NCBI RefSeq assembly: GCF_900188355.1
Contig: NZ_FZNX01000003.1
Location: 7,501 to 71,500 of the forward strand
DNA: 64,000 bases
From: Lutibacter flavus
GTDB taxonomy: Bacteria; Bacteroidota; Bacteroidia; Flavobacteriales; Flavobacteriaceae
Reading direction: 5' to 3'
Part shown: one piece after another, positions 1 to 64,000 of the stretch
Numbering within the stretch: the stretch's first letter is position 1
Layout of the letters: the number at the start of each line of letters is the position of its first letter
The notes under the pieces: model-generated
What the model was told of the DNA's origin: nothing
Seen by the model: only the letters and a program-made list of their open reading frames with translations
Databases searched by the model: none
Position numbers and translations under genes: made by a program

Positions 1-204
1 TCTTCTCGTGCAACTGGAACAGATACAGATGCTTTCGCATATAGTAATGGTGGAGTTCCTTCTGCATTAATATCTTTAGCATTAAGATATATGCATACAA
101 CTGTAGAAATGGTTCATAAAGATGATGTAGAAAATGTGATTCGTTTAATTTATGAAACACTTTTAAAAATTGAAGAAGGTGAATCGTTTAGTTATTTTAA
201 ATAA
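1..204 (+). CDS. M42 family metallopeptidase, C-terminal fragment
   Basis: The window opens inside a reading frame that ends in TAA at 202-204, giving the last 67 residues of a protein. The stretch GTDTDAFAYSNGGVPSALIS, followed by a conserved RYMHTTVEM segment, is typical of the C-terminal part of M42 aminopeptidases (glutamyl aminopeptidase or FrvX type, dinuclear metal, tetrahedral assemblies). The His in RYMHTTVE is a metal ligand position in the family. The N-terminal catalytic part lies before the window, so substrate preference cannot be judged. The next gene starts directly after the stop codon, which suggests co-transcription. Confidence 0.85.
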   Translation, partial: SSRATGTDTDAFAYSNGGVPSALISLALRYMHTTVEMVHKDDVENVIRLIYETLLKIEEGESFSYFK

Positions 205-966
205 ATGAATTTATTAAGATATGTACTAGCAATTACGAGGCTCGTTATATTTGTGCTAGTTACATCTACTATTTTTGTTTTTTTATTAATTACAAATATT
301 TTTTATAAGAAAAAGGAAAAGAAAATTCAACGGGGTATTATTTACAGGCGAGAAATTATTAGAATATTACATAAAATTTTAGGTTCAAGAATCACGGTAT
401 ATGGTAATGAGCCAAAAATATCTGGATTAATTATATCAAATCATAGAACCTATTTTGATGGTATTGTTATTTTAAAAAATATTTTGGCATATCCCGTTGC
501 AAAAAAAGAAGTTGAATCATGGCCTTTGGTTGGAATGGTAGCTAAATCAACAGGAGCAATATTTGTAAAGAGAGAATGTAAAGATAGCAGAGCTTTTACT
601 AAAAATAAAGTTCGTGAAATTTTAGAGAAAGGATTCTCAATATTAAATACGCCAGAGGGAACAACACATATCGAACCTAAAACTATCGCATTTAAACCAG
701 GAGCATTTGTTTTGGCTGCAGAGTTGGGTGTACCAGTTATCCCTATTGCAATTGATTACAAAAATTTAAATGATGCTTGGGTAGGTGACGATACCTTTGT
801 TCCACATTTTTTAAGATGTTTTGGAAAATGGAAAACTGAAATTAAAGTCAGTTATCTTCAGCCAGTTACATCTAATAATGTAGATAAGTTAATTTCAACT
901 TCAAAAACTAGCATTGATAATGAACTTATTCGCTTTAGAAATGAATGGAATACAAATAATAATTAA
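205..966 (+). CDS. PlsC-type 1-acyl-sn-glycerol-3-phosphate acyltransferase family protein
   Basis: This 253-residue protein has one N-terminal membrane segment (about residues 10-33, rich in V, I, L and F), then a lysophospholipid acyltransferase domain. The catalytic HX4D motif is seen as NHRTYFDG, and the acceptor-binding motif as TPEGTTH (family EGTR). It probably transfers an acyl chain to a lysophosphatidate-like acceptor at the inner face of the cytoplasmic membrane, but PlsC paralogues also act on ornithine lipids and other acceptors, so the substrate is open. The ATG directly abuts the stop codon of the peptidase gene, so the two are probably one transcription unit. Confidence 0.85.
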   Translation: MNLLRYVLAITRLVIFVLVTSTIFVFLLITNIFYKKKEKKIQRGIIYRREIIRILHKILGSRITVYGNEPKISGLIISNHRTYFDGIVILKNILAYPVAKKEVESWPLVGMVAKSTGAIFVKRECKDSRAFTKNKVREILEKGFSILNTPEGTTHIEPKTIAFKPGAFVLAAELGVPVIPIAIDYKNLNDAWVGDDTFVPHFLRCFGKWKTEIKVSYLQPVTSNNVDKLISTSKTSIDNELIRFRNEWNTNNN

Positions 967-1010
967 AATTTGTAAAAAGTAAAGAACACATATTCGATTT
1001 TTAAAAAAAC

Positions 1011-1559
1011 ATGGACGAATATATTGACATACTAAATGCGGATGGCAAAAAGACAGGGGAAACTTGTTTGAAATCTGAAGCACATAAAAAAGGGTTATTT
1101 CATGCAAGTGCTCATATTTGGATATTTAATTCAGCTAAAGAAGTTATAATTCAAAGAAGAGCTGCTAAAAAAGATACCTTCCCAAACCTTTGGGACGTTT
1201 CTGTTGCCGGACATATTTCCGCAGATGAGCAACCAATTGTTTCTGCATTAAGGGAAGTTGAAGAAGAAATTGGTTTGCAATTATCTGAAAATGATTTACA
1301 TTTTATAGGGACTTCCAAAAAGAAAATCAAACATCATAAGAATCTAATTGATTACGAATTACACCATATATATATATGTGAAAATAATTTTGATCTAAAT
1401 TCTTTAAAAATTCAATTAGAAGAAGTTTCTGAAATAAAAAAAATCAGCCTTAAAAAGCTAATTAATTCAATTAATAATCCATTAAATAATTTTGTTCCAC
1501 ACGGAAACGATTATTATACCTTTGTATTTAATGAAATAAAAAAATACAACTGCATTTAA
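1011..1559 (+). CDS. Nudix hydrolase, isopentenyl-diphosphate-isomerase-like subgroup
   Basis: This 182-residue protein carries a complete Nudix box: G, five residues, E, seven residues, then REVEEEIGL (about residues 67-89), which binds the metal and diphosphate. The N-terminus (YIDILNADGKKTGE) and the AHIWIF strand resemble the YfcD/IPP-isomerase-like branch rather than MutT. The likely reaction is hydrolysis of a nucleoside- or isoprenoid-linked diphosphate, but the true substrate is unknown. It lies 9 bp before the DUF294 gene and 44 bp after the acyltransferase, on the same strand, so it may be part of the same transcription unit. Confidence 0.85.
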   Translation: MDEYIDILNADGKKTGETCLKSEAHKKGLFHASAHIWIFNSAKEVIIQRRAAKKDTFPNLWDVSVAGHISADEQPIVSALREVEEEIGLQLSENDLHFIGTSKKKIKHHKNLIDYELHHIYICENNFDLNSLKIQLEEVSEIKKISLKKLINSINNPLNNFVPHGNDYYTFVFNEIKKYNCI

Positions 1560-1568
1560 AATAATACA

Positions 1569-3485
1569 ATGAAGAATACCATCGCAGAAAGAATTCTTGA
1601 TTTTTTAAAAGATTATCCGCCATTTAATCTTTTACCCAAATCAACTTTATTGGAAATAGCTAAAAATGTTGAGATTCATTATTTTGAAAAAGATCAAATA
1701 ATATTTAGCCAAAATGACAATCCTCATAAACATTTCTATATTGTTTATGAAGGCGCAATTAGATTATATAGGTTTGGAGCAGATAAAAAACATGTGATAG
1801 ATATTTGTGACGAAGGTGATTTGTTTGGTTTACGTCCATTAATTATGAAAGAGAATTATTTAATGGGTGCCGCTGCTAATGAAGAATCTATATTATATGG
1901 TATACCTATTGACCTTTTTAATGATATCATTTTAAATTACCCAAAAGTAAGTCAATTCTTAATTGCAAGTTTTGCAACAAATACAAGAGATCCTTTTTCG
2001 GATAAACATAAAGGGAAATTATTTGCAAATATTAAAGCAATAAAAAAGCCTGAGACCAATTTTATTGAAGCACAGAGTGCAAAATACACCCGAAATCCAA
2101 TAACTTGTTCTTCAGATATAACTGTGCAAGAAGCTGCTTTAACAATGACAAAAAACATTATAAACTCAATTGTTGTTACTGATAATAAAATTCCAATAGG
2201 AATTATAACTGATAAAGATATGAGGACTAAAATAGGAACTGGTCTTTATAAAATTACAGATACTGCAGGTGATATAATGACAAAGCCGGTAATTACTTTT
2301 CCCGAAAATATAACCGTTGCTGAAGCTCAAATTGCTAGATTAAAACATAAAGTTTCTCATTTATGTATTACAAAAGACGGTACAAATACATCTGAACTTG
2401 TTGGAATTTTATCTGAACATGATTTAAATTTAATTCAAGGAAACAATCCTTTATTGCTAATAAAAGAAATTAAAAATGCTAAAGACGCCGAGACATTAAA
2501 GTTTATCAGATCCAAAGCAGCTGACCTTACAAAAGGATACATTGAACAAGAGATACCTATTTATTTTGTGACAAAGGTAATTTCAGAAATAAATACAGCA
2601 ATTACAAAACGAGCAATAGAACTTTCAATTAATGAAATTGGTAGTAAACCACCTGTAAATTATTCTTGGTTTGCAGTTGGAAGTCAAGGAAGACAAGAGC
2701 AATTATTAATGACGGATCAAGATAATGCATTGGTTTTTGAAAATGTTAAAGAGGAACAATATGATAGTGTAAAAGCTTATTTTTTAAAACTAGCAACCAA
2801 AGTAACTGAAAAATTAAATATTGTTGGTTTTGATTATTGCCCGGCAAATATAATGGCTAGTAATCCAAAATGGTGTTTATCAATTGATCAGTGGAAACAA
2901 CAATTTAAAGAATGGATTAAGGACCCAATTCCTGAAAAAATATTATTAAGTATCATATTTTTTGATTTTGAATTAATTCATGGAAATCAAAAATTATACG
3001 ATGAAATGGCTAGAAGTGTACTGAAATTTATTAAAAAAAATCAGATAATCTTAAGTTTTCTAGGTAAAGCAACATTAGACAACCCTCCGCCACTTGGCTT
3101 TTTTAAACAATTTTTAGTTGAACAAGATGGAGAAAATAAAGATAATTTTGATATAAAATCCAGAGCAATTAGACCATTGGTTGATGCTGCCAGAATATTC
3201 TCACTATATCATGGTCTTCAAATTAATAACACTATTGCTAGATTTGAAAAATTAATGGAAGTTGAACCACAGAACAAAGATTTGTTTGAATCATGCTCTA
3301 ATGCTTTTAAAATATTATTAACCTTTAGAACTTCTCAAGGTTTAGCAAATAATGACACAGGAAGGTATGTTGATATAAATAGTCTAAGTAAAGCTGATAG
3401 ATTAAAACTAAAAAGCTGTTTTAACCCTATTAAAAATGTTCAAGAAGCAATAAAACTTCGATTTAAAACAACTCAAATTGGATAA
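1569..3485 (+). CDS. cNMP-binding / CBS / DUF294 nucleotidyltransferase-like signalling protein, copy 1
   Basis: This 638-residue protein has three recognisable parts: a cyclic-nucleotide-binding beta-roll (about 15-135, with the EGDLFGLRPL stretch), a tandem CBS pair (about 178-300), and a DUF294 region with a nucleotidyltransferase-like signature GSQGRQEQLLMTDQDNAL (about 368-386), followed by the helical DUF294 C-terminal domain. In many proteobacteria a protein of this architecture sits beside a DnaQ-like exonuclease, acs, the acetate symporter and a symporter-kinase. The same partners occur here, so a role in nucleotide-sensed control of acetate use is inferred. A close paralogue starts at 4215. 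The exonuclease gene follows after 2 bp. Confidence 0.85.
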   Translation: MKNTIAERILDFLKDYPPFNLLPKSTLLEIAKNVEIHYFEKDQIIFSQNDNPHKHFYIVYEGAIRLYRFGADKKHVIDICDEGDLFGLRPLIMKENYLMGAAANEESILYGIPIDLFNDIILNYPKVSQFLIASFATNTRDPFSDKHKGKLFANIKAIKKPETNFIEAQSAKYTRNPITCSSDITVQEAALTMTKNIINSIVVTDNKIPIGIITDKDMRTKIGTGLYKITDTAGDIMTKPVITFPENITVAEAQIARLKHKVSHLCITKDGTNTSELVGILSEHDLNLIQGNNPLLLIKEIKNAKDAETLKFIRSKAADLTKGYIEQEIPIYFVTKVISEINTAITKRAIELSINEIGSKPPVNYSWFAVGSQGRQEQLLMTDQDNALVFENVKEEQYDSVKAYFLKLATKVTEKLNIVGFDYCPANIMASNPKWCLSIDQWKQQFKEWIKDPIPEKILLSIIFFDFELIHGNQKLYDEMARSVLKFIKKNQIILSFLGKATLDNPPPLGFFKQFLVEQDGENKDNFDIKSRAIRPLVDAARIFSLYHGLQINNTIARFEKLMEVEPQNKDLFESCSNAFKILLTFRTSQGLANNDTGRYVDINSLSKADRLKLKSCFNPIKNVQEAIKLRFKTTQIG

Positions 3486-3487
3486 TT

Positions 3488-4156
3488 ATGCTTGGTTTCT
3501 TTAAGAAAAAAAAATACCCTCAATTTTGGAAAAATCATATTAAAAAAGTTTCAGAAAGTATAAAATATTCAAATTTTGAAAACATACGATTTGTTGCTCT
3601 AGATACCGAAACAACGGGTTTTGATTACGATAATGATCGAATATTATGTATTGGAGCTGTGGCTATTAAAAATAATAAAATACTCGTTTCAGATTCTTTC
3701 GAGGTTTATATAAAACAAGATGTTTTTAATAAAGAAACCGTGAAAATACATGGAATTAGAAAAAATGGTAACGAAATTAAAGTAAGTGAAGAGGAAGGAC
3801 TTATCAAATTTCTTGAATATTTAGATGACGCCATAATTGTTGCGCATCATACAAAATTTGATATTTCAATGATTAATGAAGGATTAAAAAGATTAAATGT
3901 TGGACCATTAAAATCTAAACAACTTGACACTAATTATATTCATAAAAAAATTGCATCTGAACATCGGTTTAAAAAATTATTTTCATTAGATGAACTTTGT
4001 ACAATTTATAATATAAAAATGCACGATAGGCATACTGCTTCTGGTGATGCACTTTTAACAGCCTATTTGTTTTTAAAATTGACAAATAAATTCAAAAAAA
4101 ATAACGCTCTTAATTTAAATGATTTAATAAAAACCAACTATTATTTAAATAAATAA
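3488..4156 (+). CDS. DnaQ-like 3'-5' exonuclease (DEDDh), copy 1
   Basis: This 222-residue protein has the DEDDh exonuclease signature. Exo I is LDTETTGFD with the two acidic residues, Exo II is AHHTKFDISM, and Exo III is HDRHTASGDALLTA with the catalytic His and Asp. It resembles the epsilon subunit or PolC exonuclease domain, but no polymerase part is present and no clamp-binding tail is evident. The first 40 residues (MLGFFKKKKYPQFW and following) are shared in pattern with the second copy at 11888. It is tightly coupled to the DUF294 gene upstream (2 bp). The biological substrate of these acetate-locus exonucleases is not known. Confidence 0.88.
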   Translation: MLGFFKKKKYPQFWKNHIKKVSESIKYSNFENIRFVALDTETTGFDYDNDRILCIGAVAIKNNKILVSDSFEVYIKQDVFNKETVKIHGIRKNGNEIKVSEEEGLIKFLEYLDDAIIVAHHTKFDISMINEGLKRLNVGPLKSKQLDTNYIHKKIASEHRFKKLFSLDELCTIYNIKMHDRHTASGDALLTAYLFLKLTNKFKKNNALNLNDLIKTNYYLNK

Positions 4157-4214
4157 CCTTCTTTTTTAAAACTTAAAATTTTGTAACTTTAGTGTTTATC
4201 ATCATTCCAAAAAC

Positions 4215-6134
4215 ATGAAAAACACCATTGCCGAACGCATTTTTGATTTTTTAAAAAACTTCCCTCCTTTTGACATATTAAATAAGGAACAATTATTAAA
4301 AATCTCAACAAATGTAAAAGTAATATATGTTGAAAATAATACGTTTGTTTTTAAGCAAGAAGAAAACCCTCATCAAAATTTTTACGTTGTTAAAGATGGA
4401 GCCATTGGTTTATATAGAGCAATAGAAAACGACCAAATATTAGTTGATATATGTGATGAAGGTGATATTTTTGGGCTTCGCCCCTTAGTTCAAAATGATC
4501 ATTATTTAATGAGTGCCAAAGCAAATGAAGAATCTATTTTATATGCTATTTCGGTAGATATCTTAAAAGAGATTATCGCAAGCAATGACAAGGTAAATAA
4601 ATTTTTAATTGCTAGTTTTTCATCAAATATTAAAACTCCATATGCCCAAAATAGTACTAGGCATTTATTTGCAAATGTTGAGACACTAGAAAGCAACAAT
4701 TCAAATTTAACAGATTTTCGTACAGCTGAATACAGTAAAAACCCTGTAACTTGTTCAAAATCCACAACAATTAAGGAAGCTGCTCTTATTATGAGTTCTA
4801 AAAGGGTTGGCTCAATTTTAATTATTGAAAGCAAGAATCCAATTGGAATAATTACAGATAAAGATTTGCGATTAAAAATTGCTACTGGATTGATTTCCAT
4901 AGATGAAAAAGTATCTGAAATAATGTCTTCTCCTGTAATAACAGTTTCTGAAAAAATTACAACAGCTGAGGCTCAAATAGCAATGTTAAAACATAAAATT
5001 ACACATTTATGTATTACAAAAGACGGCACACCAAATACTGAACTGATTGGAATTATGTCCGAACATGATATTGTGGTTTTACAAGGAAACAATCCTTCGG
5101 TTTTAATGAAAGAAATAAAACGTGCAAAGGATGTAAATACCTTAAAATATATAAGAGAAAAAGCTTCAACCTTATTAAAAAGTTATATTGAGCAAAGAAT
5201 CCCTATCACTTTCATTTCAAATATTATTTCAGAAATTACTAATGCAATTACCGTCAAGGCAATTGAACTTTCATTAAATGAAATGGATACAAAACCACCC
5301 GTAAAATTTGGATGGCTAGCATTAGGAAGTCAAGGTAGAAAAGAACAATTACTTATTACTGATCAAGATAATGCTTTGGTGTTTAATGATGTAAAAGAGG
5401 AAGATTATAGTAAAACAAAATCCTACTTTTTACTGCTGTCAAAAAAAATTACAGAAAAATTAAACATTGTTGGTTTTGAATATTGCCCTGCAGAAATGAT
5501 GGCAAGTAATCCAAATTGGTGTTTGTCACTTTGTGAATGGAACGCTCAATTTAATACTTGGATTACAAAACCAACCGAAAAAGCGATTATGATGTGTACT
5601 ATCTTTTTTGATTATAATTTAATTTATGGTGACAAAGAATTAGTTACCAAAATGTCTGAATTTATTTTTAAAACAATAAACTCATTTGAAATATTTTTAA
5701 ACTTTTTAGGCAAAAATGCTTTAATAAACCCTGCTCCTCTTGGTTTTTTTAGACAATTTTTGGTTGAAAACGATGGTAAACATAAAGATCAGTTTGATAT
5801 TAAAAGTAGAGCTTTAATGCCATTAATTGATGCTGCTAGATTGATTTCACTTTCACACAATTTTAAAGATGAAAACAATACTATTGCAAGATTTAAAAAA
5901 ATTGCTGAACTGGAACCTCAAAATAAAGATTTATATCTTTCTTGTTTAGACGCTTTTAAAATATTATTGAGATTCAGAACAGAACAAGGAATAAAACACA
6001 ACGATTCTGGTAGATATATTGCTTTAGACAATTTAAGTAAATCAGAAAAATTAAAACTTAAAAGTTGTTTTAAACCTATAAAAGACATTCAAGATTTACT
6101 AAATATAAGATATAACTTAGCTCAAATGATGTAA
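4215..6134 (+). CDS. cNMP-binding / CBS / DUF294 nucleotidyltransferase-like signalling protein, copy 2
   Basis: This 639-residue protein has the same domain order as the protein at 1569: a cyclic-nucleotide-binding domain (GDIFGLRPLV), two CBS repeats, and the DUF294 transferase-like signature GSQGRKEQLLITDQDNAL. The two proteins begin almost identically (MKNTIAERI followed by a D-F-L-K stretch) and align throughout without large gaps, so this is a tandem duplication. In copy 1 the exonuclease follows after 2 bp. Here the matching exonuclease lies 5.7 kb downstream at 11888, with unrelated genes between. The gene ends convergently to the minus-strand operon that finishes at 6279. Confidence 0.85.
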   Translation: MKNTIAERIFDFLKNFPPFDILNKEQLLKISTNVKVIYVENNTFVFKQEENPHQNFYVVKDGAIGLYRAIENDQILVDICDEGDIFGLRPLVQNDHYLMSAKANEESILYAISVDILKEIIASNDKVNKFLIASFSSNIKTPYAQNSTRHLFANVETLESNNSNLTDFRTAEYSKNPVTCSKSTTIKEAALIMSSKRVGSILIIESKNPIGIITDKDLRLKIATGLISIDEKVSEIMSSPVITVSEKITTAEAQIAMLKHKITHLCITKDGTPNTELIGIMSEHDIVVLQGNNPSVLMKEIKRAKDVNTLKYIREKASTLLKSYIEQRIPITFISNIISEITNAITVKAIELSLNEMDTKPPVKFGWLALGSQGRKEQLLITDQDNALVFNDVKEEDYSKTKSYFLLLSKKITEKLNIVGFEYCPAEMMASNPNWCLSLCEWNAQFNTWITKPTEKAIMMCTIFFDYNLIYGDKELVTKMSEFIFKTINSFEIFLNFLGKNALINPAPLGFFRQFLVENDGKHKDQFDIKSRALMPLIDAARLISLSHNFKDENNTIARFKKIAELEPQNKDLYLSCLDAFKILLRFRTEQGIKHNDSGRYIALDNLSKSEKLKLKSCFKPIKDIQDLLNIRYNLAQMM

Positions 6135-6278
6135 TGTTTAAATTGGCAGTCAAAAAAAGAGCTGCTTTACGCAACTCTCTTTAAATAGAAAATAAATCCA
6201 CCCCAAAGATTAATTTTCTCAACTTCTCTTTTTCAAATATGTTTTTAACTATTTTTATTTATTTTCACCTCCTAAATT

Positions 6279-6623
6279 TTAGCTGCTTTTTATTTTTTTG
6301 TAACCTGTAATGTTAACTCGAGCAACCTTATTTTTTAAAGATAAATAATGACTTAATGGTTTTAAACCAAAAATTATAACGAAAATAGATAGACCAGACC
6401 TATAACCAGGAGAGATTAGAAAAATGGATAATATTAGAACAAATAAATAGTAATTAAATTTATAAATATAATCCCCAAACTCCTTCTTATTAGATTTAAA
6501 AGTATTTTTAATATGATCGTCTTCTTCTGTAACAAAAAGATTAAATTCTTTCCCTAGTAAAAATTTTTTTACAGCAGTAGACATTTCTAATTTATTTTTT
6601 CTTAAATAAGTTTCTATTTTCAT
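6279..6623 (-). CDS. Small two-TM protein of unknown function, last gene of a WYL-linked operon
   Basis: I do not recognise a family. The 114-residue protein has a charged N-terminal half (about 1-52, many K, E and D) and two hydrophobic segments, about 56-75 (YYLFVLILSIFLISPGY) and about 77-95 (LSIFVIIFGLKPLSHYL), with a short basic tail. It should sit in the cytoplasmic membrane with the N-terminal half in the cytoplasm. It starts 17 bp after the end of the preceding gene in the same operon. In a defence reading this would be the membrane component, but nothing in the sequence proves that. Confidence 0.6.
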   Translation of the reverse strand: MKIETYLRKNKLEMSTAVKKFLLGKEFNLFVTEEDDHIKNTFKSNKKEFGDYIYKFNYYLFVLILSIFLISPGYRSGLSIFVIIFGLKPLSHYLSLKNKVARVNITGYKKIKSS

Positions 6624-6640
6624 AATTATTTATTCATTTT

Positions 6641-7165
6641 TTAGAATTCAATATTTTCTCCATTGAAAAAATCACTAATTTCAATGTCAATATTTTTTTT
6701 GTTTTTTTGTTTATTATTTACGCTTATAATAGAAGCAACTTCTTCAAGAGAATTTAAACCATTCGATAGCATCTTTTCAACCTCATTGAAATCAGATTTA
6801 TTTTTAATAATTTGAAGTTTTAGATTTTCTATTTTTTTTGAAAAATTATTGAAAAATTTTTCCTTAATTATTAAATTTGAGATTCTCAATATATCCTTTT
6901 CTTTGTTTAAAACAAGAATATCAATTTCATTTTGAACAACTTCAATTCCTAAATTTATCAAGGTGTACTTTTGATTATCCGACAAAAAAGACATATATTC
7001 ATTACGATCAATCTTGATTTTAAGTCCGTTTATTATTTTTGTTTTATTTTCTTCTTTAAAAAGAATCTCACATGAAACACGCTTTATATTCTCAAAGAGA
7101 ATTAATTGGCTTTGATGCCTTTCTAAATAATCATAATTGTTATCTGCTAAGTTTATTTTATCCAT
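6641..7165 (-). CDS. Hypothetical protein, middle gene of a WYL-linked operon
   Basis: This 174-residue soluble protein has no family I can name. It has a mixed alpha/beta N-terminal two thirds, then a predicted helical region (about 105-150, rich in K, E, L and N), and an acidic C-terminus. No catalytic motif, signal peptide or membrane segment is visible. It lies 3 bp after the 588-residue protein gene and 17 bp before the two-TM protein gene, so the three are almost certainly co-translated parts of one system. Confidence 0.6.
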   Translation of the reverse strand: MDKINLADNNYDYLERHQSQLILFENIKRVSCEILFKEENKTKIINGLKIKIDRNEYMSFLSDNQKYTLINLGIEVVQNEIDILVLNKEKDILRISNLIIKEKFFNNFSKKIENLKLQIIKNKSDFNEVEKMLSNGLNSLEEVASIISVNNKQKNKKNIDIEISDFFNGENIEF

Positions 7166-7168
7166 ATT

Positions 7169-8935
7169 TTAATTAAAAGATAATGAAACTTCTTTTTTCT
7201 TTAGTTCTGCGGATAATACTGTTTTTGAAGCATCTGAAATTATTTTGACACTCTTCATTAATGCTTCTAATTTATCTTTCGAGTAATTACTCTCACTAAA
7301 TTGATTAAAAATCTTAAATGAATTTTCTTTTAACAAACCTTCTAATTTCAACTTTCTTTCTTCTAAAAGAGTAATGTCATTTTCTGCGATTTTCTTTAAA
7401 ACATCTTCATCTTTTAATGCAACTTCCCACGATTTATAAAGCTCTACAAAAGGCTCACAATTTTCTTTCCATTCCTTTTCTACTTCATTATATAGTTTAT
7501 TTCCATTACCTAATGAAATTATAGAATATAAGGTTGACGGCTTTTTTGGTCTTATGGTGAAAATATAATTATATTCAAAGTTACTATTGCTTAACAATTT
7601 AACATACTTTTCTTTTTCTTCATCTATAAAACGAAAGTTCCATTTTATATCCACTAATTCTCTTTCTATATCCCGTTTTTCTTTCAGTAACTTTGAATTT
7701 TTATCTCTAAGCTCATTTACATTCCCTATTGTAAGAATTTCAGTATATAAAGGCTTAATATCTGTAATTACAATTTGAGAAATACTATCAATAAATAATT
7801 TAAAACTTGGTATTAATTTATCCTTCAATTTTGAATAAAGCCCTCCCAATCGTAATATGTCAGATATAATTTTTTCACTATCATTATGCATCTGTTCCTT
7901 TATTAATTCAATATCTCTATATATTTTAGCTACAGTTTTTTTAGATTCACTTCTTGATTTCAACACACTAAAAGTCGCATCAATTGCAAGGCCAACAATG
8001 GCTCCTGAAACTTTCCCTTTAATATCTTTTTTTGAAATTGCACCGCTCTTTTCAAATGTATTTAATGTATTATCAAAAATCTTTTTTCCACTACTTAACC
8101 CAGTGTTAAGCAATGTTTTCATTTGAGCATTAAAAGCCTCATCAAAAATTTCCAAATCTTTATTTAAGCTCAAAAAATAGAGGTCAATTTTCTCCCAAGC
8201 ATCTTCAAAATCTAACCATTCCACACTATTAAAATCAAATAAATCTGGATTCGTTTGTTTTATTCTATCCCCAAATAAATCAATTAAAAGTTGAATTAAA
8301 TCTTCTCTTAATAGTTTTAATTCATTTCGCAAAAATTCAAAATCACTAATTACATTTAAATTAAGATCCTTTATATGTTCATATTCCTCAATAAGTTTTT
8401 TATAACCTGAAACTATTTCTCTTCCATATTTATAGGCGGCATCAACCTTACTACTTCCTGTAATTGAAAAAACTTCGTCTTCTCTAATTTCTTCATTACT
8501 TTTTAACAGATTATTAATTACACCAACTGAATTATTGTCTTTAATTAAATGAATGCTCTTTTCAATTAAATTAACATTATTGCTAAATGACATTTGATAC
8601 TCATCTGTAAAACTTAAAGAAGAACAATTTATAAATATTCTGTCTGGATTATAAATCCTATCATTTCCTATATTTTCCTTGAAATTATAAATAATAGCAT
8701 CACTAATTGTTTTGGAATGTAGAGAATTTGTATAAGCATCTTTTAATAGATTTTTTATAAAAAGACCTTCCTTCAGATCAAGGTCATCATATTTCAAATT
8801 AAGATATGACACAAGTCCCCTTCTGTTTAATATTTCTCCACTCTTTGATAATTGAATTGCTAACTCTTGAATTGTTTTTACCAATCCAGGATAATGAATT
8901 CTCAAATTACCCATTAAAATTTTTTCATAACTCAT
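7169..8935 (-). CDS. 588-residue helical protein with central hydrophobic stretch, unknown function
   Basis: I do not recognise this protein. It is almost entirely helical by composition. There is a coiled-coil-like region (about 395-450, with repeated E, K and L), and a central, Gly/Ala-rich, weakly hydrophobic stretch (about 305-323, KVSGAIVGLAIDATFSVLK), which could insert in a membrane or form a helical hairpin. The first 60 residues (HYPGLVKTIQELAIQLSKSG and following) look like a small helical head. No Walker, nuclease or NTase motif is visible. It is the largest product of the operon controlled by the promoter at 9461-9491. The fold could resemble alpha-helical pore-forming proteins, but this is speculation. 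Confidence 0.6.
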   Translation of the reverse strand: MSYEKILMGNLRIHYPGLVKTIQELAIQLSKSGEILNRRGLVSYLNLKYDDLDLKEGLFIKNLLKDAYTNSLHSKTISDAIIYNFKENIGNDRIYNPDRIFINCSSLSFTDEYQMSFSNNVNLIEKSIHLIKDNNSVGVINNLLKSNEEIREDEVFSITGSSKVDAAYKYGREIVSGYKKLIEEYEHIKDLNLNVISDFEFLRNELKLLREDLIQLLIDLFGDRIKQTNPDLFDFNSVEWLDFEDAWEKIDLYFLSLNKDLEIFDEAFNAQMKTLLNTGLSSGKKIFDNTLNTFEKSGAISKKDIKGKVSGAIVGLAIDATFSVLKSRSESKKTVAKIYRDIELIKEQMHNDSEKIISDILRLGGLYSKLKDKLIPSFKLFIDSISQIVITDIKPLYTEILTIGNVNELRDKNSKLLKEKRDIERELVDIKWNFRFIDEEKEKYVKLLSNSNFEYNYIFTIRPKKPSTLYSIISLGNGNKLYNEVEKEWKENCEPFVELYKSWEVALKDEDVLKKIAENDITLLEERKLKLEGLLKENSFKIFNQFSESNYSKDKLEALMKSVKIISDASKTVLSAELKKKEVSLSFN

Positions 8936-9004
8936 TTTATATTGTTTTATAATCTTTTAAAAAAAGCACTAACATTTCATTCAAATTAAATTGATTTCTA
9001 TAAA

Positions 9005-9154
9005 TCAATTATTTTCGTTCGATATTTTAACCCAAGAATGACTTGAAAGAGTAGCGCTAGAATTAGGTTGTTTACATTTTGTAGTAGTCCCCATTTTTGA
9101 AAGAAGAGTGTCATTTTTTGTAATTCCACAAACTCTACATTTATACGTTGCCAT
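9005..9154 (-). CDS. Small Cys/His protein, possible zinc ribbon, 49 residues
   Basis: A short frame from ATG at 9154 to TGA at 9005 encodes MATYKCRVCGITKNDTLLSK followed by a segment with a third Cys (TTTKCKQP) and a C-terminal HSWVKI. The C-x2-C pair, later Cys and His could hold one zinc. It lies between the DUF6140-like gene and the 588-residue protein gene, on the same strand, 75 bp and 69 bp away respectively, so it is probably part of the same operon. The coding call rests on the regular codon pattern, the metal-ligand spacing and the context. Confidence 0.6.
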   Translation of the reverse strand: MATYKCRVCGITKNDTLLSKMGTTTKCKQPNSSATLSSHSWVKISNENN

Positions 9155-9229
9155 ATTTACTATTTTAATGTTAGCTTACTCTAAGTTTTCAGCAACCCTT
9201 TTTTATAATTTCAATTTCAAAACCAGCCA

Positions 9230-9439
9230 TCAAACCCTCTCAAACTCAAAATACCCAGAATTCAAATACCCTTCCTTTTTAAAATCAATACCGTGTACTC
9301 TTGTAAAGGCTTTGTGTATTTTTTCAACTTCATCAAAAGGGTTTGAATACATGGAACTAATTTGTACAGACAATCCTTCATTTATATATTCTCCATTAAC
9401 ATTAATGGTTTGCTTGGTTTTAATTTCAAATGTTGCCAT
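9230..9439 (-). CDS. DUF6140-like small protein, first gene of a WYL-linked operon
   Basis: This 69-residue protein begins MATFEIKTKQTINVNGEYIN and ends with an FxRVHGIDFKKEGYLNSGYFE-type segment. It resembles a small Bacteroidota family that I believe is catalogued as DUF6140, whose function is unknown. It has no signal peptide or membrane segment. It is the first gene after the promoter at 9461-9491, with the ATG 22 bp downstream of the -7 element, so its start is well supported. A longer frame on the opposite strand (9108-9452) was rejected in its favour. Confidence 0.65.
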   Translation of the reverse strand: MATFEIKTKQTINVNGEYINEGLSVQISSMYSNPFDEVEKIHKAFTRVHGIDFKKEGYLNSGYFEFERV

Positions 9440-9460
9440 AATTCCTTTTTAGGATTAAGA

Positions 9461-9499
9461 CAAACATACCTTGCTCAAACGGACAAACAAAGTCCGTTT
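9461..9499 (-). promoter_or_regulatory. Promoter with overlapping inverted-repeat operator for the unknown operon
   Basis: On the minus strand there is a TATGTTTG element (9461-9468, TAnnTTTG type) and TTTG (9488-9491) with exactly 19 bp between them, the classical Bacteroidota promoter. A perfect inverted repeat, AAACGGAC, seven bases, GTCCGTTT (9477-9499), covers the -33 element. The repeat is G/C-rich relative to its surroundings. A repressor bound here would block transcription of the genes from 9439 to 6279. The WYL regulator ending at 9528 is the natural candidate. Confidence 0.75.
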
Positions 9500-9527
9500 A
9501 AGTAAAAAGAATTATTATATATAAATA

Positions 9528-10514
9528 TTATTTGTAGTATTCGGCAATTAAATCCAAATGTTCTTTGAAGTAATCTACAACAGGTTTTGGAGAAATAATT
9601 TTAACCCATTGGTTGTATTTAAGCATTTCCATAACAAACTCATAATTAGCTTTTAAAGTAACCTCAACTTCGCCCCACATATCAGGATTTGAATAATTAT
9701 GTTCATTTGAGTCCATTTCCTTGGCAAAAGAAATTAATTTTTGACTTTTATGAATAGGGCTGGCTAATAAGTACTTTAAATGATGATTGGCTACTTTAAT
9801 TCTAATTTTTTCAACTTTTAAACCTTCACTTAAAATTCCAATTGAATATCTAAAATACTCATCTTCATTAAATTCAATTGAATCTTCAACTATCTTATTA
9901 AAAATTTGAATTTTATCTAAACGTTCATCTAAGTAAAAAGTCTTTATTTTTTTATTATTAATATCATAGGCAATTAAGTGCCAAGATTTGTGCTTTTCTT
10001 TAATATGCAATGGTTGAAATTGTGTTTTTTCAACACTTTCAAACTTATTATCATCATACCAACCATTGTAAGATATATGAACTAAAAATTTATGTTCAAT
10101 AGCATTTATCAAGCTCAATAAATCTATGTTAGTATTTAAAGTTGCCTTATCTAACGTTATAAAAGAACTGCTTTCTGCCGCTTTCTTACTAATTAATAAG
10201 TGTTCTACCCTATAAAACACATTTTCCATTTCTAACGAAAGCTTACCTCCTTTTATATAATAACCAAAATTCCTTTTAAGTTTAATTTCAACTCCAAAAA
10301 ATTCTTTAATATAAACTAAATCTCTGCGTAACGTTTTTTCACTGTTAAATTTTAGTTTATCTAAAAAAGTATTTCCTTTAAACTCTTCAAACTTTTTAAT
10401 AAGTACTTTTTGAAGTTCGTGGCGCAACACAAATTCATCATTATAAATACCAAAATATTTTGGATTTGAAACAATTTTAAGAATATAATACCTTCTAAAG
10501 AATTCAGCGGTCAC
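9528..10514 (-). CDS. WYL-domain transcriptional regulator
   Basis: This 328-residue protein starts with GTG at 10514. An N-terminal winged-helix region (about 1-100, with EKTLRRDLVYIKEFFGVEIK as recognition and wing) is followed by a WYL domain (about 135-215: KSWHLIAYD then IKTFYLDERLDKIQ) and a WCX-like C-terminal segment (about 225-328). WYL proteins bind nucleic acid or nucleotide ligands and often control anti-phage operons (BrxR of BREX, CapW of CBASS). The gene lies 88 bp upstream of the operon at 9439-6279, and the gap holds that operon's promoter and operator. It is divergent from the flippase gene at 10579. Confidence 0.85.
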   Translation of the reverse strand: MTAEFFRRYYILKIVSNPKYFGIYNDEFVLRHELQKVLIKKFEEFKGNTFLDKLKFNSEKTLRRDLVYIKEFFGVEIKLKRNFGYYIKGGKLSLEMENVFYRVEHLLISKKAAESSSFITLDKATLNTNIDLLSLINAIEHKFLVHISYNGWYDDNKFESVEKTQFQPLHIKEKHKSWHLIAYDINNKKIKTFYLDERLDKIQIFNKIVEDSIEFNEDEYFRYSIGILSEGLKVEKIRIKVANHHLKYLLASPIHKSQKLISFAKEMDSNEHNYSNPDMWGEVEVTLKANYEFVMEMLKYNQWVKIISPKPVVDYFKEHLDLIAEYYK

Positions 10515-10578
10515 TTAGATAATTTTGTAACAAAGATTAAGAAAAAACTTTAATAGTTCTATATTTGAGACAAAAAAT

Positions 10579-11841
10579 ATGCCGCAACTTTTTAGCAAAC
10601 AAGATTTTTTAAATACTAAATGGTTTATTGCTGAAAAATTGACTAGTTTATTAGTTGCAATAATTATTATTCCTAAAATTTTTAACTCACTTGGGGTACT
10701 CAATATTGGCAAACTAAAATTTGCGGAAACATTTGTTAACTTTTTCACTCCAATTATATTCTTAGGACTTTCTGCAATATGCATTCGTGAACTTATTTTT
10801 TACCCTAAACGCACAAAATTTATACTTGCAACAGCATTGTATTTAAGAACTGCTAGTTGGCTCCTAAGCTTAATTGTTATATTTACTTATACTTATTTTT
10901 TTATAGATAATAATTTATTAATACTATACCTTTTAATTTGTTTTAGTTATTTAGTAAGAGTGTTTGATGTTTTTGAATATTATTTTCACGCTATAAAACA
11001 AACTAAATATGTATTTATAAGTAAATCTATCAGTTTATTAATTGTTGTACTACTTCAATATTACGGAGTTAAGAATCAAATTGGAATTGAATATTTTGCT
11101 TCACTTATTATTTTAGACTTTTTAATCCAAAGCATTATATATTATAGCATTATAAAAACTAAAAACATTTTTAGCTTTAAAGATCTTGTATTTTCTAAAG
11201 TATTGGCTAAATATCTTTTGAAAAATTCTTTTCCGTTAATATTGTCTAACTTTTTAATTTTAATTTATATTGTAACAGACGATTTTATTTTAAAATATTA
11301 TCATGGCGATGAATCCTATGGATTGTATTCAACCATTTACTATTTAATAATAACTTTAACTTGGAGTATAGGTTTTTCTATTATAAACGCATTGTTTCCT
11401 TCTTTAGCAGAATCTTACACAACAAATCTTCGAGTATATTATCAAAAAATAAGTTCAATAATTATTTATATGCTAGCATTAGGAGTTTTAATTATTATTT
11501 GTTACAACTTATTTAGCTATCACATTTTAAATAATTTTTTTGATAAAAGTTTTCTTAAAATTAATAACATGCTAAAACTATTTAGTTGGGCACCTCTATT
11601 TATTTTTATAGGTATGATTTTTGAAAAACACCTAATTATTACAAATCATATTGAAAAAAACGTATATCGGTTTATTCTAGGCTGCATTTCAAATTTAATT
11701 CTTTCAATGATATTAATTCCAAAATACGAAATTACTGGTGCAATTATAGCTGTATTATTTAGCCATTTTATAACAAATATTGGTTTCCTCTTTTTAGACA
11801 CTAAAAGCAGAAAACAATTAAATTTTTTGTTTTTGAAATAA
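10579..11841 (+). CDS. Oligosaccharide flippase family (Wzx/MATE-like) membrane protein
   Basis: This 420-residue protein is very hydrophobic, with about 12 membrane segments spread along its whole length and short polar loops, as in the MVF/polysaccharide-export superfamily. The N-terminal segments (NSLGVLNIGKLKFAETFVNF) and the central D-D-F-I-L-K-Y-Y-H-G stretch match lipid-linked oligosaccharide flippases. No glycosyltransferases accompany it, which is unusual for a Wzx gene. A TATATTTG element lies at 10560-10567, just before the ATG, but no well-spaced -33 is visible. The gene is divergent from the WYL regulator and is followed by the second exonuclease gene. Confidence 0.75.
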   Translation: MPQLFSKQDFLNTKWFIAEKLTSLLVAIIIIPKIFNSLGVLNIGKLKFAETFVNFFTPIIFLGLSAICIRELIFYPKRTKFILATALYLRTASWLLSLIVIFTYTYFFIDNNLLILYLLICFSYLVRVFDVFEYYFHAIKQTKYVFISKSISLLIVVLLQYYGVKNQIGIEYFASLIILDFLIQSIIYYSIIKTKNIFSFKDLVFSKVLAKYLLKNSFPLILSNFLILIYIVTDDFILKYYHGDESYGLYSTIYYLIITLTWSIGFSIINALFPSLAESYTTNLRVYYQKISSIIIYMLALGVLIIICYNLFSYHILNNFFDKSFLKINNMLKLFSWAPLFIFIGMIFEKHLIITNHIEKNVYRFILGCISNLILSMILIPKYEITGAIIAVLFSHFITNIGFLFLDTKSRKQLNFLFLK

Positions 11842-11887
11842 CTTTTTAAATATTGTATATCTTTATTAAGAAATAAAAAACTAATTG

Positions 11888-12550
11888 ATGTTCTCTTTTT
11901 TTAAACAAAAAACATATCCTGAATTCTATAAAAACTACCTTAAAAGTTTCAAGCAAAAACCTTCAAAAAAAATAGAAGATACACGTTTTGTTATTTTTGA
12001 TACAGAAACTACAGGTTTAGATCTTGAAAAAGACAGAATTCTATCTATTGGAGCAATTGGCGTTTTTAATAATACTATTGATGTTGCTGACAATTTTGAA
12101 GTTTACATAACCCAAAACGAATTTAATACCGAAACTGTTGAAATACACGGATTATTAAAAGAAGGAAAACTAATAAAAAGCAATGAAAATGAAGCAATTC
12201 AACAATTTATTTCCTTTTTAGGAAACGCTGTTTTAGTTGCGCACCACGCTGCTTTTGATATTGAAATGATAAATGCTTCATTAAAAAGAATAAATCTCCC
12301 AAAACTTAAAAATAAAAGTATTGATACAGGTATTTTATACAAAAAATTAGAAGGTAAAAAAGAAAACCATTTTAATTTAGACGTTTTGTGCGATGAATTT
12401 AATATTCCAAAACATGACAGGCATACCGCTTCTGGAGATGCTTTTATTACAGCACTTTTATTCTTAAAAATATTATCAAAATTAAAAAAGGAAAGAACGG
12501 TTCATTATTCCGATTTATTTAGAACTTCAAATAAAGAAGGTTTAATTTAA
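11888..12550 (+). CDS. DnaQ-like 3'-5' exonuclease (DEDDh), copy 2
   Basis: This 220-residue paralogue of the protein at 3488 keeps all DEDDh motifs: FDTETTGLD, AHHAAFDIEM, and HDRHTASGDAFITA. I chose the ATG at 11888 over a TTG one codon upstream because the protein then starts MFSFFKQKTYPEFY, parallel to copy 1. It lies directly upstream of the convergent acyl-CoA synthetase gene, the place this exonuclease usually takes in acetate loci. Its own DUF294 partner (4215-6134) is separated from it by the flippase, WYL regulator and unknown operon. Confidence 0.87.
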   Translation: MFSFFKQKTYPEFYKNYLKSFKQKPSKKIEDTRFVIFDTETTGLDLEKDRILSIGAIGVFNNTIDVADNFEVYITQNEFNTETVEIHGLLKEGKLIKSNENEAIQQFISFLGNAVLVAHHAAFDIEMINASLKRINLPKLKNKSIDTGILYKKLEGKKENHFNLDVLCDEFNIPKHDRHTASGDAFITALLFLKILSKLKKERTVHYSDLFRTSNKEGLI

Positions 12551-12580
12551 AAACGCCCTCAAAAATTTGAAGGCGTTTTT
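12549..12580. terminator. Bidirectional terminator between exonuclease copy 2 and acyl-CoA synthetase
   Basis: AAAAACGCC and GGCGTTTTT arms (12549-12580) form a stem with one mismatch in the inner part, with A-run on one side and T-run on the other. It serves both convergent genes. Confidence 0.85.
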
Positions 12581-12599
12581 AGCTAAAGAATCTAGCATT

Positions 12600-15500
12600 T
12601 TATTTAACCAATGATCCATCCATTATAGCCGCAACTACATCTGGATTTAATAAAGTTGAAATATCACCTAAATTAGAGGTTTCATTCTCTGCAATTTTTC
12701 TTAAAATTCTACGCATAATTTTACCTGAACGTGTTTTAGGCAATCCTGGAACAAATTGAATTTTATCTAGTTTTGCTATCGGTCCAATAGTTCGAGCAAT
12801 TAAATCGTTAATTTCTTTTCTTAAGAAATCATCATTTTCAGGAGTTTCATATACAATAACATACGCATATAAAGCATTCCCTTTTATATCGTGCGGATAT
12901 CCTACTATTGCAGATTCAACCACATTATTGTGCTCATTTATTATATTTTCAATTGGTGCTGTTCCTAAATTATGTCCGGAAACAATAACAACATCATCTA
13001 CTCTACCTGTAATTCTATAATTTCCTTCTAAATCTCTAAAGGAACCGTCTCCTGTAAAGTATTTCCCTGGAAAAGCCGAGAAATAGGTTTCTTTATAACG
13101 CTTATGATCGCCATAAATAGTTCGTGCCATTGATGGCCAAGGATATTTAATACATAATTTACCTTCCGAAGGATTTGACATTAATTCCTCCCCATTTTCA
13201 TCAACCAAACAAGGTTGAATTCCTGGTAATGGGCGCGTTGCAAAAGTTGGTTTTGTTGGAGTTACTCCACCTAAAGGAGATATCATTATTCCTCCAGTTT
13301 CTGTTTGCCACCAAGTATCTACAATTGGAGATTTTTGTTGACCAATTTTCTCATTATACCAGTGCCAAGCTTCCTCATTAATTGGCTCTCCCACCGTACC
13401 TAAAACTTTAATAGAACTTAAATCGTGTTTTTCAATTAGCTCATTAGGTTGTGCAGCTAATGCTCTAATCGCAGTTGGTGCAGTGTAAAATTGATTTACC
13501 TGATGTTTTTCAACAATTTCCCAAAATCGCCCATAATCTGGATACGAAGGAATTCCTTCAAACATTAAAGTAGTTGCTCCTGCCGCTAATGGTCCATAAA
13601 CAATATAAGAATGACCAGTAATCCAACCAATGTCAGCGGTACAAAAATAAACATCACCATGTTGATATTGAAACACATTTTTAAAACTGTATGCTGTATG
13701 AATCATATAACCTGCGCAGGTATGTACCATTCCTTTTGGTTTTCCAGTTGAACCAGAAGTGTATAATATGAATAACATATCTTCTGCATCCATTTCTTCA
13801 GCTGGACAAATATCATTTACTTTCTCCAATTCATCATGCCACCAAACATCCCGACCTGCTTTCATTGTTACTTCAGAATTGATTCTATTAAGAACAATTG
13901 AAGTTTCAATTGTTGGTGTAGATTCTAATGCTTCGTCAACAATTCCTTTTAAATCCACAGCTTTTTTACCTCTAAAAACTCCATCTGTGGTTAATAAAAC
14001 TTTACATTCTGCATCATTAATTCTTGTTGATAATGCTACTGATGAAAATCCTGCGAAAACCACTGAATGCACTGCTCCAATTCTTGCACAAGCCAAAACT
14101 GCAATTGCCAATTCCGGAACCATAGGCATATAAACACACACTCTATCTCCTTTACCTACATTATTATTTTTTAACACATTAGCAAACCTACTTACTTCGG
14201 AATGCAACTCTTTATATGTGAAATTTCTATTTGCCTCATTTGGATCATTTGGCTCCCAAATAATAGCTAAATCATCTCCTCTTTTATCTAAATGACGATC
14301 CAAACAATTTTCAGTAATATTTAATTTGGCTCCCTTAAACCATTCGAATTTTGGGGTTTCCCAATCATATTCAACTACTTTATCCCACTTTTTACGCCAA
14401 GTAAAAGTATCCGCAATTTGAGACCAGAATCCCTCGGGATCATTTACACTATGTTGATAAGACTTATAATATTTTATAAATGAATTCACTTGTAAATCAT
14501 CAAGTGTTTCCTTTTCTTCAATTGTAGCGTGCTCAAAAATTCCAATTTTATGTAACTTGAATTCGTGAGTGATTTCTGAAATAATTTCAGGATCATCAAT
14601 TGTTGAAGGAATTGTATATTCAACTCCATCAGCAATATTTCTCAATAATTTTCTTAGAATTTTTCCTGATCGAGTTTTAGGTAAACGCTTTACTATTAAT
14701 ACTTTTCTTAAAGCTGCAACTGCCCCAATTTGTTTTCTAACTGTTTGAACAATATTGTATTCTAACTCAAAACTTGATACATAATCTCCAGATTTAAGAA
14801 CAACTAGAGCTAAAGGAATTTGCCCTTTTAATTGATTCTCAATTCCGAAAACTGCACATTCGGCAACGGAAGGATTCGAAGAAACAATTTCTTCCATTTC
14901 AGCAGTAGACAATCTATGACCGGCAACATTTATTACATCATCTACCCTACCTGTTATAAATACATAACCATCTTCATCTATGTAACCGCCATCACCAGAA
15001 AAATAATATCCCTCAAATTTTTTCAAATACCCCTCTACAAATCGATCTGTGTTTTCCCAAATATTTAACAAATTTCCAGGAGGAAGTGGCAATTTTACAG
15101 CTACAAACCCTTCTTCATTTGCACCAACTTTCTGTCCATCCCTATTTAATATTTGAATATCATAACCACTTACTGGTTTTGATGCAGATCCCGGTTTAAC
15201 AGGTAGCGCCTCCACTCCCATCATATTTGAAGCCATTGGCCAACCAGATTCTGTTTGCCACCAATGGTCGATTACAGGAACTTGTAATTTATCTTCTAAC
15301 CAATTTAATGTAGCAATATCACAACGTTCTCCGGCAAGAAACTGATATTTCAAACAACTTAAATCGTATTTTTTCATTAACTCACCATCCGGATCTTCTT
15401 TTTTGATAGCTCTTATTGCCGTTGGAGCAGTGAACATTACTTTCACATTATTCTCACTAATTATTCTCCAAAAAGTACTTGCGTCTGGAGTTTTAATTGG

Positions 15501-16424
15501 TTTTCCTTCATATATTATTGTAGTATTTCTGTTTAAAAGTGGTCCATAAACTATATAACTATGTCCTACAACCCAACCAACATCAGATGCAGACCAAAAC
15601 ACATCTCCTTCTTCTACTCCATAAACATTTTTCATTGAATATTTTAAGGCAGTAGCATAACCACCACTATCACGTAAAATACCTTTTGGTTTTCCAGTGG
15701 TCCCTGAAGTGTATAAAATATATAACGGATCTGTTGAAGAAACCTCAACACATTCTGCCGGTTTAGATTTTTCAACTAATTCTCTATACCCTACAAAACG
15801 ATGTGTTTTTGTCATTAGCGCTCCCAACCTGCGTTGAAAAACAATTACTTTATCTGGTTTATGAGTTGCTTTTTCAATTGCTTCATCAACCATTGGTTTG
15901 TAAGCTATAAGTCTATCAACCTCAATTCCTGAAGTAGCAGTTATTATCACTTTTGGCTTACAATCGTCTATTCTAATTGCCAATTCATGAGGTGCAAAAC
16001 CTCCAAAAACAACTGAATGTATTGCACCGATTCTAGCGCAAGCCAGCATACTGAATGCCGCATGTGGAATCATTGGCATATATATTATTACAGTATCTCC
16101 TTTTTTAACTCCTAAATCGCGAAGCCCCCCAGCTAAGCGTTCAACTTCACTTTTAACCTCATTAAAACTATATTGTAATTTTCGTTGAGTTACGGGTGAA
16201 TCATAAATTATTGCAGTTTGCTCTCCATATCCATCTTCAATATGCTTATCTAATGCTAAATAACAAACATTTAATTTCCCATCAGCAAACCAACGATCAA
16301 AACCATTTTCATCTTTTGATAAAATTGATTTTGGTTGTTGATACCATTCAATATTTTTCGCTTGTTCTTCCCAAAACTGCTCAGGGTTTTCAATACTTCT
16401 ATTATAATGTTTTTGATAGCTCAT
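12600..16424 (-). CDS. acs: Fused propionyl-CoA synthetase-like / acetyl-CoA synthetase
   Basis: One uninterrupted frame encodes two complete AMP-forming acyl-CoA synthetases. The N-terminal half (about 1-635) is PrpE-like, with YTSGTTGKPKG near 240 and the acetyl-regulated lysine motif PKTRSGKILR near 588. The C-terminal half (about 645-1274) is a typical Acs, with YTSGSTGKPKG near 893, WWQTETGG, and PKTRSGKIMRR near 1230. Single enzymes are usually 620-660 residues, so this is about double. I chose the ATG at 16424 (MSYQKHYN) because an Acs-type N-terminus starts there. An upstream in-frame ATG at 16454 would add 10 residues. A GTG in the linker might allow separate translation of the Acs half. 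It activates acetate and probably propionate to CoA esters. Confidence 0.9.
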   Translation of the reverse strand: MSYQKHYNRSIENPEQFWEEQAKNIEWYQQPKSILSKDENGFDRWFADGKLNVCYLALDKHIEDGYGEQTAIIYDSPVTQRKLQYSFNEVKSEVERLAGGLRDLGVKKGDTVIIYMPMIPHAAFSMLACARIGAIHSVVFGGFAPHELAIRIDDCKPKVIITATSGIEVDRLIAYKPMVDEAIEKATHKPDKVIVFQRRLGALMTKTHRFVGYRELVEKSKPAECVEVSSTDPLYILYTSGTTGKPKGILRDSGGYATALKYSMKNVYGVEEGDVFWSASDVGWVVGHSYIVYGPLLNRNTTIIYEGKPIKTPDASTFWRIISENNVKVMFTAPTAIRAIKKEDPDGELMKKYDLSCLKYQFLAGERCDIATLNWLEDKLQVPVIDHWWQTESGWPMASNMMGVEALPVKPGSASKPVSGYDIQILNRDGQKVGANEEGFVAVKLPLPPGNLLNIWENTDRFVEGYLKKFEGYYFSGDGGYIDEDGYVFITGRVDDVINVAGHRLSTAEMEEIVSSNPSVAECAVFGIENQLKGQIPLALVVLKSGDYVSSFELEYNIVQTVRKQIGAVAALRKVLIVKRLPKTRSGKILRKLLRNIADGVEYTIPSTIDDPEIISEITHEFKLHKIGIFEHATIEEKETLDDLQVNSFIKYYKSYQHSVNDPEGFWSQIADTFTWRKKWDKVVEYDWETPKFEWFKGAKLNITENCLDRHLDKRGDDLAIIWEPNDPNEANRNFTYKELHSEVSRFANVLKNNNVGKGDRVCVYMPMVPELAIAVLACARIGAVHSVVFAGFSSVALSTRINDAECKVLLTTDGVFRGKKAVDLKGIVDEALESTPTIETSIVLNRINSEVTMKAGRDVWWHDELEKVNDICPAEEMDAEDMLFILYTSGSTGKPKGMVHTCAGYMIHTAYSFKNVFQYQHGDVYFCTADIGWITGHSYIVYGPLAAGATTLMFEGIPSYPDYGRFWEIVEKHQVNQFYTAPTAIRALAAQPNELIEKHDLSSIKVLGTVGEPINEEAWHWYNEKIGQQKSPIVDTWWQTETGGIMISPLGGVTPTKPTFATRPLPGIQPCLVDENGEELMSNPSEGKLCIKYPWPSMARTIYGDHKRYKETYFSAFPGKYFTGDGSFRDLEGNYRITGRVDDVVIVSGHNLGTAPIENIINEHNNVVESAIVGYPHDIKGNALYAYVIVYETPENDDFLRKEINDLIARTIGPIAKLDKIQFVPGLPKTRSGKIMRRILRKIAENETSNLGDISTLLNPDVVAAIMDGSLVK

Positions 16425-16475
16425 ATTTAATATGGTTTTTGTTGTTAAATCCAAACTACATTGGATTCTAATAAT

Positions 16476-16838
16476 TTATTTTAACAATTCTTTTACCTCT
16501 TTCATCAATTTTTTTGTAGAAAAAGGTTTAGCGATATACTTATCTGCACCCAATTGCAAACCTAATTCTATGTCGGATAATTTATTTTTTGCAGAAAGAA
16601 AAATCACTTTAATTTCATTTAAATTCTGGCTTTGTTTTAAATAGCTAAGCACCTGATAACCATCTACATTTGGCATCATAATATCCAATAATATGATATC
16701 TGGAATATTATTTTCCGCTATTTCAATAGCCTCGGCTCCATCACGTGCAATAAACACTTCAAAATTTTCCTTTTTAAAAATGTATTCTAATGACATTACA
16801 ATGTTAGGTTCATCATCAACAATTAATATCTTTTTCAT
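16476..16838 (-). CDS. Receiver-only response regulator
   Basis: This 120-residue protein is a single REC domain: paired acidic residues in VDDEP, phospho-acceptor Asp in ILLDIMMPNVDG (near residue 52), Ser in FLSAKN, and Lys in YIAKPFS. No DNA-binding or output domain follows. It starts 1 bp after the end of the symporter-kinase gene and is its obvious partner. In Vibrio the equivalent regulator CrbR carries a LuxR-type output domain, so here the signal must pass to another protein by protein contact or a further phosphotransfer. Confidence 0.9.
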   Translation of the reverse strand: MKKILIVDDEPNIVMSLEYIFKKENFEVFIARDGAEAIEIAENNIPDIILLDIMMPNVDGYQVLSYLKQSQNLNEIKVIFLSAKNKLSDIELGLQLGADKYIAKPFSTKKLMKEVKELLK

Positions 16839-16839
16839 T

Positions 16840-19470
16840 TTATTCTCTTTTTATTGGTAATGTAAAAGTTAATCTTGCTCCCAGAGGTTTTATATTTTCT
16901 GCCCAAATTTTACCATTATGACTTTTAATAATTTGCTTAGTTATAGCTAAACCTAAGCCACTTCCAATTGGTTTTAAAATAGTTTGATTTTTAGCTTGAT
17001 AAAACTTATTGAAAATTGATATTAAATCATCTCCTTCAATTCCTTTTCCATTGTCTTCAACCAAAACTTCAATAACATTTTTATCTATTACTGTGAAAAT
17101 ATAAACTTTGCCGTTTTTATTGCTGGAAAATTTTATAGCGTTAGATAATAGATTGATTATAACTTGCTGAATTCTATCATCATCATAAAATAATTTAAAA
17201 TCTTGCACACCTTCATCATTAATATAAACTTGATTATTGTTTGCTAACTGCCTAACAGCATCAATTGATTTTTGAATTGTATTTTTAATTGAATTTTCAA
17301 CCAATTCTAATTTTTCGTTACCGGCCGCCAGCTTTTCTAAATCTAAAATATTATTAATTAACCTACTTACTCTTTCGCTTTCGCTTAAAATACTTGATAA
17401 AAATTTCCTTTTAGTTTCATTTTCAATTTCATCGTCATCTAGCAATATTTCAGAAAGTGCTCTAATAGAAGTTATTGGCGTTTTCAACTCATGAGCAACT
17501 GTATCTAGAAAATCATCTTTTTGCTTGTCACGTTCTTGCAATTCTTTATTAGATTCTTTTGCTTTTTGAGTTTCATCTAAAATATTTAATACTTCAGGTA
17601 AACTTATTTCTTCCTCTTTAACTACTGACGAAATTAAAATTCTAGAAGAAGCACTTCCAATACTTCCAGTAAGTAGTTTTTCACTAAAATTAACCAATCT
17701 GGCATCTGCAAATAGTGTTTTTTCATTAATATCATATTTCATAAAGAATAATTTTAATGCTCTCTCTGTTCTTTTCTCACCTAAAAACCGAGTTAAAACC
17801 TTTCTAATATCCTTAACATAAGCTTCTCCTTTCCATACATAAGCATTTTCATGCAACGATGCGTATTTATTATTATCAACAAACATTTCTGCAAAATTCC
17901 GTTCTCTATAATTACCAGCGGTACCAACTGAAATAAGGGAATATACAATCACATTAAAAAACAAGCTCCAAAAAAACGAATGTGGAACAGGTTCAAAAAT
18001 TTGCAATCCAAAAAGCTCATATGGTTTTAGTAAATTAATACCAAATAAACCTTCATTTATAAAGGATGTTGAATACAATTGAGAATCAATTGTAAAGGGT
18101 ATAATTAAGGTATAAACTGTAATTAAAAACCCGATTATTATTCCATAAATTGCTCCTTTTGAAGAACCTCTTCTCCAAAATAAACCACCAAAAAATGAAG
18201 GTGCTAATTGCGCAATTATTACAAAAGAAATTAACCCAATAGAAACTAAAGACCTATCTAAAGTAAAACTTCTATAGAAAAAATATGCAACAATTATTAA
18301 AATAAAAATAGCTAATCTTCTAATGGTTTTAATCGATTCTGTATTTTCATCAGACTCACCTTTACTAAATTTCCCTAAAAAACCATATGGTATAATTAAA
18401 TTATTACTTAACATGGTAGACAGTGCTAAAGTAGAAATCACTACCATAGAAATTGCAGCTGAAAAACCACCTAAAAAAACTAACAATGCTAAAAACTCAT
18501 TGCCATTTTGCAAAGGCAACATTAATGTAAATAGATCCGCATCAACCTGTTGGTTTTGAAAAACTACATTTCCTCCCCAGGCAATAAATATTACAAAAAT
18601 GTTAAATAACAATAAATACAATGGAAATAACCAAGTCACTTTTTTCAAATATTTTTCTCTTTCATTTTCAACAACAGTTACCTGGAATTGTCTTGGAAGT
18701 AACATAATAGCAATCATTGACAATAAGCTTAAAAAAAACCAATTAAACCCACCTTCTAAACCATTAATTTTTTGTTGGATTTCAAAATTTGGCAGTACTG
18801 AAGCTCTTTCATAAATATCTGAGGGTCCTTCAAATAAATAAAATGTTACATAAACTCCAATAACTAAAAAGAAAATCAATTTTATAATTGATTCTAAGGC
18901 AACTGCAGTAATAATTCCTTTATGCTTTTCAGACGCATCTGTATGTTGCGTTCCAAAAAAGGCTGCAAATATTGCCAGCAAAATTGCGATATAAAAAGTG
19001 GTATCATTAATTATAGAATTTGCAACAATATTGTGATTTGTAATTACATTAAAAGTTTCAGAAATAGCTTTAAGTTGTAATGAAATATAAGGTACAATTG
19101 CCAGCACACAAATTATGGTAACCAATGCTCCTAAAAACCGATCATTTCCATAACGCAGAGAAATAAAATCAGCCAAAGATGAAATTTTATTTCCTTTAGA
19201 AATTCTAATAATTTTTCGCATTAATATTATCCAGGTAGGAATTATAATAACTGGTCCCAAATAAATTGTTAAGAATTTTAAACCAGAAGTAGCTGCCAAT
19301 CCAACACTTCCATAATACGTCCAAGCTGTGCAGTAGACTGCTAAAGATAAAGTATAAACATATGGGTTATTTACCCATTTACTTTTTGAGTTTTTTTCTG
19401 CCCAATAAGCAACATAAAAAATTACTCCTAAGTAAACTAATATTATCGATATGACTAAAAAACTACTCAT
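16840..19470 (-). CDS. Na+/solute symporter-sensor histidine kinase hybrid (CrbS/CbrA type)
   Basis: This 876-residue protein has an N-terminal SLC5-type symporter domain of about 13 membrane helices (1-510), a STAC-like linker (about 545-640, with RFLGEKRTERALKLF and the SIGSASSRILISS segment), then a HisKA domain with H-box VAHELKTPI (near 665) and a HATPase domain with N, G1 (DNGKGI) and G2 (GSGLGLAI) boxes. CrbS in Vibrio and CbrA in Pseudomonas have this layout, and CrbS controls acs. With acs, the receiver and the acetate-type symporter adjacent, sensing of acetate or its transport is the likely role. It overlaps the small gene upstream by 8 bp. Confidence 0.9.
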   Translation of the reverse strand: MSSFLVISIILVYLGVIFYVAYWAEKNSKSKWVNNPYVYTLSLAVYCTAWTYYGSVGLAATSGLKFLTIYLGPVIIIPTWIILMRKIIRISKGNKISSLADFISLRYGNDRFLGALVTIICVLAIVPYISLQLKAISETFNVITNHNIVANSIINDTTFYIAILLAIFAAFFGTQHTDASEKHKGIITAVALESIIKLIFFLVIGVYVTFYLFEGPSDIYERASVLPNFEIQQKINGLEGGFNWFFLSLLSMIAIMLLPRQFQVTVVENEREKYLKKVTWLFPLYLLLFNIFVIFIAWGGNVVFQNQQVDADLFTLMLPLQNGNEFLALLVFLGGFSAAISMVVISTLALSTMLSNNLIIPYGFLGKFSKGESDENTESIKTIRRLAIFILIIVAYFFYRSFTLDRSLVSIGLISFVIIAQLAPSFFGGLFWRRGSSKGAIYGIIIGFLITVYTLIIPFTIDSQLYSTSFINEGLFGINLLKPYELFGLQIFEPVPHSFFWSLFFNVIVYSLISVGTAGNYRERNFAEMFVDNNKYASLHENAYVWKGEAYVKDIRKVLTRFLGEKRTERALKLFFMKYDINEKTLFADARLVNFSEKLLTGSIGSASSRILISSVVKEEEISLPEVLNILDETQKAKESNKELQERDKQKDDFLDTVAHELKTPITSIRALSEILLDDDEIENETKRKFLSSILSESERVSRLINNILDLEKLAAGNEKLELVENSIKNTIQKSIDAVRQLANNNQVYINDEGVQDFKLFYDDDRIQQVIINLLSNAIKFSSNKNGKVYIFTVIDKNVIEVLVEDNGKGIEGDDLISIFNKFYQAKNQTILKPIGSGLGLAITKQIIKSHNGKIWAENIKPLGARLTFTLPIKRE

Positions 19471-19657
19471 AATATTTTTTTAGAACTATATATGAGATAA
19501 TAATACTAGCAATCCAAACAAAAAATATGTAAAAATACATTACAGGAAAACTAAAGATAGTTTTACTACTATTAAAGAGTAATATTATTGGGATATTAAA
19601 CAAACACAATAATATAACCGAAAGTACAATTAATTTTTGCTGATGTCTTTTTTTCAC
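19463..19657 (-). CDS. Small two-TM membrane protein upstream of the symporter-kinase
   Basis: This 64-residue protein has a basic N-terminus (MKKRHQQK) and two hydrophobic segments (LIVLSVILLCLFNIPIILLF, and a second from about 38 to 58). It overlaps the start of the symporter-kinase gene by 8 bp, so the two are translationally coupled. Small two-TM proteins often accompany SLC5-type symporters, as DUF4212 does for the acetate symporter further upstream, so this may be an accessory subunit of the kinase's transporter domain. I know no name for the family. Confidence 0.65.
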   Translation of the reverse strand: MKKRHQQKLIVLSVILLCLFNIPIILLFNSSKTIFSFPVMYFYIFFVWIASIIISYIVLKKYYE

Positions 19658-19686
19658 TGCTTATTAAATTATATCTAAATATAATA

Positions 19687-19719
19687 AAAACAGCACTATA
19701 TTATTTATAGTGCTGTTTT
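19687..19719 (-). terminator. Terminator of the symporter operon
   Basis: A perfect 14 bp stem (AAAACAGCACTATA at 19687-19700, pairing with 19706-19719) has a 5-base loop and A/T-rich ends. It lies 17 bp after the end of the acetate-type symporter gene and upstream of the small membrane protein gene, so the two minus-strand groups are separate transcription units. Confidence 0.85.
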
Positions 19720-19735
19720 GAAGATTATCTATTCT

Positions 19736-21433
19736 TTAATGACCACTTGCCTCTCCGGCTCCAGAAGGTATTCTAATATGTTCTACAATATCTTGAACAT
19801 CTTGTGGTGGTGCTGGTGTTACTCTAGAAACTACTAATGAAACTACAAAGTTCACTACCATAGCTACTGTACCAAATCCTTCAGGTGATATTCCAAACCA
19901 CCAGTTTTCAGCAGTATCCACTGCAGGGTCACCAATCCAATGTAATTTATATTTTGCCATATAAAAGAACATTAATGTAAGTCCAATTATCATTCCTGAT
20001 ATTGCTCCCTCTTTGTTCATTCGTTTATCAAAAATACCTAGCAAAATTGCTGGAAAAAATGATGCAGCTGCTAATCCAAAGGCTAATGCAACCACTGCGG
20101 CGACAAATCCCGGCGGGTTAATACCAAAATACCCTGCAATTAGAACGGCAACGAATGCACTTAATCGCGCAGCCATTAGTTCTCCTTTTTCAGAAATATC
20201 TGGTTTTATAATTTTCTTAAATAAATCGTGTGAAATTGATGAAGCAATAACGAGTAGCAAACCTGCTGCTGTTGATAATGCAGCAGCTAAACCACCGGCG
20301 CCAACCAAAGCAATTACCCAATTTGGTAATTGTGCAATTTCTGGATTTGCCAATACCATTATATCACGGTCAATTGTTAATTCATTAACTGATTTATCAG
20401 CAACATATTGAACAACACCATCTGCATTTTTATCATCAAACTTTAATAAACCTGTTTTTTCCCAGTTTCCAAACCATTCAGGTAATTCTGCATATTCAGC
20501 ATTACTCACTGTTTCTATTAATTTAATTCTAGCAAAAACAGCTACGGCTGGCACAGTTGTGTATAAAATTGCAATAAATAATAATGCCCAACCAGCCGAT
20601 ACACGTGCATCTTTTACTTTTGGTACTGTAAAGAATCTAACAATTACGTGAGGCAGTCCAGCAGTCCCAACCATTAATGCGGTTGTAATAGCAAATACAT
20701 CAATCATAGATTTACTTCCAGAAGTATATTCATGAAAACCAAGTTCCGTTGACAAGCCATCTAATTTATCTAGCAAATAAATACCATCTTCACCGCTTCC
20801 TCCAAATCCTAATTGTGGAATTGGATTTCCTGCCATTTGAAATGAAATAAATATTGCCGGTACCATAAATGCAAAAATCAACACACAATATTGTGCTACT
20901 TGTGTATAGGTAATTCCTTTCATTCCACCTAAAACGGCATAAAATAAAACAATTGCCATCCCAATATAAACTCCAGTATTAATATCTACTTCAAGATAAC
21001 GAGAAAATACAATTCCAACACCTCTCATTTGTCCTGCAACATATGTAAATGATACAATTAAAGCTGCAATAACAGCTACAACACGAGCAGTGTTTGAATA
21101 ATATCTATCACCAATAAAATCTGGCACTGTAAATTTTCCAAATTTTCTTAAATATGGCGCTAATAAAAGTGCCAACAGTACATAACCTCCAGTCCAACCC
21201 ATAAGGTAAACTGAACCATCATATCCAGTAAATGAAACTATTCCGGCTAAAGAGATAAACGATGCGGCTGACATCCAATCTGCCGCTGTAGCCATACCGT
21301 TTAATATTGGAGGAACTCCTCCACCTGCTACATAAAATTCTTTTGATGATCCTGCTCTAGCCCAAATTGCAATCCCTATATATAGTGCAAATGTAATTCC
21401 AACAAGTATCCATGTCCATGTTAATATCCCCAT
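19736..21433 (-). CDS. actP: Acetate-type sodium:solute symporter (SSS family, DUF4212-associated)
   Basis: This 565-residue membrane protein of the SLC5/SSS family has about 13 helices. Family features include AADWMSAASFISLAGIV in the second helix, the GGMKGITYTQVAQY segment, and a soluble insertion of about 75 residues between helices (about 310-385), as in symporters that pair with a DUF4212 subunit. With acs and the CrbS-like kinase nearby, acetate or another short carboxylate is the likely substrate, moved inward with Na+. The small subunit gene precedes it by 24 bp. Confidence 0.85.
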   Translation of the reverse strand: MGILTWTWILVGITFALYIGIAIWARAGSSKEFYVAGGGVPPILNGMATAADWMSAASFISLAGIVSFTGYDGSVYLMGWTGGYVLLALLLAPYLRKFGKFTVPDFIGDRYYSNTARVVAVIAALIVSFTYVAGQMRGVGIVFSRYLEVDINTGVYIGMAIVLFYAVLGGMKGITYTQVAQYCVLIFAFMVPAIFISFQMAGNPIPQLGFGGSGEDGIYLLDKLDGLSTELGFHEYTSGSKSMIDVFAITTALMVGTAGLPHVIVRFFTVPKVKDARVSAGWALLFIAILYTTVPAVAVFARIKLIETVSNAEYAELPEWFGNWEKTGLLKFDDKNADGVVQYVADKSVNELTIDRDIMVLANPEIAQLPNWVIALVGAGGLAAALSTAAGLLLVIASSISHDLFKKIIKPDISEKGELMAARLSAFVAVLIAGYFGINPPGFVAAVVALAFGLAAASFFPAILLGIFDKRMNKEGAISGMIIGLTLMFFYMAKYKLHWIGDPAVDTAENWWFGISPEGFGTVAMVVNFVVSLVVSRVTPAPPQDVQDIVEHIRIPSGAGEASGH

Positions 21434-21457
21434 GATTATTTTATTTTTTTAAATTAA

Positions 21458-21712
21458 TTATTCGTCAACACCATATTTTTTATCCAATTTATTCATCAAT
21501 TTTACATAGACGAATATTAAGATAACAAATACATACATTGATCCTTGTTGCGCAAACCAAAACCCGAGCTTAAATCCGCCCATCTTAATGGAGTTTAACT
21601 GATCTACTAATAAAATTCCGAACACATAGGAAACCAAAAACCATATACTTAGTAATATTGCTAAATATCCAAGGTTTTCTTTCCAATATGCTTTCATATC
21701 TTGTTTTGACAT
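21458..21712 (-). CDS. DUF4212 symporter small subunit
   Basis: This 84-residue protein has two membrane helices (about 13-34 and 50-70), with the family features YWKENLGYLAILLSIWFLVS and FKLGFWFAQQGSMYVFV. DUF4212 proteins are nearly always encoded just before an SSS symporter and act as its small subunit. The same arrangement holds here, with a 24 bp gap. Confidence 0.92.
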   Translation of the reverse strand: MSKQDMKAYWKENLGYLAILLSIWFLVSYVFGILLVDQLNSIKMGGFKLGFWFAQQGSMYVFVILIFVYVKLMNKLDKKYGVDE

Positions 21713-21731
21713 AATAGTTGTTTTTTAAATA

Positions 21732-22955
21732 TTATAAATAAATCATTGCCTGAAGTGTAACAGTGCCAGTTGTATTCTCTCCAAATTTTTGATTCTTGTA
21801 TTCTAAAGTAAATTTTGAATTGTGCCCGCTCAAAAACATGTTTGTTCCTAAACCAAATACATTTCGACTATCATCTAAAGCGTCGTAGCTATTTGATCCA
21901 TAAGATAAGTAAGGCTGAAATCTCGCCTTTTTAACATCACCCGAAATCAAATACCCAACGTGTGAATAAAACATGTTTCCAGTTCCGTATGCACTATACA
22001 TATAATCTTTCCCATAATCATTTGTCTGATATGTAGCATAAGCCGTAATTGCACTACCATCATCACTTAATGGAGCATCGTAAAAAGCATCAACTGCTAA
22101 AATTGAAACATTGTCTCCCTCCATACTTCCTGATGAAGTTGCCACAACAGAACCTTTAGGATGAGTAAAAAAACCTGCACCTAAATTAAATACTTTCTTT
22201 GTTCCTAAATAGGTTCCAACTTTATAAGGTAATGTATTTGATTCTTGATCTAAAAAGTTATACTCAAAATATCCTGCATAAGCAAAACCAGCATCTTTAG
22301 AACCTAAAATTCTCTTACCGCCATATACAGCAGACCCTCCGTTTTCTGGAGTACGCATATCCAAACCATTTGAAATGGCATCGTTTATGGCTAATTGATA
22401 TTTAAATTTATTTAATTTCCCTTTTACAAAGAATCCCAAATGACGAGCAAACTGATCTGATAATCCAATTGTTGCCCAAGATTGACGATTATTATCTAGC
22501 GTTAATAAATTTAAGGTACTTTGGTTATTCAATCTTGAAATACCATTCCAATAATGCAATCCACCTCCAACGGTATGATTGTCGTTTAAATTCCATTGCC
22601 CCCATATTCCATGCATAAAAATTTGGTTCCCATCGCCTTTCCCAACAGGGTGTAAAGTAGCACTGTTTAATCCATTCAATCCAAAATGAGTAAGCAATAA
22701 AAATTTCTTTGATATTTGAGATAGCAATAAAACTCGAGCTCTTCTTACATTAAAACTTAAGTTACTTGCTGTTTCAGGAACATTATCATTGTATGCAGCT
22801 TGAAATTGACCCCACGAGATAACCCTTAAGTACTTACTGCCGTCATCATTAAACTTAATTTTAAAACCACCGTTATAATCTGGTGAGCCTTGCGAAAAAG
22901 AAAAATGAAAAGATAGTAGAAATACAGTGAACAATAGTATTTTGATTTTTTTCAT
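21732..22955 (-). CDS. Porin-like outer-membrane beta-barrel protein
   Basis: This 407-residue protein has a clear Sec signal peptide (MKKIKILLFTVFLLSFHFSF, cut after SFS). The rest alternates hydrophobic and polar residues in many short strands and ends in LQAMIYL, an aromatic/hydrophobic C-terminal strand as barrel proteins have. RRARVLLLSQISKKFLLLTH resembles OprO/OprP-like Bacteroidota porins. As first gene of the porin-DUF4212-symporter operon (19 bp gap) it probably lets the transported carboxylate cross the outer membrane. A 22 bp palindrome lies 22 bp upstream of the start. Confidence 0.8.
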   Translation of the reverse strand: MKKIKILLFTVFLLSFHFSFSQGSPDYNGGFKIKFNDDGSKYLRVISWGQFQAAYNDNVPETASNLSFNVRRARVLLLSQISKKFLLLTHFGLNGLNSATLHPVGKGDGNQIFMHGIWGQWNLNDNHTVGGGLHYWNGISRLNNQSTLNLLTLDNNRQSWATIGLSDQFARHLGFFVKGKLNKFKYQLAINDAISNGLDMRTPENGGSAVYGGKRILGSKDAGFAYAGYFEYNFLDQESNTLPYKVGTYLGTKKVFNLGAGFFTHPKGSVVATSSGSMEGDNVSILAVDAFYDAPLSDDGSAITAYATYQTNDYGKDYMYSAYGTGNMFYSHVGYLISGDVKKARFQPYLSYGSNSYDALDDSRNVFGLGTNMFLSGHNSKFTLEYKNQKFGENTTGTVTLQAMIYL

Positions 22956-22977
22956 ATTGATAGTTATTTGATTAATG

Positions 22978-22999
22978 AAATATGCTTAAAAGCATATTT
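22978..22999. promoter_or_regulatory. Perfect palindrome upstream of the porin-symporter operon
   Basis: AAATATGCTT and AAGCATATTT are separated by AA (22978-22999), 22 bp before the porin ATG. It is a 10 bp perfect inverted repeat. With no T-run it does not look like a terminator, so an operator for a dimeric regulator or a 5' UTR hairpin is more likely. No clear TAnnTTTG element was found near it. Confidence 0.55.
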
Positions 23000-23072
23000 T
23001 TTTGACCAATGCAATATGACAAGAAAACAAACCTAAATGAAATTCAATATATAATTTTGCTAATTGATATAG

Positions 23073-23492
23073 TTATTCTTTAAAACGCTCCCAACGAATC
23101 AACATATATTTGTCACCAAGCTCAGTTACAACAACCCCAGCACCAATTAAATTTTTATTATCTGTAAAATATTTTGCCAATTCCTGAGCATTCAGAATTT
23201 TATAAGTTGAGTGGTATTCAAAACTATACGGACGTTTAATATTGTATTTTTTCACCCAATTTATAATACTAACATGCGAAACGCCTAAAATTCGTTCAAT
23301 CTCCCTATAGCTTAACCCTTCCAAATATAACTGTAATGCTTTATTAACATAATAAGAGTCTATCTGCTTACCAATTTTATTTACCGTAAAATAATATCCA
23401 CATTTTTTACACTTAAATCGTTGTCTTTTTTTAATAATTCCACTTTTAACATACTCAGTTGAACTACAATTAGGACAGAACTCGATATTCAT
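23073..23492 (-). CDS. IS1 InsA-like zinc-ribbon/HTH protein without transposase core, probable regulator
   Basis: This 139-residue protein has a zinc ribbon (CPNCSS near the N-terminus and CKKCGYYF near residue 30) followed by an InsA-like helix-turn-helix (LSYREIERILGVSHVSIINW, about 55-75). The last 45 residues (LNAQELAKYF to the end) are not transposase-like. There is no InsB/DDE partner, no terminal inverted repeats and no duplication around it, so this is not a current insertion sequence but probably a domesticated DNA-binding protein. It lies just upstream of the porin-symporter operon on the same strand and divergent from gltB. Confidence 0.75.
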   Translation of the reverse strand: MNIEFCPNCSSTEYVKSGIIKKRQRFKCKKCGYYFTVNKIGKQIDSYYVNKALQLYLEGLSYREIERILGVSHVSIINWVKKYNIKRPYSFEYHSTYKILNAQELAKYFTDNKNLIGAGVVVTELGDKYMLIRWERFKE

Positions 23493-23747
23493 ATATATTA
23501 ATTTTGCATAAATATATCAAATTAGCATAATAAATCAAAACAAAACATATATTCTTATAAACTAAAATCTGATTATTAAACTATTTTACATCTCAAATAG
23601 TTTCTTTTTTCTTAACTTAACATTATTAATTTGATAAAATTCAAGTGCGAATTTTAATGATTTTATTTTTTTCAACAATTTAATTATTTCATTATCATAA
23701 TTACAACGTTTTCGCAATTTGGTTAATAGGTTCACCATTATTTTATC

Positions 23748-23755
23748 TATTTTTG
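23748..23755 (+). promoter_or_regulatory. Probable -7 element of the gltBD promoter
   Basis: TATTTTTG (TAnnTTTG type) lies 26 bp before the gltB ATG. The nearest TTG (23719-23721) is 26 bp upstream, longer than the usual 17-23 bp, so the -33 part is uncertain. The 289 bp gap between the InsA-like gene and gltB holds nothing else I can name. Confidence 0.5.
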
Positions 23756-23781
23756 TGAATATTATTTAAACTAAACACAAT

Positions 23782-26700
23782 ATGATTAAACAAGGTCTTT
23801 ACCTTCCAGAATTTGAAAGAGATAATTGCGGTGCAGGGTTCATATGTAACCTTAAAGGCGAGAAATCCAATAAGATTATTCATGACGCTTTAGAAATTCT
23901 AATAAAACTAGAACATAGAGGCGCAGTAAGTTCTGATGGTAAAACTGGTGATGGTGCAGGAATTCTAATAGACATACCTCATGAGTTTTTTGTAAAAAAC
24001 ACATCATTCAATTTACCTGAAGCTAGAGAATATGCCGTTGGAATGACATTTTTACCTCAAAGCAGCAATCAACTTAACTACTGTAAAAATGTATTAGAGG
24101 AAGAAATTAAAAATCAAGGGTTAGCCGTTTTAGGCTGGAGAAAAGTCCCTGTAAATAAAGCACACCTAGGTTATGTGGCTTCTAAAATAGAACCAGCCAT
24201 TGAGCAAGTTTTTATTGGAAAAAATGGTCAGGAATTAACCGAATACCAATTTAATGCAAAACTATTTGCAGCGCGTAAAATATCTGAGCAAATAATTGCA
24301 AAATCAAAACTATCAGATAGAGATAAATTCTATTTTCCTAGTTTTTCATCTACCACTATAATATACAAAGGTTTATTAATGCCTGAAGATATTAGAAACT
24401 ATTATACAGATCTTTCAAACCCTGATGTTGTAACTCGCTTAGCATTAGTACATCAACGTTTTTCAACAAATACATTCCCATCTTGGGATTTGGCACAACC
24501 ATTTAAATACATGTGTCATAATGGTGAAATAAATACATTACGCGGTAATGTCAACCGTATGAGAGCACGTGAAGAATTAATGGCTAGTGATGTTTTTGGC
24601 GATGATATTAAAAAATTATTTCCAATAATATTAGAAGGTAAATCAGATTCTGCTTCAATGGATATGGTTGTGGAGTTATTACTAATGACTGGACGTTCAT
24701 TACCTGAAGTAATGATGATGATGGTTCCTGAAGCTTGGGAAAAAGACAAAACAATGAGCGATGGTAAAAAGGCCTTTTACGAATACAATGCTTGTATTAT
24801 GGAGCCTTGGGATGGACCAGCATCTGTACCTTTTACAGATGGTAATGTTATTGGAGCCTTATTAGATAGAAACGGTCTTAGACCATCTAGATATACTGTT
24901 ACTAAAAGTGGAAATGTTGTAATGTCTTCAGAAACTGGGGTATTAGATATTAAACCTGAAAATGTTGTAAGCCATGGTAGATTAGAACCTGGAAAAATGT
25001 TTTTGGTTGACATGAATGCCGGAAGAATTATAAATGACGAAGAAATAAAAAATGAAGTAGTTTCTAAAAGACCCTATAGAAAATGGTTAAATAAAAATTT
25101 ACACGGATTAAAAGATGTTCCATATACTGGAAACATGTGTCCAATTGAAGAAACCAGCTTAATAAATAGGCAAAAAATATTTGGGTACACAACTGAAGAA
25201 ATAAATAAAATTATTAGTCCAATGGCAATTTCTGGAAAAGAGGGAATTGGATCTATGGGTAATGATACTCCTTTGGCTGTTTTATCTGACCAACCACAAT
25301 TATTATATAACTATTTCAAACAATTATTTGCACAAGTTACCAACCCTCCTTTAGATGGAATTAGAGAAGAAGTTGTAACCGATTTTAGTTTGCCAATTGG
25401 TGGAGATGGAAATATTTTTGAGGTTTCTGAAAAACAATGTCAGAAATTAAAAATTCAAAATCCGGTAATTTCAAATGAAGATTTAGATAAAATTAGAGAA
25501 ATAAACCATCCAGATTTTGAAGCTGTATCAGTTGATGCTTTGTATGATATTACAAAAGGATTAAATGGTATTGAAGCTGCTTTAAAAAATATGGTAAAAG
25601 AAGTTTCTAAAGCTGTTACTGACGGTTGTAATATTGTTATTTTATCTGACAGACACGTTAATAAAACATATGCTCCAATACCAATGCTATTGGCTTGTTC
25701 TTATATAAATACAGAACTTAGTAAATTAAAACAACGTTCTCAATTTGGAATTGTAATTGAATCTGCCGAACCTCGTGAACCGCACCATTTTGCAACATTA
25801 TTTGGTTACGGAGCAAGCGCGGTTAATCCATATATGATTAATGAAATCATTCAAAAACAGGTTAGAAAAAAAGAGATTAAAGATATTTCAGAAGAAAAAG
25901 CCATTGCAAACTTCAATAAAGCTATTGCAACTGGTGTTTTAAAAATTATGAATAAAATTGGAATCTCTACGCTACTTTCATATAGAGCTTCTCAAATTTT
26001 TGAAATTCTTGGGTTAAAAAGTGATTTCACTAATGAATATTTCCCAAATACGCCTTCTAGAGTTGAAGGTATTGGATTATACGAAATCGAAAAAGAAATA
26101 TACTTACGTCATAGAACTGCATTTCCTAAATCAAAAATTGCCGCTAGTGAAAGTTTAAATATTGGTGGAGATTATAGATGGAGACGTAATGCAGAAAGAC
26201 ATATGTTTAATCCAACAACTGTTTCTAAATTACAACAAGCAGTTAGAACAAATAGCTATGAAACTTATGGTGTTTATGCTAAAGCTATAAATGAGCAAAG
26301 TAAAAGTTTAATGACACTTCGTGGAATGTTAGAATTTAATAATTTTGACCCAATTCCAATTGAAGAAGTAGAACCTTGGACAGAAATTGTAAAACGCTTT
26401 AAAACGGGTGCAATGTCTTATGGTTCAATTAGTGCAGAAGCTCATGAGAACTTAGCCATTGCGATGAACAGAATTGGTGGAAAAAGTAATTCTGGTGAAG
26501 GTGGTGAAGATAAAAGAAGATTTAGAAAAGATTTAAACGGAGATAGCCGAAATAGTGCTATTAAACAAGTAGCATCAGGTAGATTTGGAGTTTCAACAAA
26601 CTACTTAACAAATGCTCAGGAAATTCAAATAAAAATGGCTCAAGGAGCCAAACCTGGTGAAGGTGGTCAATTGCCTGGCGAAAAAGTATTGCCTTGGATT

Positions 26701-28287
26701 GCCGAAACCAGAAATTCTACACCTTACGTAGGTTTAATTTCTCCTCCTCCACATCACGATATTTATTCAATTGAGGATTTAGCTCAATTAATATATGATT
26801 TGAAAAACGCGAACAGAGAAGCTAGAATTAATGTAAAATTAGTTTCAAAAGTAGGTGTTGGTACTATTGCCGCTGGGGTTGCAAAAGCAAAAGCTGATGT
26901 GATTTTAGTTTCAGGATATGATGGTGGTACCGGAGCATCTCCTCTAACTTCATTAAAACATTGCGGTTTACCTTGGGAACTTGGTATTGCAGAAGCTCAA
27001 CAAACATTAGTATTAAACGGACTTAGAAACCGAGTTGTATTAGAGTGTGATGGGCAATTAAAAACGGGACGTGATGTTGCAATTGCCTGTTTATTAGGTG
27101 CTGAAGAATTTGGTTTTGCCACTGCTCCATTAGTAGCCTCTGGATGTGTTATGATGCGTGCATGTCACTTAAATACGTGCCCGGTAGGTATCGCTACTCA
27201 AGATCCTGAATTGCGTAAAAACTTTAAAGGAACTCCAGAACACGTTATTAACTTTATGTATTTTATTGCAAAAGAATTACGTGAAATAATGGCTGAATTA
27301 GGATTTAGAACAATTAATGAAATGATTGGTCAATCTCAAAAATTAAATACAAATGAAGCAGTTGATCATTATAAAGCTAAAGGATTAGATTTATCTTCAA
27401 TCTTACATAAACCAGAAACTCAAAAACCTTTATATAATACAGAAAAACAAGATCACGGTTTAGATGAAGTATTAGACTTTGAAATTATCCGTTGGGCACA
27501 CCCGGCTATTTATAGAAAGGAAAAAATGGAATATGAATTTCCAATTAAAAATACAGATAGAAGTGTTGGTGCTATTTTAAGTAATGAATTATCTAAAATT
27601 TATGGAGATATTGGATTGCCAGAAGATACATTAAAACTGAAGTTTAAAGGTTCTGCCGGACAAAGTTTTGGTGCATTTGCAACCAAAGGTTTAACAATGC
27701 AAGTAGATGGAAATACCAACGATTATTTAGGTAAAGGTTTATCTGGAGCCAAATTAATTATTAAAACTCCGGAAGAAGCAACATTTGCATCAGAAGATAA
27801 TATTATAGTTGGTAACGTTTCTCTTTATGGTGCAATTAACGGTGAAGCTTATATTAATGGAATTGCTGGTGAACGTTTTTGTGTAAGAAATTCTGGAGCA
27901 ACTGCTGTAGTTGAAGGTGTAGGAGATCACGGTTGTGAATATATGACTGGTGGAAAAGTTGTTATTTTAGGTAAAACTGGAAGAAATTTTGCTGCAGGTA
28001 TGAGTGGAGGTATTGCCTATGTTTTGGATGAAAGTAAAAAATTCCAAAATGGTTTATGCAATATGGAAATGATTGAATTTGAACCTATTTCTTCTGATGA
28101 TGAACAAGAATTAAAACAATTGATTAGAAATCACTTTAAATATACCAATAGTGAATTGGCGTTTAGAATTTTAGACAATTGGGAAAAATATCTTAAAAAC
28201 TTTGTTAAAGTAATGCCTACAGATTATAAAAAAGCACTGATTAGGTTGGAAAATGAAAAATTAATTAACCAAAAAACTACTGCTTAA
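23782..28287 (+). CDS. gltB: Glutamate synthase large subunit
   Basis: This 1501-residue protein is full length. After a short propeptide comes the N-terminal amidotransferase nucleophile in DNCGAGFI, then the central domain, the FMN-binding synthase domain ([16 protein letters not shown], then [13 protein letters not shown] and [20 protein letters not shown]), the 3Fe-4S cysteine cluster ([20 protein letters not shown]) and a GXGXG-type beta-helix C-terminal domain. It transfers the amide of glutamine to 2-oxoglutarate to give two glutamates, with electrons from the small subunit. gltD follows after 2 bp. Confidence 0.97.
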
Positions 28288-28289
28288 TT

Positions 28290-29750
28290 ATGGGGAAAGT
28301 TACTGGATTTAAAGAGTTTGAAAGACAAGACGAGGCAAACCTTGATGTTAAAAAAAGAATACAAGATTATAAAGAATTTACAATTCCATTAAAAACTGAA
28401 GAAATTGAGAAACAAGGTTCTCGATGTATGGATTGTGGAATTCCTTTTTGCCATAGTGGTTGTCCATTAGGAAATTTAATTCCTGATTTTAATGACATGG
28501 TTCATAAAGGAGAATGGAAAAAAGCATTAGAAATATTACATTCCACAAATAATTTTCCTGAATTCACTGGAAGACTATGCCCTGCTCCTTGCGAGCAATC
28601 ATGTGTATTGGGCATTATAGATCCCCCAATTAGTATAGAACAATTGGAAAAAGTAATTATTGAAAAAGGTTTTTCTGAAGGTTGGATAACTGCTGAACCA
28701 CCAACAAACAGAACTGGTAAAAAAGTTGCTGTTATAGGATCTGGTCCTGCAGGATTAGCAACAGCACAACAATTAAACAGAGCTGGACATTCAGTAACTG
28801 TTTTTGAAAGAGATGATGCTATCGGAGGTTTATTGCGTTATGGAATACCTAATTTTAAATTGGAAAAAGAAATTATTGACAGAAGAATTTCAATATTAGA
28901 AGAGGAAGGAATTAAATTTGTAATAAATACAAATGTTGGTGTTAATTTTCCAGTTGAAGAATTAGACGACTTTGATTCTGTAGTATTATGTGGAGGGGCT
29001 ACACAACGTAGAACATTACCTGTAAAAGGAGCTGACAGCAAAGGTGTTGTGCAAGCTATGGACTTTTTAACACAACAAACAAAGGTTGTTTTTGGACAAG
29101 AAGTTAAAGATCAGGTTTTAGCTACAGATAAAAATGTTATTGTAATTGGTGGTGGAGATACTGGTTCCGATTGTATTGGAACTTCCAATCGTCATGGAGC
29201 AAAATCTGTTACTAATTTTGAAATTATGCCAAAACCTCCAACTGATAGAAGTGACTCAACTCCTTGGCCATTTTGGCCTTTAAAGTTGAAAACTTCCTCT
29301 TCTCATGAAGAAGGTTGCGATAGAAACTGGTTAATTTCAACAAAAGAATTTGTTACCGATAAAGATGGAAATTTAACAGCTTTAAAAACTGTAGAAATTG
29401 AATGGGTTTATAAAGAAGGAGAAAGACCAACATTAAAAGAAGTACCTGGAACAGAAAAAACCTGGCCTTGTGATTTGGTATTACTTGCCTTAGGATTTAC
29501 AGGTCCAGAATCTACCTTAAGCGAAAAATTAGGTATTGAAACAGATTTTAGAAGCAATTACAAGGCTTCTACTGAAGAATATCAAACAAATGTTCCACAC
29601 ATATTTACAGCTGGAGATATGCGTAGAGGACAATCTTTAATCGTATGGGCTATTTCTGAAGGTAGAGAAGCTGCAAGAAAAGTAGATGAATATTTAATGG
29701 GTTATAGTAATTTACCAACTAAAGGAGAAGGTGATTTACCTCCAATGTAA
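28290..29750 (+). CDS. gltD: Glutamate synthase small subunit
   Basis: This 486-residue flavoprotein has N-terminal 4Fe-4S cysteine motifs (CMDCGIPFCHSGCPLGN and CPAPCEQSCVLGI), an FAD-binding site (VIGSGPAGLATAQQL) and an NAD(P)H-binding site (VIGGGDTGSDCIGTS). It passes electrons from NADPH to the large subunit. It is coupled to gltB (2 bp gap) and is followed by a terminator at 29793. Confidence 0.97.
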   Translation: MGKVTGFKEFERQDEANLDVKKRIQDYKEFTIPLKTEEIEKQGSRCMDCGIPFCHSGCPLGNLIPDFNDMVHKGEWKKALEILHSTNNFPEFTGRLCPAPCEQSCVLGIIDPPISIEQLEKVIIEKGFSEGWITAEPPTNRTGKKVAVIGSGPAGLATAQQLNRAGHSVTVFERDDAIGGLLRYGIPNFKLEKEIIDRRISILEEEGIKFVINTNVGVNFPVEELDDFDSVVLCGGATQRRTLPVKGADSKGVVQAMDFLTQQTKVVFGQEVKDQVLATDKNVIVIGGGDTGSDCIGTSNRHGAKSVTNFEIMPKPPTDRSDSTPWPFWPLKLKTSSSHEEGCDRNWLISTKEFVTDKDGNLTALKTVEIEWVYKEGERPTLKEVPGTEKTWPCDLVLLALGFTGPESTLSEKLGIETDFRSNYKASTEEYQTNVPHIFTAGDMRRGQSLIVWAISEGREAARKVDEYLMGYSNLPTKGEGDLPPM

Positions 29751-29792
29751 TATATTAGTATCATAAATTTTTCTCATATAATGAGAAATTAT

Positions 29793-29826
29793 AAAAACCA
29801 TCTTTAATTTTTTAAAGGTGGTTTTT
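29793..29826 (+). terminator. Terminator after gltBD
   Basis: AAAAACCATCTTTA pairs with TAAAGGTGGTTTTT with one mismatch, followed by a T-rich run. It lies 43 bp after gltD. Confidence 0.8.
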
Positions 29827-29866
29827 CTTTTTGTAAATTTAATGCCTCAAATTAGAAACCCTTTTT

Positions 29867-31033
29867 ATGAAAAGCAGAAAATTATTAATGATCCCAGGCC
29901 CTATTGAATTTGAACCTGAAGTACTTCAAGCAATCGGTGCACCAACTACAAGTCATGTGGCCACAAATTTTATCAATTCCTTTGGAAACTGTTTAGAAAT
30001 GATGAGAGAAGTTTGGCAAAGCCCAACCGGTCAACCTTTTATAATTGCTGGATCAGGAACATTAGCAATGGATATGGCTGCTGTTAATTTAATTGAACCT
30101 AATGATAACGTATTAGTGCTTTCAACCGGATATTTTGGTGAACGCTATGCTGAAATTGTAAAACGATATGGGGCAAATGTGACAATTTTAACTACTGAGC
30201 CTGGAAATACAATTGCTTTAGAAAAAATAGAAAATGAACTATCAACAAAGGACTATAAATTACTAACAATAACCCACGTAGATACTTCCACTGGTGTTTT
30301 AGTTAATCCTGAACCAATTACTAAACTTGCTCAAAAATATAACACATTGTCAATTTTAGATGGTGTTTGTTCCGTTGCTGGTGAAGAAATAAAACAAGAT
30401 GAATGGGGAATTGATGTAGTGCTCACAGCATCACAAAAAGCTATTGGTGTTCCTCCTGGATTAGCATTATTGATGGCTTCTAAAAAAGCAATGGCTGTTT
30501 TTAAAAATAGAAAAGCTCCAGTACAAAATTACTATGCAGACTTTACAAACTGGCTTCCAATTATGCAAGCCTATGAAAATAGAAACCCATCCTATTTTGG
30601 AACACCTCCAGTAAATTTAATTGCCGGTTTAGAAATTAGTTTAAAGCAAATTGTTGATGAAGGAATTAATAATAGATTTGCTCGACACAAAAAAATAGGA
30701 ACTGCTTTTCGTCAAGCAATGTTAGCAATAGGAATGAAATTGTTACCAAACCATAAAAATAACTCAGCAAATACACTTACTGCTACATATTACCCCAATA
30801 ATATTAACGGAGCAGACTTCCTTAAACAAATAGGAAATAACAATGTAATTATAGCTGGTGGCTTATTACCATCCCACAAAACTCAATACTTTAGAGTTGG
30901 GCATATGGGAAGTGTTAATAGCAATGATATTTTGGCAACTATTGGAGCAATTGAAAGCAGTTTAATTGCTTGTAAATTTCAATACGAACAAGGTATTGGA
31001 ATTAAAACTGCTTTAAATATTATAAATACTTAA
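29867..31033 (+). CDS. Alanine-glyoxylate / serine-pyruvate aminotransferase family protein
   Basis: This 388-residue fold-type I PLP enzyme of class V begins with MIPGPIEFEPEVLQAIGAPT, the usual start of the AGXT/PucG-like group. The PLP lysine is in TASQKAIGVPPGLAL, with the cofactor Asp in LDGVCSVAGEE. It probably transaminates alanine, serine or a glyoxylate/ureidoglycolate-type donor. Substrate cannot be assigned from sequence alone. It stands alone between the gltBD terminator and the lipoprotein gene. Confidence 0.88.
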   Translation: MKSRKLLMIPGPIEFEPEVLQAIGAPTTSHVATNFINSFGNCLEMMREVWQSPTGQPFIIAGSGTLAMDMAAVNLIEPNDNVLVLSTGYFGERYAEIVKRYGANVTILTTEPGNTIALEKIENELSTKDYKLLTITHVDTSTGVLVNPEPITKLAQKYNTLSILDGVCSVAGEEIKQDEWGIDVVLTASQKAIGVPPGLALLMASKKAMAVFKNRKAPVQNYYADFTNWLPIMQAYENRNPSYFGTPPVNLIAGLEISLKQIVDEGINNRFARHKKIGTAFRQAMLAIGMKLLPNHKNNSANTLTATYYPNNINGADFLKQIGNNNVIIAGGLLPSHKTQYFRVGHMGSVNSNDILATIGAIESSLIACKFQYEQGIGIKTALNIINT

Positions 31034-31176
31034 CTAACTGGATTTTACACGACTAATGAAACTTAAGTAACACAAAACTAAGTGATTACCTGATTTTTAT
31101 CATCGTTTTTAAGTAGAAACACTCTTAAATTAGTAGTGCGATTTATTATCGTATTTTATTAATTTAAATAACTATT

Positions 31177-31710
31177 ATGATGAGAATAATTTTATTAATT
31201 ATAGCTGCTAGCTTCACTCTATTTTCCTGTAAAACAGAAACAAAAAAGGTTGAAGAAAATTTACAAACTACAGAAGCTGAAGCTGCTGAAATTCCACTTT
31301 TAGCCCTTGGTGAATTTGATGCAAAAGCAGGTGCCTTTGTAAATAAAGAAGTTCAAATACAAGGAATTGTAGACCACGTTTGTAAACATAGTGGAAAAAA
31401 ATTATTAGTGGTTACAGATGATGGTGATGTTCACATTACTTCAGATGTAAGATTTGAAGATTCGTTAAAAGGAAGTGAAATACTTTTAACTGGTGTAGTG
31501 GTTGAAGAAAGAATTGACGAATCCTATTGTTTAAAAATGGAAGAAGACAATATTAAAAGTCATTCTGAAGGAGCCTCTAACCAAGAACAATTTAATAATA
31601 AAAAGAAACATATTCAGCAATTAAGAGATCAAATGAAAGCTGAGAATGTTGATCATATTTCAAATTATTCTTTAAAATATGTTTCACATAATGATGTTGA
31701 TTTAGAATAA
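31177..31710 (+). CDS. Predicted lipoprotein, possible OB-fold domain
   Basis: The 177-residue product has a lipoprotein signal (hydrophobic residues 4-16, lipobox FSC with Cys 18), then a low-complexity acidic spacer and a compact domain (about 48-130) with strands such as KEVQIQGIVDHVCKHSGKKL and EILLTGVVVEERIDESYCL. The strand order and G-x-V-x2-V pattern suggest an OB-fold of the tRNA_anti-like type. The C-terminal 45 residues are helical. Two Cys and a His in the domain (HVCKHSGKK) could bind a metal. It is followed after 8 bp by a PepSY-type membrane protein gene, so they may act together in the cell envelope. Confidence 0.7.
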   Translation: MMRIILLIIAASFTLFSCKTETKKVEENLQTTEAEAAEIPLLALGEFDAKAGAFVNKEVQIQGIVDHVCKHSGKKLLVVTDDGDVHITSDVRFEDSLKGSEILLTGVVVEERIDESYCLKMEEDNIKSHSEGASNQEQFNNKKKHIQQLRDQMKAENVDHISNYSLKYVSHNDVDLE

Positions 31711-31718
31711 CTTTATTT

Positions 31719-32276
31719 ATGAAACAATTGAGAAAATGGAGCAGAATCCTTCATAGAGATATTGGCTATTTTTTTATTGGAACAACTTTAATTTACGGCT
31801 TATCAGGTATCGCTTTAAATCACATGAGTGATTGGAATCCTAATTATTCTGTTCAAATAAACAACTTTACAACAGCTTTAGATTTAAGTAAAACTCCAAT
31901 AGTTAAAGACAATATTTTAAAACTTTTAGATGAAGTAGATGATTCTAAAAATTATAAAAAACATTACTATCCAAGTTCTAATCAGCTTAAAATATTTTTA
32001 AAAGGTGGTTCATCCATAATGGTAAATATTAGAAATGGAAAAGGTAGAGCAGAATATTTAAAAAGAAGACCCGTTTTTTATGAAGTAAACTATTTACATT
32101 ACAATCCCAATAGAATTTGGACTTGGTTTTCTGATGCATTTTCAGCATCATTAATACTTTTTGCAATTACATCTTTTTTTATGGTGAAAGGGAAAAAAGG
32201 AATGATTGGCCGCGGTGGAATTTACACTGCACTTGGAATTTTAATCCCACTATTGTTCTTAATATTTTATATGTAA
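31719..32276 (+). CDS. PepSY-associated TM-helix protein
   Basis: This 185-residue protein starts with KLHRDIGY-like KWSRILHRDIGYFFIGTTLI and a first membrane helix containing SGIALNH, the hallmark of PepSY-associated TM proteins. A periplasmic segment (about 45-130) and two more helices (about 133-150 and 162-184) follow. Such proteins often work with iron uptake or haem/metal reduction at the membrane. No TonB receptor is next to it, so its partner may be the lipoprotein encoded 8 bp upstream. Confidence 0.8.
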   Translation: MKQLRKWSRILHRDIGYFFIGTTLIYGLSGIALNHMSDWNPNYSVQINNFTTALDLSKTPIVKDNILKLLDEVDDSKNYKKHYYPSSNQLKIFLKGGSSIMVNIRNGKGRAEYLKRRPVFYEVNYLHYNPNRIWTWFSDAFSASLILFAITSFFMVKGKKGMIGRGGIYTALGILIPLLFLIFYM

Positions 32277-32283
32277 ACAAAAC

Positions 32284-32315
32284 AAAAAGGCTGAAATTAA
32301 AATTTCGGCCTTTTT
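32284..32315. terminator. Bidirectional terminator between the PepSY gene and aroC
   Basis: AAAAAGGCTGAAATT (32284-32298) pairs almost perfectly with AATTTCGGCCTTTTT (32301-32315), with A and T runs outside. It serves both convergent genes. Confidence 0.88.
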
Positions 32316-32317
32316 GT

Positions 32318-33367
32318 TTATTTATTTAATATCATAAAATCGGTTAATACCATTGCAGCTAATGCCTCAACAATTGGCACTGCTCTTGGGACTACACAAG
32401 GATCGTGACGTCCTTTACCGTGCATTTCAACAACATTTCCATCTTTATCAATTGTTTGTTGGGCCTGCATAATGGTTGCTACAGGTTTAAAAGCTACACG
32501 AAAATAAATATCCATTCCGTTGCTTATACCTCCTTGAATACCTCCTGAAAGATTTGTTTTAGTACTTCCATCCCCATTAAAAATATCGTTATGCTCGCTT
32601 CCTTTCATTTTAGCACCACAAAACCCACTTCCGTATTCAAAACCTTTTACTGCATTTATTGAAAGCATTGCTTTTCCTAATTGCGCGTGTAACTTATCAA
32701 AAATTGGTTCTCCTAATCCAACTGGAACATTTTGAATAACACAAGTAACAGTTCCACCAATAGTATCTCCTTGTTTTTTAATTTCATTAATTCGTTGAAT
32801 CATTTTTTCAGCAGAAGCTTCATCTGGACAACGAACTATATTACTTTCAATTTTATCAAAATCTATATCCTGATATGGTTTTTCCATAAAAATATCACCA
32901 ACTGAAGAAGTAAACGCATTTATTTTTATTGAAGGTATTGCCTGTTTAGCAATTGCACCTCCAACAACCCAATTCGCAGTTTCTCTTGCCGAAGTTCTTC
33001 CACCTCCTCTATAATCTCTATTCCCATATTTTTTATCATAAGTATAATCTGCATGAGAAGGGCGATACGAATCTTTTATATGCGAATAATCATTGGAACG
33101 TTGATGCACATTTTCAATAATAAACCCAATTGAAGCACCAGTTGTTTTTCCTTCAAAAATTCCTGAAAGAAACTTTACTTCATCTGGTTCTTTTCGTTGA
33201 GTTACAATTTTAGATTGGCCAGGTTTTCTTCTATCCATATCTTTTTGAATAGCATCAAAATCAAGCTCAATTCCTGAAGGACAACCATCAATTACACCAC
33301 CAATCGCCGGACCGTGAGATTCTCCAAAAGTTGTTATTGTAAATATTTTTCCGAATGAATTAGACAT
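32318..33367 (-). CDS. aroC: Chorismate synthase
   Basis: This 349-residue protein is the usual length. It shows the family signatures [18 protein letters not shown] near the N-terminus, [14 protein letters not shown], and [20 protein letters not shown], and R-H-D-P-C near the C-terminus. It converts 5-enolpyruvylshikimate 3-phosphate to chorismate with reduced FMN as cofactor, the last step of the shikimate pathway. It stands alone, convergent with the PepSY gene. Confidence 0.97.
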
Positions 33368-33437
33368 ATCAATAAATTAAGCCACAAATGTAAAAAAAAG
33401 AATCCTATTGAAGGTTGATTTGTTCTTTGAAATAAAT

Positions 33438-34190
33438 TTAAAAAAACCATAGTTTTATTGCCATAATTACAATCATAACAATTAAAAACTTGCGAATTAA
33501 TCTATCTCCTTTTTTTACGGACCATCTACTTGCTAACCAACCTCCAAGAGCGTTTCCAATAGCCAACGTTAAACCAATTCTCCAATTTATTTTATCATTA
33601 TATGCAAATACCATTACAGCTGAAACAGTGTAAATTAAAACAACAGTTACTTTAATTGCGTTACTTTTAACTAATGACAGATTATTTACTGAAGACAATA
33701 TTAACAACATAATAAAACCAACACCAGCTTGTATAAACCCACCATAAATACCAACAAAAAAGAAGAGTACAACGCTCAACCACAAATGCTTACCAACAAT
33801 TTTTTCAATAGTATTTTCTTGTTTTCGTTTTGATTGTAAAACCATATAGACAACAATTATTACCATAATAATCGCCAAAATTTTATTAAAGGTTTCACCT
33901 TTAATATCAACAGCAATTTGAGCTCCAATTAAAGAACCTACAAGTGCAGAAACTCCTAAATAAATACTAAATGGAAATGTAATAATTCCTTTACTTTTAA
34001 ATCCGGCAGTGGTAAATATATTTTGAAATAGAATAGCTATTCTATTTGTTCCATTCGCAATATTTGGTGGCAAACCTAAAAATATAAGTATAGGAAGTGT
34101 TAAAAGTGAGCCACCTCCTGCTAGTGCATTTATAGACCCTGCTATAAAACCGACACAAATTAAAACAATAATTTCTACTATGGGATTCAT
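33438..34190 (-). CDS. TauE/SafE family sulfite exporter-like permease
   Basis: This 250-residue membrane protein has 7-8 helices and the repeated TauE/SafE pattern: GSINALAGGGSLLTLPIL in the first half and GGFIQAGVGFIMLLILS in the second. These proteins carry sulfite, sulfonates or related small anions. The substrate here is unknown. No sulfur-metabolism gene is adjacent. Confidence 0.88.
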   Translation of the reverse strand: MNPIVEIIVLICVGFIAGSINALAGGGSLLTLPILIFLGLPPNIANGTNRIAILFQNIFTTAGFKSKGIITFPFSIYLGVSALVGSLIGAQIAVDIKGETFNKILAIIMVIIVVYMVLQSKRKQENTIEKIVGKHLWLSVVLFFFVGIYGGFIQAGVGFIMLLILSSVNNLSLVKSNAIKVTVVLIYTVSAVMVFAYNDKINWRIGLTLAIGNALGGWLASRWSVKKGDRLIRKFLIVMIVIMAIKLWFF

Positions 34191-34247
34191 TATTTTTTTT
34201 GAATTACAAAAGTACTTTAAAAATTAGTAAAAAAAAGTTGAAAAAAG

Positions 34248-34279
34248 TTTGAGCATAACAAAAAAGGGTTTTATATTTG
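34248..34279 (+). promoter_or_regulatory. tRNA-Ser promoter
   Basis: TTTG (34248-34251) and TATATTTG (34272-34279) are separated by 20 bp, a good match to the Bacteroidota consensus. The tRNA starts 11 bp downstream. Confidence 0.8.
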
Positions 34280-34290
34280 CCCTCGCTAAA

Positions 34291-34375
34291 GGAGAAATGG
34301 CAGAGTGGTCGAATGCGGCAGTCTTGAAAACTGTTGAGGGTCACACCTCCGGGGGTTCGAATCCCTCTTTCTCCG
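34291..34375 (+). tRNA. tRNA-Ser(UGA)
   Basis: GGAGAAA and TTTCTCC form the acceptor stem. The anticodon loop CTTGAAA gives anticodon TGA, there is a long variable arm (GAGG pairing with CCTC), and the T loop is GGTTCGAATCC. The length of 85 bases with a long variable arm is class II, as expected for serine. CCA is not encoded. The 3' end is the integration site of the 21.6 kb element that follows. Confidence 0.97.
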
Positions 34376-34376
34376 C
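34364..34376 (+). repeat. attL core (13 bp direct repeat, in tRNA-Ser 3' end)
   Basis: CCTCTTTCTCCGC covers the last part of the tRNA and is repeated exactly at 55950-55962. The tRNA stays intact because the repeat restores its 3' end. Confidence 0.85.
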
Positions 34377-34408
34377 TGATGAAGTTGTCAAATGACACTT
34401 TAAACATC

Positions 34409-34437
34409 AAAACCCTTTAAACATTACGTTTAGAGGG
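34409..34437 (+). terminator. Terminator downstream of tRNA-Ser, supplied by the element
   Basis: AAAACCCT with TTAAAC pairs with GTTTA and AGGGTTTT, followed by a T-run (34409 to about 34445). It replaces the tRNA's original terminator, which integration displaced to 55965. Confidence 0.7.
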
Positions 34438-34488
34438 TTTTTTGTTTTTTGGTATATACTCAAAATACACTATATATATCAAAGTTCA

Positions 34489-34533
34489 GTTACCTTATAG
34501 GTTACCCTAGAATTTAGTCTAAATTAGGGTAAC
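34489..34533 (+). repeat. Left-end arm-type repeats (integrase binding, putative)
   Basis: GTTACC units start at 34489 and 34501, 12 bp apart, and an inverted copy AGGGTAAC lies at 34526-34533. The same units with the same 12 bp spacing occur near the right end. They lie between the att core and the integrase gene, where arm-type integrase sites are expected. Confidence 0.6.
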
Positions 34534-34543
34534 TAACTTTCTA

Positions 34544-34568
34544 AGGGAATGCTAGGGAATCCCTAGCC
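34544..34568 (+). promoter_or_regulatory. Element operator site A (upstream of integrase)
   Basis: AGGGAAT is followed by the palindrome GCTAGGGA-A-TCCCTAGC (34551-34567). Related sites occur in front of three other element genes (36974, 54892, 55623). It ends 50 bp before the integrase ATG. Confidence 0.65.
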
Positions 34569-34618
34569 AACCTCCTGTTTTACTGCTAATTTTACAAAAT
34601 AATTTAAAACGTAAAACT

Positions 34619-35839
34619 ATGATTAAAACATTTTTCTATCTGAAAACAGACAAGCAAAACAATGAAGGAGAATCTCCTATTTATGCCAAAATTTCACTAC
34701 AAGGCAAAACAACAACTTTAAGTACTCGTAAATTTATTAGTAAAGAAAGGTGGATGTCCACTAATAAATTAAGAAATACGCTTCGGATAATCACTGAAAA
34801 GAACAGTAAAACAGCATTAGATTTAATTGAAACCAAAATTGAATCTATATATTATGAACTATCTAAAAACAATCTAGGTACTACTTTACTAGATGTTAAA
34901 CACAAATTAAACAATAAAGACTCTCAAACTGAAGAAAATGATATTCTAAATATATTCCAAAAACACAATAAGGATTTTGAGAAAAAAGTTAAAGTTGGTG
35001 AAAAAAGTAAAGCGTCTTTACAAAAATACAATAGGGCTAAAGATTTATTATCTAAATACATTAAATCCAAATACCGCAAAAATTCATTTAGCGTTAAAGA
35101 TATAGATAATCAATTTGTTTTAAATCTGGAAAATTACCTTAAATACGAGTCTACTTATAAGAATAAAGTAGGTATAAGTCATAATTCTGTAGTAAAATAC
35201 TTTCAGTGTTTTAAAACTGCAAGTATCTATGGCATTAAATATAATTTGTGTACGACTAACCCTTTTTTACTATATGATAAAAAACTAAAAATAGAAAGAG
35301 CTACTTTTTTAACAAAAGATGAACTTGAAAGAATTGAAGCTAAAGTATTTACAACTGAAAGACTAGAAAAAGTAAAAGATATCTTTTTATTCTCATGTTA
35401 TACTGGTTACGCTCCTGTAGATGTGGAAAAATTGACTAAAAAAAATCTCATAAAAGATAATGATGGCTCTGATTGGATTAATACAAATCGAGCAAAAACT
35501 AATATAGAATCTGATGTTCCTTTAATACCTCCAGCAAAAGGTATTATAGACAAGTATTCCAATATAGAAGGGGATAAATTACTACCTATAATCAGTAACC
35601 AAAAAATAAATGAATATCTTAAAGAGATTGCTGACTTATGTAGAATAGATAAAAATCTAACCCATTATGTTGCCAGACATACATTTGCAACAACGATAGC
35701 ACTTGGTAATGGAGTAGCAATAGAAAATGTTTCTTCAATGATGGGACACACCAATATTAAAATGACACAGCATTACGCTAAAGTTCTCGATAAAAATGTA
35801 AAAAAAGACATGGAGAAAGTAAGTGAAAAATACAGCTAA
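34619..35839 (+). CDS. Tyrosine integrase of the element (Bacteroidota IntDOT-like)
   Basis: This 406-residue protein has an arm-binding-type N-terminus (MIKTFFYLKTDKQNNEGESP), a SAM-like core-binding domain (about 105-205) and a catalytic domain (about 215-400) with HYVARHTFAT (His-x2-Arg), GHTNIKMTQHYAKV (His and the nucleophile Tyr). The usual first Arg (TGLR) is replaced: SCYTGYAPVDVEKL has Ala-Pro there. The same loss is known in CTnDOT-type integrases that are active. It is next to the tRNA att site, so it should catalyse integration into tRNA-Ser. A strong hairpin terminator follows at 35863. Confidence 0.9.
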   Translation: MIKTFFYLKTDKQNNEGESPIYAKISLQGKTTTLSTRKFISKERWMSTNKLRNTLRIITEKNSKTALDLIETKIESIYYELSKNNLGTTLLDVKHKLNNKDSQTEENDILNIFQKHNKDFEKKVKVGEKSKASLQKYNRAKDLLSKYIKSKYRKNSFSVKDIDNQFVLNLENYLKYESTYKNKVGISHNSVVKYFQCFKTASIYGIKYNLCTTNPFLLYDKKLKIERATFLTKDELERIEAKVFTTERLEKVKDIFLFSCYTGYAPVDVEKLTKKNLIKDNDGSDWINTNRAKTNIESDVPLIPPAKGIIDKYSNIEGDKLLPIISNQKINEYLKEIADLCRIDKNLTHYVARHTFATTIALGNGVAIENVSSMMGHTNIKMTQHYAKVLDKNVKKDMEKVSEKYS

Positions 35840-35862
35840 TCATAATAAAATTTCTAAATTAG

Positions 35863-35889
35863 AAGCCCTCAACAATGAGGGCTTTTTTT
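35863..35889 (+). terminator. Terminator after the integrase gene
   Basis: AGCCCTCA (35863-35870), loop ACAA, TGAGGGCT (35875-35882), then seven T. Confidence 0.9.
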
Positions 35890-35902
35890 AATAATTATTA
35901 AT

Positions 35903-36967
35903 ATGAAAGATATAGTAAAGCTTAACGAAGCAATTAATAAATTATTTACCCCCCATATTGTATTATATAATGATATTCATAATATTACTATTAATGGATT
36001 TTGGGCAAGTGAAATTGATTATGATTTTCATACTAAGCTAGTAAGAGAAATTGAAAAAAGAATTATACGAATAGCTGATTTAGGTAATAATAAAAAGTTA
36101 CTTTATTTTAAAACTTTTCATCAAGACCTACTTGAAAAGTATAACGATTTTTTACAAAACGATTACGAAGATATAGAAGTTTTAAAGCAGAGCATTACAA
36201 GAACTGTATTTAGCTCAGAGTCTCTTAAACAGCCTAAATGGACAAGCAGAGACGGTTATCTCGTTGATGAAAACACCACAGATAAGTTGGAGTTTATTAT
36301 GGATAAATTGGCTACGATGTTTCATATTGAAGGTTGGGACTCGCTGGATGTTCTTCAAGATTTAGATTGTGATATTCATGCTACTCTAGAAGAACACATC
36401 ATTGAAAAGATAGAAGAGTCAGGTGACAAGAAAGACGATTACATACAAACTTATGGAAAAGAAAAGGAAATTAATTTTGAAAAACACTATGCTTTTGCCC
36501 ACTTATCTTATTGTTTCGACATTCATAAAAAAACTTTAAAACACGTTGTAGAATACATTGATAATACCTATCAATTTATAAAAAAAATAGAAAATTTTGA
36601 AGAAGATAAACTAACACTAGAAGAGGTTTTTGAAGGAGACCCTAACAATATAAAATTTGAATTCAAAATAAGTAAGAAAGAAATTGCCATATTGTTCAAA
36701 AACTTAAACGATTTTGGAATTTTTCATATTGATAACAAAGGATTTAAGCACAAACATACTCAACTTAAAAAATATATTGATAATGCTAACATGTATTTTC
36801 CTCACAACGGTGAAATAAAACCAGTTAAAGGTATAACCAAGGAATTTGCCAAAGTTTATGGTGAGGAAGAAAGAGTAATGCATCAAGATATTGAAAAAGA
36901 ATTCCTAAAACGATTATTAGATAATTTAACAGAAAGAATAAAAGAAATAGATTCCGAAGATTATTAA
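35903..36967 (+). CDS. Hypothetical protein of the element, possibly RteC-like
   Basis: I do not recognise this 354-residue, acidic, largely helical protein with certainty. The N-terminal part (YNDIHNITINGFWASEIDYD) and the C-terminal segment with a helix-rich KISKKEIAILFKNLNDFG region recall RteC-type regulators that sit beside Bacteroidota integrases and control excision, but the match is weak. There is no signal peptide, membrane segment or catalytic motif. Its place directly after the integrase terminator and before the small HTH gene fits a regulatory or accessory recombination role. Confidence 0.6.
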   Translation: MKDIVKLNEAINKLFTPHIVLYNDIHNITINGFWASEIDYDFHTKLVREIEKRIIRIADLGNNKKLLYFKTFHQDLLEKYNDFLQNDYEDIEVLKQSITRTVFSSESLKQPKWTSRDGYLVDENTTDKLEFIMDKLATMFHIEGWDSLDVLQDLDCDIHATLEEHIIEKIEESGDKKDDYIQTYGKEKEINFEKHYAFAHLSYCFDIHKKTLKHVVEYIDNTYQFIKKIENFEEDKLTLEEVFEGDPNNIKFEFKISKKEIAILFKNLNDFGIFHIDNKGFKHKHTQLKKYIDNANMYFPHNGEIKPVKGITKEFAKVYGEEERVMHQDIEKEFLKRLLDNLTERIKEIDSEDY

Positions 36968-36973
36968 TGTCAT

Positions 36974-36998
36974 AGGGAATCGCTGGGAATCCCTAGCC
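36974..36998 (+). promoter_or_regulatory. Element operator site B (upstream of HTH gene)
   Basis: AGGGAAT, then an imperfect palindrome GCTGGGA-A-TCCCTAGC. It matches site A at 21 of 25 positions and ends 55 bp before the HTH gene start. Confidence 0.65.
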
Positions 36999-37053
36999 GT
37001 TCCTGACAAAAACTCCGAAATTTGCTGTATAGTAATTTAAAATACAGCATATT

Positions 37054-37371
37054 ATGGAAAACAAAAATTCGCAATTAGTTCTATTATCAACCGACAAACT
37101 TGAAAGTCTATTATATCCAGTTTTAAACAGGCTGGACGATATTGACAAAAAACTCAATAAAAAAACTTCTACGCATAATATAGCGTACTACAGAAATAAA
37201 GACCTTAAAGAAAATTTTGGTCTATCTCCTAATACCATCATAAAATATCGAGATTTGGGTATAATACCATTCACCATAATTGGTGACGTATACCTCTACC
37301 CTATTAAACAGTTGAATGACGTACTTGAAAAGAACTCTAACTGGGGTTTATTCCAAAATAAAGCTAGTTAG
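37054..37371 (+). CDS. Helix-turn-helix DNA-binding protein, excisionase/regulator type
   Basis: This 105-residue protein has an N-terminal helix (QLVLLSTDKLESLLYPVLNRL, about 6-27) and a winged HTH of the excisionase/MerR type (about 50-95: YRNKDLKENFGLSPNTIIKYRD, then a wing with IGDVYLYPIKQLNDVL). Such proteins in Bacteroidota elements act as excisionase or replication-control factors. Operator site B lies in its leader, so it could be the factor that binds the four repeated operators and controls its own gene. That link is an inference. Confidence 0.8.
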   Translation: MENKNSQLVLLSTDKLESLLYPVLNRLDDIDKKLNKKTSTHNIAYYRNKDLKENFGLSPNTIIKYRDLGIIPFTIIGDVYLYPIKQLNDVLEKNSNWGLFQNKAS

Positions 37372-37476
37372 AGTATGCAATTTATGAGTTTAAAAAAGAA
37401 ATGGAACACATATCACACCTACAAGGTCATGAAGCCTCAAAGAAGTTAATAAATAATATACTAAAACCAATCGAAT

Positions 37477-38898
37477 ATGAAAATAACTATAAACAATAAA
37501 CAAATTGCTGTATGGCTTCCAAACGAATTATTCAACAACTTAAGGGAACAGTTGAACCAATACAATGAATTGGGCAATAAGCCTAAATTGAATCTAGCAA
37601 TTGCTAGTTATATATTAAATCTAATGTATTATATCCCTTTGAAATCGGATGATAAATATAATGATGATTGGATACCAATCTGTAGTGATTCTTTTAAGAA
37701 CTTAAAATATTTCACAACTTATATAAATTTCCTAGTTGAAAATGAATTTATTATCAAACATGACAAGGATTACAGTACATCTTCCAAGAAATGTAGACGA
37801 TATAAGTTAGGTAGTTGTTATATAGATTTAACGCTTACGCATCATACCCTAGAGGATAATGCTTATTACATTAAAAAAATCAATTTATTTAAGATTGATA
37901 GGATGAAAATTGCTGATGCTAAATGCATTCATCTAACAAAATGGTTAAACCCTGAATTGTTATCGATTGATTATAATAATGCTATTAAGCATACCAATTT
38001 AAACTACTCTGGAAAGAGAAATACTAAAAAAAGGAATAAACGGGTTTTTAGTATTGAATCAATTCATAACAAGAGTTGGTCATATAGCAGAGAGGGAAAA
38101 GATGATAGGTTACATTCAATATTAACTTCTTTACCAAAAGATTTAAGATGTTATATTAAATATAACAATGAATCACTTATTGCTTATGATATTAAGAATA
38201 GTCAACCTTTTATTTATACTACAATTCTTAATCAACTAATCAATCCTAATGTTAATCTTATTAATTGTTATTTAAATAATTCTAATCATATGTTATATAC
38301 CTCTATTATGTCCGACCTTTTTAGAGGCACTTTAAATAATGAAGAAATACAATCATTCATAACTCAAGTGTTAGATGGTACTTTTTACGAAGAGTATGGA
38401 AAGTTACTTTATCTTGAAGGTCTTTTATCAAAAGATGTTTGTAATAATTATTATCTAACTACCCCAACAAAATATTCAAATTCTTGGAGAATTGAATTAA
38501 AAAAGTTTGAAGGTCTTAGGAAAGCAAGTAAGTATGTAGTTTTACAAACATTATACTCTTCAGACAAATGTCATTCAAAAGAAATAAAAGTATTTAAGAA
38601 GTATTTCCCTGAAATATTTATGATAACTCAGTTTATCAAAAAGGGTAGAGAGAAGAACTTTTTCCCAATTCTAATGCAGAATATTGAAGCTAATTGCTTA
38701 TTGGATTATTGTACAGCGAAGATTGCTAAAAAACATCCTAACATGCCATTATTTACTATTCATGATTCAATTATAACAACCAGCGATTACCAATCTATTC
38801 TTGAAGAGGAATTTGAAAAATATTTGAAGTTATACTTTGGATTAACCCCAAAGCTCGAAGCAGAATCTTGGAATATTAAAGTGCCTATTGCAAGCTAA
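37477..38898 (+). CDS. Stand-alone family-A polymerase-like protein, probable element replication enzyme
   Basis: This 473-residue protein has three motifs in family-A polymerase order: motif A-like IAYDIKNSQP (Asp 238), motif B R-K-A-S-K-YVVLQTLY with Arg 348, Lys 352, Leu 356 and Tyr 360 at the exact 0/4/8/12 spacing of the Pol I O-helix (Arg, Lys, Phe, Tyr), and motif C-like FTIHDSI (His 429, Asp 430). The N-terminal 200 residues look like no exonuclease or primase domain I know. It might copy the excised element, or prime its replication. It is much shorter than cellular Pol I. The call rests on motif spacing; overall similarity to known families is not established here. Confidence 0.65.
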   Translation: MKITINNKQIAVWLPNELFNNLREQLNQYNELGNKPKLNLAIASYILNLMYYIPLKSDDKYNDDWIPICSDSFKNLKYFTTYINFLVENEFIIKHDKDYSTSSKKCRRYKLGSCYIDLTLTHHTLEDNAYYIKKINLFKIDRMKIADAKCIHLTKWLNPELLSIDYNNAIKHTNLNYSGKRNTKKRNKRVFSIESIHNKSWSYSREGKDDRLHSILTSLPKDLRCYIKYNNESLIAYDIKNSQPFIYTTILNQLINPNVNLINCYLNNSNHMLYTSIMSDLFRGTLNNEEIQSFITQVLDGTFYEEYGKLLYLEGLLSKDVCNNYYLTTPTKYSNSWRIELKKFEGLRKASKYVVLQTLYSSDKCHSKEIKVFKKYFPEIFMITQFIKKGREKNFFPILMQNIEANCLLDYCTAKIAKKHPNMPLFTIHDSIITTSDYQSILEEEFEKYLKLYFGLTPKLEAESWNIKVPIAS

Positions 38899-39089
38899 CC
38901 GAAAAACACAAGAACTATTTAAGAATCTTAGCAACTTTAAATATTAACATAAGGTTTGATTATTAACAGAATCAAAATGACTTCAAATAATCTTAAGATT
39001 TAATGAATATAATTCTTTAGTTAGATATTTATTATAAAACCACCATGCGCAGTTATATATTGCTATAAGTGGCCAAAACAATATAAATT

Positions 39090-39332
39090 ATGAAAACAAA
39101 AAAAGTAACAACTTACGAAATATACAAGAGCTATATTCCTAAATTAGAACACAAAACTTTTATAATATTAAAGCATCATGGAATGCTGGGAAAACTGTTT
39201 AGGGGTGAAGAAATTGAATTAACTAGTGAAGGTATTCATATAAAAGCGTGTTGGTGGAGAGAAGAAACTTTTAACCAATCAAAACAATATGTTCCATGCG
39301 TACTAAAGGATGAAAATCCATATTGGAACTAA
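39090..39332 (+). CDS. Hypothetical protein, 80 residues
   Basis: I do not recognise this small basic protein. It is rich in Lys, His and aromatic residues (IILKHHGMLGKLFRGEEIEL and GIHIKACWWREETF) with no membrane segment. It stands alone on the plus strand between the polymerase-like gene and a long non-coding stretch. It could be a small DNA-binding or phage-like accessory protein. Confidence 0.45.
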   Translation: MKTKKVTTYEIYKSYIPKLEHKTFIILKHHGMLGKLFRGEEIELTSEGIHIKACWWREETFNQSKQYVPCVLKDENPYWN

Positions 39333-39663
39333 TTAATCTAAGACCTTTTAAAAGTGCTTTTTAATAATCTAACGGAATAACATTCTGAAAGCTTTTAAGT
39401 GTTGTCATGAAGGTCCTGGGGAGTGGTATCCACCCTCTAAGATTAGCTATTGCCGTAAACCGCCTTACAAATCCAAATTTTACAACTTCATTAGAAGCCA
39501 GTCGAAAGTGCTCATGAAATTTTTAAAAAAATTTTGATACTTTTTTTAGGAGTAACGACACCTCAACGCTATAACGATATAAATTAAAAATTGAGGTTTA
39601 CTAGCTGAAAAAGTAGAAGGAGTAAAAAGCAAACGGACACATAAAAAAAATTTACAAAAAATT
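39333..39663. other. 331 bp intergenic stretch with a locally GC-rich patch and a 36-codon frame
   Basis: About 39404-39520 is clearly richer in G and C than its surroundings. It can be read as a 36-codon plus-strand frame (ATG 39407, TGA 39515) starting MKVLGSGIHPLRLAIAVNRL, but codons such as CTG, GGG and CGC are unlike the neighbours, so a structured RNA or a transfer/replication origin is as likely as a peptide gene. A 7 bp inverted repeat ACCTCAA/TTGAGGT lies at 39560-39597. Confidence 0.35.
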
Positions 39664-40005
39664 ATGGAAGAAAATAAAATAGATATTATTAACTCTAAAA
39701 TCGCTACCAAGCAACTAGAGCTTAATGACGAGCAAGAGCAAGACAAAAAAAATAAAATTTTGCACCAGATAAAAATTCTAAATGTTAGGAAAGAAATGGA
39801 AGAAGCCAGAGAAAAACTAACAGAAAGAAATCACTCGTTAACGAACCTAAAAAAATACACTGGAGCTATACGCTTAAAATCTGGAGGACAACCAGTAAAA
39901 GTGTATTGTGACGCAACCTCAGCATCACAAGCTCGTAAAATTATTCAAGCTCAGTTTGATGTTAAAAGTTGGTTTAAGCAGATGACCCCAAATTTTAATA
40001 TTTAA
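39664..40005 (+). CDS. Hypothetical protein with N-terminal coiled coil, 113 residues
   Basis: The N-terminal 60 residues are highly charged and helical (KIATKQLELNDEQEQDKKNK and following), likely a coiled coil. The C-terminal half (YTGAIRLKSGGQPVKVYCDA, then TSASQARKIIQAQF) is a small alpha/beta region of a type also seen in tail or mobilisation accessory proteins of Bacteroidota elements. No function can be assigned. It follows the GC-rich non-coding patch and may be functionally tied to it. Confidence 0.5.
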   Translation: MEENKIDIINSKIATKQLELNDEQEQDKKNKILHQIKILNVRKEMEEAREKLTERNHSLTNLKKYTGAIRLKSGGQPVKVYCDATSASQARKIIQAQFDVKSWFKQMTPNFNI

Positions 40006-40115
40006 AATGAGTTTGTTTCTTGAAAATGATAAAAATCATAATTGTTTTTTTATTTTATAGGTACATTAGTAAAATAAAAATTGCTAAATAAAACCACAAC
40101 ATAAATAACTCTGTA

Positions 40116-40343
40116 ATGACAATTAAAGAATTAGGTGAGAAGTTAAACTCAATGTATACTAATGCGCCAAAAGGTGATGCAGTTGCGATGATACATTTGT
40201 TTGGAATAAAATATTCAAGAGAAATTCAACGAAGTGATTTTTCTAATAAAGAAATTGCAAAAGCTGCTAGGATACCTGAATCATACGGTACAGAGATTAG
40301 TAAGGGAGTTAAGCTCTTCAAGTATGTTGAGGTAAAGGAATAA
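40116..40343 (+). CDS. Small HTH-like protein leading the restriction-modification operon
   Basis: This 75-residue protein (MTIKELGEKLNSMYTNAPKG, then NKEIAKAARIPESYGTEISKGVKLFKYV) resembles small HTH-like proteins found at the head of restriction-modification and other defence loci in Bacteroidota. It is 84 bp upstream of the methyltransferase start on the same strand. A role as controller protein of the operon is plausible. Confidence 0.65.
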   Translation: MTIKELGEKLNSMYTNAPKGDAVAMIHLFGIKYSREIQRSDFSNKEIAKAARIPESYGTEISKGVKLFKYVEVKE

Positions 40344-40427
40344 ATTATTATTTAATAAAGGAGAAAATACAACCGAATTATATTATTTTTGGCTGAGAGA
40401 AAAGCTAAAACTAATTTCACTTACTTA

Positions 40428-41669
40428 ATGAAAAAACTAAATTTTATCGATTTGTTTTCTGGAGCTGGCGGATTGTCGGAAGGATTCATTCAATCTGGAT
40501 TTAATCCAATAGCGCATGTCGAAATGAACAAAGATGCGTGTGATACAATAAAAACGAGAACTGCTTATCATTATTTAAAGGATAATAATAAGGTCGAGTT
40601 ATATTATGATTATTTGCATAAAAGAATTGATAGACAAGAACTATGGGACTCTATCCCATTAAATCTTATAAATTCAGTTATTAATAAGGAGATTTCCAAG
40701 AATACCTTAAATGGTATTTTTGAACAAGTTGATTCACAATTAAATGGAGACCAAGTTGATTTGATTGTTGGAGGGCCGCCATGTCAAGCGTATTCAGTTG
40801 CGGGAAGAGCTAGAGACCCAAAGGGAATGATTGGAGACCCAAGAAATCACTTGTACAAATATTATGTGGAATTTTTGAAAAAATATAAACCAAAGATGTT
40901 TGTATTTGAAAATGTTCCAGGAATTTTATCTGCCAACAATGGAGATTTTTTAAAAGAAATTTTCAAAGCTGTTAATAAAGCGGGATATAAGCTTGAAATC
41001 CCAAAGAAAAAGCATTTAAATTCCAAACATTTTAATGTCCTACAAGATAGGAAGAGAGTCATCATAATCGGATGGAAAAAGGAGTTGGATATAGAGTATC
41101 CTGATTTCAAAGAAGTAGAACCAATTTATAAAATAAAAGAAAGTATATTTTCAGATTTACCAAAGCTTAAAAATGGAGAAGGAAGTCTAGGTGTAACTAA
41201 TTATTCAAAGCCAATAACACAATATCTCGAAAAAACTAATATCCGAAATGGAGTTGAGTTTACAACTCAACATATTGCTAGACCGCATAATGAAAATGAT
41301 TTAGAGATTTATCGTATTGCTGTCAATTTATTGAACAAAGAAGGTAAGAGATTAAATTATGCAGATTTACCTAAAAGACTTATTAGACATAAAAATTTAA
41401 ACTCATTTACAAATAGATTTCAAGTTGTTAATCCAGAGGGGGTGTCTCACACAGTTGTTGCGCATATAGCAATGGATGGACATTATTATATTCATCCTGA
41501 TTTGAAACAAAATAGGTCAATTTCATTAAGAGAGGCAGCTCGAATTCAATCATTTCCTGATGATTTTTTCTTTGAGGGAAGTAGAACTGCGGCTTTTAAA
41601 CAAATTGGAAATGCTGTACCTCCATTAATGGCTAAAGGTATTGCAGAAAAAATAATAGAGTATCTATGA
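40428..41669 (+). CDS. DNA (cytosine-5-)-methyltransferase
   Basis: This C5 methylase has all key motifs: I (FIDLFSGAGGLSEGF), IV with the catalytic Cys (GGPPCQAYSVAG), VI (FENVPGI), VIII (QDRKRVIIIG), IX (RSISLREAARIQSFPDDF) and X (QIGNAVPPLMAKGIAE). I chose the ATG at 40428, which places motif I six residues from the start and gives 413 residues. A TTG 39 bp upstream would be the alternative. It protects host DNA of the operon's restriction activity. It is followed after 14 bp by the GHKL ATPase gene. Confidence 0.95.
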   Translation: MKKLNFIDLFSGAGGLSEGFIQSGFNPIAHVEMNKDACDTIKTRTAYHYLKDNNKVELYYDYLHKRIDRQELWDSIPLNLINSVINKEISKNTLNGIFEQVDSQLNGDQVDLIVGGPPCQAYSVAGRARDPKGMIGDPRNHLYKYYVEFLKKYKPKMFVFENVPGILSANNGDFLKEIFKAVNKAGYKLEIPKKKHLNSKHFNVLQDRKRVIIIGWKKELDIEYPDFKEVEPIYKIKESIFSDLPKLKNGEGSLGVTNYSKPITQYLEKTNIRNGVEFTTQHIARPHNENDLEIYRIAVNLLNKEGKRLNYADLPKRLIRHKNLNSFTNRFQVVNPEGVSHTVVAHIAMDGHYYIHPDLKQNRSISLREAARIQSFPDDFFFEGSRTAAFKQIGNAVPPLMAKGIAEKIIEYL

Positions 41670-41683
41670 TATAAAAGAATGCT

Positions 41684-43153
41684 ATGAAAAAATATAAAGC
41701 TGAAAACGCTAAACCCAATCCCAAATCAACAATAAATTCATATAGGAGTTTTGGATATAATTTATCCACTGCTATTGCCGATATAATTGATAATAGTATT
41801 TCAGCAGCTGCGACAAAAATCGAGGTGAACTATTTTTGGAATGGAGAAAATTCTAATATCTATTTCTTAGATAATGGTCTTGGTATGAATCTGGAAGAAT
41901 TAATTCTGGCCATGACGCCAGGGAGTAAAGACCCAGATGAGGAACGAGATTTAAATGATTTAGGACGGTTCGGGATGGGGTTGAAAACAGCTTCTTTTTC
42001 TCAATGTAAAAGACTAACTGTAATAACCAAAAAGAAAGGTTATGCTACTATAAAAAGATGTTGGGACATTGATTTTATCAATAGTGAGCAAGAATGGACA
42101 TTACTAGATTTTGTTTCTGATGAGGTTTTTGTTGAAAAGCTGGATGATTTCGAGAGTGGTACCTTGGTTTTATGGGAGAATTTAGATAGAATTGTTGGAA
42201 ATGCTCAAAAAGATAATGAAAGTGTAAAAAATGCTTTTTACGAAGAAATGTCAAATGTTAAGATTCATTTGGGTTTGGTATTTCATAAGTTTATTGAAAA
42301 TAATAAAATTGAATTAAATTCTAATACCTATAAGATTGAGGCTTGGAATCCTTTTTTGTATAACTTAAGCACAAAGCCAGAAATGGGATTACCTGAAAAA
42401 TTAAATGGTAATGTTGAAGTGACATATTACATTCTCCCTCATATGTCAAGAATATCAAATGAAGAATATGATAAATCTGGAGGTCCGCTAGGTTGGTTTA
42501 ATCAGCAAGGTTTTTACATATATAGAGGTGATAGACTTATTGTTTCAGGTGATTGGTTAGGGTTAGAAAAGAAAAGAGATTATTCAAAACTTGCTAGGAT
42601 TTCGGTTAATTTCCCAAACGTTAATGATTTTGATTGGAATTTGGATATTAAAAAATCTACTGCTACACCTCCAATTGCTATTCGAAGAGAGCTTTCAAGA
42701 ATAGCTAAAATTGCCATTAAAAAATCAGCGAAAATATATAACTGGAGAGGACAAAAATCAATTTCAGATGAAAAAAGTCAAATAGGATTAACATCTCTAT
42801 GGAAAGATGAAACTAACAGAGAAGGAGTAAAGAAGTATAAAATTAATAGAAAGCACCCAATAATAAAACAGGCTTTAGATACCCCAAGTTCAAAAAAAAT
42901 ATTTCGTAAAACAATAAAATTAATTGAAGAAAATATTCCCGTAGAATTAATTTTATATAACCAGAATGAGAATCCTTCATTTCATGAGCTTGAGAAAATA
43001 AATGAAACTCCAAGTGATGATTTAATTGATTTAGCAGTTGATTTATATAAGATAAATGTTTCAAATGGGATTCCAGAATCTCTGGCTAGACAGCAGATTA
43101 TGAATTCGACACCTTTTAACCTTTTTCCATTAATAAATGATTATTTAAAATGA
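41684..43153 (+). CDS. GHKL ATPase (MutL/MORC-like) of a restriction-modification system
   Basis: This 489-residue protein has an N-terminal GHKL ATPase domain: N-box AIADIIDNSISAAATKIEV, G1 DNGLGM, and G2 GRFGMGLKTASFSQ, with a second transducer-like domain (about 210-345) as in MutL and MORC. Its stop overlaps the Z1 gene start by 4 bp. Genes of this kind, with a Z1 helicase, C5 methylase and nuclease, form the MORC-like restriction systems predicted by Iyer and co-workers (2008). It probably acts as a DNA clamp that couples ATP to restriction. Confidence 0.9.
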   Translation: MKKYKAENAKPNPKSTINSYRSFGYNLSTAIADIIDNSISAAATKIEVNYFWNGENSNIYFLDNGLGMNLEELILAMTPGSKDPDEERDLNDLGRFGMGLKTASFSQCKRLTVITKKKGYATIKRCWDIDFINSEQEWTLLDFVSDEVFVEKLDDFESGTLVLWENLDRIVGNAQKDNESVKNAFYEEMSNVKIHLGLVFHKFIENNKIELNSNTYKIEAWNPFLYNLSTKPEMGLPEKLNGNVEVTYYILPHMSRISNEEYDKSGGPLGWFNQQGFYIYRGDRLIVSGDWLGLEKKRDYSKLARISVNFPNVNDFDWNLDIKKSTATPPIAIRRELSRIAKIAIKKSAKIYNWRGQKSISDEKSQIGLTSLWKDETNREGVKKYKINRKHPIIKQALDTPSSKKIFRKTIKLIEENIPVELILYNQNENPSFHELEKINETPSDDLIDLAVDLYKINVSNGIPESLARQQIMNSTPFNLFPLINDYLK

Positions 43154-45972
43154 GCAAAATAAATGAAACAGCAAGACTTTTCGCACATACTTTAATAGAG
43201 CACGAAAAAAAGAAGGGCGAAATAACTGAAGAAGTTATTGAAGAGGTTGTGAGTAGATTAAGTGCAATGAATATTGTGCCAGGAGAATCAATTGACGAAA
43301 ATGAATTATTTGACATTTTAATTTCAGATTTAAGTATTGGAGCGGGTTCAATTACTCTTCTTTCAGAGGATATTGACCCATGGCTAAATGATGAAAAGAC
43401 CAATATTGAATTTGATTTATGGAAAAGATATAAAATGCTTTTACAGAAAAGAGACCCTTCCTTTCCAGTAAATGAATTAGATGATTTTACAGATAAAATA
43501 TTAGATAAATGCGTGAATCCAAAACAACTAGGTTCTTGGGATAGAAGGGGAATGGTAGTTGGTCATGTACAATCTGGGAAAACTTCAAATTACGTTGGAC
43601 TTATAAATAAGGCAACGGATGCGGGATACAAGGTAATAATTGTGATAGCTGGAACAATTAGTTCTTTAAGGAGGCAAACTCAAGAAAGGATTGATGATGG
43701 ATATATAGGGAGGAATAGCTCTGCTTATTTGAGGAATAAAGGTGAAAATAGAATTAAAGGGGTTGGTGAGTATAAGGTAGATACAGATATTTATCCGCTG
43801 ACTTCATCATATTATAAAAAAGGAGATGAAGGTGATTTTAATACTAAAGTTGCCAATAGTTCAAATATTCCAATTGGAAAAAATCCAGTAGTATTTGTAA
43901 TAAAAAAGAATAAAACAATATTAGAAAATTTAATTGATTGGTTTTCAATAAACGAAGAAATTAAATTAATCGATGGGAAGTTGAAATTAATGAATGTCCC
44001 AGCTCTTATTATTGATGATGAATCTGATTATGCTTCAGTCAATGCTACAAAAGATATTAATGAGGTAAAAACAATTAATAGGTTAATAAGGGTTTTATTA
44101 AATCTATTTGACCAAAACACTTTTATAGGTTATACTGCCACACCTTATGCGAATTTGTTTATTTCCCAAGAGTATAATGAAGAGCTAACTACCTATGTAA
44201 AAGGAAAGGAATATTTTGTAGGAAACGATTTATTTCCTAAAGATTTTATAATAAATATAAAAGCTGCCAAAAATTATATTGGTGCAGCAAAAATGTTTGG
44301 ATTAGAGGACCCAATAACTGGAGAAAGTAATGAGCCTCTTCCAGTTTTTAGACCCATTTATAGTGATGAATATAATCCTCCCTTATTTGAGAAGATAAAT
44401 AAAAAGAATAAAGATAACTTACCTGAATATATTCCTGAAAGCCTTGAAAAGGCTATTATGTCATTTGTTTTGACTTGTGCAGTTAGAAGAGTAAGAGGGC
44501 ATAAAAAAAAGCATAATTCCATGTTGATTCATGTTGCTCTATATGTAATTTGGATAGATAGGATTTCCTTGCTAGTAAATGAAAAAATAAAGGAGTTTAA
44601 AAATAAAATTGAGGCAAATGATATTCAATTTATTGAGAAACTAAAAAGGTTGTATTTGGATGACTTTGTCCCAACCACAAGAATAGTTAGTGAAAACTTA
44701 GACTATATAGACAAAAGAATTAAAGTTGATGGTTGGGAAGATGTTAAATCTGAATTGAGAAATTCTATTTTAAAAATAGATGTTAGAGCTGTACATGGTA
44801 CTACCTCAACTTCTAAATTAGATTATCATAATATTTCGAATATTGACTATGAAAGGCATGAAAATGGTCTTAATGTTATAGCAGTAGGTGGTGGTAAATT
44901 ATCAAGAGGGATTACATTGGAAGGCCTATCAACAAGTTATTATTTGAGAACCACGAAAATGTATGATTCCCTAATGCAGATGGGTAGATGGTTTGGTTAT
45001 AGACCTGGATATGTTGATTTATGTAGATTATTTACGAATAATAGAATTTTTGATTGGTTCAATCATATTACAATGGCTACTGAGGAAATGAGAAATGATT
45101 TTGATATTATGACATCTCAAAATTTAAAACCAAAAGATTTCAGGTTAAAAGTTCGAAATCATCATGGTTTATTAGCTGTAACTAGTGTGTCTAAATTGTA
45201 TTGGTCAAAGGATATAAAAATTTCATTTTCTGGGACAAATCTTCAAACATATTTGATTAATAAAGATTTAGTCTCAATTAAGAATAATCAAAAAATACTT
45301 GCTGATTTATCAAAAAAATTAAGTAATCCAATAGTTTCAAGGATAAGAGATAGAGTTAAATATTTGATGTTTAATAATGTCAATGAAGAGCATTTAACAA
45401 GCTTTATTTATAATTACAAAATAAATATTCCAGCAATAAATAATTCGGTGATTGCTGATTACATAACTAGTCAAAAATCAATAAGTTCAATAAAGGAATG
45501 GACCATTGTAATAGTTTCAAATACAGATAAAAATGTAAAAGTATTTAAAAATGGGGATGGGAAAGGAGATAAAATGAATGTTGAACCTACTAGGTATAAT
45601 TTAATTGTTGATGGGCACAGTATAGAAATGGTTTGCAGCGTAAGAAACCAAACTGAGCCAAATGAAAAGTATAAAATAACAAAAAATCAAATAGACGATA
45701 TTAAGGATAGGCAAGTAGATTTAAAAGTAAAAGGGTTTACTTCAAATAAATTAATTAAGGAACAAAGAGCAAAAGAGAAAAAAGGTTTATTGCTTATTTA
45801 TGCATTGGATGAAAGAGGGACAAGTAATTTAGAGAATAATATTCCTATAGTTGGATATAGTATACATTTTCCAGAAATTGAAAATGAGCAAAAAACATCA
45901 TATACAGCTACAATATTTGATGATTTTGATGAAGATTTGATGGGTGAGGAAGATAATAATATAAAAAATTAG
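43150..45972 (+). CDS. Z1-domain superfamily II helicase-like protein
   Basis: This 940-residue protein has Walker A in VVGHVQSGKTSN (near residue 137), a DE-box ALIIDDESDYAS, motif III GYTATPYAN, motif V GGGKLSRGITLEG and motif VI MQMGRWFGYR. This is the Z1 signature. Z1 proteins act as ATP-driven motors in restriction systems with GHKL ATPases. The start overlaps the GHKL stop (ATGA), and the next gene starts 2 bp after its end, so it is a subunit of the same complex. The C-terminal 250 residues show no motif that I can name. Confidence 0.92.
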   Translation: MSKINETARLFAHTLIEHEKKKGEITEEVIEEVVSRLSAMNIVPGESIDENELFDILISDLSIGAGSITLLSEDIDPWLNDEKTNIEFDLWKRYKMLLQKRDPSFPVNELDDFTDKILDKCVNPKQLGSWDRRGMVVGHVQSGKTSNYVGLINKATDAGYKVIIVIAGTISSLRRQTQERIDDGYIGRNSSAYLRNKGENRIKGVGEYKVDTDIYPLTSSYYKKGDEGDFNTKVANSSNIPIGKNPVVFVIKKNKTILENLIDWFSINEEIKLIDGKLKLMNVPALIIDDESDYASVNATKDINEVKTINRLIRVLLNLFDQNTFIGYTATPYANLFISQEYNEELTTYVKGKEYFVGNDLFPKDFIINIKAAKNYIGAAKMFGLEDPITGESNEPLPVFRPIYSDEYNPPLFEKINKKNKDNLPEYIPESLEKAIMSFVLTCAVRRVRGHKKKHNSMLIHVALYVIWIDRISLLVNEKIKEFKNKIEANDIQFIEKLKRLYLDDFVPTTRIVSENLDYIDKRIKVDGWEDVKSELRNSILKIDVRAVHGTTSTSKLDYHNISNIDYERHENGLNVIAVGGGKLSRGITLEGLSTSYYLRTTKMYDSLMQMGRWFGYRPGYVDLCRLFTNNRIFDWFNHITMATEEMRNDFDIMTSQNLKPKDFRLKVRNHHGLLAVTSVSKLYWSKDIKISFSGTNLQTYLINKDLVSIKNNQKILADLSKKLSNPIVSRIRDRVKYLMFNNVNEEHLTSFIYNYKINIPAINNSVIADYITSQKSISSIKEWTIVIVSNTDKNVKVFKNGDGKGDKMNVEPTRYNLIVDGHSIEMVCSVRNQTEPNEKYKITKNQIDDIKDRQVDLKVKGFTSNKLIKEQRAKEKKGLLLIYALDERGTSNLENNIPIVGYSIHFPEIENEQKTSYTATIFDDFDEDLMGEEDNNIKN

Positions 45973-45974
45973 TT

Positions 45975-46952
45975 ATGGTAGATTTGAAATCGATTTGGGA
46001 GCTACATAAACCTTCACAAGAACATATTGTTATTAAGACTAAAATTGATGATGTACCACAGTTTAAGTGCTATGCTGCAACTAATCATCTTGTAGGGAAT
46101 CACTTATATCTTATGGAACTAGCTAGGCATACTGTGATTCCAGAATTTAAAAATTCTTCATTTAAAGGAGTCCGAATTGAAGTTTTTCAATACGAAGATA
46201 GCCAGGAATTAAATATTTACTTAATTGATTCAGAGTTGAAGGATATTTTCAGTTTATTCATTGAGAATATAATTGAAGATATAAAGGATTGTTCAACAGA
46301 GAATGAAGCTGTATTGATTACTTCAAACATTATTCAGAAATGGAAGCGGCTTTTTGATAAAATAAATTTTAATGGTCTTTCATTGGAACAGCAAAAGGGA
46401 TTGTTAGGAGAATTATTATTTTTTGATGAATTATTGAATAATAATTTAGAATTGGAATATGTATTGAGTTGTTGGACAGGGCCAGATTTTGAAGATAAAG
46501 ATTTTAATTTGAATGATTTAGGTGTTGAGGTTAAATTTTCAACTGCTAAAACATCTAAAATAAAAATAACAAGTGAAAGGCAACTTGATGTTACAAATTT
46601 TAACAATCTTTATTTAAGTGTGTACCAAGCTGAAGTTGTTAAGGAGAATGGTGTTTCGCTTAATTCTATAATTGAAAATTTACGGAAAAAAATAAGTGTA
46701 AATTCATCAGCATTGAAATTTTTTAATGAGAGATTAATGCTGGTTGGTTATTTTGAGGAAGATATTGAGTTTTATAATACTAGATATGGATTAAGAACTT
46801 GGTTCAATTATGAAGTTACTCCAGACTTCCCAAAGTTAACAATTGATAATCTTCCAAAAGGGTTATATAATGCATCATATTATATAGAGCAATCTGCTAT
46901 TGAGAATTTTGTTTTGTCATTTGATGCAATCATTAATAACTTAAAATTATGA
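45975..46952 (+). CDS. PD-(D/E)XK motif protein of the restriction system
   Basis: This 325-residue protein is of the 'PD-(D/E)XK motif protein' group that accompanies Z1 and GHKL genes. The nuclease core is visible: the helix QQKGLLGELLFFDELL (conserved Glu), then WTGPDFEDKDFNLNDLGVEVKFS, where Asp and the E-V-K triad would bind the metal. It probably cuts unmodified DNA. The last 4 bp overlap the AIPR gene start. Confidence 0.85.
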   Translation: MVDLKSIWELHKPSQEHIVIKTKIDDVPQFKCYAATNHLVGNHLYLMELARHTVIPEFKNSSFKGVRIEVFQYEDSQELNIYLIDSELKDIFSLFIENIIEDIKDCSTENEAVLITSNIIQKWKRLFDKINFNGLSLEQQKGLLGELLFFDELLNNNLELEYVLSCWTGPDFEDKDFNLNDLGVEVKFSTAKTSKIKITSERQLDVTNFNNLYLSVYQAEVVKENGVSLNSIIENLRKKISVNSSALKFFNERLMLVGYFEEDIEFYNTRYGLRTWFNYEVTPDFPKLTIDNLPKGLYNASYYIEQSAIENFVLSFDAIINNLKL

Positions 46953-49336
46953 ATAGAGCATATAGAAACTATGTAGATGAGGTTAAATCGGAAGTTGCTG
47001 CGTTGGTATACTCAGAAGGTGATGGTGCTAGTTTTGAGGATAAGTATACTGAGTATGGAATTGAGATACTAGACTCAATAGGGAAAACTGATGGAGCTAG
47101 AGTGTTGTCTTTTGTACATCCAAATTCAAGAGGTGGTATTGATTGGAAAATTAATGGTTATTGTTTACGGGACTCTTTTAAAGATGATAATAGTAAAAGT
47201 TATTTTGAGACTTTAGATATGTTTATTACTTATTATGATTCTAATTCTTACGACTATAATATTACAAGTGCCGATTTTACAAAAACTTTAAATCAATTGA
47301 AGAGGTTTCTAAATGGTGCTTTTAAAAGACATATAGATTATATCGATAAATCCAATAGTGAATTAAATGAATTACTAAAAATTATTGGAGGACAAAGTAA
47401 ACTTTTTGATAGAGTTAATGTACATTTCTTGTTGAATGGGAGTTATAATCAAAAAAATGAAAAATTTAATCTTAAAGGATTAGAAGATTTAAATGTTACA
47501 GTCCAAATATGGGATATTCCAAGGTTTTTTAAAATAAATGAGTCAAATAGCACAAGAGAGCCTATTGAAATTGAGTTTAGTGAGTTTTTAGATAATAATG
47601 AAAAAGGTATTCAATGTTTAAAAGTTCCAAGTATAGATGATTTATATGAGTGTTATTTGTCAATAATTCCAGGTGAAGTTTTGGCTAGTTTATATAAGGA
47701 ATATTCAAACGAGTTGTTAGAAAGTAATGTTCGAGCATTTTTAGGCCAAGCTGGGAAATTCAATAAAGGTATAAGAGATACAATTAGAGAAAAACCACAG
47801 ATGTTTTTGCCTTATAATAATGGAATTACTGCAACGGCAAATCATGTTGAAACTGAAATTATAAACAAGGAGCTTATTATAACTAAATTGAATGATTTTC
47901 AAATTGTTAATGGAGGTCAAACTACTGCCTCTTTATACCATACTCAAAAAAAATATAAGGATGCAGATTTGAGCAATATATCAGTTCAGATGAAACTCAC
48001 AGTTATCAAAGATATTGATAAAAAGAATGAAGAAGTTCCAAATATCGCAAGATATGCCAATAGTCAAAACAAGGTAACAGAGCTTGATTTGTCATCTAAT
48101 AATCCATATTTTGTTCAAGTAGAGAGCTTATCTAGGAAAAAATATGTGATTAATCCTGAAAATAGAAATCAGTCTTTATTGTGGTATTTTGAAAGAGTGA
48201 AAGGGCAATATAGGGAGTCGATTAATAAACTAACTCCGAGTATGCAAAAGAAGTTCAAAGAACAAAACCCAACAAAGACAAAGTTTGTTAAATCAGATAT
48301 AGCTAAGTATATAAATTTATGGGAGCAAAAACCTTTTATGGTTGCTAGAGGTGCTCAAAAGAACTTTATAGATTATACAAAAGGTATTAATGAATTGGTC
48401 AAAAAGAATAAGCTTCCAGGTGAAAACTTTTACAAGAAACTAATTTCAAATGCAATCATATTTAAGACAATTGATAAGTTGTTTGGTAGAAAGAATGTAA
48501 ATGCTATTGGTGATACTAATTTAAAATCATACACGGTTGCATATACAATGTCATATTTTCATTTTCTTACAGAGAATAGATTTGATTTATGGAAATTATA
48601 TGATGAGCAAATTTTAAATGATAAGTTAATAAATTGTTTTAAAAATTTATTGGTTTTTGTGTATACTCATTTGACACAAAATGCTGTTAACACATTAATT
48701 TCAGAATATGCAAAAAGAGAAACCTCTTGGAAAAAGCTTAAAGAAGAAAAATATGATTTAAATTTTGATATTCTTAAGGAATATTTAATTTCAAGTGAGG
48801 AGGCCTTAGCCCGAAAAAAACAAAAAGAAGTAAATGTCGATGATAAAATAGAGAGCAATCTTTATGTTATTAGTGAAATTAAAAAGCTTGGTTTAAAGTT
48901 TTGGGATGGCTTAAAAGTCTACATAAAAGAAAACCCATCAAAGGATATTGATTATTTTAGATTGTTGGAGTTAATTAAAAAGGTAAAAGAAAATAGAAAT
49001 TTAGCAGATAGAGATATTTCTTTTGGAAAAAAAGTTTTAAAGTTCATTTCCAATAATGAACAGTTTGTAACTGAGATTAAAAATATGTCTGATTTGAAGG
49101 AAAAAGAATTTGTAGATATTAAAGCTATTTATGATAGATTTAAAATGGCAGATTCTGAAACTTGGAAAAAAGCATTAGCAATTGGTGAACAGACCAAAAT
49201 TTTCAGTTATCAAGAATTATCCAATATAAAGTACGTACAAAAATGTATTATGAATAATAAACAAGTGAGAGAGGGCTCATTGCTAAAATGTTTTGAATCT
49301 TTTAAAAAAGTTAAAAAATTTGGAATAAAGGTTTAG
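46949..49336 (+). CDS. AIPR family (abortive infection phage resistance) protein
   Basis: This 795-residue protein carries the AIPR signature region: FLGQAGKFNKGIRDTIREKP, then FLPYNNGITATANHVE, and FQIVNGGQTTASLYHTQ (about 265-330). AIPR proteins are linked with abortive infection against phage and often sit in restriction operons. Biochemical function is unclear. The gene overlaps the PD-(D/E)XK gene by 4 bp and precedes the small nuclease-like gene by 19 bp. Confidence 0.92.
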   Translation: MNRAYRNYVDEVKSEVAALVYSEGDGASFEDKYTEYGIEILDSIGKTDGARVLSFVHPNSRGGIDWKINGYCLRDSFKDDNSKSYFETLDMFITYYDSNSYDYNITSADFTKTLNQLKRFLNGAFKRHIDYIDKSNSELNELLKIIGGQSKLFDRVNVHFLLNGSYNQKNEKFNLKGLEDLNVTVQIWDIPRFFKINESNSTREPIEIEFSEFLDNNEKGIQCLKVPSIDDLYECYLSIIPGEVLASLYKEYSNELLESNVRAFLGQAGKFNKGIRDTIREKPQMFLPYNNGITATANHVETEIINKELIITKLNDFQIVNGGQTTASLYHTQKKYKDADLSNISVQMKLTVIKDIDKKNEEVPNIARYANSQNKVTELDLSSNNPYFVQVESLSRKKYVINPENRNQSLLWYFERVKGQYRESINKLTPSMQKKFKEQNPTKTKFVKSDIAKYINLWEQKPFMVARGAQKNFIDYTKGINELVKKNKLPGENFYKKLISNAIIFKTIDKLFGRKNVNAIGDTNLKSYTVAYTMSYFHFLTENRFDLWKLYDEQILNDKLINCFKNLLVFVYTHLTQNAVNTLISEYAKRETSWKKLKEEKYDLNFDILKEYLISSEEALARKKQKEVNVDDKIESNLYVISEIKKLGLKFWDGLKVYIKENPSKDIDYFRLLELIKKVKENRNLADRDISFGKKVLKFISNNEQFVTEIKNMSDLKEKEFVDIKAIYDRFKMADSETWKKALAIGEQTKIFSYQELSNIKYVQKCIMNNKQVREGSLLKCFESFKKVKKFGIKV

Positions 49337-49355
49337 TATAATATAAAATAGTAAG

Positions 49356-49820
49356 TTGGCAAGTAATCAATCATATTTAATAACTGTTAAGAACAATATA
49401 ACAGAGAAGGAAGGGATAAATTTATTATTAAATTCAAAAGATAATTTTATTTTACCCGATAGTAAAAGCAAAAAATCAATTTTAACTTTTTTAGGTGTAA
49501 GTATAAAGTATATTAGAGCATTTGATTTAATTCTATTACCTAATTACCTGACACCACAAGAGGAAATTACTATTGAGAATGTTGATGATATAACTTTGGT
49601 TGAATTAAAAACTACTAAAAAGAAACTAACGAACATTCCCCGAGGGTTTTTCTTTGGGGCAACGGAAAATGAATTTAATCTTGCTCGAAAAATCAAAGAG
49701 AAATATAAATTTTGTTTTGTTTCTCTTCATAAAGATTCTTTAGGTTATGAGTTATTGTCATTATCAGAATTAGAAAAAATAATTAAAAACAAACGGATTC
49801 AATATCAAATAAATTTATAA
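49356..49820 (+). CDS. Small nuclease-like protein, possible restriction subunit (DUF3883/NO-VEIN-like core)
   Basis: This 154-residue protein starts with TTG at 49356, since no ATG is available in frame before the domain. A compact PD-(D/E)XK-type pattern is seen: Asp in RAFDLILLPNY, then TLVELKTTKKK (E-x-K), then GATENEFNLARKIKEKY, FCFV. The E-x-KTT plus E-F-x-x-AR spacing resembles DUF3883/NO-VEIN C-terminal domains. It lies 19 bp after the AIPR gene and ends the operon, so it may be the real endonuclease. The family assignment is uncertain. Confidence 0.6.
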   Translation: MASNQSYLITVKNNITEKEGINLLLNSKDNFILPDSKSKKSILTFLGVSIKYIRAFDLILLPNYLTPQEEITIENVDDITLVELKTTKKKLTNIPRGFFFGATENEFNLARKIKEKYKFCFVSLHKDSLGYELLSLSELEKIIKNKRIQYQINL

Positions 49821-49942
49821 GATTTTTACACTAATGCACTAGGAAAACAATCTATATTCTTTTTGTTTTATGATAAAATGTATATTTATTATCAATCGAC
49901 TCAAATTAAGAAAAATTACAAATTACACATATCAAAGACTTA

Positions 49943-50968
49943 ATGGGTGAATTTAAAAAACTTTATAAAAGCATTAATGCCTATTTGGACACAGAAAATG
50001 CAGTTCAAACAGCTAAACGTATTCTTATTTTCGAAATAGTTACTATAACTATATTTGGTATAATCCACAATAAAACTAATTATAATGAATTTGATGCTCC
50101 ACCTATTTTAAGTCTTTTAGTTTCTGTCATTTCCATAATCATTGCTATAATTATCACTTATTTGTTTTCAAAACTTTTCGCAGAAAAATCAGAAAGAATC
50201 CAGAGAAAATATACTATTGATGAATTGTCTCATAAAGTAACCTTATTTAGAAAAATTGCATTTCATATTAAAGGTATGAGAGAGTTTTGGAGTCAAAGCA
50301 AAAAAAATGCTAAACAAAAACTAGACAATAAATATAAACGATTAACTTATCATCAATATAGGAATTTAGGTTATGACAGACTTCATTTATTCGCAGAGGA
50401 GGTGGGTGATATAGTTCCACAAGCATATTTAGCTTTGCGAGGGCTAGAGAATAATGAGAACACTTATGCTTTTTTCGCTCCTTTTAGACCAACAAATTAT
50501 ACTTTAGAAGAAATATCTGATTTTCATGAATATACAGGGTCTTTTTGGTCTATGCTTGATAAAGGGTTTAAACTTGATATGGTAACCAATTATGACAAAA
50601 CACAGATAAAAGATTACTATAAAGGGGTTACAGGAAAAGAACTCGATAATATAGATATTACTAAAGACATCAAAACAATGTTCAATGATGTTCAATCTGA
50701 AATATTTGAAAAACTTTATTATTTAACTAAACTTAATGAAACAAGGTTTTCTAAGTTATTCTTATCTGGACTCACAAACCTTTTAATATTTTTAATAATC
50801 TTAATTGTTAGTTTGATTATCTATGTTGTAAACCCAGAACCCGTGATTAGTTATTATACAACTATAGCTCTAGTTTCATTTTTTATAGCTAATACAGTAG
50901 ATTTAGTTGTGATAATATGGTTAGCTTTCAAAACTGAACTGAATATAAAAGATTTTTATAAAGTTTGA
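49943..50968 (+). CDS. Four-TM membrane protein of unknown function
   Basis: This 341-residue protein has two membrane helices near the N-terminus (about 25-42 and 52-78), a soluble region of about 190 residues (with NLGYDRLHLFAEEVGDIVPQ), and two more helices (about 275-297 and 305-330). The layout, with a cytoplasmic domain between helix pairs, is seen in sensor or effector membrane proteins. I do not know the family. It stands alone between the restriction operon and the small recombinase gene and could be a separate defence effector. Confidence 0.6.
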   Translation: MGEFKKLYKSINAYLDTENAVQTAKRILIFEIVTITIFGIIHNKTNYNEFDAPPILSLLVSVISIIIAIIITYLFSKLFAEKSERIQRKYTIDELSHKVTLFRKIAFHIKGMREFWSQSKKNAKQKLDNKYKRLTYHQYRNLGYDRLHLFAEEVGDIVPQAYLALRGLENNENTYAFFAPFRPTNYTLEEISDFHEYTGSFWSMLDKGFKLDMVTNYDKTQIKDYYKGVTGKELDNIDITKDIKTMFNDVQSEIFEKLYYLTKLNETRFSKLFLSGLTNLLIFLIILIVSLIIYVVNPEPVISYYTTIALVSFFIANTVDLVVIIWLAFKTELNIKDFYKV

Positions 50969-51019
50969 TTTTTCAAGCTCATATTAAGTAACCAAAAATT
51001 TCATCAAGCTTTTATAACA

Positions 51020-51043
51020 AATTGCAAACATTAGTTTGCAATT
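51020..51043 (+). terminator. Inverted repeat after the four-TM protein gene
   Basis: AATTGCAAAC (51020-51029) and GTTTGCAATT (51034-51043) with loop ATTA form a perfect 10 bp stem 51 bp after the gene. It is not followed by a T-run, so terminator function is uncertain. Confidence 0.4.
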
Positions 51044-51056
51044 AAGTCCATATTAT

Positions 51057-51192
51057 AAAAAGTTTCACTATTCTTAGAAGTGAAACTTTTTTATTTAGTT
51101 AATATATTGTATATCAATGATTTAACTTAATTTAGCAATTAAACAATATAGGACAGTTTCACTTTTAATTATTTAATGTTGCAAGTGAAACT
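51057..51192. repeat. Two inverted-repeat pairs sharing the arm AGTTTCACT, upstream of the small recombinase
   Basis: Pair 1 is AAAAAGTTTCACT (51057-51069) and its exact complement 51079-51091. Pair 2 is AGTTTCACTT (51155-51164) and complement AAGTGAAACT (51183-51192). So AGTTTCACT occurs four times, twice in each orientation. Pair 1 could also act as a terminator because Ts follow. Pair 2 ends 35 bp before the recombinase ATG. They may be recombinase binding sites or an operator. Confidence 0.7.
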
Positions 51193-51227
51193 ATTTTATC
51201 TTATATTTGTGTATCAAATTAAACGAT

Positions 51228-51791
51228 ATGAGTATTAAGGGTTCTGTAACAACAAGTGATTATTTAAATTTCGATTCAACTTTAAACAAAGCAGTAAAAT
51301 TAATTAAAACTGACAAAAACTATAAATTAGGTTTTTTAGTTGTTTTCGGTATTAATTCAGGTTTAAGAATTTCTGATATACTTTCTATAAAATTTGAAGA
51401 TTTAGAAAATGATTCAATTTCTTTGGTTGAAAAGAAAACTAACAAGAAAAGAACCATAAGACTAAATGATAATATTAAAAATGCTTTTGAATTATTAAAA
51501 GGTAGAGTTGAAAAGCAAGAAGGTTATATTTTTACTTCAAATCAAAATACAGTTTATAGTAGACAATATGTAAATCGTAAAATCAAAGAGCTTTTTGGAA
51601 CTAAAAAACTTTCAGTTTCAACGCATTCACTTCGAAAAACTTTTGGACGGAAGGTGTTTTTAAACAACAATGAATCAGATAAAGCATTAATTTATTTGTC
51701 TGATTTATTTAACCATTCTTCACCAGCAGTTACAAAACGTTACTTAGGTATTAGACAGGAAGAACTTGATGATATTTATATGAGTTTATAA
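51228..51791 (+). CDS. Minimal tyrosine recombinase (catalytic domain only)
   Basis: This 187-residue protein keeps the catalytic residues of tyrosine recombinases: Arg in SGLRISDILSI, His-x2-Arg in HSLRKTFG, and His and Tyr in FNHSSPAVTKRYLG. The N-terminal core-binding domain of larger integrases is almost missing, as the protein starts about 30 residues before the first conserved helix. I chose the ATG at 51228 (a TTG 21 bp upstream is the alternative). Proteins of this size sometimes invert small DNA segments. The inverted repeats just upstream are the first place to look for its sites. Confidence 0.85.
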   Translation: MSIKGSVTTSDYLNFDSTLNKAVKLIKTDKNYKLGFLVVFGINSGLRISDILSIKFEDLENDSISLVEKKTNKKRTIRLNDNIKNAFELLKGRVEKQEGYIFTSNQNTVYSRQYVNRKIKELFGTKKLSVSTHSLRKTFGRKVFLNNNESDKALIYLSDLFNHSSPAVTKRYLGIRQEELDDIYMSL

Positions 51792-51839
51792 TATCAAGAA
51801 CTCTTAAAGGATGTCCCAATAAACTATATTTCTTAACTA

Positions 51840-52256
51840 TTATAAAGCCTTTTTAATTTCAGCTATTAAGAACTCTAAAACATTACTCCTTAGCTTCTTG
51901 GCTTTTTTAATGTCAATATTATAATGTTCAGAATTCGTAAGACCCCTTCCGTTAGACTTGCGTTCAAGCCACTCAACTAGTGGGTATTTACTCTTCGATT
52001 TATTAATATCTCTCATTGTAAAACCTATATTTTTACGATGATTCAATATTCTAGATTGAGTCTCAAAATCCAACTTTTTAACTTCAGGAATAGAAGAAAA
52101 CTCTTTAGCTGAAATTATATGCTCAAAATCCCAAGGTTCTCCTGGGTTTAATGGTTTACCTGTATAAGAATCTATATGATAATTATTGGTCTCTATATAA
52201 AGTTCTTTTTTTACTTTTGAAAAACCCTTTTCAAAAACATCTCTCCTATATGACAT
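51840..52256 (-). CDS. HNH-type nuclease-like protein
   Basis: This 138-residue protein contains DSYTGKPLNPGEPWDFEHII, with the Asp/Glu-His pair of an HNH beta-beta-alpha metal site, then NHRKNIGFTMRDINKSKSKY, with the Asn and later basic helix typical of the fold. It has no zinc-binding Cys pairs. It is the last gene of the minus-strand cluster led by the membrane-anchored GTPase, 71 bp after the 252-residue protein, and may be the effector that cuts DNA when the cluster is triggered. Confidence 0.65.
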   Translation of the reverse strand: MSYRRDVFEKGFSKVKKELYIETNNYHIDSYTGKPLNPGEPWDFEHIISAKEFSSIPEVKKLDFETQSRILNHRKNIGFTMRDINKSKSKYPLVEWLERKSNGRGLTNSEHYNIDIKKAKKLRSNVLEFLIAEIKKAL

Positions 52257-52327
52257 ATTAAATCAAACTTACTAAATTATATATTTTACATGTTTTCATT
52301 TCAACATAAATTAATTTAAGTAAATTT

Positions 52328-53086
52328 TTAATTACTTTCAAAACTGACTTCTAACGTCATAAAAATCTGTTCTTTTTGTTTTAATGATGACTTATATCCA
52401 GCTTTAACGTACCCAACAGGAAAACTTACCTTACCAACAATATCTAGAGTGTCCTTCATTGAATGACTTAACAACACACTCTTAGTTAATACTCCTATTC
52501 TATTTTCTTCTCCTTCATAATCTTTCACCATATTAAACAAGTTTTTAAAAAACGAGTCTGTTTCCAATCTATTCTCTTTTAGTAATCTTTCAGCTTTTTC
52601 AAATTTTGGTTTTCCACCTCTAGCTGTGGCTACAACTTCAATTTGATTTTTAATTTTTTCTATTTTTGCTATTTCCGCTTTAACTTCTGGGCTGACACCT
52701 TTAGCACTACCTTCCAACGAAATCTCGGTTTGTTTATCTAAATCGGTTTGTTTAACATCAATTACTTTAATGGAGGTAGCACCAAGCAATGAACAGAACC
52801 TCACAGTCAACAGCCCTTTTTCAACAGCTAATTGAGCTCTAGCCTCATCGATTTTTACATATGTTTTGTCATTATATGGAGATAATACTAACATCATATT
52901 CGGGGCTATTCGGTCACCTCCTAAAATTGTAAATTCATCATCAAATTTTGCCACATCATCCATTGATAAAATTTTGATTTCACTATTTCTCAATAATTCT
53001 TTTCCTTCGTTATTATGTGACAATGCATCCTTTTGATTCTCGGTTGTTGTCAATATTACTTTTCTATTCCAAGTATTTTCTTTCAT
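52328..53086 (-). CDS. Hypothetical 252-residue protein of the GTPase cluster
   Basis: I do not recognise this protein. The first half (about 1-110) is alpha/beta with VILTTTENQK and APNMMLVLSPYNDKTYVKID. A helical segment (about 130-175, charged) follows, then a strand-rich C-terminal part with long alternating strands (FPVGYVKAGYKSSLKQ, then FMTLEVSF). No membrane segment or catalytic motif is visible. It starts 5 bp after the end of the tail-anchored protein gene and is probably part of one complex with the GTPase. Confidence 0.55.
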   Translation of the reverse strand: MKENTWNRKVILTTTENQKDALSHNNEGKELLRNSEIKILSMDDVAKFDDEFTILGGDRIAPNMMLVLSPYNDKTYVKIDEARAQLAVEKGLLTVRFCSLLGATSIKVIDVKQTDLDKQTEISLEGSAKGVSPEVKAEIAKIEKIKNQIEVVATARGGKPKFEKAERLLKENRLETDSFFKNLFNMVKDYEGEENRIGVLTKSVLLSHSMKDTLDIVGKVSFPVGYVKAGYKSSLKQKEQIFMTLEVSFESN

Positions 53087-53091
53087 ATAAT

Positions 53092-53580
53092 TTAAGTTAA
53101 AATAATTTTAGTTATTGCTATGATTACAATGATAGATACAGTAATAACTAAGATAAGTTTGTTTCTCTTTTTTTTATTGAATAATTTCAAGGAATTCTCT
53201 ATTTCCTCTGGTATACTCATCCATACATTTTCATCTAAAATGATTTCTTCATATTTTAAAATGTTATTTATCTTTTTAAGACTTGTAACTAATTTATTAT
53301 TACTTTCATATTTCATTAATAATAACTCCACTGGTGCGAATCGACCTTTTTCGTCTTTATTAATTGTTATTATTTTGATTAAATAATTATCTCTATATTT
53401 ATTAATCTTTAACTTAGATTTCTTTTGGCTTATTACAGCGCTATTATCTGCAATTTTATTGAATTTATCAATGATTCTTCTTCTGTTTATTTCATCACCT
53501 GAATTAATAATTTCATGATTTTCCAAAATAAAACTAAAGCCAGAATTTTTAGTACCTGTCGTCAGTAGATTATAATTCAT
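53092..53580 (-). CDS. Tail-anchored protein of the GTPase cluster
   Basis: This 162-residue protein has a soluble N-terminal region (about 1-130, alpha/beta, starting MNYNLLTTGTKNSGFSF) and a single C-terminal membrane helix (about 138-160, LILVITVSIIVIIAITKIIL) after a Lys/Arg cluster. It should be anchored in the cytoplasmic membrane with the N-terminal part in the cytoplasm. The gene overlaps the GTPase gene by 11 bp. It looks like an adaptor or partner that keeps the GTPase complex at the membrane. Confidence 0.65.
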   Translation of the reverse strand: MNYNLLTTGTKNSGFSFILENHEIINSGDEINRRRIIDKFNKIADNSAVISQKKSKLKINKYRDNYLIKIITINKDEKGRFAPVELLLMKYESNNKLVTSLKKINNILKYEEIILDENVWMSIPEEIENSLKLFNKKKRNKLILVITVSIIVIIAITKIILT

Positions 53581-54259
53581 TTTTGCTTGTTGCTAAATAA
53601 TTTAAAATTTCACTCATTAGAACTTTTCTTTCTTCTTTATCAAATAAATTTCCAAGAAAAAATTCACTGGCTTTTATGTCTCCATCTATTAATCCTATAT
53701 CCAGTTTTTTTCGTAAATCTTTATGTAATTCCTGAATATTTGACTTATTATAATCTCCTATATTGTTTATTTTATCCATATGAGTTCCAATAAGAATTAC
53801 CCTCATATCCTTTTCTGCTTCTTTCTTCCAATTACCAATGTGATAAAGGGATGAATTTATTGCTTTTATAGTATCATTATTATTCTGAGATACTTCAACA
53901 GAATTGAATAGATAAAAACATATATCACCATTCACAAAAAGTGGTTTCCATTCATATTGAAAATCTTTTTGTCCTGGAACATCTTTACCTTCAGCGATTT
54001 TGAGTTTCAGTCCTTTGAGTTTGTAAACATTTTTTTTTACATTCTCAGCTCTATTAGTTCCTATATGCTCTTTAACTAGTTCACCGTATCTTAAATACTT
54101 ATGTAAAGTTGTTTTACCTACTCGTGATTCTCCCAGAATTACTATATCCTTTCCCGTAAAATATTTTTTTATTTCTTTTCTATATTGATAAACTGTAACT
54201 ACGCCTCCAGCTCCCCCTACAAGGGCTGCTGCAATGTAAACAAATATTGGAATTGGCAT
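53570..54259 (-). CDS. Membrane-anchored small GTPase
   Basis: This 229-residue protein has an N-terminal membrane helix (about 5-24, with AALVGGAGGVV), then a GTPase domain: G1 GESRVGKTT (residues 43-51), a G3-like KDVPGQKD, and G4-like GTHMDKI (near 170). G4 has THMD instead of NKxD. The domain resembles Ras/Rab-like and ARF-like GTPases found in bacterial defence or polar-organisation operons. It is the first gene of a four-gene minus-strand cluster with a tail-anchored protein, an unknown protein and an HNH nuclease. Confidence 0.8.
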   Translation of the reverse strand: MPIPIFVYIAAALVGGAGGVVTVYQYRKEIKKYFTGKDIVILGESRVGKTTLHKYLRYGELVKEHIGTNRAENVKKNVYKLKGLKLKIAEGKDVPGQKDFQYEWKPLFVNGDICFYLFNSVEVSQNNNDTIKAINSSLYHIGNWKKEAEKDMRVILIGTHMDKINNIGDYNKSNIQELHKDLRKKLDIGLIDGDIKASEFFLGNLFDKEERKVLMSEILNYLATSKNEL

Positions 54260-54481
54260 TTAATAAAATTTAAGTTATATAAAATTGATTTATATGCAAT
54301 TAATTACCATTAAGATTATTATGGGAATTAGAAAGCAATTTTTCTAATTACTAAAGTAATGATTTTCTTTAGATAAAACAGATTAAAAATGAGTATCTTA
54401 AATATAAAAAACTAATTATCCATCGTTACATAATAACTTCAACATTACTTCTGAATAAAATTAGTTAGAGAAAAAATGGTC

Positions 54482-54512
54482 AAAGCCCATTAGAAACTCT
54501 ATAATGGGCTTT
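54482..54512. terminator. Terminator between the GTPase cluster and the 94-residue protein gene
   Basis: AAAGCCCATTA (54482-54492) pairs perfectly with TAATGGGCTTT (54502-54512). A T-run follows on the plus strand; on the minus strand the A-rich upstream side gives a weaker run. It lies 28 bp after the end of the 94-residue protein gene. The rest of the 281 bp between 54260 and 54540 is A/T-rich and holds the GTPase cluster's promoter region. Confidence 0.7.
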
Positions 54513-54540
54513 TTCCTTTAGATAATACATGTTTAGATGT

Positions 54541-54825
54541 TTAATTATTTAATTCAGCATACCTTTTAGTATGCTCATTAACTATATTATTATTTTCAAT
54601 TACACTATAATCTATTACTCCATAAGCAGTATTGGTTTTAGCGTATACTGATACAAGAACATCTCCTGTTGAACACTTATCACGTTCTCCCTTTTTAAAG
54701 GCTACAGATAACGAGAAATTATCTTTATTAAACATTGCAAAGGCTACTGGTTCTGAACCTTTAAAAATAATACCATAATCACCGTTTTCTTCTGTTAACT
54801 TAAAATTTAATTTGTTTTCTATCAT
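54541..54825 (-). CDS. Hypothetical element protein, 94 residues
   Basis: This small, mostly beta-stranded protein (NKLNFKLTEENGDYGIIFKG, then EPVAFAMFNKDNFSLSVAF) has no family I can name. It has no signal or membrane segment. The gene has a leader that matches that of the 196-residue protein gene, including operator site C exactly 67 bp from its ATG, so the two are co-regulated. Confidence 0.55.
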   Translation of the reverse strand: MIENKLNFKLTEENGDYGIIFKGSEPVAFAMFNKDNFSLSVAFKKGERDKCSTGDVLVSVYAKTNTAYGVIDYSVIENNNIVNEHTKRYAELNN

Positions 54826-54891
54826 AATCTAAAAATTTAAAATGTTTATATAAAATGTTTAACTCTGGTGCAAATATTTGAGAAACCTCTA

Positions 54892-54921
54892 GGTATAGCG
54901 TGGGGCTCCCTTGCGTTCCCT
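54892..54921 (-). promoter_or_regulatory. Element operator site C (upstream of 94-residue protein)
   Basis: On the minus strand AGGGAACGCAAGGGAGCCCC, then ACGCTATACC. It is a degenerate copy of sites A, B and D; the palindrome is weakened but AGGGAA, GGGA, GC and TATACC are kept. It lies 67 bp before the start codon, as in site D. Confidence 0.6.
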
Positions 54922-54965
54922 AAAAATAATTTTTACTTGACTAAAAAATAAGACGTACATTGAAA

Positions 54966-55556
54966 TTACACTAGTGCATTTATCAACTTCTCTCTATCTT
55001 CTTCACTTAATTCTCCGTTGAAATTCATCTCATTTATTCTTTCAATTATTTCATCTATATCTGAATTAAAGAATTTATTTTCAGAATCTTCCGAATTTTT
55101 ATTAGCATAAATCCAAGTTCCACCTTTAAGTAATGAATACACACCAACACACGCTCTTTTAACTTTATCTTTAATTAAGTTTTCACCCCTAACAACATAA
55201 TTATCATCATTTTCATCCCATACCAATAAGTAAGACCTTAATTCTTCAATGCTCATACTCTCATACTTTGAAAAATCAAAAGTTGTAATCATCTTAGATA
55301 CTTTATCATAATATTTTAAGAAATCATTTTGATTTTCTAATTCACACTGTGCTTGAATTTCAATATCAACACCTCCACAACGCACCGACATCATTTCGTC
55401 AGCTAATATGTCCTTTTTGATGTTGAAATTAAGATTCTTCTTTACACTTAAAGGTGTTGCTTTAATTGTACCATTGGCAATATAACTTTTGATTAAAAAG
55501 TTGTTTAATGCTTTTTTCATTTCTTCCTGTGTTAATGTTTCTTTTTTTCTATTCAT
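54966..55556 (-). CDS. Hypothetical element protein, 196 residues
   Basis: I do not recognise this acidic protein. The N-terminal part (ETLTQEEMKKALNNFLIKSY) is helical, the middle has a Cys (VRCGGVDIEIQAQCE) and aromatic-rich segments, and the tail is acidic and helical (EEDREKLINAL). It is the most right-hand gene of the element, facing inward. Its leader is almost a copy of that of the 94-residue protein gene. Confidence 0.55.
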   Translation of the reverse strand: MNRKKETLTQEEMKKALNNFLIKSYIANGTIKATPLSVKKNLNFNIKKDILADEMMSVRCGGVDIEIQAQCELENQNDFLKYYDKVSKMITTFDFSKYESMSIEELRSYLLVWDENDDNYVVRGENLIKDKVKRACVGVYSLLKGGTWIYANKNSEDSENKFFNSDIDEIIERINEMNFNGELSEEDREKLINALV

Positions 55557-55622
55557 AATCTAAAAATTTAAAATGTTAAAATTAATTGTTTAATTCTGGT
55601 ACAAAGAACTGAATAATCCCTA

Positions 55623-55652
55623 GGTATAGCGAGGGATTCCCTAGCATTCCCT
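55623..55652 (-). promoter_or_regulatory. Element operator site D (upstream of 196-residue protein)
   Basis: On the minus strand AGGGAAT, then GCTAGGGA-A-TCCCTCGC (palindrome with one mismatch, 55629-55645), then TATACC. It is 67 bp upstream of the start, as site C is for the 94-residue protein. Confidence 0.68.
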
Positions 55653-55732
55653 GAAAATAATTTTTAAATGGTATTGAAAATTAAAAGAAATTGTTTCTAT
55701 TATACAATTGAAATTATAAGGCTATAAAATCT

Positions 55733-55774
55733 TCGAAAGTTCTGTTCCTAAAAACATCGAGGGTTCTGTTCCTA
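55733..55774 (+). repeat. Two 18 bp direct repeats, iteron-like
   Basis: TCGAAAGTTCTGTTCCTA (55733-55750) and TCGAGGGTTCTGTTCCTA (55757-55774) differ at two positions and are 24 bp apart start to start, about two helical turns. They could bind a replication or excision protein when the element is free. Confidence 0.5.
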
Positions 55775-55871
55775 CTTATTCAATTAAGTATCTTGTGGTA
55801 TAATTGTTAAGAATTACAGTATATTAGCATTTCAATTATACATTGAAGAAATTAGAAGTAAAACAACGAGA

Positions 55872-55904
55872 GTTACCCTATTGGTTACCCTAAAAAGTTA
55901 ACCT
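55872..55904 (+). repeat. Right-end arm-type repeats (integrase binding, putative)
   Basis: GTTACCCT at 55872 and 55884 (12 bp apart) and GTTAACCT at 55897. The left end has GTTACC units at 34489 and 34501 with the same 12 bp spacing and the same strand. They are 46-78 bp inside attR, a usual place for arm sites. Confidence 0.6.
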
Positions 55905-55949
55905 CTGGGAAGTACTATAAACACTAGTGTTACAAGGTAGGTGGAAGAA

Positions 55950-55962
55950 CCTCTTTCTCCGC
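55950..55962 (+). repeat. attR core (13 bp direct repeat)
   Basis: CCTCTTTCTCCGC is an exact copy of the tRNA-Ser 3' end segment 34364-34376. No tRNA body precedes it. The start of the two copies is 21,586 bp apart. Confidence 0.85.
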
Positions 55963-55964
55963 AA

Positions 55965-56003
55965 AAAGCCTTGTAAATCTTAGATTTACAAGGCTTTATT
56001 TTT
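55965..56003 (+). terminator. Original terminator of tRNA-Ser, displaced by integration
   Basis: AAAGCCTTGTAAATCT (55965-55980) and its perfect complement 55982-55997 form a 16 bp palindrome followed by an A then a T-run. It lies directly after attR, the place the tRNA terminator would have in an empty site. Confidence 0.75.
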
Positions 56004-56107
56004 TTAGATGACATTACAGGTGACAGTACCTCAATTTTAGTAATCCTAATCTGTTAATTTCCTTATAATTAAAAACCTTTTCTTAATAAGAAGTGTAAAA
56101 AAAATCT

Positions 56108-56115
56108 TATTTTTG
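56108..56115 (+). promoter_or_regulatory. Probable -7 element of the acetylesterase gene promoter
   Basis: TATTTTTG (TAnnTTTG type), 37 bp before the ATG of the esterase gene. A clear -33 TTG at the right distance is not seen. Confidence 0.45.
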
Positions 56116-56152
56116 AAGGTAAAACTAGTCCTTCAAAAATATTTTTAACGAA

Positions 56153-58825
56153 ATGAAATTCCTGAAATTTACTTTAATTACAATTCTTTTTTTTCAATCT
56201 TCTATCTCAATTAGTCAAATAAAATTACCTCAATTAATAAGTGATGGAATGGTGTTACAACGAGACCAAGAAATTAAAGTTTGGGGGTGGGCTTCTCCGG
56301 AAGAATCAATAATACTTAATTTTAAAAGTAAAAAATTTAAAACAAAAGCCTCTAAAAATGGAAATTGGTCAATTATCCTTCCTGCTCAAAAAGCGGGCGG
56401 CCCTCATAAAATGACTTTTAAAGGAAAAAATAAAATAGTAGTTAATGATGTTTTATTTGGTGATGTTTGGTTATGCTCTGGCCAATCTAACATGACGGTA
56501 AAAATGGAACGGGTTAAAGAAAAATATCCTAATGAAATTGCAAATGCTAACTATCCTAATATTCATTATTATTATGTTAGTACAATAACAAATTTAAAAA
56601 CACCTCAATCAGATTTACCTGCTGGAGAATGGAAATCTGTAATACCTGAAAATATTATGGAAATTGGAGCAATTCCTTATTTTTTCGCAAAAGACATTTA
56701 CAAAAAATATCATGTTCCAATTGGAATGATAAATGCAAGCGTTGGAGGTACTCCTATTGAATCCTGGATTAGCGAAAACGGATTTAAAGAATTCCCTAAG
56801 GAATTAGAAACGATTAAAAAAAATAAAGATACAGGGTATACGAAAACATTTACTACAAGACCTGTATCTAATAACAATGCTAAACCACAAGACAAAGGTT
56901 CGATAGGGCCAATAAAATGGTATGAAGAGTCTTATGTTCCTAAAGGTTGGAATAATTTTAATATTCCTGGTTATTGGGAAGATCAAGGAGTGAAAAACTT
57001 AAATGGTGTAGTTTGGTTTCGTAAAGAAATTGAGATCCCTGAATCAATGATTGGGGAGAAAGCAAAACTTTTTATGGGACGAATTGTAGATGCCGATATT
57101 GTTTATGTAAACGGAACTAAAGTTGGAAATATTACGTATCAATATCCGCCTAGAAGATATACTGTTCCGAGTGGTGTCTTGAAAAAAGGAAAAAATGTAA
57201 TCACAGTTCGGGTTACCAATTACGGAGGAAAAGGTGGTTTTGTTCCGGACAAACCATATAATTTGATAGCAAATGGTGAAACTATCGATCTTGAAGGTGA
57301 TTGGAAATATAAGGTTGGAGAAGTGTTTGTTCCAAATACTGGTGATGGAAATGGGTTCAATCAATTTTGGTCTCAAAATCAGCCAACATCTTTATACAAT
57401 GCAATGGTTGCACCAGTTTTAAATCAAAAAATTAAAGGAATTTTATGGTATCAAGGAGAATCGAATACAGGAAATCCAAAACCATATGAAGGTTATTTAA
57501 AAGCGCTTATAAAAGATTGGAGACAACAGTTAAACCAAAGAGAATTACCATTTCTTTATGTTCAATTAGCTAATTTTCAAGATGTAGATTATTTACCAAC
57601 GGAAAGTAATTGGGCAGAATTAAGAGACGCACAATTTCAAGCATTATCCATCCCAAATACAGCAATGGCAGTAACTACAGATTTAGGTGAGTGGAATGAT
57701 ATCCATCCGTTAGACAAAGAAAATGTTGGAAAAAGATTGGCTTTAGGTGCTTTAAAGTTCGCTTATGGCGAAAATATTGTGCATTCTGGTCCTATTTTTA
57801 AATCATCAGAAATTTATGGAACTAAAATTATTATTTCTTTTGATTCAGTGGGAAGCGGACTTATTTCCAACGACGATGAACCATTAAACAGGTTTGAAAT
57901 TGCTGGTGAAAATCAAAAGTTTGTATGGGCAGATGCTAAAATTGTTGGAAATACAGTGGAGGTTAAAAGTGAATCCATTTCAAATCCAAAATATGTTAGA
58001 TACGCTTGGGCAGATAATCCTTTAGGAGCAAACTTATATAACATGGAAGGATTGCCTACATCACCTTTTAGAAATTATAACCCAAACACTTTAAATGACA
58101 AACCTTGGCAAGGTAAAAAAGCAGCTGTTATTTTAACTTATGACGATGCTTTGAATGTACATTTAGATAATGCAGCACTGCTACTCGATTCGTTAGGATT
58201 AAAAGGAACATTTTATATTTCTTCTTATTCTGAAGCATTTAGAAAAAGAATAAAAGATTGGAAAAAATTAGCCCAAAATGGACACGAATTAGGAAACCAC
58301 ACCATATTTCATCCCTGTACAGGAAATGATAATAGAACTTGGGTAAATGAAAATTATGATATGGGAACTTACACCGTTGATCGAATGGTAGATGAAATAA
58401 GAATAAACAATACTTTATTGGAAGCTTTAGACGGAAAAAAAGAAAGAACTTTTGCTTATACCTGTGGAGATTTTACTGTTGGTGGCAATCGTACTTTTAT
58501 GGATCAACTTAAAGGGGATTTAGTAGCAGCAAGATCAGTTAGTCATGGCTTTAAAAAAATAGATGAAATAGACCTGTATAGTATAAATTGTTATTCTGTA
58601 AATGGACAAAGTGGAGAAGAATTAATTGCTTTGGCAAAAAAAGCTATGGAGTCTAATTCTTTATTGGTGTTTTTATTTCATGGTGTTGGTGGGGAGCACG
58701 ATTTGAACGCAGATTTAGAGTCGCATAAGCAGTTATTGGAATTTTTGAAACTACATGAGAATGATATTTGGACAACCACAATGCTAGAAGTTGTTGAAAA
58801 TATAAAGAAGAACCAATCTAATTAA
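56153..58825 (+). CDS. Sialate O-acetylesterase-like / NodB polysaccharide deacetylase fusion, secreted
   Basis: The 890-residue product has a signal peptide (residues 1-21, ends SISISQ), then a SASA-type SGNH esterase split by an insertion: the block I Ser in LCSGQSNMTV (near 112), a beta-sandwich resembling the GH2 sugar-binding fold (about 270-385), then WYQGESNTG (near 432) and the Asp/His pair in NDIHPLDK (near 517). A NodB/CE4 deacetylase domain follows (about 655-885): TYDDAL with the metal/catalytic Asp, and GHELGNHTIFHP with metal His residues. It probably removes acetyl groups from xylan or another plant or algal polysaccharide in the periplasm. The glucuronoyl esterase gene follows at once. 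Confidence 0.88.
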   Translation: MKFLKFTLITILFFQSSISISQIKLPQLISDGMVLQRDQEIKVWGWASPEESIILNFKSKKFKTKASKNGNWSIILPAQKAGGPHKMTFKGKNKIVVNDVLFGDVWLCSGQSNMTVKMERVKEKYPNEIANANYPNIHYYYVSTITNLKTPQSDLPAGEWKSVIPENIMEIGAIPYFFAKDIYKKYHVPIGMINASVGGTPIESWISENGFKEFPKELETIKKNKDTGYTKTFTTRPVSNNNAKPQDKGSIGPIKWYEESYVPKGWNNFNIPGYWEDQGVKNLNGVVWFRKEIEIPESMIGEKAKLFMGRIVDADIVYVNGTKVGNITYQYPPRRYTVPSGVLKKGKNVITVRVTNYGGKGGFVPDKPYNLIANGETIDLEGDWKYKVGEVFVPNTGDGNGFNQFWSQNQPTSLYNAMVAPVLNQKIKGILWYQGESNTGNPKPYEGYLKALIKDWRQQLNQRELPFLYVQLANFQDVDYLPTESNWAELRDAQFQALSIPNTAMAVTTDLGEWNDIHPLDKENVGKRLALGALKFAYGENIVHSGPIFKSSEIYGTKIIISFDSVGSGLISNDDEPLNRFEIAGENQKFVWADAKIVGNTVEVKSESISNPKYVRYAWADNPLGANLYNMEGLPTSPFRNYNPNTLNDKPWQGKKAAVILTYDDALNVHLDNAALLLDSLGLKGTFYISSYSEAFRKRIKDWKKLAQNGHELGNHTIFHPCTGNDNRTWVNENYDMGTYTVDRMVDEIRINNTLLEALDGKKERTFAYTCGDFTVGGNRTFMDQLKGDLVAARSVSHGFKKIDEIDLYSINCYSVNGQSGEELIALAKKAMESNSLLVFLFHGVGGEHDLNADLESHKQLLEFLKLHENDIWTTTMLEVVENIKKNQSN

Positions 58826-58842
58826 ACCTAAAACTTTTTAAA

Positions 58843-60348
58843 ATGAAAAAATTATTTTCCCTGCTGTTTTAATATTATTTGCAGTTACACAATCGATTGC
58901 ACAATCGGATTTATCATTTAGGACAAAAAAACCAAGCTAATATGATGGAACAACTTGGAATAAAAACATTAAGATCTGGACCTAGTGGTAATGCTTCAGC
59001 ACCTAATTCTGCAAATTATAATGAATTATTGGCGAATCCTTGTCCTCAACTTCCAGAACTTTTAATTACAAATAGAGGTGAAAAAGTAAAAAATTCAAAG
59101 GATTGGTTTGAAAAGCGTCGCCCGGAAATTGTTGAAGATTTTGAAAGAGAAGTTTATGGAAGACTTCCAGGAAATATTCCAAATGTGACATGGTCTGTAA
59201 AAATAATAGATAATGAATTTGTACGCAGAACACCAGTTATTGCAAAACAATTGGTTGGACATGTTGATAATAGTACATATCCTTCAATAAATGTGGATAT
59301 AAACGCAATGTTGGTAGTACCAACAAATGTTACTAAACCAGTTCCTGTATTAATAATGTTTGGACATCCCTCCTTTCCATCACCTGCACAACCATCTATG
59401 GAAGATCTGGAAAAAATAAATACATCCTTTAAAGATATGATGATTAAAAATGACCCTAAAATTAAGGCCATTTTTGACAAATATCCTGCTTATAGTCCAA
59501 TAACAAGATTACCACCGCCAAATTTTTGGGCTCCATCACCTGAAGGAGATTTACCTTCAACAGAACAATTATTAGAAGCAGGTTGGGGTTATTTAACAAT
59601 CGATCCATCAAGTATACAAGCAGATAATTCTGCCGGACTCACAAATGGAATTATTGGGCTAGTTAATAAAGGTCAACCTCGTAAACCAGAAGATTGGGGT
59701 GCTTTAAGAGCTTGGTCATGGGGTGCAGCAAGGGCTTTAGATTATTTAGAGAATGATGATTTAATTGACTCAAAAAAAGTAGGTATAGAAGGTGTATCAC
59801 GCTATGGCAAAGCAGCCTTGGTGACTCTTGCCTTTGAAAAACGTTTTGCAATAGGATTAATTGGCTCTTCAGGAAAAGGTGGAGCTACACTTCACCGACG
59901 TATATTTGATGAAGCTGTTGAAAGTTTAACAGGCTCAGGTGAAAGTCATTGGATGGCCGGGAATTATATTAAATATGGGGCTTCAGAGGCTGATTTTGGA
60001 AGTAAAACTGGCTGTGATTTACCTGTTGATTCTCACCACTTAATTGCACTTTGTGCACCGCGCCCAACGTTTATTAGTTATGGTATTCCAGAAAAAGGTG
60101 ATTCAAAATGGTTAGACCAAAAAGGAAGTTATATGGCTACCATTGCTGCTGGATCTATTTTTAAACTTTTAGGTGTTAAAGACCTCGGTGTTACAAATGA
60201 ATATTTAACGGAAAAAATGCCTCCCTTTAATACAACTATGATGGATGGCCATTTAGCCTGGAGACAACATGATGGTGGACATACAGATTGGCCAAATATG
60301 AAATATTTTATTCCTTGGGCAAATAATTTATTGAACTACTCTAAATAA
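58843..60348 (+). CDS. CE15 glucuronoyl esterase family protein; leader disrupted by two compensating frameshifts
   Basis: The mature part is a CE15 enzyme: the nucleophile Ser in EGVSRYGKAAL, then GSSGKGGATLHRR, and His in QHDGGHTDW. CE15 enzymes cleave ester bonds between glucuronoxylan and lignin. The ATG at 58843 (MKKLFSLL) is in the same frame as the body, but TAA at 58870 stops it. One extra T in the T-run at 58867-58870 would continue as F-L-I-L-F-A-V-T-Q-S-I-A-Q, a normal signal peptide, and one fewer A in the A-run of 7 near 58924-58930 restores the body frame. As sequenced, translation could start only inside (TTG 58879, or ATG 58941), without a signal peptide. Confidence 0.75.
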
Positions 60349-60417
60349 TTTAGATTATTTAATAATAAAATTAGATTTATTATTAAATCCATGTGTACTC
60401 ATTAATTAAGCAAAATA

Positions 60418-60469
60418 CTTTCTCAAAAAAAACCTCCAAAATATAATTTTGGAGGTTTTTTTGAGAAAG
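60418..60469. terminator. Bidirectional terminator between the CE15 gene and the sugar porter gene
   Basis: CTTTCTC, A-run, CCTCCAAAAT pairs with ATTTTGGAGG, T-run, GAGAAAG, a stem of more than 20 bp with one length difference in the A/T run. Confidence 0.9.
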
Positions 60470-60481
60470 GTTGAAATACAA

Positions 60482-61897
60482 TTATTTCTCCCAAATTTTT
60501 TCCATTTCTTCTAAAGTTTTCCCTTTTGTTTCTGGCACAAATTTCCATACCAACCACATTGCCAAAACACCCATTAAACCATAAACCCAATAGGCAAAAC
60601 CGTGATTGAATTTCTCTAATAAATAGGTATTCTTATCCATCATTGGAAATGTCCAAGATACCAAGTAGTTAGAAATCCATTGCGCTGCTACAGCAACTGC
60701 TAAAGCCCTTCCTCTAATTTTATTAGGGAAAATTTCAGATAACAATACCCAGCAAACTGGTCCCCAACTCATAGCAAAACTTGCTACATAAATTAACATA
60801 AAGATTAATGCTCCCATACCTACCGATTCCATAAAGAATGTAGTTCCTAAAGCAAACATTGATAGTGCCATTCCTAAGGCGCCAATTATCATTAATGGTT
60901 TTCTACCGTATTTATCAACCGTCATAATAGCCAATACTGTAAATAATAAGTTAACAGCACCCACTATAATTGTTTGCAACAATGCTGTATCTGTACCTGA
61001 CCCCATAGTTTTAAAAATTTCTGGAGCATAGTATAACACTACATTAATTCCTACAAACTGTTGAAAAACAGAAAGTAAAACACCTATTACAATTACGGTC
61101 ATCCCAAAAGAAAATAATTTTCCTGAATGACTTACAACCGTATTTTGAATATCAGCTAAAATCTTTTTACCTTCTTCAATACCGTTTACTTTTATTAAAA
61201 CGTCTAACGCTTTTTCTGGTTTTGATTGTAATACTAAAGATCTTGGTGTGTCTGGCACAAAAAATAACATAATTAAAAATAAAGTTGCTGGAATTGTTTC
61301 CGAAGCAAACATCCATCTCCATCCAACGGTATTTAACCAAGTATCATCTCCTTGTCTAGCAATATAATAGTTTACAAAATATACTATTAACATCCCAAAT
61401 ATAATTGCAAACTGGTTCATTGAAACCAATTTCCCTCTATTTTTTGCAGGAGCAATTTCTGCTATATATAAAGGCGAAAGCATTGATGCTAGCCCAACTC
61501 CAATACCTCCAATAATTCTATAAACAATAAACACATAAATAAATGTGTGATCTGCTTCACCAATTGGTTTTACAAACATTTCGGGCATTGAAGAACCTAA
61601 AGCTGAAAATAGAAATAAAATAGCCGCTAATATTAAACCATTTTTACGACCTAATTTTTTACTAATTAAACCTCCGGAAATACCTCCAATAACACAACCA
61701 ATTAAGGCACTGGAAACAACAAACCCCAAACGGGCATTGGCTCCTAATTCATCTAACCCAAAAGGTAAAACGAAAAAACTTTCAAGAGAACTAACAGTTC
61801 CCGATATTACCGCAGTATCATACCCAAAGAGAAGTCCTCCAAGTGTTGCTACTATAGTAAGTTTTAATAAATAACTAGAATTTGTTGAAACCGCCAT
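60482..61897 (-). CDS. xylE: Sugar porter (MFS), XylE-like D-xylose:H+ symporter
   Basis: This 471-residue membrane protein has 12 helices and sugar-porter signatures: GLLFGYDTAVISGT in helix 1, RRIIGG-type YRIIGGIGVGLASMLSPLYIAEI, and PETKGKTLEEME at the C-terminus, with D-x-x-GRKP in the loop after helix 8. Residues of helix 7 (QQFVGINVVLYYAPEIF) match sugar-binding positions of XylE. Together with xylA and xylB upstream on the same strand (11 bp gap) it should import xylose with protons. Confidence 0.92.
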   Translation of the reverse strand: MAVSTNSSYLLKLTIVATLGGLLFGYDTAVISGTVSSLESFFVLPFGLDELGANARLGFVVSSALIGCVIGGISGGLISKKLGRKNGLILAAILFLFSALGSSMPEMFVKPIGEADHTFIYVFIVYRIIGGIGVGLASMLSPLYIAEIAPAKNRGKLVSMNQFAIIFGMLIVYFVNYYIARQGDDTWLNTVGWRWMFASETIPATLFLIMLFFVPDTPRSLVLQSKPEKALDVLIKVNGIEEGKKILADIQNTVVSHSGKLFSFGMTVIVIGVLLSVFQQFVGINVVLYYAPEIFKTMGSGTDTALLQTIIVGAVNLLFTVLAIMTVDKYGRKPLMIIGALGMALSMFALGTTFFMESVGMGALIFMLIYVASFAMSWGPVCWVLLSEIFPNKIRGRALAVAVAAQWISNYLVSWTFPMMDKNTYLLEKFNHGFAYWVYGLMGVLAMWLVWKFVPETKGKTLEEMEKIWEK

Positions 61898-61908
61898 AAT
61901 TTTATTTA

Positions 61909-63234
61909 TTAAATATATTGATTAATAATATTTTCAAATAATTCTTGCTTTCCGCTTTTTAATGATAACTCGCCATTTTCTTGAGCGATTTTATACAAAT
62001 CTTGCATAGAAAGTTTTCCTTCTTCAAAAGCTTTTCCGTTTCCTGCATCAAAAGAACTGTAACGATCTTTTCTTAATTTTTCATAAGGAGATGAAGTAAT
62101 AATTTTATCAGCAATTAGTAAAGCTCTTGCAAATGTATCTGCGCCACCAATATGTGCGTGGAATACATCATCCATATCTGTTGAATTTCTTCTGATTTTA
62201 GCATCAAAATTAACACCACCACCTTGTAAACCACCCGCTTTTAAGAAAACAAGCATTGCCTCTGTAGTTTCTTGAATATTATTTGGGAATTGATCTGTAT
62301 CCCAACCATTTTGATAATCACCTCTATTTGCATCTAAACTTCCTAACATCCCCGCTTTTGCTGCCGTTTCAATTTCGTGTTGGAAAGTATGTTGTGCTAA
62401 TGTCGCATGGTTTACTTCAATATTCATTTTAAAATCTTTATCTAAACCTTGGTCACGTAAAAACCCAATAGCAGTTGCTGAATCAAAATCATATTGATGT
62501 TTCATTGGCTCCATTGGTTTTGGTTCAATAAAGAAGTTTCCTTTAAATCCTTGTGCGCGTGCATAATCACGTGCCATTCTTAAAAACTGTCCCATATGGT
62601 CTAATTCTCTACCCATATCAGTGTTTAGTAAAGACATATAACCTTCTCTACCACCCCAAAATACATAGTTTTCACCATCTAAAGCAATAGTAGCATCTAA
62701 CGCTAATTTTATTTGTCCACCCGCACGAGCAACAACATCAAAATCTGGATTTGTTGAAGCCCCGTTCATATAACGTGGGTTTGAGAAACAATTTGCAGTA
62801 CCCCACAATAATTTAATTCCAGACGCTGCTTTTTTACCTTTTAAATATTCTGTAATTGTAGCCAATCTTTTTTCAGATTCAGCAAAAGTTGCACCTTCTT
62901 GAATTAAATCATAATCATGAAAACAGAAATAATCAAAGCCCATTTTACTAATAAATTCAAAAGCAGCATCTGCTTTATCTTTTGCAGCCTGAACTGGATC
63001 TGTTGCTTGATCCCAAGCAAAATTTTGTGTTCCTGGTCCAAATGGATCTCCACCTTGCCCACAGAATGTGTGCCAATATGCTATTGCAAATTTAAAATGC
63101 TCACGCATTGTTTTACCAGCCACAACTTGTTCTGGATTGTAATATTTAAACGCTAAAGGATTGTCAGATTCCCTTCCTTCAAACTTAATTTCTCCAATAC
63201 CTTTAAAGTATTCTTTGTCTCCTAAAACTGCCAT
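61909..63234 (-). CDS. xylA: Xylose isomerase
   Basis: This 441-residue protein is a class II (long) xylose isomerase. Recognisable stretches are the N-terminal [20 protein letters not shown], the catalytic His in FCFHDYDLI, metal-binding Glu in [17 protein letters not shown], and [10 protein letters not shown]-like [36 protein letters not shown]. It isomerises D-xylose to D-xylulose with two divalent metals. It lies between the kinase and porter genes, 18 bp and 11 bp away. Confidence 0.97.
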
Positions 63235-63252
63235 TTTTTATAATTTTTATTG

Positions 63253-64000
63253 TTAATTATTATATTGATTTTCTAAATCTTGTTTCCAAATTTCATACGC
63301 TTCGGAATATATTTTTTTATCTTTTAACGGGTTATAAGTCATTACGTGTTCGTTATCTGAAAAAGCTTCATCAAACGATTTAAAATCACCTGTACTAACA
63401 CCTGCAGCCCTCGCAGCTCCAACCGCTCCAGTTGTATCTATAATATTAATATCTGTATCAACTAAAGTTGCAATCGTATTTGAAAATATTTCAGATCTAA
63501 ATAAGTTGTCATTTCCTGCTCTAATTGCAGATAAATCAACACCATCATTTTTTAAGATGTCTATTCCATATACAAAGGAAAATGCAATACCTTCTAATGA
63601 TGCTCTTAGTAAATGTGATTTGTTATGTTTATTGAAGTTTAAATTAAAAATACTGGCTCCTGTATTTTTACTATTTAACATGCGTTCTGCACCATTTCCA
63701 AAAGGCAAAATTCGCAATCCATCCGAACCAACGGAAACCGAAGATGCTAAATTATTCATATCATTATATGAATCCTTTGATGCTACCACATTTTGTTTCA
63801 TCCAACTATATTGAATTCCCGCACCATTTATACATAGTAATTTTCCAATTCTTGGAGCTTCAGTAGCATAGTTTACGTGTGCAAAATTGTTGATTCTTGA
63901 GCTTTCTTTGGTTTTTGAACTATCCGTTATTGCGTATACAACACCAGATGTTCCTCCTGTTGCTGCAATTTCTCCCGGATGAAATGCATTTAAAGACAAC
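63253..64000 (-). CDS. xylB: Xylulokinase, C-terminal part (cut by window end)
   Basis: The frame continues to the window edge; 248 residues of the FGGY kinase C-terminal domain are visible. GGTSGVVYAIT is the phosphate-binding loop of the second domain, and FRSEIFSNTIATLVDTDI with GAVGAARAAGVSTG follow, as in xylulokinases. It phosphorylates xylulose for the pentose phosphate pathway. It is the first gene seen of the xylB-xylA-porter operon. Confidence 0.9.
   Translation of the reverse strand, partial: LSLNAFHPGEIAATGGTSGVVYAITDSSKTKESSRINNFAHVNYATEAPRIGKLLCINGAGIQYSWMKQNVVASKDSYNDMNNLASSVSVGSDGLRILPFGNGAERMLNSKNTGASIFNLNFNKHNKSHLLRASLEGIAFSFVYGIDILKNDGVDLSAIRAGNDNLFRSEIFSNTIATLVDTDINIIDTTGAVGAARAAGVSTGDFKSFDEAFSDNEHVMTYNPLKDKKIYSEAYEIWKQDLENQYNN

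What the first reader, a model, noticed from the sequence alone, without database searches (positions are those of the whole stretch)
6279..10514. Unrecognised five-gene operon with a WYL regulator and an operator over its promoter
Seen: a minus-strand promoter TTTG-N19-TAnnTTTG (9461-9491) is overlapped by a perfect repeat AAACGGAC-N7-GTCCGTTT (9477-9499). Upstream is a WYL regulator; downstream are a DUF6140-like protein, a 49-residue Cys protein, a 588-residue helical protein with a central hydrophobic stretch, a 174-residue protein and a two-TM protein, with gaps of 3 and 17 bp between the last three. Known: WYL repressors BrxR and CapW bind inverted repeats at promoters of BREX and CBASS. 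Inference: the operon is an inducible system, most likely anti-phage, whose large helical and two-TM proteins may attack the membrane. None of the proteins matches a defence family I know.
Basis: partly seen in the sequence, partly recalled or inferred. Interest (0 to 1): 0.78.

Follow-up and report, generated by a model that had tools for sequence, protein, structure and literature searches.

The report
WYL-controlled slot with exchangeable gene cassettes
A regulator gene sits at a fixed place in the chromosomes of several related bacteria next to its own switch sequence, and the genes wired to that switch differ from species to species; several look like anti-phage genes, so this may be a ready-made inducible socket for swapping immune genes.

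Summary
In detail: six ORFs, 3- and 17-bp gaps, and a perfect operator AAACGGAC-N7-GTCCGTTT, found once in this genome. Related genomes change the picture. Fourteen orthologous WYL genes were found (4 of 38 genus genomes, 11 of 329 family genomes, the window's in both). In 13 of 14 the WYL gene lies beside the same flippase gene. In 12 of 14 the operator follows the WYL stop, with a TAnnTTTG box always starting 29 or 31 bp after the operator's first base. The genes behind it are swapped: the window's 588/174/two-TM triad (also in two other genera), a PADLOC defence candidate, HNH-like proteins, a GTPase plus DUF1232, or nothing. In one genome the triad lies just upstream of Ssp phosphorothioation defence genes. 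The window's 114-residue protein is a short form of a 364-415-residue membrane protein with an SH3 domain, so this copy may be impaired. The CapW/BrxR repressor analogy is only partly right: the site is centred near -31 and was not found before the WYL gene, closer to the WYL activators DriD and SiwR. An anti-phage role is likely but untested; the fold and the direction of control are unknown.

The parts
9528..10514 (-). WYL-domain regulator, 328 aa (GTG start as listed)
   Evidence: PF13280 E 4e-6; orthologues 77, 71 and 60% identical in 3 other genus genomes and 38-43% in 10 family genomes; W178, L180, D196 and R198 invariant and Y179 nearly so in 14 aligned
9477..9499 (-). operator AAACGGAC-TTTGTTT-GTCCGTTT
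   Evidence: perfect 8-bp arms; only perfect copy in the genome; found in 12 of 14 slots after the WYL stop; 15 sites in 208 kb of slot DNA against 0 in the reversed control
9461..9468 (-). -7 promoter box TATGTTTG, starting 31 bp after the operator's first base
   Evidence: consensus from PMC6847099 section 14
9488..9491 (-). TTTG at the -33 position, inside the operator spacer
   Evidence: TTTG at N19 in 5 of 12 slot promoters
9230..9439 (-). small leader protein, DUF6140, 69 aa
   Evidence: PF19637 E 4e-11; by sequence also in G395, G970, G1037, G1000 and G1006 (two, the second degraded); only its first codons in G409 and G396 (by eye)
9005..9154 (-). small Cys leader protein, 49 aa, MATYKCRVCG
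   Evidence: similar CxxC leaders, by eye, in G989, G788, G1006 (two), G1000 and a second unit of G409; no family hit above cut-off
7169..8935 (-). large helical cargo protein, 588 aa, with a weakly hydrophobic G/A-rich stretch at 307-325
   Evidence: no family hit in Pfam, PADLOC or NCBIfam at E 1 and only E 0.046 or worse in PHROGs; 37-38% identical relatives in G990 and G1006, 20-24% in Bacteroidales loci; hydropathy 1.39
6641..7165 (-). second cargo protein, 174 aa
   Evidence: homologues of 174 and 179 aa follow the large protein in G990 and G1006 and align end to end
6279..6623 (-). third cargo protein, 114 aa, two-TM; short relative to 364- and 415-aa homologues that carry a further TM and a C-terminal SH3_3 domain
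10579..11841 (+). conserved flank: flippase (Polysacc_synt)
   Evidence: PF01943 E 1e-14; homologue beside the WYL gene in 12 of the 13 other loci
4215..6134 (+). conserved flank: cNMP-CBS-DUF294 protein
   Evidence: 76-78% identical and directly beyond the slot in G409, G396 and G395

Best explanation
A WYL regulator fixed at one chromosomal slot controls, through a 23-bp operator centred over the -33 region of a -7-type promoter, whatever gene cassette occupies the slot. SHOWN by comparison: the slot, the operator, the fixed operator-promoter spacing, the exchange of cargo, the recurrence of small leader proteins (Cys-type and/or DUF6140) before different cargo, and the 588/174/membrane-protein triad as one recurrent cassette. 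INFERRED: the WYL protein binds the operator and acts mainly on this promoter. On a signal held in its WYL domain (by analogy with DriD and PafBC, single-stranded DNA from damage or phage replication) it switches the cassette on, slightly more likely by direct activation as with DriD and SiwR than by relief of repression as with CapW and BrxR. The third protein anchors a complex of the two soluble helical proteins at the inner membrane, which there stops phage infection or sacrifices the cell. The window's copy lacks the third protein's C-terminal TM and SH3 part and may be impaired.
For: WYL orthologues: 4 of 38 genus genomes, 11 of 329 family genomes, 14 distinct loci. Same flippase beside WYL in 13 of 14; the other flank gene also shared by G000, G409, G396 and G395. 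Operator after WYL in 12 of 14 (at least 13 of 16 positions; 0 of 500 mononucleotide shuffles each) with TAnnTTTG at exactly 29 or 31; whole-region scan 15 sites, 15 with that spacing, 0 in the reversed control. Cargo differs in each of the four genus genomes. Triad in two more genera behind such an operator. Defence links: PDC-M40B E 1e-30, 1e-8 and 9e-7 in three slots, LeoBC E 1e-7 in a fourth; the G1006 triad beside SspA, SspB, SspC, SspD and an Orf5/SspE-like protein, with an integrase and an HTH_17 protein near the slot. Activator geometry: DriD site centred on a weak -35 at constant distance from -10 (PMC12340889 section 11); SiwR palindrome between siwR and its target, with a -26 motif (PMC10693628); G at -10/-9 in 10 of 12 first promoters against 10 of 56 other boxes (p 3e-5).
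Against: No binding, expression or phage test exists. PADLOC candidates are predictions, and the window's own cargo has no defence hit. Three slots have no cargo and one only a leader, so a WYL gene without effector is tolerated. The three extra promoters (G970, G990, G1037) have no G at -10/-9, which lowers the count to 10 of 15 (p 5e-4). The -33 motif is weak in F. johnsoniae generally (PMC6847099), so its lack is weak evidence for an activator. Similarity to solved WYL proteins is not significant (best WYL chains 7u02 and 7tzv E 0.26-0.27, 8tp8 E 1.1). G1037's first site is degenerate (10 of 16) and G859 has none. The structure of the large protein is unresolved.
Confidence: 0.55

Rival explanations
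1. Classical repressor: the WYL protein shuts the promoter until a ligand releases it, as CapW for CBASS and BrxR for BREX; same slot and cargo, opposite sign.
For: CapW and BrxR are WYL proteins that bind palindromes or inverted repeats at defence promoters and repress (passages of PMC9122588 and PMC9122601). The operator covers the -33 position, and in 5 of 12 loci a TTTG lies at N19 inside it, which a bound dimer could mask.
Against: The operator does not overlap the -7 box (it ends 6 or 8 bp before it). No operator was found before the WYL gene (best 8-11 of 16 in 150 bp, in-gene control 9-11 of 16 in 400 bp; none in the scan), unlike the own-gene control reported for CapW. Spacing is held at 29 even in the 7 loci without a -33 motif.
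Confidence: 0.4
2. General stress cassette, not anti-phage: the swapped proteins repair or protect the envelope under damage, as suggested by membrane-linked families that recur (DUF1232, DUF697 GTPase, SH3, and in the Bacteroidales loci a dynamin-like GTPase and DUF4112).
For: Membrane-linked families in cargo and in the distant loci. SiwR, close in regulatory layout, acts under genotoxic or oxidative stress (PMC10693628).
Against: PDC-M40B-like proteins with HNH-like motifs (motif read by eye) and the Ssp, TerY and PP2C genes beside one triad; exchange between sister species is, from general knowledge, more typical of defence than of housekeeping.
Confidence: 0.25
3. The window's cassette is a decaying remnant: the third gene is truncated and the system does nothing here.
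For: 114 aa against 364 and 415 aa; similarity stops near residue 110, and the flank gene ends 144 bp beyond the third gene. Other slots are visibly eroded (G396 and G409 DUF6140 stubs, G1037 orphan operator).
Against: The 588- and 174-aa frames are intact and the operator is perfect; the retained part keeps the N-terminal hydrophobic segments, so a short form could work.
Confidence: 0.3
4. The 588-aa protein is a pore former of the alpha-PFT (ClyA, SmhB/AhlB) kind.
For: Predicted all-helical, with one Gly/Ala-rich hydrophobic stretch kept in the two nearest relatives; SmhB and AhlB appear in the Foldseek list.
Against: Every Foldseek match has E above 0.6 on a model of pLDDT 46, which is no evidence; the stretch is weak (hydropathy 1.35-1.6) and partly missing in the Bacteroidales relatives.
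Confidence: 0.12

Closest known systems
SiwR and its DinB-like operon (WYL activator, mycobacteria; PMC10693628: start of abstract, section 12 and passages read)
   Same: WYL gene next to its target genes with the palindrome in the gap between them, over the -35 to -10 region
   Different: different phylum, cargo and sigma factor; no exchange of cargo and no leader proteins described in the parts I read
DriD (WYL activator, Caulobacter; preprint PMC12340889: section 11 and passages read)
   Same: 20-bp pseudopalindrome centred on a weak -35 element at constant distance from the -10
   Different: DriD has sites in several promoters; here one promoter of this kind was found in the genome; sequence similarity not significant (8tp8 E 1.1)
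CapW (CBASS) and BrxR (BREX) (PMC9122588, PMC9122601: passages read)
   Same: WYL protein, palindromic site at a defence promoter, diverse downstream systems
   Different: CapW sites overlap -10; CapW and BrxR sites lie in front of their own gene; here the site is behind the WYL gene and upstream of -7; cargo is not BREX or CBASS
CapK/CapS upstream of diverse immune operons (PMC13373217: start of abstract in the listing only)
   Same: regulators standing before different immune operons, linked to DNA damage
   Different: not described as WYL in what I saw; I did not read whether a fixed chromosomal slot occurs there
PDC-M40B (PADLOC candidate)
   Same: the 560-aa cargo of the G409 slot matches over residues 117-474 (E 1e-30); short HNH-like proteins in two other slots match weakly
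   Different: not present in the window's cassette

Membership tests
CapW/BrxR WYL repressors | WYL domain | tested here: met
   PF13280 E 4e-6, above cut-off
CapW/BrxR WYL repressors | palindromic operator at the promoter | tested here: met
   (sequence and conservation; no binding assay)
CapW/BrxR WYL repressors | site in front of its own gene | tested here: not met
   best 8-11 of 16 within 150 bp upstream of WYL in 14 loci, in-gene control 9-11; none in the scan
CapW/BrxR WYL repressors | site overlaps the -10 box (CapW) | tested here: not met
   operator ends 6 or 8 bp before the TAnnTTTG box
CapW/BrxR WYL repressors | represses its operon | not testable with these tools
   needs expression data
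DriD/SiwR-type WYL activators | site centred on the -35 region at constant distance from the -10 | tested here: met
   15 of 15 sites at 29 or 31 bp; centre at -30 or -32 by the numbering of PMC6847099
DriD/SiwR-type WYL activators | non-optimal -35 and -10 elements | tested here: inconclusive
   no TTTG/TTG at spacer 15-25 in 7 of 12; G at -10/-9 in 10 of 12 first promoters but 10 of 15 with the extra units; -33 is weak in F. johnsoniae generally
DriD/SiwR-type WYL activators | sequence relationship | tested here: inconclusive
   8tp8 E 1.1 and PafBC 6sj9 E 2.8 with the 14-sequence profile; other WYL chains E 0.26-1
DriD/SiwR-type WYL activators | activation on ssDNA or damage | not testable with these tools
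   needs experiment
known anti-phage system | window cargo matches a PADLOC model | tested here: not met
   no hit below E 0.06 for the five cargo proteins
known anti-phage system | location in a defence island | tested here: inconclusive
   no sign in the window (only the six genes were scanned with PADLOC); met for the same triad in G1006 (SspA-D, SspE/Orf5-like, TerY, PP2C)
alpha pore-forming toxin | ClyA-like fold | tested here: inconclusive
   pLDDT 46, Foldseek E above 0.6

The most novel reading that the evidence does not exclude
The locus is a dedicated plug-in socket for inducible immunity: a resident WYL damage sensor with repeated operator-promoter-leader units, between or behind which immune cassettes are gained and lost by recombination in the leader genes, so that each newcomer is at once under damage-inducible control. 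The 588/174/membrane-SH3 triad is an undescribed effector that plugs into it.
Probability: 0.35. Interest if true: 0.82.

Novelty: new variant of a known kind. Interest (0 to 1): 0.63.

Why it matters
Defence hotspots and WYL regulators are known separately. A fixed regulator with a conserved operator-promoter spacing whose cargo is exchanged between sister species gives a simple way to find new defence genes: read what lies behind the operator. It bears on how newly acquired toxic immune genes are kept silent, since the promoter would belong to the host slot. It also adds a Bacteroidota-type promoter to the open question of whether WYL proteins at defence loci activate or repress, which one reporter assay could settle.

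Tried and rejected
Family searches of the 588-, 174- and 114-aa proteins in Pfam, PADLOC, NCBIfam and PHROGs gave no hit above a curated cut-off and nothing better than E 0.007. PDB sequence searches of the 588 family (best E 0.084, best E 0.073, unrelated names) and of WYL (none at E 0.01) gave nothing. Single-sequence AlphaFold (pLDDT 36) and a five-row alignment (pLDDT 46) did not give a usable fold; the Foldseek list was treated as uninformative. Searches for 588 relatives in phages, in viral contigs and in a first genome-contig scan found none; 395 phylum genomes, 395 order genomes (partly the same genomes) and 38 genus genomes gave only the window's own genome. In some searches at most 2-3 first-look candidates per genome were scored, so absence there is weak evidence; at most 6, so 11 of 329 is a lower bound. 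A 204-genome family search gave the own hit plus one 62-residue scrap (E 8.7e-4, G919), not followed; it evidently did not include G990 or G1006. DUF6140: 1 of 198 phylum genomes, the own one; none in plasmids or phages. The idea that G409's 560-aa protein is a divergent 588 homologue was rejected (best BLASTP E 0.6). The Bacteroidales DUF6140 genes show no shared operator and their WYL is distant from the window's (19% identity, E 8e-8), so the slot model is limited to the window's family. The argument that the missing -33 proves an activator was dropped after reading that -33 is weak in F. johnsoniae. Literature searches: DUF6140, 0 papers; PDC-M40, 0; WYL + hotspot + defence + Bacteroidetes + cargo, 20 papers with at least 4 of 5 terms, 15 listed, one read in passages (PMC10924106: WYL-defence co-localisation, no such slot in the passages); WYL + Flavobacter + phage defense + regulator, 2 papers, one read in passages. 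These cover only an open-licence library.

Full report
What is there. The six minus-strand genes, their gaps and the perfect inverted repeat are as described. Only the WYL domain and DUF6140 reach a Pfam cut-off; the 588-, 174-, 114- and 49-residue proteins have no hit above cut-off in Pfam or NCBIfam and no convincing one in PADLOC or PHROGs. The genome holds one perfect operator; of 11 imperfect copies (up to 3 mismatches) three were inspected and none is followed by a -7 box.

The regulator sits in a fixed slot. The WYL protein searched in 38 genomes of the genus gave 4 with a close orthologue, the own one included (60-100% identity), and 5 more with only 27-32% paralogues. Of 329 genomes of the family, 11 have a full-length relative (own, plus ten at 38-43%), with a wide gap to the rest (E 6e-65 against 5e-17). 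That makes 14 loci. In 13 of 14 the WYL gene stands beside a homologue of the flippase gene at 10579-11841 (exception G791). In the four genus genomes the far side is the same cNMP-CBS-DUF294 gene (76-78% identity). From the WYL stop to that gene it is 330 bp in G396, 1,081 in G395, 3,394 in the window and 3,845 in G409. G396 matches the window from the WYL gene up to the first codons of DUF6140 (E 2e-40) and again from about 115 bp before the flank gene onward (E 3e-44).

The switch is conserved. After the WYL stop, 12 of 14 loci have a site with at least 13 of 16 operator positions (0 of 500 mononucleotide shuffles each); G1037 (10 of 16) and G859 do not. In all 12 a TAnnTTTG box starts 29 or 31 bp after the first base of the site. 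A scan of all 208 kb of these regions finds 15 sites, every one with that spacing in one orientation, and none in the reversed-sequence control. The three additional sites lie before DUF1232 in G970, before the triad in G990, and, as an orphan without a following gene on its strand, in G1037. A degenerate further copy, not among the 15, lies before a Cys leader in G409. By the numbering in PMC6847099 section 14 the operator spans -41 to -19 or (as in the window) -43 to -21, centred at -30 or -32.

The cargo is exchanged. Behind the switch (small leaders judged by eye): window, DUF6140 + Cys + 588 + 174 + 114. G1006, Cys and DUF6140 with a 94%-identical duplication of about 257 bp (the second DUF6140 is degraded), then 578 + 179 + 364 relatives of the triad. 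G990, a lipoprotein-like 279-aa protein, then a second operator, a small ORF and the 578 + 174 + 415 triad. G409, an ORF of 13 codons whose first nine are those of DUF6140, then 560 aa + 252 aa + DUF1232, then a second unit with a Cys leader. G395, DUF6140 + 176 aa. G970, DUF6140 + GTPase with DUF697, then DUF1232 behind its own operator. G1037, DUF6140 + 289 + 437 + 168 aa. G1000, Cys + DUF6140 + 679 + 171 + 144 aa. G989, Cys + 148 aa. G788, a Cys leader and a scrap of DUF6140. G396, G922 and G859 have no cargo; G791, on a short contig, has another regulator-like gene and is unclear. Leaders therefore recur with different cargo, and the genes behind them do not, except the triad (three genera) and DUF1232 (two).

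The triad. The large protein is 37-38% identical to its relatives in G990 and G1006 and 20-24% to Bacteroidales ones. The second protein aligns end to end. The third protein of the relatives has TM segments, a linker and a C-terminal SH3_3 domain (E 3e-6 and 5e-6, at the curated cut-off); the window's version stops at residue 114. More distant relatives of the large protein occur in Segatella, Leyella and other Bacteroidales. There the next gene is a DUF4112 membrane protein (Pfam in L002; same sequence by eye in L004-L006). DUF6140 genes lie near in L002, L004, L005 (two) and L008 (fragment), and a WYL gene in L004, L005 and L007, 3 of 6 loci; dynamin-like GTPases with TerB-like and helical domains lie in L008 and an AAA ATPase in L004. 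That WYL is only 19% identical to the window's. A fold could not be determined.

Links to defence. The 560-aa cargo of G409 matches PADLOC PDC-M40B (E 1e-30) and has relatives on 22 plasmid records, 14 of them typed conjugative. The 144- and 148-aa cargo of G1000 and G989 match the same model weakly (1e-8, 9e-7); the GTPase of G970 matches LeoBC (1e-7). The other cargo proteins scanned had no PADLOC hit at E 0.01: the third triad protein of G1006 and G990 and two proteins of G1000; the 252-aa and DUF1232 proteins of G409, three of G1037, DUF1232 of G970 and the 176-aa protein of G395. In G1006 the triad is followed, after one small ORF, by SspA/DndA (8e-142), PbeA (E 0) and a PbeC/LmuB-like protein (4e-23), then by an Orf5/SspE-like protein, SspD, SspC, SspB, PP2C and TerY, with a tyrosine recombinase and an HTH_17 protein on the other side of the slot. 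In the window only the six genes were scanned against PADLOC, and only WYL matched. That PDC stands for phage defence candidate is recalled; the tool text calls the library one of known and candidate systems.

How it most likely works. WYL repressors at defence loci bind over the -10 (CapW) or in front of their own gene (BrxR) (passages). Here the site is behind the WYL gene, over the -33 region, at constant distance from the -7, and was not found before the WYL gene. This is the layout of DriD (site centred on a weak -35, constant distance to -10; preprint, section 11) and resembles SiwR (palindrome between regulator and target, -26 motif); both are activators, and DriD binds ssDNA (abstract start). 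Ten of 12 first slot promoters carry a G at -10/-9, a count I made by hand, against 10 of 56 other distinct intergenic boxes in the same DNA (p 3e-5; 10 of 57 with a duplicate; boxes chosen by a rule of mine, not from mapped starts). The three extra units have no such G, which makes it 10 of 15 (p 5e-4). In F. johnsoniae 241 probable promoters have virtually none. Such non-consensus boxes suit an activated promoter, but -33 is weak in Flavobacterium anyway and no expression was measured. I put activation at a little over even odds. The likely signal is damage or phage replication. The likely effector is a membrane-anchored complex with two helical cytosolic proteins; this step is inference from hydropathy, the SH3 prediction and gene order.

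Limits. Cargo was called from ORFs, not annotation. G990 and G1006 were found through the WYL gene, so their triads do not independently prove association; the Bacteroidales loci do so only partly, since several are near-copies of one another. The genome searches sample representative genomes and score few candidates each; the slot was met in 14 loci only.

Noticed in passing
L021 (G409), 9560-9810 counted in the WYL-forward orientation: A second, degenerate operator-promoter with a complete Cys leader gene lies downstream of the DUF1232 cargo gene, so the cassette sits between two switch/leader units; suggests exchange by recombination between repeats.
   Followed up: partly
L066 (G1037), 7008 in the WYL-forward orientation: An orphan operator-promoter of the same type and spacing without a following gene on its strand, apparently the rest of a lost unit.
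   Followed up: partly
L070 and L071 (G1006): A large island in one species holds Ssp phosphorothioation genes, TerY, PP2C, a DUF697 protein and a tyrosine recombinase around the WYL slot.
   Followed up: partly
L004, L005, L008 (Leyella, Segatella copri): Clusters with DUF6140 plus, variously, dynamin-like GTPases (L008), an AAA ATPase (L004), DUF4112 and a WYL gene (L004, L005); the L005 DUF6140 copy at 3638 and the L008 one share a perfect 10-bp inverted repeat upstream.
   Followed up: partly
window 12600-16454 (-): One 1284-aa ORF holds two acetyl-CoA synthetase units (ACAS_N, AMP-binding and AMP-binding_C each with two stretches), apparently a tandem fusion.
   Followed up: no
window 1569-6134 and 11885-12550 (+): Two paralogous CBS-DUF294-type genes and two similar DEDD-type exonuclease genes bracket the slot; the gene at 1569-3485 was judged by eye only.
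   Followed up: no
L023 (G396), 7445-8706: The flippase gene of this genome is split into two overlapping ORFs (343 and 84 aa), a possible frameshift or sequencing error.
   Followed up: no
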